From Scytonema tolypothrichoides VB-61278 (GTDB lineage Bacteria; Cyanobacteriota; Cyanobacteriia; Cyanobacteriales; Nostocaceae), in contig NZ_JXCA02000024.1 in assembly GCF_000828085.3 (NCBI RefSeq), positions 158,330 through 193,931 of the forward strand: 35,602 nt of DNA. Reading direction: 5' to 3'. Positions 1 to 35,602 of this stretch are shown here, piece after piece. A program made the translations under genes and the position numbers. Below the pieces are notes generated by a model. That model searched no databases and was not told the DNA's origin. It saw only the letters and a program-made list of their open reading frames with translations. Positions within the stretch are counted from its first letter, which is position 1; each line of letters opens with the position of its first letter.

Positions 1-306
1 GCAATTGCCGATTACAACCAAGCCATAAAGATTAATCCCAACGCTGCCGATGCCCACTACAACCGGGGTCTTGCCCGCTACTACTTAGGAGACTTCCAGG
101 CAGCAATTGCCGATTACAACCAAGCCATAAAGATTAATCCCAACTATGACAACGCCTACTACAACCGGGGTCTTGCCCGCGCTGAGTTAGGAGACAAGCA
201 GGGGGGAATTGCTGATTTGCAGAAAGCCGGTGACCTTTATCGACAGCAAAGAAACACACAGATGTACCAAAAAGCGCAGGAGTTAATCAGAAAGTTTCAG
301 CAGTAG
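1..306 (+). CDS. TPR-repeat protein, C-terminal part (5' end outside window)
   Basis: Frame 1 is open from the first base to a TAG at 304-306, giving the last 101 residues of a tetratricopeptide-repeat protein. Two 34-residue TPR units are visible (each starting AIADYNQAIKINPN and carrying YYNRGLAR/HYNRGLAR plus LGD), followed by a third unit that decays into a basic tail (YRQQRNTQMYQKAQELIRKFQQ region). The first 42 bases of the two units are identical at 1-42 and 103-144, so the repeat is a recent 102-bp duplication. Proteins of this kind are scaffolds for protein contacts; which domain precedes the TPRs cannot be seen, so no specific role is proposed. Confidence 0.85.
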   Translation, partial: AIADYNQAIKINPNAADAHYNRGLARYYLGDFQAAIADYNQAIKINPNYDNAYYNRGLARAELGDKQGGIADLQKAGDLYRQQRNTQMYQKAQELIRKFQQ

Positions 307-382
307 CTAGATTTAATATCGCTTTTGTTGAATGCGATGCTTTACCACTTATATCAGGTTCGGTTAAATACTTATAATATTC

Positions 383-496
383 GTAGGTTGGGGAGAGTAA
401 ACCCCAGGAGGGTTTCCGCTCTCACGGCAAGTCTGGCGTTTGAGGAACGAAACCCAACAGCCGCCGTTGGGTTTCCCCACGGTAAGCCCAACCTAC
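383..496. repeat. dispersed inverted repeat with GTAGGTTGGG ends
   Basis: The element opens with GTAGGTTGGG at 383-392 and closes with its exact reverse complement CCCAACCTAC at 487-496. Inside are GGGTTTCC and AAACCCAAC blocks, which recur at 10628-10708 and 17592-17866. It lies in the gap between the TPR gene and the kinase gene and has no coding capacity. This type of mobile palindrome is common in filamentous cyanobacteria. Confidence 0.75.
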
Positions 497-699
497 ATTG
501 ATAAATTTTACTATAAGTCATCATCCGAACTTGATATTAATCCTGTACAAAGCACTTTGGTAAAACGGAATTAGGGATCGCTTACTATTTCATCGGCTAA
601 CTTTTGTGCAGCAGCCAAATCCCGCCCTTGCTTTTTTCAAGGAGAACTGTAATGTGTTTAATTTAATTTGCGTTTATGTTAGATTTCGAGAGGCCGCAG

Positions 700-770
700 C
701 CCATGCGTAGGCATTCCCATGCTGAGCATGGGAACGAGAGAATGGGTCGCATGGGAACGAGAGAATCGGT
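700..770. repeat. hairpin plus direct repeat (CATGGGAACGAGAGAAT)
   Basis: Positions 714-734 form a near-perfect hairpin (arms TTCCCATGCT and AGCATGGGAA around one base). The right arm runs into CATGGGAACGAGAGAAT, which is repeated directly at 727-743 and 750-766. The GGGAACGAG motif recurs in the element at 8992-9141. The rest of the 307-796 gap shows nothing else that I can support. Confidence 0.6.
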
Positions 771-796
771 CGTATAAGAAGGGGAGGAAGAGTAGC

Positions 797-2218
797 TCAC
801 TCAAGGAATTCAACTGAATTTATCATTGTTTCTGCTTTTTGGCTGAAGGCATCATAATTGTCTATTTCTGCTGTGTAAGTAATTATGTATGCTTTATAAT
901 TTCTTAAAGTTAAAACTTGCCAATTTTTTAAACGATTGTTCCCATCTTTTCCAGTAAAAACTAGTTGATTTGCTCGTTGATATGCGAGATTTCTTTCGCT
1001 TGTATTAATAATGTTAGCTTCTGTTAGATGATTGCTGATATCCTTCTTGGAGGAATCGGTAAATTCATCTAATGTCCCAGAAAATTCTTCAACACTTATA
1101 GTTAGTTTTTCTTGAAATTTGTCCACATTACTTTGTTTGGGAGATAAGAATGCCACGACTTCGCCAGTCAAAGGGTTATTTATATCTTGCCTTTCCCAAC
1201 TTTGCGGATATTTCATGTTTATCCCCGCAGTAGAATTTTGATAGGTCAAGAAATTTTCTGTTTTTGGATCTAGATTTATAAATATAGGCACAATTACAAT
1301 ACTTGTCGCAAGTACTGCTGCTATTCCCCCTGCAATTAAAAATTTCTTGGTTGGTGGCGGGGGCTGTGGTGAGGTACTTGGAGGGACTGGTGAAGACTCA
1401 CAGGTTAGCGTCGTTAAAGCTTGCAAAGCATCGGTTGCTGACTGGTAACGCTGACGAAAGTCATAGCGCACCATCGTGTCTAAAATATCTGCTAGCTTTT
1501 GGCTAACTTGTGCTTGATTGCGCCAATCAATTTCACCTGTTTGAGAATTTTTTGGTAGTTGAGTTGGGAATATTCCTGTGAGGGCTTGGATACCAATGAT
1601 TCCCACTGCGTATATATCGCTGCTGAATTGTGGATCACTATTAGCTTGTTCACTGGGCATATAACCAGGAGTGCCAATAGCAACAGTAACACTCGTTTGC
1701 CCCTGAGAATTAACCACTTGGGTACTAATTTGTTTGACCGCGCCAAAGTCAATCAGCACAATTTTGCCATCTTGACGACGCCGTATATTTGATGGTTTGA
1801 TATCTCGGTGAATAACTCTATGTCCATGAACAAAGGCTAGGACTTCCAGAATATCTTGTAAAAGTTTAATGACATATGCTTCGCTGAGTTGTTTGCCAGA
1901 AAACACTTCTTCGTTGAGGTCGTGACCTTCTATAAATTCCTGAACCAAATAAAATTCTTGATTTTCCTCAAAGTGAGCTAAAAGTCGCGGAATTTGAGCA
2001 TGGGAACCTAAAATTTCCAGCATTTCTGCTTCTTCGTCAAATAAACGTCGTCCTTCCCGTAAAGTGTATGGGTCGGTAGACATTGGTTTAAACTGCTTCA
2101 CAACGCAGTTGGGATTCCTTGGTCGTTGCGTATCTAAAGCTAAAAAAGTAATACTAAACGCACCTCCTCCTATCTGTTTGACAATTTGGTAGCGTCCACC
2201 TAGCATATGACTCTGCAT
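797..2218 (-). CDS. membrane-anchored Ser/Thr protein kinase with extracytoplasmic PsbP-like domain
   Basis: The 473-residue protein has a complete Hanks-type kinase domain (about 9-270): Gly-rich loop GGGAFS (18-23), ATP lysine K41, catalytic HRDIKPSN (137-144), DFG (157-159) and activation segment GTPGYMPSEQ (182-191). A Pro-rich linker (278-290, PPSTSPQPPPPT) leads to one transmembrane helix (about 293-315), which places the last 155 residues outside the membrane. That tail (YQNSTAGINMKYPQSW, ending in INSVEFL) resembles the PsbP-like sensor tails found on other cyanobacterial kinases. All catalytic residues are present, so it should be active. Its substrate is unknown and it is a single gene divergent from the glycosyltransferase at 2418. 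Translation might instead begin at Met5. Confidence 0.92.
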   Translation of the reverse strand: MQSHMLGGRYQIVKQIGGGAFSITFLALDTQRPRNPNCVVKQFKPMSTDPYTLREGRRLFDEEAEMLEILGSHAQIPRLLAHFEENQEFYLVQEFIEGHDLNEEVFSGKQLSEAYVIKLLQDILEVLAFVHGHRVIHRDIKPSNIRRRQDGKIVLIDFGAVKQISTQVVNSQGQTSVTVAIGTPGYMPSEQANSDPQFSSDIYAVGIIGIQALTGIFPTQLPKNSQTGEIDWRNQAQVSQKLADILDTMVRYDFRQRYQSATDALQALTTLTCESSPVPPSTSPQPPPPTKKFLIAGGIAAVLATSIVIVPIFINLDPKTENFLTYQNSTAGINMKYPQSWERQDINNPLTGEVVAFLSPKQSNVDKFQEKLTISVEEFSGTLDEFTDSSKKDISNHLTEANIINTSERNLAYQRANQLVFTGKDGNNRLKNWQVLTLRNYKAYIITYTAEIDNYDAFSQKAETMINSVEFLE

Positions 2219-2417
2219 TTAAGTCACCATGTTTGTTAGAAATTGTGACTTCATCTGATGAAATTTTTACACAGAATAAAGTTACTAATATTTACAAAAT
2301 ATTTCTTGTTGCAACACTTGTATCTTTGAAATAATCTAGCAGTAGCATTTTTACAGTCTCAAATCTAAAATCTAAAATCCACAATAGTATAAGTATAAGC
2401 TTGTTTGCGCCTCTGAT

Positions 2418-3611
2418 ATGAAACTAAGCCTGTGCATGATTGTCAAAAACGAAGAAGCAACATTGTCTAAATGTCTTGGCAGTGTGAAAAATGTAGTCGA
2501 TGAAATGGTAGTCTTAGATACAGGTTCTACAGACAGCACTCCACAAATCGCTCAAAAATTTGGTGCCAAAGTCTATCACTTTGAATGGTGTAATGATTTT
2601 AGTGCTGCTCGAAATGAAGCTTTAAAATACGTCACAGGTGATTGGATTCTTGTATTAGATGCAGATGAAACTCTCACCCAGAAGATTGTACCGCAGTTGA
2701 AGCAGGCAATACGAAGGGAAGAATATCTCCTCATCAACCTTTTGCGCCATGAGGTAGAAGCAGAACAATCTCCTTATTCGCTGGTTTCGCGCCTCTTCCG
2801 TAATCATCCAGACATCCGCTTTTCTCGTCCTTATCATGCGTTAGTGGATGATAGTGTGTCTGAAATTTTAACTCAGGAACCGCATTTGCAAGTTGGCTAT
2901 TTGGAAGGGGTAGCTATTTCACATACAGGATACCAAAAAAGTGCCATAGCTCAACAAGATAAATTTACCAAAGCGCAAGCAGCGATGGAAGGTTTTCTTG
3001 CTTCTCATCCTAATGATCCTTATGTTTGTAGTAAGTTGGGGGCGCTTTATGTGGAAAGTGGGAAACTCATAGAAGGTATCAAGTTGTTGGCGCAGGGAGT
3101 CGCGAATTGTGAGGAGGAGTATGAGACTTTATACGAACTCTACTATCATCTTGGTATTGCCTACTCTCGGTTGCAAAATTATAAAAATGCGATCGCCCAC
3201 TATGATGCTGCAGTGAAATTGCCCATTTACCCAATTCTTAAATTAGGAGCATACAACAATCTCGGCAACTTACTCAAAGCAACTGGAGATTTAAATGGTG
3301 CTAAAACTGCTTACGAAGCAACAATCAAGATTGACTCCAGTTTCGTCCCAGGATATTACAATCTCGGGATGACGCTAAAGGAAATGAGTTTATTCAAAGA
3401 TGCTATCTTAGCTTATCAAAAAGCAATTGAGTTAAGTCCTAAATATGCTGATGCGTACCAAAACTTGGGGGTATTGCTGTTGAAACTTGGCTATGTAAAG
3501 GATAGTCTCGTCAGTTTTCAAAAAGCGATCGCCCTTCACGAAGAACAGCAAAATCCAGAAGAAGCGAAACGACTACGCCAAGGTTTGAAAGAAATGGGGT
3601 TACTGCGTTAG
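2418..3611 (+). CDS. GT2 glycosyltransferase with C-terminal TPR repeats
   Basis: The 397-residue protein begins directly with the family 2 glycosyltransferase fold (LCMIVKNEEATL at 5-16, VVLDTGSTDST at 31-41). Its metal/nucleotide-sugar motif is DAD at 81-83, within WILVLDADETL. From about residue 198 onward there are roughly five TPR units (for example YYNLGMTLKEMSLFKDAILA and YQNLGVLLLKLGYVKDSLVS). GT2-TPR proteins of this layout transfer sugars to proteins or lipids, with the TPR part choosing the acceptor; the donor and acceptor here cannot be read. It is divergent from the kinase with about 200 bp between them, and no sugar-biosynthesis genes lie nearby. HIP1-type GCGATCGC sites occur inside the gene, so it looks native. 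Confidence 0.9.
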   Translation: MKLSLCMIVKNEEATLSKCLGSVKNVVDEMVVLDTGSTDSTPQIAQKFGAKVYHFEWCNDFSAARNEALKYVTGDWILVLDADETLTQKIVPQLKQAIRREEYLLINLLRHEVEAEQSPYSLVSRLFRNHPDIRFSRPYHALVDDSVSEILTQEPHLQVGYLEGVAISHTGYQKSAIAQQDKFTKAQAAMEGFLASHPNDPYVCSKLGALYVESGKLIEGIKLLAQGVANCEEEYETLYELYYHLGIAYSRLQNYKNAIAHYDAAVKLPIYPILKLGAYNNLGNLLKATGDLNGAKTAYEATIKIDSSFVPGYYNLGMTLKEMSLFKDAILAYQKAIELSPKYADAYQNLGVLLLKLGYVKDSLVSFQKAIALHEEQQNPEEAKRLRQGLKEMGLLR

Positions 3612-3718
3612 TCAACAGTTAACAGGACTTAAACGGGAGTATCCCAAATGTGTCAAAACATATTTTGTCCGCTGCGTTAGCGCAATGAGCGCAGCCGTGG
3701 CGTCAATACGGTTCGGTT

Positions 3719-3806
3719 AAGATCCCCCCGCCTGCGGCGACCCCCTTAAAAAGGGGGTAAAAGAGGGTTAGAAGCCCCCCTTTTTAAGGGGGGTTGGGGG
3801 GATCTT
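3719..3806. repeat. REP/MITE-like palindrome with AAGATCCCCCC ends
   Basis: The arms AAGATCCCCCC (3719-3729) and GGGGGGATCTT (3796-3806) are exact reverse complements. Inside are CCCCCTTAAAAAGGGGG (3740-3756) and a matching CCCCCCTTTTTAAGGGGGG block, so the whole element can fold into nested hairpins. It abuts the transposase-like remnant at 3822, a common arrangement for REP sequences and their Y1 transposases. Confidence 0.75.
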
Positions 3807-3821
3807 CAAAATATTAAAACG

Positions 3822-4205
3822 TTGCAGCAAGGGTTCTTCTATGACTTTAGTAATTATGGCACTCATGACCGTTTAAGCAATGATGGTATCACTCAATGGC
3901 ATCCAGCTTTTTTACAACTGGGGAGAACTTTAGAAGAATGCGCGGCTAAATATCGTAGGTTTTGCCAAAAATATCGACCACAAGGGAAACCGGAAAAACG
4001 AAACTATTGGGGTAGTGGCTTTTTGCCTTCAGTTTTTAAAATTAAGAGCAAAAGCAAAATAAAAAAGTCTCCGGGACAAATGAGTTTACCGTGGGACAAG
4101 CAGAGGGTAACGCAATCGAAGGAGGTGCGGGATGTAGCGGAAAAATTTATTCGAGCCAACTGCTATCTTTCATCCTTTCATCGGTGCCAGGTATCGGATT
4201 TCTAG
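3822..4205 (+). pseudogene. C-terminal remnant of a transposase-like protein (probably IS200/REP-associated type)
   Basis: An open frame of 127 codons starts only at a TTG right after the REP-like palindrome. The stretch ITQWHPAFLQLGRTLEECA with YRRFCQKYRPQGKPEKRNYW, and the later SPGQMSLPW and VAEKFIRANCY, are what I remember from the C-terminal part of cyanobacterial IS200-like/REP-associated transposases. The N-terminal half that would hold the HUH and catalytic Tyr motifs is missing; the frame runs backward straight into the palindrome. I therefore call it a truncated, inactive copy. The family assignment rests on memory and could be wrong; the truncated state is more certain. Confidence 0.5.
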
Positions 4206-4314
4206 AATGCAGATTATATCGTGGAAAGGGGCGGTGTAAAAAATCTTTACGAAGCTCATAAATGTTTAATGCTACAGTAAAAGCGAAGCGACAAAGAGAA
4301 AGAGGGATGTTTAA

Positions 4315-6300
4315 ATGCCAATAATACCAAAACGCAACAAGCCCGAAGATTATAGCGAACGATTTAGCGAACGATTTGGGATTCAAGAGAACGATTTTAC
4401 GCGATATTTCAATGAATTGAGAACGCGCGAGAAGAAAATTATTAATGATGCGTTTAATCCTTTCCCGGAAGAGGCGTTACTTCCCATTAGAAATCCCTTT
4501 AAGAAATTAATACTCAAAACTTTTAATATTATTTTATATGGAAAATTGATCCATAAGAAGACCCAAGCACAGGAAGACCACCCTGAGCAAGAAGACCAAG
4601 CACAAGAAGACCCCCTAAAAGCACAAGAAGAAGACTACCTTGAGCAGATACATGGATCACAAGAATTTTCCGAAGTTACCATAAACTCCTTATTAGATTT
4701 CATAAAATACTTAAAATACTTCAAAAGTTTGCAAGACGACGACCTGGTTGAATTATATAAATTAAATAACAACGATCTAAATGATAAACTAAATACAATT
4801 AAACAAAATGAATTTAATTTAGATAAAGATAAAACAGAGAAACGAACTGAAGAGCAACTACAAGAAATAGAGCAAATAACTAAACATGAAGATCAAATAA
4901 AGCAACTAGAAAAAGCATTAAAGCAACTAATTAAAATAGTGTTTAATTTAAGTCTTAAAAAAGAAGAATCTTGGTATCCAATATTTCAATTATATATTCC
5001 ATTAGTTACAAGTGAGGATAATAATTATGATGATGAGCTAAAGTATAATTCTATTAATTTTGATCTTAAGAAAACACCGATTAACATTGATTTAGATAAT
5101 TTTGATTCTGTTGCTCGTCTCAGCATTGGAATTCCTACTAACAAAAATTGTGCTTTGCTTGTAAAAACATGTGATCAAAAACCTTTTTTGAGGCTTGAAG
5201 GAATAATAAGAATAGAAAAGCCTAATTTAGCTGGGATTCTTTTGCATGTTGATGCTCCAGGTAGATTATCTATAACATACACATATAGCTTCAAAAAAGA
5301 GACTCATGAGGAATTAGTTCAAGTTAAATTAGCTTTAGTTGAGAGCAAAATTAGAGAATATTCTGATCCTGTTGATAATCCTATGGTAGATATATTTGCT
5401 TTCAAACTTGCAAAAAATATTTGTAATAACATAAATCAGACAGAGAACCAGATAGAGAACCAGCACTTTAAGCTAAAAATTGATAAACTCATCAATAAAA
5501 AAAAGTTTTACAAAAATCTTTTTCCACCAATAATAAATATTATTAAAAAACTTTTTAACGATATTCTAACATTAGCTGTTGATTATGGTCATGGGGGTCA
5601 ATTCGTTATCTTTACAGAGGAATTGGAGAAAGTACAGCAAAAAGATATAGATCAGCATTTAAATATTAGATACTGTGTAGTACAAGAGCAAGATATAAAA
5701 AAAAGAATTCAATATTTTCTTGTAAAGTATGTTAATTTTTTGTTTGAATTTGAAAACATTAATGATAGACAACATACTCTTAGATATGATCAAATACTCA
5801 GCAGTTATGATCAACTAGTCAGCAGTTATAATGAACTAGGAAGCAGTTATAATGAACTACTCAAAAGTGTAGAAAAATATACAGATTCAATAGCAACATT
5901 GTCTACTATAGATGGCAGTATTATTTTGAATAGTAATTTGGAATTAATTGGCTTTGGAGGACAAACTATTAGCAAGTCTGATCAAGAAAATAACGCATAC
6001 TTTCGGATAAAAATAGATTCGACTTATAATGGAGAAGAGGATAGTCCTCACGACAACTGGGATAAGCCAGAAGAGATATCGAAATTTTATTCAAACCACT
6101 TCAAACGAGATGCTAAATGGGACTTAAAGAAATATGGTACAAGGCATCAGTCTGCTGCTAGACTTTGTAATTATGCTACAGAACTAGAACCATTCATTTT
6201 TGTTGTATCACAAACTGGAGATATTAGAGAATTCATGAGACTAGAAGATGAAAATGGAAGAAAATATGTTGGAGTTCTTGGACCTTTACGCCCCTTATGA
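4315..6300 (+). CDS. DAC (diadenylate cyclase)-like domain protein, possible defence/signalling sensor
   Basis: This 661-residue protein is strongly Lys/Asn/Glu-rich and its DNA is clearly more AT-rich than its neighbours. N-terminal residues 1-200 are charged and partly coiled coil (TEEQLQEIEQITKHEDQIKQ region). Residues 215-480 form a mixed alpha/beta part containing VDYGHGGQFVIFTEE. Three heptads (SSYDQLV, SSYNELG, SSYNELL, about 497-517) precede a C-terminal domain. That domain has the layout of DisA_N/DAC: D533-G-S followed by IILNSNLELIGFG, then G608-T-R-H-Q-S-A614 and PFIFVVSQTGDIREF. Classical DACs have DGA and RHR; here these are DGS and RHQ, so it may be a weak cyclase or a nucleotide-binding sensor. 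Start supported by AGAGGGA upstream. It is convergent with a CapV-like patatin 49 bp away. Confidence 0.8.
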   Translation: MPIIPKRNKPEDYSERFSERFGIQENDFTRYFNELRTREKKIINDAFNPFPEEALLPIRNPFKKLILKTFNIILYGKLIHKKTQAQEDHPEQEDQAQEDPLKAQEEDYLEQIHGSQEFSEVTINSLLDFIKYLKYFKSLQDDDLVELYKLNNNDLNDKLNTIKQNEFNLDKDKTEKRTEEQLQEIEQITKHEDQIKQLEKALKQLIKIVFNLSLKKEESWYPIFQLYIPLVTSEDNNYDDELKYNSINFDLKKTPINIDLDNFDSVARLSIGIPTNKNCALLVKTCDQKPFLRLEGIIRIEKPNLAGILLHVDAPGRLSITYTYSFKKETHEELVQVKLALVESKIREYSDPVDNPMVDIFAFKLAKNICNNINQTENQIENQHFKLKIDKLINKKKFYKNLFPPIINIIKKLFNDILTLAVDYGHGGQFVIFTEELEKVQQKDIDQHLNIRYCVVQEQDIKKRIQYFLVKYVNFLFEFENINDRQHTLRYDQILSSYDQLVSSYNELGSSYNELLKSVEKYTDSIATLSTIDGSIILNSNLELIGFGGQTISKSDQENNAYFRIKIDSTYNGEEDSPHDNWDKPEEISKFYSNHFKRDAKWDLKKYGTRHQSAARLCNYATELEPFIFVVSQTGDIREFMRLEDENGRKYVGVLGPLRPL

Positions 6301-6349
6301 AATCCCATCTAATCTGCAAGCTAAAATAATTGTCAATATCATGTAAGTT

Positions 6350-7309
6350 TCAATTTTCAAATATCTTAATAATATCACTTTTGTGCTCTTCGTATGACTT
6401 GCCTCCAAAAGCCTCGATTTTCATAAGCTTTTCTTTATTGCGTTCGAGTAAATTTGTTGAAATTTTTTGATTATTCATATTCTTATAAGGATAAGGATCA
6501 TTGATTCTGACAACACACACATTACGAAAAAAAATTTTTCTCAAATTATCAATTGTATTGTTATTAGCAGATATTGTAGTTTCAAACAGATCCAAGGCAG
6601 AGGATGACAACTTTAATTTTCTCAATAGAGTCTCAAAAGGACTAGTATCTGAACGAAAATAGCTACCTACACCAAGGCTCAAAACTCTAATTTGAGTTTC
6701 CGGTTTTTTTAATGCTTTAATTGCATCTGTAATTGCAAATAAGGTAGGATTATTGGCAACAAATCCACCATCAATCACCTGCATTCCCAAATTTTTACCT
6801 GAAATCAGCTTATGAATATCAAAGAATGGAGATGCTGAGCATGAAGCAACAACAACATCTGCTATTTTACAACCAAAACCAGGTTCTCCTTTCCCTTCTT
6901 GGAATAGTGAACGGGAACTCTTAAAAATCATCGGTTTAGAGTCTTCGTAGTTAGTAGCTACAACTCCAATTAGAGTTTTAAAATTTTCATCGTTAAACTC
7001 ATAATCCTGAAACACTTCGTTAGCACATTTCTTTAAGGCTTGGCTTCTTGTTGAACCATTTCTCTGACTCATGATGTCTGGGATGTACTGAAAATACTTT
7101 TTAGAAATCTCACTGACACTTTCACCGCGAGCTAGCAGAGATCCAATAATTGATCCTGTGCTAGTTCCATAAATAAGTTGAAATTTTTTGTATAGAGGTT
7201 CTTCTAGTAATTCTTCAACTTTTTTTAAAACTCCTAAAGTGTATACTCCTAAAGAGCCTCCACCATCTAGAGAAAGAATATTAAAGTGATCTGTTTGAGC
7301 TTCTGTCAT
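6350..7309 (-). CDS. CapV-like patatin phospholipase (candidate membrane-attacking effector)
   Basis: A 319-residue patatin-family lipase. The oxyanion loop is LSLDGGGSLGVYTLG (12-26), the nucleophile motif GTSTG (48-52, Ser50), and the catalytic Asp lies in IDGGFVANNP (Asp180), so the Ser-Asp dyad is intact. The short N-terminus that begins directly with FNILSLDGGG, and the overall size, resemble bacterial phospholipase effectors such as CapV of CBASS. Those are switched on by a cyclic nucleotide and then degrade the host membrane. I chose the Met at 7309 (AAAGG upstream). A longer reading to 7423 would take its first residues from a dispersed palindrome and is unlikely. No signal peptide is seen. 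The partner would be the convergent DAC-like gene, but no shared operon exists. A plain housekeeping lipase is the alternative. Confidence 0.88.
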   Translation of the reverse strand: MTEAQTDHFNILSLDGGGSLGVYTLGVLKKVEELLEEPLYKKFQLIYGTSTGSIIGSLLARGESVSEISKKYFQYIPDIMSQRNGSTRSQALKKCANEVFQDYEFNDENFKTLIGVVATNYEDSKPMIFKSSRSLFQEGKGEPGFGCKIADVVVASCSASPFFDIHKLISGKNLGMQVIDGGFVANNPTLFAITDAIKALKKPETQIRVLSLGVGSYFRSDTSPFETLLRKLKLSSSALDLFETTISANNNTIDNLRKIFFRNVCVVRINDPYPYKNMNNQKISTNLLERNKEKLMKIEAFGGKSYEEHKSDIIKIFEN

Positions 7310-7400
7310 GTTATAAATAACCTTTATTTCTAAATGCTGTAGACAATTATAGACAAGAGATGATTTGTTGTCATCTCTACGAGACGCACTCGCGTTCGGA

Positions 7401-7481
7401 ACCTCACCCTGCCCTTCGGGCATCCCTCTCCTTACTAAGGAGAGGGAAAGATTTTAGCGAAGCTAAAAGCGAGGGTGAGGT
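7401..7481. repeat. dispersed palindromic element with ACCTCACCCT ends
   Basis: Ends ACCTCACCCT (7401-7410) and AGGGTGAGGT (7472-7481) are perfect inverted copies. Inside lies a second palindrome, CCCTCTCCTTA / TAAGGAGAGGG around one base (7423-7445), and TTTTAGC/GCTAAAA further on. A related piece (AGGGGAGGGTTAGGGAGGGG) follows near 7517-7537. It sits just upstream of the patatin gene and provides the spurious N-terminal codons of the longer reading. Confidence 0.7.
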
Positions 7482-7635
7482 TTTAAGTGAGATGTGTGTA
7501 CACCGTAGCCTTACCAAGGGGAGGGTTAGGGAGGGGTAACGCGAGGACTGCAATGATAACTAACCATCCGAACTTGATATTAATAGTCAAAAGTCAAAAG
7601 TGTTTTTCTAATGACTAATGACTCATGACTAATGA

Positions 7636-8802
7636 CTAAATAAGTGACTTCACAAATTTTTCAAATCTATCCATTCCCTTTTCAATTGTTGCCATATCGG
7701 TGGCGTAGGAAAGGCGAATATTGTCATCACCAGCAAAGGCGATTCCAGGAATAACTGCGACTTGCTCTTTTTCTAGCAATTTGTTAGAAAAATCCAGAGA
7801 TTTTAGCCCTGTTTTGCTAATGTCGGGAAATAAGTAGAAAGCGCCGTCTGGTTTTGGACAACTCAGCCCAGGAATAGCGTTAAGTCTTTCATACATGACT
7901 TCTCGTCGTTTGGCGAAAGCTTGACGCATTTCTTCGACACAATCTTGCGAACCTTCCAAAGCTGCGATCGCCCCATATTGAGCAAAGGTACAAACATTCG
8001 ACACACTATGGCTTTGGATAGTAATTGTTGCTTTAATCAAATCAAGTGGTCCTGCCAAATATCCGATGCGCCATCCTGTCATGGAGTAAGCTTTGGCAAA
8101 CCCATTGCTGATAATAGTTCGCTCAAAAATCTCTGGTCCTAGCGAACCAATGCTGACCTGTTTGGCACCATCGTAGAGAATCTTCTCATAAATTTCGTCG
8201 GAAACGACAAGAATGTCAGTCTCAACGATAATTTGGGCGATCGCCTGAATTTCCTCTGGTGTGTAAACCATACCAGTAGGATTAGATGGCGAGTTGAGGA
8301 TAAAAAGCTTTGTCTTGGGCGTAATCGACTTACGCAACTGTTCTGGTGTAATTTTGTAACCAGTGGAAGCATCTGTGGGGACAATCACAGAGACTCCACC
8401 AGCAAGCGTTACCATTTCCGGATAACTTAACCAGTAGGGCGCGGGGATGATGACTTCATCTCCTGGTTCAATCAGCGCCAGTATTAAGTTAAATAGAGAA
8501 TGTTTCCCACCGTTGGTAACGATAACATTTTCTGCTTTGTAATCAAGACCATTGTCAGTTTTTAACTTGCGAGCAATGGCTTCTCTTAACTTTGGTTCCC
8601 CAGATGCAGGTCCATACTTGGTTTTACCTTCGTCCAAAGCTTTCTGTGCAGCAGCTTTGACGTGCGCTGGACTATCAAAGTCCGGTTCTCCAGCGCTAAA
8701 ACTACAAACATCAATTCCTTCTGCCTTCATTGCCTTAGCCTTGGCTGCAATAGCTAAGGTTATAGAAGGTGCTACTTGACTTACTCGTTGCGCCAGCTTC
8801 AT
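7636..8802 (-). CDS. aspC: aspartate aminotransferase, class I/II (PLP)
   Basis: The 388-residue protein has the full fold-type I aminotransferase signature: [11 protein letters not shown] (35-45), SPSNPTG (171-177, Asn174), VSDEIYEKI (200-208, Asp202 and Tyr205), and the Schiff-base lysine K237 in [17 protein letters not shown] (232-248). Near the C-terminus IRLSYAT carries the substrate-carboxylate arginine. It would interconvert aspartate/2-oxoglutarate and oxaloacetate/glutamate in the cytoplasm. In many cyanobacteria this subfamily also serves as a prephenate (glutamate/aspartate-prephenate) aminotransferase, which the sequence alone cannot decide. The start [10 protein letters not shown] is typical. 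It stands alone, flanked by repeats on both sides, with no operon partners. Confidence 0.95.
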
Positions 8803-8991
8803 GTCACTCGTTTGGCAAACTTCTGACTTACTTTACAATATCTCAGAAAATAAGATTGATATTTGTCTCTTAACAATTCCTTTGTTGGAAGAATAAAATT
8901 GATGGGGTGATAACATTGTTCTGGATCAAGGTGTAGCAGAAAGTATCATTTTTAAATCCTATCGAGATGAACTGCTACCACCTAATAGCCT

Positions 8992-9141
8992 AAGTTCATT
9001 TTAACTGAGATCTTGCACTAGTATCAACAATGAGGCAGAACCTCGATATCTCGTTCCGAGGCTGCAGCCTGGGAACGAGGGTTGGGAGGCTTTGCCTCCC
9101 GATTATTGAGAATGCTGCAAGATCTGAGTTTTAATGGACTT
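8992..9141. mobile_element. MITE-like 150-bp element with 26-bp terminal inverted repeats
   Basis: The left end (8992-9017, ending GAGATCTTGCA) and the reverse complement of the right end (9116-9141) agree at 22 of 26 positions by eye. The interior is a large hairpin: CTCGTTCC and GGAACGAG flank the palindrome AGGCTGCAGCCT (about 9050-9079), followed by GGGAGGC/GCCTCCC (9085-9101). There is no reading frame of note. The rest of the 8803-9375 gap holds only short repeats such as TGCGATTTGAATCGCA near 9196-9211. Confidence 0.65.
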
Positions 9142-9331
9142 CATATTTTACACCGAAAGCATTTAGTTCTCTTGAGAGGACTTTGGCTATTAGCCTGCGA
9201 TTTGAATCGCAGGCGGTTGGACACGGTTCGTCTGCGCGTTCGCCCCCGTGTGAAGCGTTAGAAATCTAGTTCTGTGGGCGATATCACACCGAGTAGCCGC
9301 CCTCATTTGAAAACAGGGCGGAGTCGTTTAA

Positions 9332-9379
9332 GCGTTAAGCGTAGTTCTGCCCTAGGCGTTAAGCGTAGTTCTGCCCTAG
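9332..9379. repeat. 24-bp tandem duplication at the 3' end of the aldolase gene
   Basis: Two exact 24-bp copies beginning GCGTTAAGCGTAGTTCTGCC lie head to tail (9332-9355 and 9356-9379). The second copy supplies the stop codon of the aldolase gene (CTA on the plus strand at 9376-9378). Confidence 0.8.
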
Positions 9380-10458
9380 GCGATCGCCACCGCCTCAGAC
9401 AAGTAAACATCCTGAATCGCGTGAAACAATTTCACTCCTTCCTCAAACGGACGTTGAAATGTTTTCCGTCCAGAAATGAGTCCTGTTCCACCAGCGCGTT
9501 TATTTATCACCGCAGTCCGAACAGCTTCTGCAAAGTCATTTTTTCCAGACGCGCCACCAGAGTTAATCAGTCCTGCACGTCCACAATAGCAGTTGAGTAC
9601 CTGGTAACGAGTTAAATCGATTGGGTGGTCGGTTGTCAAATCTGTGTAAACCCGCTCATTGGTTTTACCGTAACTCTTACCAGTCGCCTTTGCTACTGCT
9701 CCGTAACCGTTGTTATTTTCAGGCAATTTTTGTTTAATAATGTCAGCTTCGATTGTCACACCCAGATGATTCGCTTGTCCTGTAAGGTCAGCTGCAAGGT
9801 GATAATCTTTGTCTTCTTTAAAAGCGTTGTTCCGCAGATAGCACCAAAGAATCGTCACCAGTCCCAAATCATGGGCGCGTTTGAAGGCTTGGCTGATTTC
9901 CTGAATTTGTCGGGTGGAGTTTTCTGAACCAAAATAAATTGTCGCACCCACCGCAACTGCACCCAAATTCCAAGCTTGTTCAACTGAAGCAAACAAAACT
10001 TGGTCAAATTGATTGGGGAAAGTTAGCAGTTCGTTGTGGTTGAGTTTGACGATGAAGGGAATTTTGTGAGCGTATTTGCGTGAAACTGAGCCTAAAACTC
10101 CCAAAGTTGTCGCAACAGCATTGCAACCTGCAGCTATTGCCAGCTTAACAATATTTTCGGGATCAAAGTAGATGGGATTGGGCGCAAATGAAGCACCGGC
10201 TGAGTGTTCAATCCCTTGGTCTACTGGCAGAATAGAGAGATAGCCAGTATTTGCCAGCCGTCCTGTGGAGTATAGTGTTTGGAGATTACGTAAGACTTGG
10301 GGGTTGCGATCGCTGTTCAACCAAACTCGATCCACAAAATCTGGTCCTGGTAGATGTAGCAAATCCTTAGAAACTTTTGCCTTGTAGGTGAGCAAGTCTT
10401 CTGCTTCTTTCCCTAGCAAGGATTCAATAGAATCAGGCGCAGAGAGTGTTGTAGTCAT
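9376..10458 (-). CDS. fbaB: class I fructose-bisphosphate aldolase (FbaB/DhnA type)
   Basis: The 360-residue protein matches the DhnA/FbaB-type class I aldolase family across its length. Visible landmarks are [20 protein letters not shown] (76-95), the barrel strands [11 protein letters not shown] and [14 protein letters not shown], the mid-protein [11 protein letters not shown], the long insertion [20 protein letters not shown], and near the C-terminus INSGGASG and [14 protein letters not shown]. It cleaves and forms fructose-1,6-bisphosphate through a lysine Schiff base without metal, in glycolysis and the Calvin cycle in the cytoplasm. I did not assign the Schiff-base lysine. It is a single gene on the minus strand. 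The end of the gene lies inside a 24-bp tandem duplication. Confidence 0.93.
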
Positions 10459-10572
10459 TGCCTTTTCCTCAAAACTTCAGCACATAGCTTTGCCTTTAAT
10501 ATAGCATCCGTACTATTTATCACCTGCTTATAAAAGCATTAAGTTTATATGCCTAATCTAAGCAGAAATTTC

Positions 10573-10634
10573 TATACTACTTTTGATTGATTTATTAATA
10601 AACACTCATTGTTCATATGTCATATTTGTAGGTT
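10573..10634. repeat. mysD 3'-flank duplicate, copy A
   Basis: About 60 bp downstream of mysD-A (TATACTACTTTTGATTGATT followed by TATTAATAAACACTCATTGT and ATGTCATATTTGTAGGT) are nearly identical to 16049-16107 downstream of mysD-B. This shows that the mysD duplication carried its 3' flank. The dispersed GTAGGTTGGG element inserts right at its edge. Confidence 0.85.
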
Positions 10635-10708
10635 GGGGAGCCACTTGCACACGAAGGGTTTCCCTCCTTTTTGCAAAGTGGCGTTTGAACGAGAGTGAAA
10701 CCCAACAT
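10628..10708. repeat. dispersed GTAGGTTGGG...AACCCAAC element
   Basis: The element runs from GTAGGTTGGGG to AACCCAACAT. The inner part from CCACTTGCACACGAAGGG to the end (10641-10708) recurs almost base for base at 17799-17866 with about three differences. It separates the mysD-A stop from the duplicated 3' flank. Confidence 0.75.
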
Positions 10709-10769
10709 ATGGCAATCCTAAATCATTTGTGAAATTCTCTGTACTAGAGATGATTTGCCAGACATCATA

Positions 10770-11792
10770 TCATGCCAACGTTTCATTAATCGCCATCATC
10801 AATAACTCATCTAGAGGAATTCCCGCGACTTTCGCCATAGAGGGAATCACACTTTTGGGGGAAAAAGCACAATACAAACCTGCTTCTAAGAACCAAGGTT
10901 CTCCCTTTGGGTCGATCCGGAAGTCAAATAAACTGTAGTTGCGACAACCCAAAGCCTTGTGACACTTCTTAGCCACTTGCTGAACCTTTTGGGTGATCGG
11001 GTCGTTAGGGTCTACAATCCAAGACTTGTTATTATCTTTAGCGGTGAAATGCAAATTGCCATCGTCCGTTTGTTTGAGTTTGTCAGCATAGGTGCGGATG
11101 GGTTTGTCGTGGGGGTCTAGCAGATACTCTTCAAGGGGTAAACCGATTAGTTCCCCATCTTTAACAAAGATGCCGCCTCTGACTTCTCGACCGAGTTCAA
11201 TAAATTCTTCTACGATCACCTCATCTCCATATTCAAATGCTTTCTTCAAAGCAGCGTCATACTCACTAGCCTCTTTGACAAAGGACAGCCCGAAAGAGTC
11301 GGCGGAATTTGCAGGTTTGATGACTGCTGGAGGTGTAATTGTCGGAACGTCTCCTTGGCAAAGCAGTTCTCCACGAGGCACTTTCACCCCTGCTGCTTCG
11401 ACAATTGCTTTGGTTCTGGCTTTGTGGGCCGCTATTGCCATGACATCCGGAGTATTGCCTACGTAAGGGATCTTAAGCAGGTCGAATAGCGCGCGGTAGT
11501 GAGTCATTCCAGGGATACAAAACATGTGTGGCAACATCAGGTCAATGTTTTGTGCTGTTATAAACTGTATGGCCTCAAACACAGGAATCGGTTTGGCGAC
11601 AGCAACATCTTCTCGACTGAGGGAACGAGGAAATCGCCACTGGCGATCTGGTGTGATGTATGCAATCACAAAGTCATAGCGCGATGGATCTGCCGTTGCT
11701 GTCAGACAGCCTTCGGCGTAAAGGCGTGACAATTCACAGTAAAAATCATTCTCTGCAGATCCAACTAAATGAAGGATACGAAGTACTGGCAT
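10770..11792 (-). CDS. mysD: MysD-type D-Ala-D-Ala-ligase-like MAA ligase, copy A (last gene of the mysC1-oxygenase-mysD set)
   Basis: The 340-residue protein is very close to the MysD I remember from Nostoc (MPVLRILHLVGSAENDFY start, RALFDLLKIPYVGNTPDVMA, HKARTKAIVEAAGVKVPRGE). The ATP-grasp ligase domain shows AVIKP (156-160), EVIVEEFIELGREVRGG (191-207), YSLFDFRIDPKGEPWFLEAG (286-305). MysD enzymes join Ser, Thr or another amino acid to C1 of mycosporine-glycine, giving imino-MAAs such as shinorine. The loop after the ATP lysine reads ANSADSFGLSFV (161-172), whereas copy B has the more usual ADNSLGVSLV; this may change nucleotide or amino acid choice. It is the third gene on the minus strand after mysC1 and the oxygenase, with 181 bp between. 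Confidence 0.92.
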   Translation of the reverse strand: MPVLRILHLVGSAENDFYCELSRLYAEGCLTATADPSRYDFVIAYITPDRQWRFPRSLSREDVAVAKPIPVFEAIQFITAQNIDLMLPHMFCIPGMTHYRALFDLLKIPYVGNTPDVMAIAAHKARTKAIVEAAGVKVPRGELLCQGDVPTITPPAVIKPANSADSFGLSFVKEASEYDAALKKAFEYGDEVIVEEFIELGREVRGGIFVKDGELIGLPLEEYLLDPHDKPIRTYADKLKQTDDGNLHFTAKDNNKSWIVDPNDPITQKVQQVAKKCHKALGCRNYSLFDFRIDPKGEPWFLEAGLYCAFSPKSVIPSMAKVAGIPLDELLMMAINETLA

Positions 11793-11871
11793 GGTAATTA
11801 ATCACTCATTCCTTTGGTTTTCTTTGCGTTCTTTGCGACGAATTAAGCTTAAGTAAAATCGAAATTCTTTC

Positions 11872-11920
11872 TTCCCTGTTCCCTGTTCCCTGTTCCCTGT
11901 TCCCTGTTCCCTGTTCCCTG
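11872..11920. repeat. heptameric STRR, (TTCCCTG)x7
   Basis: Seven perfect tandem copies of TTCCCTG lie between the oxygenase stop and the mysD-A start, so a transcript through both genes would carry them. Heptameric short tandem repeats of this kind are a hallmark of heterocystous cyanobacterial genomes. Confidence 0.95.
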
Positions 11921-11973
11921 ATTTATTCATAGGTAGCTGCAAATAAAATTATTATTTCTTCTATTTAGAAATT

Positions 11974-13128
11974 TCAACCATTTATGAATAAAGCTGGTTT
12001 CATATCGCGAATGTTGCACATATTGCCGAAAGCGGTGAGAATTTTTCGTTTCAGTTTAGTATTGAGTCTACCATGAGCAACCTGTAGGTTATCGATTACG
12101 AGAATATCGCCTTGCTTCCACTTAAAGATAGCTGCATTTTTCCATTCAGCTTTTCCCAATTCTTTCGCTTCTGCTTCCGTCATCTTTGTGCATTGACCAT
12201 CCTTGTTCAAAAAAGATGCGTTCAAGGTACTGGTTCGTTTTTGCGAACCATCGACAACAGTTGCTGCTGTTGCTAATCTTTGCTGAAAGTTTTTGTACAA
12301 TTTGGTAGGCAGTAAATTGTAATAAAGCCTTTGCCCAAATGAATACCGTTGTCCGAGGTTTCGATACCATTCTCTATTGACTAAACAATCAATAATGCTA
12401 AGGCTAAAGCAGAGCCTACTCGTTCTTGGGTGAGTGATAATGGTAATATAAGAACACTCAAAATAAAGAGAGCCATCTTCTTCCCAGTTAAAATCAAATC
12501 CTTGTTCCTGGAGAAGTTTACTAATCTCTTCTCGCGAGAGACCCTCGAAGACAATCTCTAATAAATGGTTGGGAACATATCGCTCAAATCGCTGAGGAAA
12601 GTTTCCAAATTTGTGCTGTAAGTTGGGAGATAAACTTAAAAATAGCTTTTCCGTATTGATGATTGGAGTCTCGCCATATACGTCGGGTTGAACCTGGCAG
12701 AAGAAAGCAAGTACGCTTGGTCGCACCGGCACCATATTGAGTTCATTATGAAAAGAAATAATCATATCCGGTGGTGCTTCAGAAGAGGTGAAGACTTTAT
12801 CGGTTATTCGTACACGCTGAGCGCTGCCGAAGTGATAAAATGACTCGAGTTGGACATTGAGTAACTCTAGGGCTGTTTGAAATTGCTCTGCACCCTCAAC
12901 TTCAAATCCCCGAAACAAAATGGCTCCGTATGTGTCTAGCTGTTTATTGAACCACTGCGCACTTTCCTTCAGCAATGCCTTAAGAGCTGCGAAAGATTTT
13001 TCCTTGACTGGCTCAATAACTAGAGGTAGTTGTTCTTCAGTACTTGCAAAGGTTTTCTCGTCATTCTGCAAGAACCGTAATCTCATATCTGAGGAAATAG
13101 AAATTGGGAGATTTTGCATAGTATTCAT
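11974..13128 (-). CDS. TauD/TfdA-like Fe(II)/2-oxoglutarate dioxygenase, candidate MAA-tailoring enzyme
   Basis: The 384-residue protein has the TauD/SyrP-like oxygenase layout. YGAILFRGFEVEGAEQF precedes the metal motif ISFHNELNMVP (His127-x-Glu129), then LAFFCQVQPDVYGETPIIN. The distal part is GDILVIDNLQVAHGR (His352) followed by KRKILTAFG (Arg361), the usual 2-oxoglutarate arginine. All three Fe ligands are present, so it should be active. It is not the PhyH-type MysH known to turn shinorine-type MAAs into palythines. Its place between mysC1 and mysD-A, all on the minus strand behind a mysA-type leader, suggests hydroxylation or desaturation of an MAA or its amino acid. The start is uncertain: ATGs at 13164, 13128 and 13119 are all open and none has a clear ribosome site; 13128 is chosen for family length. 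Confidence 0.85.
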   Translation of the reverse strand: MNTMQNLPISISSDMRLRFLQNDEKTFASTEEQLPLVIEPVKEKSFAALKALLKESAQWFNKQLDTYGAILFRGFEVEGAEQFQTALELLNVQLESFYHFGSAQRVRITDKVFTSSEAPPDMIISFHNELNMVPVRPSVLAFFCQVQPDVYGETPIINTEKLFLSLSPNLQHKFGNFPQRFERYVPNHLLEIVFEGLSREEISKLLQEQGFDFNWEEDGSLYFECSYITIITHPRTSRLCFSLSIIDCLVNREWYRNLGQRYSFGQRLYYNLLPTKLYKNFQQRLATAATVVDGSQKRTSTLNASFLNKDGQCTKMTEAEAKELGKAEWKNAAIFKWKQGDILVIDNLQVAHGRLNTKLKRKILTAFGNMCNIRDMKPALFING

Positions 13129-13547
13129 AGAGTGAAAAAGTCGCTCACAGTGCAGACAATACACAAAAAAAATACACTTTTCAAGTGATATGTCTTGCTT
13201 GTGACCACAACAATGACAAGTTTTTGATGTATTGCGTTCATCAATTAGATGAAAAGATTTACTTGTTAAAACACACTTATATCTAAGTTACCTTGATAAA
13301 AACTCCTAAATAATATAGATACCATATTAGTGACAAGTTAAGGAATTATCGGCTATTTCATTTTCATAAGTAGCACTTGATGATAAATTTCGGATTCACT
13401 GTTTGTAAGGATTCTTCTGAAAACTCTGAACAGGGAACACTTCGACCGCGCTCAGTGCATCGCTCTTAAGCGAACCTCGTAAAAAAATCTCACTTTTGCA
13501 AGATGTCTAATGAACAGCGGTTACATTAACAACTTTTTTCCCTTAAT
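13129..13547. other. gap between mysC1 and the oxygenase, no gene seen
   Basis: AT-rich spacer of about 420 bp. It holds a fragment of a dispersed repeat (AACAGGGAACACTTCGACCG then CGCTCAGTGCATCGCTCTTA, about 13430-13472) and no open frame or convincing terminator. The oxygenase could therefore have its own promoter here rather than being strictly co-transcribed with mysC1. Confidence 0.5.
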
Positions 13548-14945
13548 TCAATCGCCACCTATTTCCACAAGTTTACCAATATTAAAATCAATCTTTGTCC
13601 AACCTTTTAGTTGTCGCAGATTATTGAGCAAAAGTAAAGGAATTTGCCAATGGTGTACCATCAAAAACGGCAGTGGGTCATCCAGCTGATAAATAGCATC
13701 AGTACCTTGCAAAAAGTTACGTATCCAAGTTTGCAGTTGAGCAAAGGAATGAATGCCAGTTAACCGCCAGACTTCGTGATATGTCCAGTATGTCGGCTTG
13801 CTGTTTGGCAGTGGTACAAGAGGTTCAGTGAAAGGTTCTTCACTCAAATAAGCGTCTGCCACATCTGGATGGTTGTAAAACATTGTAATTGCCGAATGCG
13901 TTCGGGGATTACATTCAATCGCGTAAACTGTCCCATCTTCAGCTTGAATGAAATCAAAAGAAACTTGTCCAGTAATTCCCAATTCCTTGACAAAATGCCT
14001 CACCCATTCTTGGATTTTCGGGTTTTCTACATTTTCGTAATTAACCTGAAAAGCTGAAGATTCTGCACAGCAGTGCAGGCGTAACTCTCCATTCTTAACT
14101 GTGCTGTGAGTGCAAAATTCCTTGCCAGGAATAAACTCTTGCATAATCCAGGGTTTTTCTGGACTAATTGGCAAACTTCTAACGAAGGCTGCTGTTTCCT
14201 CTGGTGTATCGCAAGGTAGCTTAGTTAAATCTAAGCGGCGTACTGAGTCGTAAGGAATGCTTTTAAGAATATATTTGCGAGTTTCTCCAGAAAAGTCAAA
14301 ATTCAGGACTTGTTCGGGATTAGTAATTTTGAAAGATTTGGGAACCGATAAGCCAAACGATCTTGCTTTTTCACTAAAAGCAAATTTATCATCTAGCATT
14401 TGGGTGACATCAGCATCGAAGTGAAAAACTTCGCAATAGGGCGAAAGCGCAGGTTTTGCTAAAGAGTCATAGTAACTCGCAACTGGACTAGTCACAGGAA
14501 CATAGACATCAATGTTTTCTTTCTTAACAATGTCTAGTAAAGCTTGGATATAAGCTTCTGGATCATACTGTGGGGTGGGAGTTGTATAAAAGCGAGAAAT
14601 TGCATCAGAAAATCGATGTCCCGATAACCAGTATTTGTGGGTTTCTATTAAGACAACTCTGTGTCCTGCAGCATGAAAAGAACGGGCAATCTGTAGCGCC
14701 TTCGTCATTTTGCCGCCGCTAATTAGGATATTTTTGCGGTTTGCGGCTACAACTGTTTGAGGACGAACAAAACGGCTGACGCGACTCCAAAATAGGGATG
14801 TTAGAACTATAGCAGCATTAATTGGCAACACTAACAAGAGTATTGTCAAGGTGGCAATGTTCTGGAATAAAGCTTTGACTTGTGCCACAAAAGCAGTTGG
14901 TGATGTTGCTCCTCCTGCGGAGGTTAAGGGAAGAGATTGTGCCAT
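13548..14945 (-). CDS. mysC: MysC ATP-grasp ligase, canonical copy (mysC1)
   Basis: The 465-residue protein matches the standard Nostoc-type MysC in its start (MAQSLPLTSAGGATSP) and its end (IDFNIGKLVEIGGD). It has one hydrophobic N-terminal segment (about 28-52). The ATP-grasp core shows KYILKSIPYDS (224-234), WIMQEFIPGKEFCTHS (266-281), SFDFIQAEDG (329-338) and ECNPRTHS (344-351). MysC adds glycine (or another amino acid) to 4-deoxygadusol with ATP, giving mycosporine-glycine. In many clusters this gene follows mysB directly; here it is 6.6 kb from mysB and sits instead behind a second copy of the mysA leader. The oxygenase and mysD-A follow on the same strand. No good ribosome site is seen; a leftover mysA ATG lies 11 bases upstream in another frame. 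Confidence 0.95.
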   Translation of the reverse strand: MAQSLPLTSAGGATSPTAFVAQVKALFQNIATLTILLLVLPINAAIVLTSLFWSRVSRFVRPQTVVAANRKNILISGGKMTKALQIARSFHAAGHRVVLIETHKYWLSGHRFSDAISRFYTTPTPQYDPEAYIQALLDIVKKENIDVYVPVTSPVASYYDSLAKPALSPYCEVFHFDADVTQMLDDKFAFSEKARSFGLSVPKSFKITNPEQVLNFDFSGETRKYILKSIPYDSVRRLDLTKLPCDTPEETAAFVRSLPISPEKPWIMQEFIPGKEFCTHSTVKNGELRLHCCAESSAFQVNYENVENPKIQEWVRHFVKELGITGQVSFDFIQAEDGTVYAIECNPRTHSAITMFYNHPDVADAYLSEEPFTEPLVPLPNSKPTYWTYHEVWRLTGIHSFAQLQTWIRNFLQGTDAIYQLDDPLPFLMVHHWQIPLLLLNNLRQLKGWTKIDFNIGKLVEIGGD

Positions 14946-14956
14946 GATGATTCCAT
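14924..14956 (-). other. 10-codon uORF from a relic mysA start codon, overlapping the mysC1 start
   Basis: The ATG at 14956 occupies the exact place that the mysA start (23645) has in the duplicated leader (AAAAATA-ATG in both). Here it opens a 10-residue frame (MESSWHNLFP, stop TAA at 14926-14924) that runs across the mysC1 ATG (14945) in a different frame. Ribosomes initiating at the old site would stop 22 bases into mysC1, so it could lower or couple mysC1 translation. Confidence 0.7.
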
Positions 14957-15570
14957 TATTTTTGACCTACAATGTTGACAATATCCCCAAAAAAATGGGA
15001 TACTCTTCGCAAGACAGTGATTCCCGTCAGTACACCCAATAACTACACTTTTATCCTTGAACAAATTGCTCAAAGGACATAAAGACCGAAGGCGAATAAG
15101 TTAAAAAAACAAAGATTCCCCTCCTGTCTAAAAAGGTTTTGAGCATACTTTCAGTAAGAAATTTGAGTTTGATTAGCTCTCTAGTGAGCAAAACTTGCTA
15201 AATCAGGCTAAAATCCCACTTTTTGTAGAAAAATCCTATTACTTAGCACGATTGATAGCTATCGAATGGTCACTGTATCTTGACCTAATTCTCAAATTAT
15301 CATATTTCTTCGTCACAAAAATAAGCCTCTTCTATATTTTCTTCTTTCTTTCATAATTTGAGTCTCAAAACAAGCAATCCATAGTTCCAAAAGTCAAGAT
15401 GCTTGAAAAATCTAGCATGACAAGTTGTTTGTTATTAGAAATTTTCTCTCATCACTTGGAGACTTGATGATTTTTGCTTGTTACTAAACACTTGGAAACT
15501 TTTTCATTACGTTCAGCACTATAGATTATGATGTTTCCATTAGATTTATCTTCTATCTAAAGAATGAAAC
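14957..15570 (-). promoter_or_regulatory. second copy of the mysA leader/promoter region, in front of mysC1
   Basis: From the relic ATG (14956) outward this region aligns with 23646-24262 in front of mysA. The match is strong over about 350 bp and patchy up to the shared TTCTATCTAAAGAATGA (15552-15567). Shared blocks include ACAATGTTGACAATATCCCC, CTAAAAAGGTTTTGAGCATA, ACTTTTTGTAGAAAAATCCT and TCACTGTATCTTGACCTA. The palindrome GATAGCTATC lies at 15254-15263, exactly 298 bp from the ATG in both copies. A -10-like GATAAT (minus strand, 15301-15296) is kept too, which would give a leader of about 330 nt. A short hairpin (arms 14982-14987 and 14997-15002) lies about 25 nt before the start. Confidence 0.85.
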
Positions 15571-16048
15571 CAAACAAATGTATTCATAATGACGAAATCC
15601 GTAAAGCCTGTGTCTGAACAATGAAATAAATCACAAGTTTGAACTCAAAAGTCAGTCTAAAATAGACTTGCATAGTAAACACTAGATGAACAAGTACTGT
15701 CACTCTTTTTACTAGTATATTTATTAACATTATTAAATTTACAAATCAGTAGAAAAACTGTTAATTATATGCAATTACATGACGAACACAATACCAAAAG
15801 CAATACGAAATACCCTAGACACTCATACAGAACCTAACTCAGTCTTTGCTGCTTTAGTTGAGGTATTTGGGGAAGTATTGCAGTGCGTTAGCGAACGCGA
15901 GTGCGTGCGCCTCTGGCGCTTAGCTTTTGCGAAGCAGGCTCGTTGTTTTCTCTACCTGAGAAATCCTCACACTAAACGTAGTACTAACGCTTTGGGAAAG
16001 AATTAGAGATAAATTATTTGTACTAAAGTAAGTCCTATAATAGATTTA
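15571..16048. other. gap between the mysC1 leader and the mysD-B 3' flank, no supported gene
   Basis: AT-rich sequence followed, from about 15880 to 15950, by a dispersed repeat (GTGCGTTAGCGAACGCGAGT; GCGTGCGCCTCTGGCGCTTA). A 75-codon frame at 15779-16006 is half built from this repeat and is not accepted as a gene. Confidence 0.5.
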
Positions 16049-16107
16049 TATACTACTTTTGATTGATTTATTAATAAACACTTATTGTTAATGTCATATT
16101 TATAGGT
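16049..16107. repeat. mysD 3'-flank duplicate, copy B
   Basis: Nearly identical to 10573-10634 behind mysD-A (TATACTACTTTTGATTGATT, AATAAACACTTATTGTTA, ATGTCATATTTATAGGT). It lies about 270 bp beyond the mysD-B stop, because a GC-rich dispersed repeat (16160-16330) has been inserted between them. Confidence 0.85.
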
Positions 16108-16159
16108 CAATATGGTTCAGTTAAGGATTGTTTTCGCAGATTTCACACGGCAAGAAACG

Positions 16160-16330
16160 TTGCATGTGAGGCAGTGCGTTGGGGAGCCAGCGCGAATGAC
16201 GGCTCTCCCGACCTAGGCGTCTGGCGTCCGGGTTCCCCGACTTGTAGACGCCCGGAGGGCGGCTTCCCGCAGGGTAGCAACTGCCGAACCCGGAGGGCAA
16301 CGTCTCACAAGCGGCGGGAGGATGTCAATC
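16160..16330. repeat. GC-rich dispersed repeat array
   Basis: Blocks such as GTTGGGGAGCCAGCGCGAAT, GACGCCCGGAGGGCGGCTTC and CCGCAGGGTAGCAACTGCCG belong to the repeat family also present at 17620-17790 and 21270-21420 (for example CCTGCGGGAAGCCGCCCTCC in inverse orientation near 21291-21310). It has no coding value and marks a repeat-driven rearrangement zone. Confidence 0.65.
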
Positions 16331-16379
16331 CTCAATATTGCATTGGTCAAGTACTAGGGGTGATTTGCCGGACACCATA

Positions 16380-17402
16380 TCATGCCAATGCTTGATTGAT
16401 CATTGTCTGAAATAACTCATCTAAAGGAATTCCCACTTTGTTCGCCGTACAGGCAATCACCGCGTTGTGGTCAAAAATACAAAACAATCCGGCTTCTAAG
16501 AACCAAGGTTGTCCCTGTGGGTCGATCCGGAAGTCAAATAAACTATAATGGCGACAGCCCAAAGCCAAATGACACTTCTTAACTTCTTGCTGAACCTTTT
16601 GGGTGATCGGGTCATTAATATCTACAATCCAACCTGGGACATAATTTTTAGCAGTTGAATTCAAGTCGCCCTCGATGGGTATTTTGAATTTGTCAGTATA
16701 GCTGCGGATGGGTCTGACTTGAGGGTCTATCTGATACTCTTCAAGGGGTAAACCGATTAACTCTCCATCTTTAACAATAGCGCCGCATCTGACTTCTCGA
16801 CCAGCTTCAATGAATGTTTCTACAATCACCTCCGAAGCAAATTCAAATGCTTTCTTCAAAGCAGCGTCATACTCACTAGCTTCTTTGACTAAGGACACCC
16901 CTAAAGAGTTGTCAGCATTTGCGGGTTTGATCACTGCTGGAGGCATAATTGTCGGTACGTCTCCTTTGCGGAGGAGTTCTCCAGAAGGCACTTTGACGCC
17001 TGCTGCTGCTACAATTGCTTTGGTTCTGGCTTTGTGGGCTGTTAATGCCATGAGATCCGGAGTATTGCCTATGTAAGGGATCTTAAGCAGGTCGAATAGT
17101 GCGCGGTACTCAATCATTCCAGGCAGACAAAACATTTGTGGCAACATAAGGTCAATGTTTTGCGCTGTTATAAACTGTATAGCCTCTAACAGAGGCATCG
17201 GTTTGGCGACAGCAATATCTTCAAGACTGAGAGAGGAAGGAAATCGCCACAGGCCATCAGGTGTGATGTATGCAATTAAAAATTCGTAGCGCGATGGATT
17301 TGCCGTAGCTACCAGACAGCTATGGGCGTAATTGCGTGACAATTCACGGTAAAAATCACTGGATGGAGACCCTGCTAAATGAAGAATACGAAGTACTGGC
17401 AT
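16380..17402 (-). CDS. mysD: MysD-type D-Ala-D-Ala-ligase-like MAA ligase, copy B
   Basis: A 340-residue paralogue of mysD-A of identical length (MPVLRILHLAGSPSSDFYRE start). Core motifs are AVIKPANADNSLGVSLVKEA (156-175), EVIVETFIEAGREVRCG, and YSLFDFRIDPQGQPWFLEAG. The loop NSLGVSLV is closer to the usual ligase form than that of copy A. The C-terminus (CIFDHNAVIACTANKVGIPL) differs most from copy A (CAFSPKSVIPSMAKVAGIPL), in a part that helps to line the amino acid site in this fold. This suggests that the two ligases attach different amino acids to mycosporine-glycine. It is divergent from mysC2 with about 600 bp of mostly repeat DNA between, and its upstream region is unlike that of mysD-A. 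Confidence 0.92.
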   Translation of the reverse strand: MPVLRILHLAGSPSSDFYRELSRNYAHSCLVATANPSRYEFLIAYITPDGLWRFPSSLSLEDIAVAKPMPLLEAIQFITAQNIDLMLPQMFCLPGMIEYRALFDLLKIPYIGNTPDLMALTAHKARTKAIVAAAGVKVPSGELLRKGDVPTIMPPAVIKPANADNSLGVSLVKEASEYDAALKKAFEFASEVIVETFIEAGREVRCGAIVKDGELIGLPLEEYQIDPQVRPIRSYTDKFKIPIEGDLNSTAKNYVPGWIVDINDPITQKVQQEVKKCHLALGCRHYSLFDFRIDPQGQPWFLEAGLFCIFDHNAVIACTANKVGIPLDELFQTMINQALA

Positions 17403-17591
17403 GAATCATCTTCCTAGGTACTGTGATATAAGATATAACAACTACGATTGTAAAAAATAGCTTGAAGTGAGAAGATTTTGAAAACGGAATCAAAAACTCT
17501 AAAAAAAACTAGAACCGCAAAGTTTGCTACAACAGTACCTTCGCCAATTTCTATCAAGTTCGGGTGATTACTTATAATAAAATCTATTAAT

Positions 17592-17866
17592 GTAGGTTGG
17601 GGAGGACAGTGCCGGGCGTAGTCGTCGAGGTCTTGGGGAGCCAGTGCGTTGCGGTGAGACCAGCGCTGCAGGAGGGTCTCCCTCCGTAGGCGACTGGCGA
17701 ACCCGAAGGGAGGTTCCCCCGAGGGTGCATCTGGCGTGGTTTCCCCCATGAGGAACTGCCGAAAGGGTTTCCCGACTTGAGGCATCTGTCCGCCCTTGCC
17801 ACTTGCACACGAAGGGTTTCCCTCCTTTTTGCAAAGTGGTGTTTGAACGGCAGTGAAACCCAACAT
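17592..17866. repeat. long GTAGGTTGGGG...AACCCAAC dispersed element
   Basis: A 275-bp member of the GTAGGTTGGGG family with nested GC-rich repeats (CTGGCGAACCCGAAGGGAGG, AGGAACTGCCGAAAGGGTTT). Its right 68 bp (17799-17866) match 10641-10708. It lies between the divergent mysD-B and mysC2 genes and produces several long but meaningless frames on the minus strand. Confidence 0.75.
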
Positions 17867-18006
17867 GAACGAGGCTTCTTTTTGTCATCAGGCAAAAAAC
17901 TGAGTCCATAAAATCCTGTATGGTTTTTGTACAAGTCATTTTGACTGTCCTGTACGTCGTTGTCTCCTTAAGCTTTGACTCGCCACCAGCCACTGGTTCC
18001 ACTATC

Positions 18007-18027
18007 ATGACACAATTACAACTATGA
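18007..18027 (+). other. relic mysC start giving a 6-codon uORF (MTQLQL) coupled to mysC2
   Basis: ATCATGACACAATTAC here lines up with the true mysC1 start (ATCATGGCACAATCTC, MAQS). In mysC2 this old ATG reads only MTQLQL and its TGA overlaps the new ATG at 18024 (ATGA). The same is seen before mysC3. Translational coupling through the stop-start overlap is plausible. Confidence 0.65.
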
Positions 18028-19403
18028 GGGAGCAGATTTTTGCAGTGTTCCAAAACTTGGGCACTCTTGCATTACTGGCGATCGCATTTCCCTTTAACTG
18101 CACCGTCGTACTCGCATCGCTGCTGTGGAATTTTTTCAAGCCAAGTTATGCCAAGCAAGTGGTTTTGAACGAGAATCCGAAAAATATCTTGATCGGTGGT
18201 GGTAGAATGACCAAAACCCTTCAGCTTGCGCGATCATTTCACGCAGCAGGGCATCGAGTTATTTTATTTGATCTCGACAAATACTGGTTCAGTGGTTATC
18301 GATTTTCTAACTCTGTGGCGGGCTTTTACACTGTTCCTGACTCACACGAAGACAAAGAGGGCTACACCCAAGCCGTGCGTGCGATCGCCAAAAAAGAAAA
18401 CATAGACTTTTTTGTCCCGGTAGGCATTTTTGCTGCCAGCTACTTCGACTCCGAATGCAAGCCAGTGTTATCAGGCTATTGCGAGAATTTCCACTTCGAT
18501 GCTGATACAATGAAGATGCTGGATAACAAGTTTACTTTTGCAGAAAAAGCACGCTCACTCTCCCTATCTGTCCCGAAAACCTTCTTAATTACAGATCCCG
18601 AACAAGTTCTTAAATTCGACTTTTCCAACGAAAAGCGCAAGTACATTCTCAAAAGTATTGTCTATGACTCTGTTTTACGCTTAGATCTGACTAAGCTACC
18701 AATGGATTCTCCTGAAAAAATGGCGCTTTATGTCAAAAGTAAGCCAATTAGTGAAGATAACCCTTGGATATTGCAAGAGTTTATTCCCGGAAAAGAATAC
18801 TGTACTCACGATACAGTGAGAAACGGTGAATTAACAGTACACTGCTGCTGCGAATCATCTGCTTTTCAAGTCAATTACGAAAACGTTGATCACCCAGAAA
18901 TTAAGAAGTGGGTGAGTCATTTTGTCAAAGAACTACAACTGACTGGACAACTTTGTTTTGACTTCATTCAGGCGGAAGATGGGACGATTTATGCGATAGA
19001 GTGCAACGCTCGCGCTCACTCTGCAATTACAATGTATTATAACCATCCAGGTTTAGCGGATGCTTATCTTAGTAAAGAGCCTCCGGCTGAACCTCTGCAA
19101 CCTCTGAGTGATAGTAAGCCTACTTATTGGCTTTATCACGAACTTTGGAGACTTAATGAAATTAGATCGTTAAAGCAATTGCAAAAGTGGTTTAAAAATA
19201 TTTGGCGAGGAAAGGATGCAATCTTTGAAGTTCACGACCCACTACCGTTTTTAATGGTACATCACTGGCACATTCCTTTACTATTACTCGATAGTTTGCG
19301 CTCCTTACGAAGCTGGGTGAGGATTGATTTCAACATCGGGAAACTGATACAGTTTGGAGAAGACGTAAAATATGGCAAATCTATCTCTGTTACCCCTAAG
19401 TGA
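18024..19403 (+). CDS. MysC-like ATP-grasp ligase, divergent paralogue (mysC2)
   Basis: The 459-residue protein is a clear MysC paralogue but lacks the first 22 or so residues of mysC1. It starts MREQIFAVFQNLGTLALLAI and keeps the hydrophobic segment (8-36). The ATP-grasp parts KYILKSIVYDS, WILQEFIPGKEYCTHD and CFDFIQAEDG are kept, but the metal-site motif reads ECNARAHS (A329 and A331) where mysC1 and mysC3 have ECNPRTHS. The pocket stretch after the first domain is VGIFAASYFDS against VTSPVASYYDS in mysC1. It also has a C-terminal extension ending SISVTPK. These changes suggest another amino acid substrate or weakened catalysis. It is in tandem with mysC3 on the plus strand, opposite to mysA/mysB, divergent from mysD-B. 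I leave the symbol empty because its activity is unproven. Confidence 0.92.
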   Translation: MREQIFAVFQNLGTLALLAIAFPFNCTVVLASLLWNFFKPSYAKQVVLNENPKNILIGGGRMTKTLQLARSFHAAGHRVILFDLDKYWFSGYRFSNSVAGFYTVPDSHEDKEGYTQAVRAIAKKENIDFFVPVGIFAASYFDSECKPVLSGYCENFHFDADTMKMLDNKFTFAEKARSLSLSVPKTFLITDPEQVLKFDFSNEKRKYILKSIVYDSVLRLDLTKLPMDSPEKMALYVKSKPISEDNPWILQEFIPGKEYCTHDTVRNGELTVHCCCESSAFQVNYENVDHPEIKKWVSHFVKELQLTGQLCFDFIQAEDGTIYAIECNARAHSAITMYYNHPGLADAYLSKEPPAEPLQPLSDSKPTYWLYHELWRLNEIRSLKQLQKWFKNIWRGKDAIFEVHDPLPFLMVHHWHIPLLLLDSLRSLRSWVRIDFNIGKLIQFGEDVKYGKSISVTPK

Positions 19404-19586
19404 TAGTAAGCCTGAGTTGAAAATAAGGAGTGGGGGAGGGAGAGACAGAGAGTGAGGGAGGGACAGACACAGTGAGGGAGAATATTTTCATGTGTCCTGG
19501 TGAGGCAGTTCTCACAAGCGAGCTTCATAGGCTTAGACGCTCACCAGAAGGCTTCCCGATAGCCGTAAGGCACTGATTCCATAATC

Positions 19587-19601
19587 ATGTCACAATTATA
19601 A
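19587..19601 (+). other. relic mysC start giving a 4-codon uORF (MSQL) before mysC3
   Basis: ATCATGTCACAATTATAATT matches the segment before mysC2. The old ATG is 17 bases before the new start in both genes; here TAA closes it after four codons, 2 bases before the mysC3 ATG. Confidence 0.6.
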
Positions 19602-19603
19602 TT

Positions 19604-20935
19604 ATGAAGGAACAAATTTTTATAGTGTTCCAAAACTTGGGGACTCTTGTATTACTGGCGATCGCATTTCCCTTTAACTGCATCGTCGTCTTAACTTCCC
19701 TAGTTTGGAACTTTATCAAGCAACCATTCAGTCAGTCAATTGTTGTCAACCCCAATTCCAAAAATATTTTGATTGCTGGCGCTAGAATGACTAAAACTCT
19801 TCAGCTAGCGCGTTCATTTCATGCAGCAGGGCATCGGGTTATCATAATTGATATTGAGAAATTCTGGTCAAGTGGTAATAAATATTCCAACTCTGTTGCA
19901 GGCTTTTATACCGTTCCCGATCCAAGCAAAGATTTAGAAGGCTACGTTGAAAGCCTACATGCGATCGCCAAAAAAGAAAAGATCGACTTTTTTATCCCCG
20001 TAGCCATTTTTTCCGTCATCCACTATGACTCTCAAGGAAAGCCACCATTACCAGACGATGTAGAGTTTTTCCACTTCGATGCTGATGTCACAAAGATCCT
20101 GGATGACAAGTTTGCCTTTGCCGAAACAGCGCGATCGTTCGGTTTATCAGTCCCCAAATCCTTCAAAATTACCGATCCCGAACAAGTCCTCAACTTCGAC
20201 TTTTCTCAGGAGAAGCGTAAATACATTCTTAAAAGCATCCCCTACGATCAAGTGCGTCGCTTGAATCTCACCAAGTTACCTTGCGATACACCATCACAAA
20301 CAGCAGCATTTGTCAAGACTCTGCCCATCAGTGAGGAGAAGCCCTGGATTATGCAGGAATTCATCCCTGGAAAAGAATACTGCACTCACACAACCGCGCG
20401 AGATGGAGAGTCAAGAATGTACTGCTGCTGTGAGTCATCTGCCTTTCAAGTCAACTACGAAAACGTTGATCAGCCAGAAATTATGCAATGGGCGAGTCAT
20501 TTTACTAAAGAACTGGGAAAAACCGGGCAGCTTTCGTTTGACTTCATCCAGGCGGAAGATGGAACTGTTTACGCGATTGAGTGTAACCCGCGTACTCACT
20601 CTGCCATTACTATGTTTTACAATCATCCAGGAGTAGCAGATGCCTATCTTGGTAAAGAACCTCTGGCTGAATCTTTGCAGCCTCTGAGTGATAGTAAGCC
20701 AACCTATTGGCTGTACCACGAAGTTTGGCGGCTGAATGAGATTAGATCGTTTAAACAACTGCAAACCTGGGTAAGAAACATCAGGCGGGGGAAAGAAGCA
20801 ATTTTTGAGGTGAGTGATCCCTTACCCTTCCTGATGGTACATCACTGGCAGATTCCCTTACTTATTCTCGACAATTTACGAAGACTCAAAGGTTGGATAA
20901 GAATAGATTTTAATATGGGTGAGCTTATAGATTGA
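19604..20935 (+). CDS. MysC-like ATP-grasp ligase, divergent paralogue (mysC3)
   Basis: The 443-residue protein starts MKEQIFIVFQNLGTLVLLAI, has the hydrophobic N-terminal segment (about 8-36) and retains all ATP-grasp landmarks (KYILKSIPYDQ, WIMQEFIPGKEYCTHT, SFDFIQAEDG, ECNPRTHSAIT), so it should be catalytic. It differs from mysC1 in the first-domain loop AGARMTKT (mysC1 SGGKMTKA) and in the stretch VAIFSVIHYDS (mysC1 VTSPVASYYDS). It shares the shortened N-terminus and start-region layout with mysC2, so these two arose by a later tandem duplication. It ends converging on mysB, with an inverted repeat at 21016-21051 between them. Likely substrates are 4-deoxygadusol and an amino acid; which one is unknown. 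Confidence 0.93.
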   Translation: MKEQIFIVFQNLGTLVLLAIAFPFNCIVVLTSLVWNFIKQPFSQSIVVNPNSKNILIAGARMTKTLQLARSFHAAGHRVIIIDIEKFWSSGNKYSNSVAGFYTVPDPSKDLEGYVESLHAIAKKEKIDFFIPVAIFSVIHYDSQGKPPLPDDVEFFHFDADVTKILDDKFAFAETARSFGLSVPKSFKITDPEQVLNFDFSQEKRKYILKSIPYDQVRRLNLTKLPCDTPSQTAAFVKTLPISEEKPWIMQEFIPGKEYCTHTTARDGESRMYCCCESSAFQVNYENVDQPEIMQWASHFTKELGKTGQLSFDFIQAEDGTVYAIECNPRTHSAITMFYNHPGVADAYLGKEPLAESLQPLSDSKPTYWLYHEVWRLNEIRSFKQLQTWVRNIRRGKEAIFEVSDPLPFLMVHHWQIPLLILDNLRRLKGWIRIDFNMGELID

Positions 20936-21015
20936 TACGGTGATTCAAGCGGGAGCATAATAGCCCCGGAGTGTATCTGTCAACAACTAAGGGTGTAAGG
21001 TGTAAGGGGTAAGAG

Positions 21016-21051
21016 TTATTGGTGGGGGCGGTGAGTACCCACCACCAATAA
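21016..21051. terminator. inverted repeat between convergent mysC3 and mysB
   Basis: Perfect 10-bp arms TTATTGGTGG (21016-21025) and CCACCAATAA (21042-21051) lie between the two converging genes. A U-run is lacking, so a rho-independent terminator is possible but weak. A similar GTGGGGGCGGTGAGTAC string recurs at about 21158-21174. Confidence 0.45.
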
Positions 21052-21269
21052 AAAACCACCACACGATCACTCAAACATTCGCTCATTCAAAATTCAAAAT
21101 TCAAAAAAAGATTCTTTAATTTTGAACAATGAAATTGATAATTTTGAATTCCTCTAGTGGGGGCGGTGAGTACTCCTTTGGTTCCGGGGTAGGGGTAAAC
21201 CACGCTCGAAAAATCTCTCTTCTCACGCCAAATACCTCTGTCGGGAGAGCCTCTCAAGTACTGGCTCAC

Positions 21270-21420
21270 GCCACATGCACGCCACATGCTACCCTGCGGG
21301 AAGCCGCCCTCCGGGCGTCTACAACGGAGGGAACCTCCGCACCGCAGTGGCTCCTCAACGCTTAAAGCGCGCACGGCAGTGGCTCCCCTACACACCTACA
21401 CCCCTTTTTCGCCTACCAGC
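21270..21420. repeat. GC-rich dispersed repeat array
   Basis: Inverse copies of the GCAGGGTAGC / GCCCGGAGGGCGGCTTCCCG family described at 16160-16330 (here ATGCTACCCTGCGGGAAGCC and CGCCCTCCGGGCGTC). It explains several spurious frames in the mysC3-mysB gap; nothing else is seen between 21052 and 21579. Confidence 0.6.
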
Positions 21421-21579
21421 GGTGTAGGAGAAGGAGGTGATAGAAGAGACTTGTTGAAGAACTCAGAACCCAGAGACCTATGAAGTAAGAAAAAGCGAAC
21501 AATATAAGTGCGGTTTTCGTTAATTCTGAATTCTGAGTTCTCTATGCACAAATAAGCGTGCAGACTACATTTATGACAC

Positions 21580-22410
21580 CTACGGTAACCGTCGGATAAT
21601 AGTTAAGCCATCTCGCAGTGGTAACAATACTTGTTGGACACGCGAATCGGCGGCGACAACGTGGTTAAACTGAGCAATAGCCTCACCGTTGGGAGTGCGA
21701 TTTTCTTCTGGAAGATAAACTTGTCCTTGAAGTAGAGTGTTATCTACGCAGATAAACCCTCCAGGAATGACCAAATCTTTCTCTAGCAGGATTTCAAGGT
21801 ACTTGACATACTCTTTTTTATCCGCATCTATGAACACAAAATCAAATGACTCCCTTGCATCTGCCAGTTTTTGCAAAGTTAAGAGTGCAGGACCGACTTC
21901 CACACGAATTTTTGCACCGTGGGGAGACTCCCGGAAGGCAGTTTGCGCGAACTCTGCGGTGTAAGGATCAACTTCACAAGCGACTAGTTCTCCATCAGGC
22001 GGTAAAGCTTCCGCCATTGCGAGTGCAGAATAGCCAGTGAACATACCTACTTCCAGCACTTTCTTAGCTTTTGTCATGTGGATAAACATCTTGAGAGTTT
22101 GTCCTTCCACATGCCCAGAAAGCATTTCCTGCTCAAGTTCTCGTACTGTAGCTCCCTGGTGGAAGTTTTGGTTCCAAGCTTCCTGAGCCGTTTTTTGAGC
22201 TAGCGCTGCGAGGGCTGGTGATTCACGAGTGGTACATTCTTCTAAATAGGGGTCTAAACCTGCTGCCAAAAGCCATGCTTGCTTGAGGTGAGTTTCTAGC
22301 TCATCAGATGTCTGTTGATCAAATGTCTGCAAAATGGTTTCTAGCTGCTTAGCTAAAATCCCCAATGGTGTTACAGGTCTAGCGCTTGGCTTTTCGACAA
22401 CTTGCGACAT
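21580..22410 (-). CDS. mysB: MysB O-methyltransferase (4-deoxygadusol synthesis)
   Basis: The 276-residue class I SAM-dependent O-methyltransferase has motif I VLEVGMFTGYSALAMAEAL (118-136), the acidic ACEVDPY (144-150), and VFIDADKKEYVKYLE (192-206), the metal-binding layout of catechol/caffeoyl-CoA O-methyltransferases. In MAA synthesis it methylates the MysA product to 4-deoxygadusol. Its ATG overlaps the mysA stop by one base (TAATG), so the two are translationally coupled. Sequence and length agree with Nostoc-type MysB. No mysC follows on this strand, unlike the usual order; the neighbouring mysC3 is inverted. Confidence 0.95.
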   Translation of the reverse strand: MSQVVEKPSARPVTPLGILAKQLETILQTFDQQTSDELETHLKQAWLLAAGLDPYLEECTTRESPALAALAQKTAQEAWNQNFHQGATVRELEQEMLSGHVEGQTLKMFIHMTKAKKVLEVGMFTGYSALAMAEALPPDGELVACEVDPYTAEFAQTAFRESPHGAKIRVEVGPALLTLQKLADARESFDFVFIDADKKEYVKYLEILLEKDLVIPGGFICVDNTLLQGQVYLPEENRTPNGEAIAQFNHVVAADSRVQQVLLPLRDGLTIIRRLP

Positions 22411-23645
22411 TAAGCTTCACTCCCAACAAGTTCTGGGTTGTAAGCATCTGGGTAGAGTTCTACGCCATCGCCACCACGAGGGTAGGTTTTGCATAGATCT
22501 TTATGTTCTGATAATGCTTCTGCCAGTTCCTCGCGAGTTAAATCATTCATAAAGAAGCAACTGCCAATTGGTCTGGGCATAGCAGCTCGTAGCAGACCGC
22601 CTCGTGTGCAGGTGATGGATTGGGTAGCACGCCACGCAAGTTCTTCGTCTAAGAGGGGATGGTCGAGGGCAAGACCGATACGGCTCATGAGACTGAGAAT
22701 GCGATCGCGTTCTTGTGTGGTAATATAGCCTCGTCGTGCTGCAAGCGTGACAGAAAAAGCCATGTCGATGTTAACTGCATGACCGTGGAAAATAGGCACG
22801 CGGGGTGCAAGTTCTAGAGTCGGACTCCAAGTATGACCAAAAGCAATAACCCTATCTAGGTCTAACTCGTGTAGGTTGTTAACCTCCAAATTTAGCATGC
22901 TTTTAATAGACTCGTAAGTGACGCGATGCGCCACTTCTTTGATTTCTGGTGTTGCGTCAATGTTACCAAAGTGTGTGGAAAGCAGTTCTTCGCCATACTT
23001 GTCCAACAAATCAAAAACTTCTTTGTTGTTAACCACTGCAATTTTCACGAGTTCTGCCATACCATTACGAACTTGCGCTGTTGGCAAAGTACCCAGCAAC
23101 GAGAAATCGAGGAAAACGTTTTGCGAAGCGTGATAAGCACCAAGGCGATTTTTCAGCTTCTTGTGGTTCACTGCTACTTTGATCGCAACACTCGCATCAA
23201 TCAAACCAATCAGAGTAGTAGGAATACGAATGTAGTTGCTACTGCGCTGGTAAGCAGAACAGGCAAAACCTGCAACATCTGTAATGAGTCCACCACCAAC
23301 CACTAGCACTGGTTCCTTGCGAACCAGCTTAAATTCAGCCACAGCATCGATAATCTTCTCGAAAGACTCAATAGTCTTGTTTGGTTCAGTGATCGTGATC
23401 GGAAAAACCGTCAAGTCAATGTCGTAATACTTGAAATACTGCTCGATTTGACTGCCGTAAAATTTATTGACATTGGCATCTACAACAACCAAGCAGCGTC
23501 CAAAATCTTTATAAACTTCTGCCAGTTGTGGATTTTTGATTGCAAAAACCCCATCAACATAGATTAGGCTGTACTCAATTTTTTCGTAAGCCTCTACGTG
23601 AAAAGCGGTTTCAGTAGCTTCAAACTTTGCCTGAATAGTACTCAT
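22410..23645 (-). CDS. mysA: MysA sugar-phosphate cyclase (2-epi-5-epi-valiolone/desmethyl-4-deoxygadusol synthase type)
   Basis: The 411-residue protein is a dehydroquinate-synthase-like cyclase. The NAD part is [21 protein letters not shown] (114-134), the metal ligands Glu198 (MAELVKI), His271 (GHTWSP) and His287 ([12 protein letters not shown]). The start [20 protein letters not shown] and the tail [13 protein letters not shown] match the Anabaena MAA-cluster cyclase. It turns sedoheptulose-7-phosphate into the cyclitol that MysB methylates. I use the Met at 23645; a reading to 23699 adds 18 residues absent from relatives and coming from the leader hairpin region. The same leader and start codon occur in front of mysC1, which confirms this start. 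UV regulation is expected for MAA genes but not shown by the sequence. Confidence 0.95.
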
Positions 23646-24262
23646 TATTTTTGACCCACAATGTTGACAATATCCCCCAAAAAATGGAGGACTATTCACA
23701 AGACAGTATTTACTTCAGTACACCCAAGAACTACACCACCATCCATAAGCAAACCGCCCAATGGACAAGGAGACTAGAGGCGAATAAATTAACAAAAACA
23801 AATAATCCCCCTCCGTCTAAAAAGGTTCTGAGCATACTTTAGTAAGAGATTTGAATTCAATTAGATCACTTTTGAGCCAAATTTGCTGACATTAGGTTAA
23901 AATTCCACTTTTTGCAGAAAAATCCTCATGTCTTGCAGTGTTGATAGCTATCGAACAGTCACTGTATCTTGACCTATATTCTCAAATTATCACACTTTAT
24001 AAAAAATTTTTAATTTTTATTATATTTTCTTCTTCTTCTGAGAATTTGCGTCTGGGATACCGATAACACATTGCCTAAATAAAATTGAAGTTGTTGAAAA
24101 AGATAGTACAGGGGGTTACTACTAGAAACTAACTTTGACTTTAGTCTCTAAGTTTGGTACTCTTTCCTTGCCACTACAGAGCAATAAGCTCTTTACACAG
24201 CAAAATATAATAACCTTTTATAATGTTTTAGTTAAGTAAAACTTCTATCTAAAGAATGAGAT
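23646..24262 (-). promoter_or_regulatory. mysA leader/promoter region (original copy of the mysC1 leader)
   Basis: Aligned with 14957-15570. The block 23943-23952 is the palindrome GATAGCTATC, followed within 25 bp by TCACTGTATCTTGACCTA. A -10-like GATAAT lies at 23991-23986 (minus strand). The segment 23673-23691 can fold on the transcript as UCCUCC / GGGGGA with a U-rich loop, including one G-U pair; the mysC1 copy has different bases but also pairs, with arms slightly shifted. The long, conserved leader (about 330 nt if the -10 is right) suggests control after transcription start as well. Confidence 0.8.
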
Positions 24263-24510
24263 TAGATAGATCTGCTTAGTCACACGGTATGAATGCGTGC
24301 TATCAGGGACTTTTCTGGTATTTTGTGTCACTAAATCTCAATCTATTTTCAGTAGACAAGCTGTTCATAATATGCGTTAAAATGACAAATCCAACTCTAC
24401 CAGAAGCCTAACCCCACCCACGATAGTCGGTTATCCCCCACTCTCTTATCCGTTATCTCGCTTAGGATTTAGCCACAATTTAATTATGGTCGTTTCTATA
24501 AAAGCAAACT

Positions 24511-24714
24511 ATGTTTCCGTTTCCGTTTCCTTTTCCTTTTTGGGACAACAACTGCTACGGTAGCGAACCCGTGTCTCGCAAAACTCGCTTAGAGCGTAAG
24601 CTGAGATTTCTTAAAACAATGCGGGATGATTTAGACACCAGACTAGCTGGTCTTAACGCTGCTATAAGTAATGTCGAGCAGCAGTTAAATCAGGAAGATG
24701 TCACTCAAGTCTAA
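24511..24714 (+). CDS. small conserved-looking coiled-coil protein with Phe-Pro repeat N-terminus
   Basis: The 67-residue product begins MFPFPFPFPFW, a run of Phe-Pro pairs, and continues as a charged amphipathic helix (RKTRLERKLRFLKTMRDDLD to QQLNQED). There is no known domain I can name. A helical body with Leu/Ile spacing suggests a dimerising coiled coil. Coding is supported by the regular amphipathic pattern and the good length of the frame in an otherwise empty region; the upstream ribosome site is weak. It lies downstream of the divergent mysA promoter region, with no evident functional link. Confidence 0.6.
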   Translation: MFPFPFPFPFWDNNCYGSEPVSRKTRLERKLRFLKTMRDDLDTRLAGLNAAISNVEQQLNQEDVTQV

Positions 24715-24887
24715 TACAGTTGTGGTGAGCAAGCTAAGTATTGTTGCTCATACCGCCGACTTCCAGCCATAATCCGCGTCTATGCGCGAGCGCGGCTTGC
24801 CCTGAGCTTTGTCGAAGGGTGTGGCTCAAATAGGTTATTTGTCTCATTCCTAGCTCCGCCAGAGAAAAGTTACTTTTTTGAAAATTA

Positions 24888-24960
24888 ACCACAGATAAAC
24901 ACAGATGTACATAGATAAATTATTTGTATTTATCCGCGTGCATCTGCATCTATCTGCGGT
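24888..24960. repeat. dispersed inverted repeat (ACCRCAGATA...TATCTGYGGT)
   Basis: The left arm ACCACAGATAAACACAGATG (24888-24907) and the reverse complement of the right arm, ACCGCAGATAGATGCAGATG (24941-24960), agree at 16 of 20 bases. A separate repeat piece, CCCTGAGCTTTGTCGAAGGG, lies at 24801-24820. Nothing else is recognised in the 24715-25067 gap. Confidence 0.65.
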
Positions 24961-25067
24961 AGCAAATACTCATCTAATCAAACTCAAATTTCATATAAGG
25001 CTTTCTTCCCACAAATCAGAACCCATTTGTATCCTAGAAATAAAGTCTTGATACTTTATAGGTGAAT

Positions 25068-25394
25068 ATGATATCGTTATTACAATTCAAGCAATTAATA
25101 GAAAAAAGTTCAAAATGTCCTGAGTCACTGCCAAAAGCGTTGCAGGGCCTTTGGTACGATAAAAAAGGTGAGTGGGATACTGCACACGAAATAGTACAAG
25201 AAGACGCTAACGATGCTGATAGTGGTTGGGTTCACGCCTACCTGCACCGCAAAGAGGGTGATTTGATCAATGCTCGTTATTGGTACACACGTAGCGGTCA
25301 GTCAGAGTCAAAAGTAGAATTAGACCAGGAGTGGGAGCAGATAGCTTCCAATTTGCTGAGCAAGGTGAACCAAGCATGGATGCAAATGAACTGA
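25068..25394 (+). CDS. conserved hypothetical protein, about 108 residues
   Basis: A soluble, acidic alpha-helical protein (ISLLQFKQLIEKSSKCPESL, LWYDKKGEWDTAHEIVQED, WVHAYLHRKEGDLINARYWY). The pattern KGEWDTAHEIVQ...HAYLHRKEGDLINARYWY resembles a pair of short helical hairpins of the kind annotated as uncharacterised in many bacteria; no enzymatic motif is seen. I prefer the ATG at 25068 (TAGGTGA five bases upstream) over the GTG at 25062. Its end overlaps the start of the pentapeptide-repeat gene by 19 bases, so the two are co-translated. Confidence 0.75.
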   Translation: MISLLQFKQLIEKSSKCPESLPKALQGLWYDKKGEWDTAHEIVQEDANDADSGWVHAYLHRKEGDLINARYWYTRSGQSESKVELDQEWEQIASNLLSKVNQAWMQMN

Positions 25395-25744
25395 AGCGGC
25401 GTTATGTAGCAGGAGAGAGAGATTTTCCAAAAGCCAACCTTGCTAGAGTCAAGTTAATTCGAGCCTTGCTGGCTGGAGTTAACTTATTTGCAGCGGATTT
25501 AAGTGGAGCAAACCTAGCTAAAGCTAAATTGTGGGGAGCAAACCTTGGGGCAGCTAACTTAGCCAAAGCTAATTTAACGCGAGCTAACCTAAGCGGTGCT
25601 AACTTGCATGAAGCTAATCTGAGGGGAGCTAAGTTAAACTTTGCCAAGCTCTATGGAGCAAATTTGAGTGGGGCTTGCTACGACGATAGTACGCGCTTTT
25701 CTAGAGGTTTTGACCCTGTTAGTAGAAATATGCGAAAGGTTTGA
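25376..25744 (+). CDS. pentapeptide-repeat protein
   Basis: The 122-residue protein has a short N-terminal helix (MDANELKRRYVAGERDF) and then about 16 consecutive A(D/N)LxX units from residue 20 to 99 (ANLAKAKLWGANLGAANLAK, ANLSGANLHEANLRGAKLNF). These fold as a right-handed quadrilateral beta-helix. A charged tail (STRFSRGFDPVSRNMRK) follows. The layout is the common cyanobacterial form, and the role is unknown. The start at 25376 has AAGGTG upstream and overlaps the previous gene; a longer frame from 25331 is not needed. Confidence 0.85.
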   Translation: MDANELKRRYVAGERDFPKANLARVKLIRALLAGVNLFAADLSGANLAKAKLWGANLGAANLAKANLTRANLSGANLHEANLRGAKLNFAKLYGANLSGACYDDSTRFSRGFDPVSRNMRKV

Positions 25745-25808
25745 CCAATATACAGCGATCCGATTTTATAGTTTAAAGATAACACAGATAAGTTGCGAAA
25801 AACTCGCT

Positions 25809-26180
25809 ATGGCTGATGTAAATGGCACTTGGCTTGGAACTTACTGGCAACAAGGAATTCCTACCCGTTTTGAAGTGACATTGATTCAAAGTGGTAACAC
25901 ATTGACTGGTAGGATTTTGGATGACAGCGACTTGGGAGAAGCCCAGCTTACCGGTGAGGTAGTTGGGCGTCGTATCAGCTTTATCAAGCGCTACTTCACA
26001 ACTTCACCCGACCCAGTTACCTACGTTGGCACAATCTCAGAAAATGAAGATTATATCCAAGGACAGTGGAGTCTTAAACTTTGGGACTCTGGTCCTTGGG
26101 AAGCCCGACGCAGTGGGGATGCGCTTTTGGCAGATTTACAAACTCGTATAGAAAAAAAGGTTTCCTTAACGGGTGCATAA
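25809..26180 (+). CDS. small beta-rich hypothetical protein
   Basis: A 123-residue protein starting MADVNGTWLGTYWQQGIPTR. Alternating strands (FEVTLIQSGNTLTGRILDD, AQLTGEVVGRRISFIKRY, PVTYVGTISENEDYIQGQWS) and the GTWxGxYWQ opening suggest a small beta-barrel of the lipocalin-like or DUF type that binds a small ligand. I cannot name the family. No signal peptide. It lies 64 bp after the pentapeptide gene on the same strand. A longer frame from 25668 would overlap that gene and has no support. Confidence 0.75.
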   Translation: MADVNGTWLGTYWQQGIPTRFEVTLIQSGNTLTGRILDDSDLGEAQLTGEVVGRRISFIKRYFTTSPDPVTYVGTISENEDYIQGQWSLKLWDSGPWEARRSGDALLADLQTRIEKKVSLTGA

Positions 26181-26249
26181 CCTGACAGGAATTTTCCGGT
26201 ATCTAAACTAGGTTTGAGACAAGGAGTGAGAAAGTGGTGAATCGCATTT

Positions 26250-27044
26250 TCAAATTAATTCTCCACGCAGAACGGTAACTGCTTGTCCACTTATATAGAC
26301 ACGAGAACCACCATCATAACGCACCTTCAATATACCGCCCCGACTAGATGCCTGATATGCTAAGAACTCATCTTTACCAAGGCGATCGCGCCAAAACGGA
26401 CCCAGACAACAATGAGCAGCCCCAGTCACAGGATCTTCATTAACTCCCACTCCCGGTGCAAAAAAGCGAGAGACAAAATCGTACTCTGAGTCTTCGTGTG
26501 TTAAGCTAGTAACAATGGCTTTGGCAAGGGGTAACGCTTTCAGTAGCTCGAAGTTTGGCTGTATTTGTCGCACGAAATCTTCAGACTCCACCTCTACCAG
26601 ATAACCCAAAGAATTTTTCATCACCGTTCTCATCGGAACACCCAAAGCTTCACTGAGTTCAGGAGGAGCAGTTATTTGTTCTGAAGAATTTACAGGAAAA
26701 TCGAGTTCAATCCAACTTCCGTGCTTTTTAGCAATCAGCACTCCACTTTTGGTGTGGAAACGAGCGACTTCATCTGGCAAAAGATGCCCCTGTGACCAAA
26801 GAACATGAGCGCTAGCTAGGGTAGCATGACCACACAGTGGTACTTCTGTTGTAGGTGTGAACCAGCGCAGATGAAAACCATCTTCCTGCCTCACCAAAAA
26901 CGCAGTCTCAGATAAATTCATCTCTTGCGCCACTTTTTGCATCCAGTCTTCAGACTGGGGAGTAGGTAAAATGCAGACTGCAGCGGGATTACCTGCAAAA
27001 GGTGTGTTGCTAAATGCGTCTACTTGAGTAATAGTTTGTCCCAT
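26250..27044 (-). CDS. PhzF-family isomerase/epimerase-like protein
   Basis: The 264-residue protein has the PhzF signature: VDAFSNTPFAGNPAAVCIL (8-26), EMNLSETAFL (41-50) with the catalytic Glu46, FTPTTEVPLCGHATLASAHV and, in the second half, GVNEDPVTGAAHCCLGPFW. PhzF proteins act on small amino- or hydroxy-acids by proton shuttling with Glu. The length is normal. No phenazine genes are nearby, so the substrate is unknown. The gene is alone and convergent with the gene ending at 26180. Confidence 0.92.
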   Translation of the reverse strand: MGQTITQVDAFSNTPFAGNPAAVCILPTPQSEDWMQKVAQEMNLSETAFLVRQEDGFHLRWFTPTTEVPLCGHATLASAHVLWSQGHLLPDEVARFHTKSGVLIAKKHGSWIELDFPVNSSEQITAPPELSEALGVPMRTVMKNSLGYLVEVESEDFVRQIQPNFELLKALPLAKAIVTSLTHEDSEYDFVSRFFAPGVGVNEDPVTGAAHCCLGPFWRDRLGKDEFLAYQASSRGGILKVRYDGGSRVYISGQAVTVLRGELI

Positions 27045-27199
27045 ATCTCGAATTTGTTTTAAATATACTGATACATGGACGCGACATTTGCCCGGATATT
27101 TTTGGACAAAGTAACGATAGCGATGATTGATTTCAATACCTTAGCAATATTTGAATGCGCTTAATAGGTGCTGCAAATGACAACACCACGTTCTCCTCT

Positions 27200-27390
27200 G
27201 AAGAAACACGCTTAATAGGGAACAGGGAATAGGGAACAAAACAATTCAAAGTATGCCTGCGGCACGCTGCGCTATCAAAATTCAAAGTATGCGCTGCGGG
27301 CACGCTGCGCGTTCGCGTAGCGTCTCCGCAGGAGATACAAAAAAAATTCTTAATGAGCGAATTTTGAATTGATAATTTTGAATGTTTGAG
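27200..27390. repeat. dispersed repeats in the 27045-27489 gap
   Basis: TAGGGAACAGGGAATAGGGA (27216-27235) is a decayed heptamer repeat. Two partial copies of CAAAGTATG...GGCACGCTGCGC follow (27247 and 27285), then GTAGCGTCTCCGCAGGAGA, a common cyanobacterial palindrome, and AATTTTGAATT repeats. No coding frame or RNA gene is seen here. Confidence 0.55.
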
Positions 27391-27489
27391 CAGCGAGTGG
27401 GATGCTGCTAAATAAGCAACCCAAGGATTGTAACCAATTGCTAATAAAAGTTTATTGCTAATCTTGAGTGTTTATTTCTGGTAGTGACT

Positions 27490-28356
27490 TTAATTCAATT
27501 TATGAATTGATAACTGCCAGAGTTGGATGGAATAACACAGATGACGTTCAAAAATTGTACGTGCTGCTAACCCCTCGACAATTGGTTTGTCCAGCCAGCG
27601 CTTAAATGCCCAACGTCCCAATGCATGTAATGGTGGAACAGCGATCGCCACAACATCACTAATATATTTCATCGTAGTTAGCCCAAAAGTACGGAAATAA
27701 TCCAAAGACAAGTCAATCGTTGGTGCAACCGAGTTTGAGATGTCCTCAGCTTTGATTAAAGTGAACCCAGCCCGTTCCAAGGCTTCCTGAAGAACACTTG
27801 TGACATGACAATTGGAAAAGATACCCTCCTGGTATTCGGGATCAGAACGCATCATATCGGCAATCAGCAAGTAGCCGCCACTACTCAGTAAACGACCCGC
27901 ACCCTGAGCCAAATCGTTAACAGCAATATATTGGCTGCTTTCGCTGAACAGGATGAGATCGTAGGAGTGGGTTGGTTGAAAATCTTCAAATCTCGTTAAG
28001 TAGAAAGGTACTTTATTGTTGGTATTCTTAATAAACTTCTCTTGTTGAAGTGCGTCGGGTGCTAATCCCTCAACACTGAAACCACGTTCCAAAAAGTATT
28101 TCGCATTACCACCAATACCACAGCCTACGTCAAGCACGGTGCTTATTCCCTTTGGGATAAAACTGAATAGTTTGGCTGTATAAGCTTCTTGGGCAGCACG
28201 CAGAGAACTTAAAGTCAATTCCTCACTGCTGTCAGGTAATGTTTCCCAATACCCATAATGGAGATAGGAGGAACCTGTGACTCCCATATAGTAATCTATC
28301 GCTGCATTTTGGTAGCGAGTTGCTTTCGGAATTTCAATTGATTTTGGTTTCTGCAT
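27490..28356 (-). CDS. class I SAM-dependent methyltransferase
   Basis: A 288-residue methyltransferase with the motif VLDVGCGIGGNAKYFLERG (74-92), a second acidic motif weakened (SVEGLAPD), and DLILFSESSQYI / LLSSGGYLLIADMMRSD for the late motifs. The start IDYYMGVTGSSYLHYGYW resembles the small-molecule methyltransferases that act on lipophilic or quinone-type substrates (such as those of the UbiE/tocopherol type), but the substrate cannot be named. The preceding Rieske gene is 134 bp away on the same strand. The start has no clear ribosome site. Confidence 0.88.
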   Translation of the reverse strand: MQKPKSIEIPKATRYQNAAIDYYMGVTGSSYLHYGYWETLPDSSEELTLSSLRAAQEAYTAKLFSFIPKGISTVLDVGCGIGGNAKYFLERGFSVEGLAPDALQQEKFIKNTNNKVPFYLTRFEDFQPTHSYDLILFSESSQYIAVNDLAQGAGRLLSSGGYLLIADMMRSDPEYQEGIFSNCHVTSVLQEALERAGFTLIKAEDISNSVAPTIDLSLDYFRTFGLTTMKYISDVVAIAVPPLHALGRWAFKRWLDKPIVEGLAARTIFERHLCYSIQLWQLSIHKLN

Positions 28357-28490
28357 TTAGGGTTAAAGTTGGTGGATACTGCTGCACATTTCTTTTTAAT
28401 AATACGAGCGATCGCGCAAGCGTGTTCCGTATCAGTTCCCCAAACTTTTCTTTCTCGTTAAGTGCTCTTTTACACTTGACAAATACCAAA

Positions 28491-28913
28491 CTAAATGCGT
28501 TTCACCATAACAAAATTACCCTCTATCTTTGTTGTGTAAGTTGAGAGTGGTTTTGTGGCTGGACCCATTTGCACCTTACCGTCAAGTTTAAATTCAGAAG
28601 CGTGACAAGGACATAAAAATATTTTTTCCTTATTCAGCCATTCTACTGTACAACCCCTATGAGTGCAGGTGGGATTAACAGCTATCAAATTTTTACTTTT
28701 AGAAGTACCAACTACTAAAATTGAACCAACAGGTGACTTTTCATTGAATAACTGACCAGTTTTATCCAACTCAGCTACCGTCCCCACCCTTTGCCAATCT
28801 CCAGATGCTGATGATATCGCTGTAGTGTTTGGCTCAGAAGCTCTAACTTTCATAAGTAGGCTACTTACCAAAGAACCTATACCAATCCAAGTAAAAAAAT
28901 GACGACGTTTCAT
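28491..28913 (-). CDS. Tat-exported Rieske [2Fe-2S] protein
   Basis: The 140-residue protein starts with a twin-arginine signal (MKRRHFFTWIGIGSLVSSLL) and carries a full Rieske cluster motif: Cys83-Thr-His85 with Cys88 (CTHRGC), and Cys101-Pro-Cys103-His104 (CPCHASEF). GKVQMGPATKPL is the usual proline-loop segment. It is shorter than PetC of the cytochrome b6f complex and lacks the long membrane-anchor design, so it is an extra Rieske ferredoxin-like protein exported to the thylakoid lumen or periplasm. I chose the Met at 28913; the longer 164-residue reading has no support. Partner enzymes are not apparent, although a small secreted Cys-bearing protein lies upstream. Confidence 0.9.
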   Translation of the reverse strand: MKRRHFFTWIGIGSLVSSLLMKVRASEPNTTAISSASGDWQRVGTVAELDKTGQLFNEKSPVGSILVVGTSKSKNLIAVNPTCTHRGCTVEWLNKEKIFLCPCHASEFKLDGKVQMGPATKPLSTYTTKIEGNFVMVKRI

Positions 28914-29061
28914 TTTATTCAAATTCTGTAGAACAATCTGTAGACAATTTATTGAACAATACAATATTTGCTCACAAGCTGTCAAAGAGTAAGGGAAAAG
29001 AAAAAATCTCTTCCCTTGCTTCCTTGCTTTTTCTAATCTTAAAAATCAAGGAAAATCAATT

Positions 29062-29451
29062 CTACGGAAGGCTATTGCGCAGGCGACGCAAGCAATTTAT
29101 CGATGCAACACAATCACAGCCAAACATAGATACAGCAGCATCGCTTTCTGCATCTGTCACCCCAAGCAGAGCCTTTTCGTTATTCGTGTCGGTAGCGTCA
29201 ATATCTGGTGCGCCTTTCTTCAAATGAGACAATTGTTTAGCATTAGCGCAAAAATATTTACCGAGTTTTGGATGTTTGACACAAGCTTTTTGACCTTCTG
29301 CTGATACTGGTGTAGTAGTAGCCTCTGTACGCTTTACAGGTTCCGGATTGACTGGTTGACCAGCTGTGGTAACTTTACTCGTCATGACCAATGAGGCTAG
29401 AGAAATCAAAGCTGTGGATTTGGTAGTCAAAGCTATTAACAGTTTTTTCAT
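29062..29451 (-). CDS. small exported protein with Cys-rich C-terminus, unknown function
   Basis: A 129-residue protein with a signal peptide (MKKLLIALTTKSTALISLAS then LVMTSKVTTAG). A Thr/Pro-rich region comes next, and then a middle part with CVKHPKLGKYFCANAKQLSH. The C-terminus MFGCDCVASINCLRRL holds three of the five cysteines. The six-to-eight residue cysteine spacing suggests a disulphide-stabilised or metal-binding secreted domain. I do not recognise the family. It precedes the Rieske gene on the same strand (148 bp between), and both products are exported, so a joint role is possible. Confidence 0.65.
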   Translation of the reverse strand: MKKLLIALTTKSTALISLASLVMTSKVTTAGQPVNPEPVKRTEATTTPVSAEGQKACVKHPKLGKYFCANAKQLSHLKKGAPDIDATDTNNEKALLGVTDAESDAAVSMFGCDCVASINCLRRLRNSLP

Positions 29452-30039
29452 GCAATTTTCCTAGATGTAGGTTGACAATTAAAGTTGATGTTCTCTGGTG
29501 GCTTTGCAGAAAAATGATATTTCAAAGAACCTGGAGACTCAAAACAATTTACCCATCATATAATACGCTATGAAATAAATTGTTATCTTAGACTCACAGA
29601 TTCTTGACAAAGTAGTGGCAAAAAAATCAAAGTCATTTTTTTGATTTTTTACCTTCGTATCTTTTACATTTCTTTCTTTGCCAAACAGGAACTTTTTCAT
29701 GTTTCTACATGGTCAATAGTTACTTGGCAGAGAAATAGCAATCGATTATACTTTTACTCTCAGGCTCGCAACTATTATGTTGATAGCCTGTATAGTTGGT
29801 GAAAGTATACTTTATAGTAGTCTGTTGCTCCTTCAGTAAGTTCCAATTCGTCTGTAAAGACTTTGGTGATCATTGAGGTTAACTTAACTTCATGAACCAC
29901 CTTCAGTGTCACCTTGCGACTAACGGCTTAATCAAATGACGTTGTGAAACTTGTAGTTGCGTCTCAATTGCGTAACTACGAACCAGTCAACAGCTTTTTC
30001 TGGGCTTGACTAAAAACAATCTTTCCAGTTATGATAATA
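29452..30039. other. gap before the TetR gene, no gene seen
   Basis: AT-rich 590-bp stretch between the divergent secreted-protein gene and the TetR gene. Only a few A/T-rich promoter-like strings are present; the one clear site, the TetR operator, is listed separately. No open frame, RNA gene or repeat family is recognised. Confidence 0.5.
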
Positions 30040-30055
30040 CAGACCATTTGGTCTG
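30040..30055. promoter_or_regulatory. TetR operator 1 (perfect palindrome), in front of the TetR gene
   Basis: CAGACCATTTGGTCTG has perfect 7-bp arms around TT and ends 10 bases before the ATG of the TetR gene. It is the best version of the site that recurs at 30697 and 33212, and implies autorepression. Confidence 0.85.
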
Positions 30056-30065
30056 AAAAACGTAC

Positions 30066-30659
30066 ATGTCTAAAGGCGAAGAAACAAAAGAGAAAATTCT
30101 CCAACAAGCAGCCGAACTGTTTAATCAACAGGGGTATGCTGGGTCGTCTATTTCAGACATTATGCGTGTGACGGGATTACAGAAAGGAGGGATATACAAC
30201 CACTTTAAAAGCAAAGATGAATTAGCACTGCAAGCTTTTGACTTTGCGATCGCCCAACTCAGACACCATTATTTAGCCGCAGTCCGAACTAAGCATCATG
30301 CAGTTGAGCGCCTGCAAGCTATCTTTGATGTCTTTGGCAGCAATATCAATCACCCAATCATCAAAGGAGGGTGTCCCCTGCTGAATACTGCTGTTGAGAG
30401 TGATGACGCTCATCCTACTTTGCGTAAACGCACTCAACAAGCAATGGACTCTTGGCGTCAGTTGTTTTATCGAATTATCCAAAAAGGAATAGAAAAAGGT
30501 GAAATTCGCTCAACAGTTGATGCAGATGAAGTGACCACCATCATTATTTCCACACTTGAGGGAGCTGCGATGATGAGCAAGCTTTATGGAGACTCAATTC
30601 ATCTTGAGCGAGCAATCAATCATTTGACTAATTACCTCAACAGTCAATTGCGCATTTAA
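30066..30659 (+). CDS. TetR/AcrR-family transcriptional regulator
   Basis: The 197-residue protein has the classical TetR N-terminal HTH: KEKILQQAAELFNQQGYAGS (9-28), SISDIMRVTGLQKGGIYNHF (28-47), then KSKDELALQAFDF. The C-terminal ligand domain ends in the usual EVTTIIISTLEGAAMMSKLY with a short tail. Members of this subfamily (with GGIYNHFKSKDEL) control detoxification and small-molecule genes, releasing DNA when the ligand binds. The palindrome right before its start and two related ones downstream show the likely regulon: itself, SDR-PanB-GST, and GST-patatin. Confidence 0.93.
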   Translation: MSKGEETKEKILQQAAELFNQQGYAGSSISDIMRVTGLQKGGIYNHFKSKDELALQAFDFAIAQLRHHYLAAVRTKHHAVERLQAIFDVFGSNINHPIIKGGCPLLNTAVESDDAHPTLRKRTQQAMDSWRQLFYRIIQKGIEKGEIRSTVDADEVTTIIISTLEGAAMMSKLYGDSIHLERAINHLTNYLNSQLRI

Positions 30660-30676
30660 AGCAAGTGAACTTGCTT
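30659..30676. promoter_or_regulatory. 18-bp palindrome after the TetR stop codon
   Basis: AAGCAAGTGAACTTGCTT has perfect 8-bp arms around GA and overlaps the stop codon of the TetR gene. The 2-base centre makes a terminator hairpin unlikely; a second protein-binding site is possible. Confidence 0.45.
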
Positions 30677-30696
30677 GAATTTCATTTGCTGAAAAA

Positions 30697-30712
30697 AAGA
30701 CCGTTCAGTCTG
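30697..30712. promoter_or_regulatory. TetR operator 2, in front of the SDR-PanB-GST genes
   Basis: AAGACCGTTCAGTCTG keeps the AGACC-RTTY-RGTCT core of operator 1 and lies 42 bases before the SDR start. Confidence 0.8.
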
Positions 30713-30753
30713 AAAAAAACTTAGTGAAAAAATATAATTCAATTAGGAAAGCA

Positions 30754-31503
30754 ATGAGTGATTTTTGTGGTCAGGTGGCGTTGGTGACGGGAGCATCACG
30801 AGGTGTAGGCGCAAGCGTCGCCCGTTTGTTAGCTGAACGTGGTGCTGATGTAGTTATTAACTATCACAGCAAGAGTTCACGCGCTCTAGAAGTCGCCAAT
30901 ACGATACGTTCCATTGGTCGCCGTGCTCTCCTTGCTCAAGCTGATCTTACGATAGACAGCGATATGAAGAAAATGATAAAGCTTGTAGAGGAGCAGTTTG
31001 CACACCTTGACTTGCTTATCCTCAACGCGAGTGGGGGATTGGAAAAAGATAAGGCTTTGGACTATGCTATGCAACTCAACCTTACCGCTCAGGTACGTGC
31101 TGTTGACCTATCCTTATCACTGATGCCAAGAGGTGGACGCATTATTTTTGTGACCAGTCACCTTGCACACTTTTACGGGCAGAAGCCTGTTTCTCCAATA
31201 GTATACGAGCCAGTGGCACAGAGTAAAAAAGCTGGCGAGGAGGCTCTGCGATCTCGTATAGCGGAACTGGCGACCAGAGGTATTAAACTGCTAGTAGTCA
31301 GTGGCGACTTAATTGAAGGCACTATCACCCCTAAACTCATGCAACGTCATAACCCTGGTATGATAGAGTCTCGTCGCAAACAGGCAGGTTCTCTCCCTAG
31401 CGTTGAAGATTTTGCCTATGCCATTGTTGATTGTGCTGCAAATACTCAATTGGAAAGTGGAGCAACTATTTTCGTAGGAAGTACAGAATGGGAGATAGCC
31501 TAG
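30754..31503 (+). CDS. short-chain dehydrogenase/reductase-like protein without catalytic Tyr
   Basis: A 249-residue Rossmann-fold SDR. The cofactor motif is ALVTGASRGVG (9-19), LDLLILNASG (85-94) stands for the NNAG motif, and the catalytic-type Ser135 lies in FVTSHL. At the YxxxK position the sequence is VAQSK (154-158), so Lys is kept but Tyr is replaced by Val; Tyr151 lies three residues earlier in VYEP. I remember the YEPVAxSKxAGE form from an atypical SDR subfamily, so it is probably not a recent mutation. I chose the ATG at 30754 with AGGAAAG upstream over a GTG at 30724. First gene behind operator 2, 57 bp before the PanB-like gene. Confidence 0.9.
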   Translation: MSDFCGQVALVTGASRGVGASVARLLAERGADVVINYHSKSSRALEVANTIRSIGRRALLAQADLTIDSDMKKMIKLVEEQFAHLDLLILNASGGLEKDKALDYAMQLNLTAQVRAVDLSLSLMPRGGRIIFVTSHLAHFYGQKPVSPIVYEPVAQSKKAGEEALRSRIAELATRGIKLLVVSGDLIEGTITPKLMQRHNPGMIESRRKQAGSLPSVEDFAYAIVDCAANTQLESGATIFVGSTEWEIA

Positions 31504-31559
31504 GTATACTGGCAACACCAAGGCCTTCGCCTATTAACATTAAACTAAAAGAGTTTCCT

Positions 31560-32384
31560 ATGAAAAAAGACTCAGCTTACTTGCTGACCAAAAAACAAAA
31601 TCATCAGAAAATAGTAGCGCTCACAGCGTATGACTATCCTACTGCGCTGCTGCAAGATAGAGCTGGGGTAGATGTCATTTTTGTTGGTGACAGCGTAGGA
31701 ACTAATATTTTAGGTTATGACAGTGAGCAAGAAGTCACGATGGATGATATTGTCCATCATCTCAAAGCTGTTCGACGAGGAGTCTCGGAAGCATATATTC
31801 TTGCGGATTTGCCTTATGCTTGTTATGAAACTCCAAAGCAAGCTTTAGAAAATGCCCGAAAACTTTTAGCAAGTGGAGCAGACATTATTAAGTTAGAGGG
31901 TGTTCGAGAAGAAATCGTCAAGCATCTGATTGAAAATGAGATAAAAGTGTGTGGTCATCTTGGCTTGCTTCCACAAACTCAACAAGAGAAGAAAGTACAA
32001 GGAAAAAGTTTTGAACAAGCTAAAGAATTAATTGAAGGTGCACTAACTTTAGAAAGAATTGGGATATCTGTACTCTTACTTGAACTTATTCCTGAAGAGC
32101 TGGGTCAAATCATCACTTCAAAGCTAAAAATTCCTACAATTGGCATTGGTTCAGGTCGGTTTACTGATGGGCAAGTTCTTATTGTTAACGACATTTTAGG
32201 AATCACACCTCGTAAACTTAAACTGGCAACAAAGTATCAAGATTATCAAACTCTGACTGTTCAAGCAATAGAACAGTACAAAGAAGAAGTTGAGCAAAAG
32301 ATATTTCCTTCCGAAGAGAATGTTCGACACATGCCGCAAGAAGAATTACAAAATCTTACTGAATGGGTAAAGCAAAGTTTATGA
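31560..32384 (+). CDS. PanB-like ketopantoate hydroxymethyltransferase
   Basis: A 274-residue protein of the PanB/PEP-mutase barrel family. Visible are VALTAYDYPTALLQDRAGVD (about 17-36), VGDSVGTNILGYD, VTMDDIVHHLKAVRRG, GADIIKLEGV, CGHLGLLPQT, and GIGSGRFTDGQVLIVNDILGI; Asp and Glu ligands of the PanB site are in place. PanB moves a hydroxymethyl group from methylene-tetrahydrofolate to 2-oxoisovalerate for pantothenate. Its place in a TetR-controlled set with SDR and GST genes suggests a second, specialised copy acting on another 2-oxo acid, so I leave out the symbol. The stop overlaps the next ATG (ATGA), so the GST is co-translated. Start at 31560 replaces a long unsupported extension. 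Confidence 0.88.
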   Translation: MKKDSAYLLTKKQNHQKIVALTAYDYPTALLQDRAGVDVIFVGDSVGTNILGYDSEQEVTMDDIVHHLKAVRRGVSEAYILADLPYACYETPKQALENARKLLASGADIIKLEGVREEIVKHLIENEIKVCGHLGLLPQTQQEKKVQGKSFEQAKELIEGALTLERIGISVLLLELIPEELGQIITSKLKIPTIGIGSGRFTDGQVLIVNDILGITPRKLKLATKYQDYQTLTVQAIEQYKEEVEQKIFPSEENVRHMPQEELQNLTEWVKQSL

Positions 32385-33190
32385 ACACAGACAAAAATCA
32401 ATCTAATATCAAGATGTTGTCTCATTCCCTCACTAGTAACAGAAAACCCTTTCGTCTGATTACAATCCCTGTCAGTCATTATTGTGAAAAAGCAAGATGG
32501 GCACTCACAAGACTAAAACTTCCTTATATTGAAGAACCTCATATGCCACCATTTCATCTATTAGCAACAGGTCGAGTTGGTGGAAAATCAACTCCTGTTA
32601 TGCTCACTGAAGCTGGTTCTTTAACTGATTCAACTGATATCTTACTTTACCTAGACAAAGTTGCCCCTGATAACGCTAAGTTATACCCCACTAACCCTAA
32701 CTCACGCCGACAAGTAGAACAACTAGAAAATTTATTTAATGAGCAGCTTGGACCTGCTACACGTCGTTGGGCTTATTTTCACACCATGAATGACTCCAAG
32801 TTGATGCAACGCGGATGGTGTAATGGTGTGCCTTTTGTTGAACGGGTATTATTTCCAGTCGTCTTTCCTACAGTCCGCTCAATTGTTCGGCAGAAACTAA
32901 ACATAACTCAAGAGTCTGCATCACAAGCTTACGAACAAATCAACAGCATTTTTGAGCAAGTGAGCGAATTATTAACAGATGGACGTACTTATTTAGTTGG
33001 AAACAACTTTTCTGCAGCTGATCTCACCTTTGCGGCGCTTGCTGCTCCTGCTGTTAGACCGCCAGAACATCCAATGAGTTCTGCTAGCTTGGAGGAATTG
33101 CCATCCAAATTGGTCTGTGAGATTAAGAAATTCCGCGAAACCCCAGCCGGAGCTTTTGTACTGCGTCTTTATCACGATAGAAATCATTAA
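32381..33190 (+). CDS. glutathione S-transferase family protein (first)
   Basis: A 269-residue GST-like protein. The N-terminal thioredoxin-fold part reads FRLITIPVSHYCEKARWALT, with LPYIEEPHMPPFHLL, GGKSTPVML and LTDSTDILLYLDK for the glutathione-site strands. The C-terminal helical domain ends with YLVGNNFSAADLTFAALAAP, the usual GST hydrophobic-core motif (N-capping S-x-x-D). SHYCEKARWAL is a Ser/Cys-type active site. It overlaps the PanB-like gene by four bases. It may conjugate, reduce or isomerise the product of the two preceding enzymes. Confidence 0.9.
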   Translation: MNTDKNQSNIKMLSHSLTSNRKPFRLITIPVSHYCEKARWALTRLKLPYIEEPHMPPFHLLATGRVGGKSTPVMLTEAGSLTDSTDILLYLDKVAPDNAKLYPTNPNSRRQVEQLENLFNEQLGPATRRWAYFHTMNDSKLMQRGWCNGVPFVERVLFPVVFPTVRSIVRQKLNITQESASQAYEQINSIFEQVSELLTDGRTYLVGNNFSAADLTFAALAAPAVRPPEHPMSSASLEELPSKLVCEIKKFRETPAGAFVLRLYHDRNH

Positions 33191-33211
33191 ACAAATTTTT
33201 TTGTTCATTGA

Positions 33212-33227
33212 CAGACCGTTCAGTCTT
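33212..33227. promoter_or_regulatory. TetR operator 3, in front of the second GST
   Basis: CAGACCGTTCAGTCTT shares 14 consecutive bases (AGACCGTTCAGTCT) with operator 2 and lies 26 bases before the next ATG. It shows that the second GST and patatin-like gene have their own, equally controlled promoter. Confidence 0.8.
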
Positions 33228-33253
33228 TTATATAAAATTTAGGAGAATTCTCA

Positions 33254-33925
33254 ATGCTGAAGTTTTACTACGCTCCTCTCTCACCTGTTGCTCGCCGTGT
33301 GAGATTAGCCTTGCTAGAAAAGGAGATTGCATTTGAACCAGTCTTGCTCAACTTGGATGGTGATCAATTACAACCAGAATTTCTGGAAGTTAATCCCTTT
33401 CATCATGTTCCTGTGATAGTTGATGATGGTTTTCGGATAGTAGAGTCTCTGGCAATTTTGGACTATTTGGAAGCAAAGTATCCCATACCTGCACTACTTC
33501 CAACTCAACCAGAAGCTTTAGCAATAGTGCGGATGGTGCAAATGGTTACTGCTAATGAACTATTTCCTCAAACGATTCCACTCATTTATGAAGATGAAGA
33601 ATCTCCAAAATTTGTACAGGCAAAACAACATATAGATAAAGTACTGCAATTTTTCACACAAGTATTGGGAGATAGTCCTTACTTTGGCAGCGAACAGCTT
33701 ACTCTTGCAGATATTGTTGCAGGAACAGTTGTGCCTTCATTACCGAGGTTGAATATTAATCTTAATCATTACCCCAAGCTACATGATTGGTGTGGACGCT
33801 TGATGCAACGCGAAGCATGGCAGAAGACGCATGTCAGTGCAGAAGACTTTGAACAATTCAAAAGGAAGGTACAAGCTTTAGTGAAGCTGCGTAAGCGTGA
33901 AATGAGTTGGGGAAATAAAGCTTAG
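33254..33925 (+). CDS. glutathione S-transferase family protein (second)
   Basis: A 223-residue GST with N-terminal FYYAPLSPVARRVRLALLEK (4-23, Ser-type site), NPFHHVPVIVDDGFRIVES (about 47-65, the cis-Pro and Glu-Ser glutathione contacts) and ILDYLEAKYP. The C-terminal domain has FGSEQLTLADIVAGTVVPSL. It looks like a complete and active plant-theta/zeta-like bacterial GST. The ribosome site AGGAG lies 13 bases upstream. It is not a close relative of the GST at 32381. The patatin-like gene begins 12 bases after its stop. Confidence 0.93.
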   Translation: MLKFYYAPLSPVARRVRLALLEKEIAFEPVLLNLDGDQLQPEFLEVNPFHHVPVIVDDGFRIVESLAILDYLEAKYPIPALLPTQPEALAIVRMVQMVTANELFPQTIPLIYEDEESPKFVQAKQHIDKVLQFFTQVLGDSPYFGSEQLTLADIVAGTVVPSLPRLNINLNHYPKLHDWCGRLMQREAWQKTHVSAEDFEQFKRKVQALVKLRKREMSWGNKA

Positions 33926-33937
33926 TAGGAGAGTTGT

Positions 33938-34822
33938 ATGTTGAGAGAAAATACCAAGTCATTAGCGATCGCCTGTGCATCAGGCAGTTTCAAAGGCGCA
34001 TTTGCCCATGGCGTCTTAAGCGCTTTGGAAGCCACTGGAATCCGTGCTGATGCTTATGCTGCTGCATCTTCCTCAGTTCTTCCCACTGCTTGGGCTGCGC
34101 TTGGAAAAGCGACAGAATTGGGCGTGAATTACTGGTTAGCAGCCTTACCATTACTTAACCAACCGAATGTAGGAATGAGCCAAGTGGTGCTTGGAGGAAT
34201 TACACACTTTAGTCCAAATAAACTCAATCCAAATAAACAACTGTTTGAACCAGAAACACCGGAATATTGCGTTGCTACAAGTGCAGTTATCACTCCAGAA
34301 GCAAAGCGCGAAACTCAAGGAGAAAAAGCGAGACGTTTGGGACGACGCTTGTTAGTCGCTGCTGGCAAAAAAGACCGTAGTTGGGTGGATGAACATTTGC
34401 AGTTAACTGTGTTTAGCACTAAACTAGCAGGTGAATTGTGTCTTGATGCTAGTAACTTTGATGAAGTGGCGTACGCATCTTCCCGGATGCTTCACGGTTG
34501 GGATATCCCCGCTTGGATTGGCGGAAAACCTTATATTGATGCTTCCTACACTTGTTTGTGTCCAGCTATGGAAATGGTTGAGGCAGGATACACACAAGTC
34601 ATTGCGATCGCCAATGAACCAGGCACTCTCTATCAGGATATGTTCCACCTAGAGGCAATTCCTGAGAGTTATAAAGGGATTTCCATTCACATTATTCAAC
34701 CAGATGTAGACCCCACTGAATTTGGAGTTAATTTTACAGATGCTACTGAAGAAGGGTTATTTGCACTGTATCGGCACGGAGAGGAAAAGGGGAGAGAATT
34801 TATCCATCACTGGGAGAGTTAG
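33938..34822 (+). CDS. patatin-like protein with altered catalytic motifs
   Basis: A 294-residue protein with a patatin fold outline. SLAIACASGSFKGAFAHGVL (8-27) is the oxyanion-loop region, and AAASSSVLPTAWAALG (41-56) takes the place of GxSxGxL. The nucleophile would be Ser44 but both flanking glycines are lost (AASSS). The Asp motif reads YIDASYTCLCPA instead of DGG. The Ser-Asp pair may thus be preserved with a remodelled oxyanion/elbow, or it is a non-hydrolytic relative. It directly follows the GST at 33254 (12 bp, AGGAGAG upstream of the start) and shares its operator. No signal peptide. Confidence 0.82.
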   Translation: MLRENTKSLAIACASGSFKGAFAHGVLSALEATGIRADAYAAASSSVLPTAWAALGKATELGVNYWLAALPLLNQPNVGMSQVVLGGITHFSPNKLNPNKQLFEPETPEYCVATSAVITPEAKRETQGEKARRLGRRLLVAAGKKDRSWVDEHLQLTVFSTKLAGELCLDASNFDEVAYASSRMLHGWDIPAWIGGKPYIDASYTCLCPAMEMVEAGYTQVIAIANEPGTLYQDMFHLEAIPESYKGISIHIIQPDVDPTEFGVNFTDATEEGLFALYRHGEEKGREFIHHWES

Positions 34823-34949
34823 ACCACCAGTCATACGATTACTCCAGCCAGAATTAGGTTGATCGCTGCTTGGGTTTGTTGCGAAATCATCCTTTGAAAA
34901 ATTTAAACGAGTTTTTGTAAAGCTACGTAGACCCTAAGTTGACCAACAA

Positions 34950-34969
34950 GCACCGGGTGCACCCGGTGC
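34950..34969. terminator. perfect 20-bp GC-rich palindrome between convergent genes
   Basis: GCACCGGGTGCACCCGGTGC is its own reverse complement over all 20 bases. It lies between the converging patatin-like gene (ends 34822) and the outer-membrane protein gene (ends 35001). A central loop is absent and no U-run follows, so it may be a bidirectional terminator or a protein-binding/cruciform site. Confidence 0.5.
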
Positions 34970-35000
34970 AGGAGGAGACTTAGCTTAGTGTGTGAAGTGC

Positions 35001-35602
35001 TTAAAAGTTGTAACCAACACCAAGCAGTAGCCCAACATCAGTTTGATCAAGGAAACCAACGTTTAGACCAGCAGTAGCGGTAAACTCAGGTGATAAGGGC
35101 ACATCCACACCACCAGTCAGAAGAAAGCCGACGGTGCTATCTCCACTTGTGGAAATTGCCGCTCCTGCGCCAACGTAAGGAATAAAATTTATTTGTTCTT
35201 CTTCAAAGTCTGTGACTGGTTTAACTGGAAAGTCAAATGTTACAGGCACAAGAAAAACAGCATTATCGCTAAGCACAGCAGCAGGGCGAAAAGAAAAGTT
35301 TCTTGTTATACCAATTTTGCTAAAGATAGTGAAGCCATTTTCAGCTAGAGCAGTATCGCCGCCACTGAATCCAATATTTGGACCGATTCCGATATAGTTA
35401 CGAGTTGCTCTAACGGGTAACAGTTCTGATGCAGGTCTTCGTATTGATGGCGTTGGCGCTGGCGCTGGTGTTAAAGTCGGCGTTGGGGTTGGTGTGAAAG
35501 TTGGTGCTGGTGATGGTGTTAAAGTCGGGGTTGGGGTTGGAGTTGGTGATGGTGTGAAAGTTGGCGTTGGTGATGGTGTTAAAGTCGGGGTTGGGGTTGG
35601 CG
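35001..35602 (-). CDS. outer-membrane beta-barrel-like protein with Pro-Thr linker (N-terminal part outside window)
   Basis: The minus-strand frame is open from the window end to a TAA at 35003-35001, giving the last 199 residues. The visible start is a long PT/PS linker ([15 protein letters not shown] and variants, about 35430-35602), encoded by imperfect direct repeats of GTTGGTGATGGTGTTAAAGT. It is followed by a C-terminal domain: [71 protein letters not shown] and the end VGYNF. Alternating hydrophobic residues, Gly-rich strands and a final aromatic Phe are typical of an eight-strand outer-membrane barrel, like those annotated as OmpA/outer-membrane-beta-barrel in cyanobacteria. The signal peptide must lie beyond the window. 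Confidence 0.75.

Follow-up and report, generated by a model that had tools for sequence, protein, structure and literature searches.

mysC1 of a split MAA locus stands behind a second mysA-type leader, probably inherited from another mysABC1-type operon

Introduction

MAA genes of Nostocales are canonically arranged in a co-linear mysABC(D/E) operon. The Brasilonema clusters described in PMC9918943, from the genus of the strain studied here, read mysABC-dioxygenase-mysE (mysABCHE); in that account, Brasilonema sennae and octagenarum carry co-linear clusters and make palythine, and production is tied to co-linear clusters only. Nostoc flagelliforme has mysABDC2C3, where OrrA is reported to bind the mysA promoter and to be required for osmotic induction, UV induction being largely unaffected in an OrrA mutant (PMC13131328; OrrA is also summarized in PMC12157317). 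Discontiguous MAA clusters have been reported from nine cyanobacteria, with merging of decayed clusters proposed (PMC10510106). In one of them, Nostoc sp. UHCC 0926, the units lie at three genome places, and the cluster sections of that report describe no leader common to them.

Here we analyze a window of 35,602 nucleotides from Scytonema tolypothrichoides VB-61278 (genome G000; 7.9 Mb, 31 contigs, 99.97% complete). As in UHCC 0926 and others, its MAA genes form several units, but they share one locus and a homologous leader. The first unit has the genes and the leader-mysA-mysB order of the canonical operon, and mysC1 is of the type found in congeners; unlike in that operon, mysC1 stands apart from mysA-mysB, behind a mysA-type leader of its own. 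The company of mysA-mysB with mysD and a mysC2/C3 pair recalls N. flagelliforme, except that the pair is inverted here and is followed by a mysC1-dioxygenase-mysD unit. A dioxygenase gene behind mysC is shared with the published Brasilonema clusters, which are co-linear, unlike this locus. The statement in an initial annotation that it knew of no described MAA cluster both split and doubly promoted was too strong, as split pathways are on record (PMC10510106); what we describe is a variant of the split cluster with a homologous leader on each half. Titles and abstract beginnings of the literature searched describe no duplicated mys leader.

Results

Organization of the locus

Read along the minus strand, the locus runs leader-mysA-mysB-(inverted mysC2/C3)-mysD_B-flank and then leader 2-mysC1-dioxygenase-mysD_A-flank-aldolase. 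These are two mys units with one leader each in a single locus of about 14 kb, labeled operon copies I and II. A distance of 6.6 kb, containing mysC2/C3 and mysD_B, separates mysC1 from mysB, so the arrangement is not the canonical co-linear mysABC. Features, in window positions, are:

24242..24259, minus strand: 18-bp element TCATTCTTTAGATAGAAG, a TTCT-N6-AGAA dyad, at -614 of mysA
24222-24217, minus strand: TATAAA, 19 nt after the mysA-side 18-mer, read by eye
23646..24075, minus strand: mysA leader, conserved core to -430, from alignment with nine other genomes' mysA leaders
22410..23645, minus strand: mysA, 3-dehydroquinate-synthase-like cyclase (Pfam DHQ_synthase), copy I
21580..22410, minus strand: mysB, O-methyltransferase (Pfam Methyltransf_3), copy I
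18024..20935, plus strand: mysC2/mysC3-type pair (18024-19403, 19604-20935), inverted between mysB and mysD_B
16380..17402, minus strand: mysD_B, the type of mysD sited elsewhere in G001-G004
16044..16107, minus strand: copy of the aldolase-proximal flank (counterpart 10568-10633)
15550..15567, minus strand: identical copy of the 18-bp element, at -611 of the relic ATG
15530-15525, minus strand: CATAAT, 19 nt after the mysC1-side 18-mer, read by eye
14957..15386, minus strand: second leader 5' of mysC1, conserved core, from alignments, BLASTN and tree
15254..15263, minus strand: palindrome GATAGCTATC in the mysC1 leader (mysA-leader counterpart 23943-23952)
14924..14956, minus strand: relic mysA start codon and its frame, MESSWHNLFP and a stop, overlapping the mysC1 5' end
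13548..14945, minus strand: mysC1, ATP-grasp ligase (Pfam ATP-grasp_3); possible alternative start GTG 14888
11974..13164, minus strand: TauD-family dioxygenase, copy II; start uncertain, congener DNA homology from near 13139
10770..11792, minus strand: mysD_A, D-Ala-D-Ala-ligase type, copy II

The mysA protein is 93-96% identical to those of six congeners (G001-G006). The dioxygenase frame follows mysC1 after about 384 bp, and mysC1, the dioxygenase gene and mysD_A would form a putative, unproven single transcript. Between mysC1 and the aldolase gene, the interval examined, there are no frames beside the dioxygenase and mysD_A of the kind that surround the dioxygenase in G001, G003 and G004 (346, 324 and about 1350 aa). 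About 2.6 kb carrying two of these (346 and 324 aa in G003; L042:6246-8847) is absent here between mysC1 and the dioxygenase, near 13139.

The region upstream of mysC1 is homologous to the mysA leader

It had been proposed from the sequence that the mysA leader was copied in front of mysC1 together with a leftover mysA start codon. The two upstream regions are significantly homologous up to that codon: their local alignment scores 388 and extends through AAAAATA-ATG, ATG included, whereas 500 dinucleotide shuffles average 24 and reach at most 36. BLASTN aligns 14954-15365 with 23643-24053 at 78.9% over 417 columns (E 6e-89) and ends at the mysA ATG. Further upstream, the annotation's tracing of the likeness to about 610 bp agrees with a weak resemblance from -432 to -595 (103 of 142 ungapped positions; score 22 against a maximum of 16 in 500 shuffles) and with the identical 18-mer beyond it. 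The equal spacing that it noted for the palindrome is likewise seen, GATAGCTATC starting at -307 of the mysA ATG and of the relic ATG alike, as is the 10-codon frame that runs from ATG 14956 across the mysC1 start. Homology 5' of the second leader extends to about 15817 (G006, 70%).

Only these two places in the genome match the leader at E ≤ 0.001 (28 of 28 candidates scored). Thirteen of the 149 genomes searched, ours included, match the mysA leader, three of them (G023, G068 and G083) by 30-63 bases only, and ours alone has two separate leader places; for G055 and G005, the second match falls within the leader region already counted. In G005, an insertion of about 350 bp separates the conserved leader from the mysA start, with its own GGAG before the ATG (L047:6278-6627).

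The two leaders have separate descent

An rpoB tree of the genus resolves (G005,G006) and ((G000,G002),(G001,G003,G004)) with 100% bootstrap for each group, the trio being drawn open inside. In a tree of 11 leaders, the strain's own mysA leader groups with those of G001-G004 (99/98; together clade A), and the mysC1 leader, hereafter leader 2, with that of G005 (94/95.6). Recent copying of the strain's own mysA leader to mysC1 would account for the element order, distances and ATG being alike in both leaders; it is very improbable given that forcing the two as sisters costs 32 log units and is rejected (AU p=0.00016), and that the own mysA leader shares 86-88% identity with the leaders of G001-G004 and 77% with leader 2. 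Of the original proposal, the homology and the leftover ATG thus stand, and the self-copy does not: the two leaders are not each other's closest relatives, and we regard their separate descent as fairly firm.

The placement of leader 2 was examined with AU tests, whose p-values are uncorrected; BLAST results had suggested the G005 grouping before it was put to the test. With the leader only, a position inside clade A is rejected (p=0.026), and positions with G005+G006 (p=0.176) or outside all orthologues (p=0.054) are not. Leader 2 and mysC1 combined group with G005 (95/95.7), and the combined data reject the species clade (p=0.0079), G005+G006 (p=0.0438) and a place outside all congeners (p=0.0155). 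The other half behaves in the opposite way: leader, mysA and mysB combined fall in the species clade (99/98), and grouping with G005 is rejected (p=0.0011). The G005 contig ends within mysC1, which is spread over two contigs there, and the mysC1 trees used the 5' part only (280 codons).

Single genes, tested with the distant outgroup L104 left out (for mysC1 also L069), are weak. mysC1 alone joins G005 (78/81; species clade p=0.0415), mysA alone does not place G000 in the species clade, a placement that is not rejected (p=0.138), and mysB alone is ambiguous, grouping with G005 not being rejected (p=0.098). Column counts are mixed. Seven columns that are invariant in the nine other leaders differ in leader 2 and in G005 alike, and the two carry the same letter in every one of the seven. 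Among columns with a single letter throughout clade A, 34 unite leader 2 with clade A to the exclusion of G005, 25 unite G005 with clade A to the exclusion of leader 2, and in another 25 leader 2 and G005 share a letter that differs from that of clade A. Thirteen of the 25 columns shared by leader 2 and G005 also occur in G006 or G011 and are perhaps ancestral. The G005 branch (0.155) is longer than that of leader 2 (0.123).

mysC1 probably keeps the leader of a second operon

The mysA loci of nine relatives were compared as longer regions. mysC1 follows mysB by about 210-440 bp in seven (G001, G003, G004, G005, G006, G011 and G055) and is absent behind mysA-mysB in G063 and G002. In G002, the rpoB sister of our strain, mysA-mysB is followed by a mysD fragment (107 residues, L048:7923-8243) and then by the aldolase gene, without mysC1. 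The named genomes hold 80 mysC loci, 77 of them with at least 1 kb upstream; mysA and mysB lie upstream on the same strand in 76 of the 77, another mysC intervening in L097. The sole exception, L088 of Nostoc sp. NMS7, has mysC1 without mysA-mysB within 10 kb upstream. A TauD-type gene lies near this orphan mysC1 (L088:5112-11371), and a search around it with 73 mysA upstream regions as queries returned only short repeat-like matches 8 kb away.

Homology to the mysA leader stops at the ATG (14954), and homology to relatives on the mysC1 side starts at 14943-14956, varying by relative; the AATCATC before the mysC1 ATG has the same bases as in G006. Because the two homologies meet within a few bases of 14953, our strain lacks the stretch that relatives have from mysA codon 2 up to some 8 bp ahead of mysC1.

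The position of mysC1 behind mysA-mysB in relatives, together with the separate groupings of the leaders, makes it most likely that mysC1 keeps the leader of a second operon. We put the chance at roughly two in three that the sequence upstream of mysC1 is the leader of a second, tandem mysABC1-type operon from a different Brasilonema lineage, whose mysA and mysB were lost. Copy II would have lost both genes through a junction that joined the mysA start codon to a point some 8 bp upstream of mysC1, and the resident copy would have lost its own mysC1.

The surroundings, as read from gene order and from the homology 5' of leader 2, also point to a second operon rather than a moved promoter. The two mysD genes encode proteins of 73% identity. 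mysD_B groups with the mysD genes of G001-G004 and shares 95% identity with that of G001; mysD_A groups with Dendronalium, its nearest relative (88%), and is 85% identical to that of G005. Both mysD genes are followed by a sequence (10568-10633 and 16044-16107) that directly precedes the aldolase gene in G002, G005 and G006, and 40 scored candidates of 111 gave no third copy in the genome. This tandem order with two mysD genes and flanks looks like two operons, each without what the other kept. A repeat at 10640-10708 and 17798-17866 was considered as part of the duplication and set aside as a dispersed repeat.

An old tandem duplication in the Brasilonema ancestor, retained here and lost elsewhere without transfer between lineages, would equally give the tandem layout and the duplicated mysD flank, and leader 2 taken alone is compatible with a place outside all orthologues. 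We consider it rather unlikely, as the combined leader and mysC1 data reject a place outside all congeners and as a search with the mysC1 leader gave a single leader place, in some as two nearby pieces, in each of the six other congeners (most of them drafts; G002 is 89% complete). A merger between lineages is therefore favored over old duplication, not proven. Against the merger stand the weak single genes, the mixed column counts, the affinity of mysD_A to Dendronalium, and copy II itself, where no mysA or mysB remnant is left; a search outside genes within the window found none.

mysC2/C3 and mysD_B were probably gathered into the locus

In G001-G004, the mysC2/C3 pair has one site elsewhere in the genome and the mysD_B-type gene another, and both sites are syntenic across these genomes (the G002 mysD contig ends just behind the gene). 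In our strain, the flanks of the mysC2/C3 place are 175 bp apart with the pair absent (contig C2:444827-447848), and those of the mysD_B place are 2.9 kb apart with mysD absent (C8:448051-454380); the only full mysD matches in the genome are the window's two. Since the rpoB sister G002 has the dispersed places, the simplest reading is that mysC2/C3 and mysD_B moved into the mys locus here, rather than the reverse, in which they left it in the other genomes. Three congeners have a mysB-like remnant (49-66% identical) before mysC2/C3 (L049:7216-7485, L051:11755-12052 and L052:8365-8706), a hint of a former full operon there.

A conserved 18-mer suggests that the second leader still works

The 18-mer TCATTCTTTAGATAGAAG occurs exactly twice in the 7.9-Mb genome, once in front of each unit. 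With up to two mismatches there are five places (two exact, one with one mismatch and two with two), against two for a reversed control pattern. Among 10 mysA leaders, 8 have it without mismatch (those of seven Brasilonema and HT-58-2), G005 twice, and a search with up to three mismatches found none in the mysA leaders of G011 and G063. Up to 700 bp upstream and with at most three mismatches, it occurs in just 4 of 73 mysA regions of named genomes (three Brasilonema and HT-58-2), so it is not a general cyanobacterial site.

A -10-like hexamer follows 18-19 nt after the 18-mer, TATAAA on the mysA side and CATAAT on the mysC1 side, with none behind the second G005 copy; these candidate hexamers were picked by eye. 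They would place transcript starts near 24210 and 15518, giving 5' leaders of about 560 nt, and the 18-mer at about -41 of the putative start, a position fitting an activator site. We infer an activator-type promoter about 570 bp upstream, made of the 18-bp dyad and the hexamer and giving a long 5' leader transcript. As each remaining half retains a leader, both could be transcribed from the same kind of promoter.

Could the second leader be a non-functional relic, with mysC1 transcribed from elsewhere? Its many base changes and the shifted start codon would fit, as would a scan for sigma-70-type promoters, which gave no excess in the mysC1 leader, with 4 sites on both strands against 4.3 expected from shuffles (5 against 2.7 in the mysA leader). 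We hold this to be improbable: the 18-mer is retained exactly, the mysC1 frame is intact, and leader 2 keeps 143 of 160 columns invariant in the nine other leaders (G005 keeps 137). When ten mysA leaders define the invariant columns, it retains 127 of 137; at the remaining columns it has 199 of 267 consensus letters. The exact 18-mer would be the strongest sign of a working second leader, and a putative co-regulation of mysA and mysC1 is well motivated by the sequence. As an RNA element, the leader received no real support from RNAalifold on nine sequences (covariation term 0.08; 11 of 82 pairs with double change), and no Rfam family reached its gathering score in the whole window.

The relic ATG and the start of mysC1

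The mysC1 ATG (14945) lies 11 nt downstream of the relic ATG (14956) in a different frame. The relic ATG is preceded by AGGT at a distance of 8 nt, and the mysC1 ATG by the same AGGT at 19 nt; the corresponding bases of the own mysA leader are GGGT. Judged by these distances, the relic ATG seems better placed for initiation. The initial annotation took 14945 as the real start of mysC1. An ATG is indeed found at the mysC start in 54 of 55 loci aligned from residue 1, two of which (G001 and G004) have a TAA behind it; the certainty of that call does not hold, as the start frame is closed by TAA at codon 8 in G001, G003 and G004, the ATG itself is missing in G003, and the G006 start codon is ATC. 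ATG 14945 is without a usable counterpart in four congeners. With the start frame closed or lost in these four Brasilonema (L041:4632-4655, L042:4472-4495, L043:4534-4557 and L040:4522-4524), mysC1 there probably starts near codon 20. In our strain, codon 20 is GTG 14888, an alternative start, and 5 of 7 other sequences compared have GTG or ATG at the same codon.

The relic ATG probably still initiates its 10-codon frame, in which case translation of mysC1 would begin out of frame at 14945 or result from re-initiation, perhaps at GTG 14888.

Discussion

Taken together, our findings favor descent of leader 2 from a second mysABC1-type operon. More tentatively, and with appreciable doubt, the merged operons may have been split by reciprocal loss, with the identical distal 18-bp operator and the leader of about 560 nt allowing one activator to drive both halves and the relic ATG frame tuning mysC1 relative to mysA and mysB.

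The locus offers a natural test of the claim that only co-linear MAA clusters are productive, as made in PMC9918943, and provides TCATTCTTTAGATAGAAG as a concrete candidate operator, along with a long conserved 5' leader, for Brasilonema sunscreen genes. With halves of different operon lineages and a leader on each, it illustrates how a metabolic operon may split without loss of common control.
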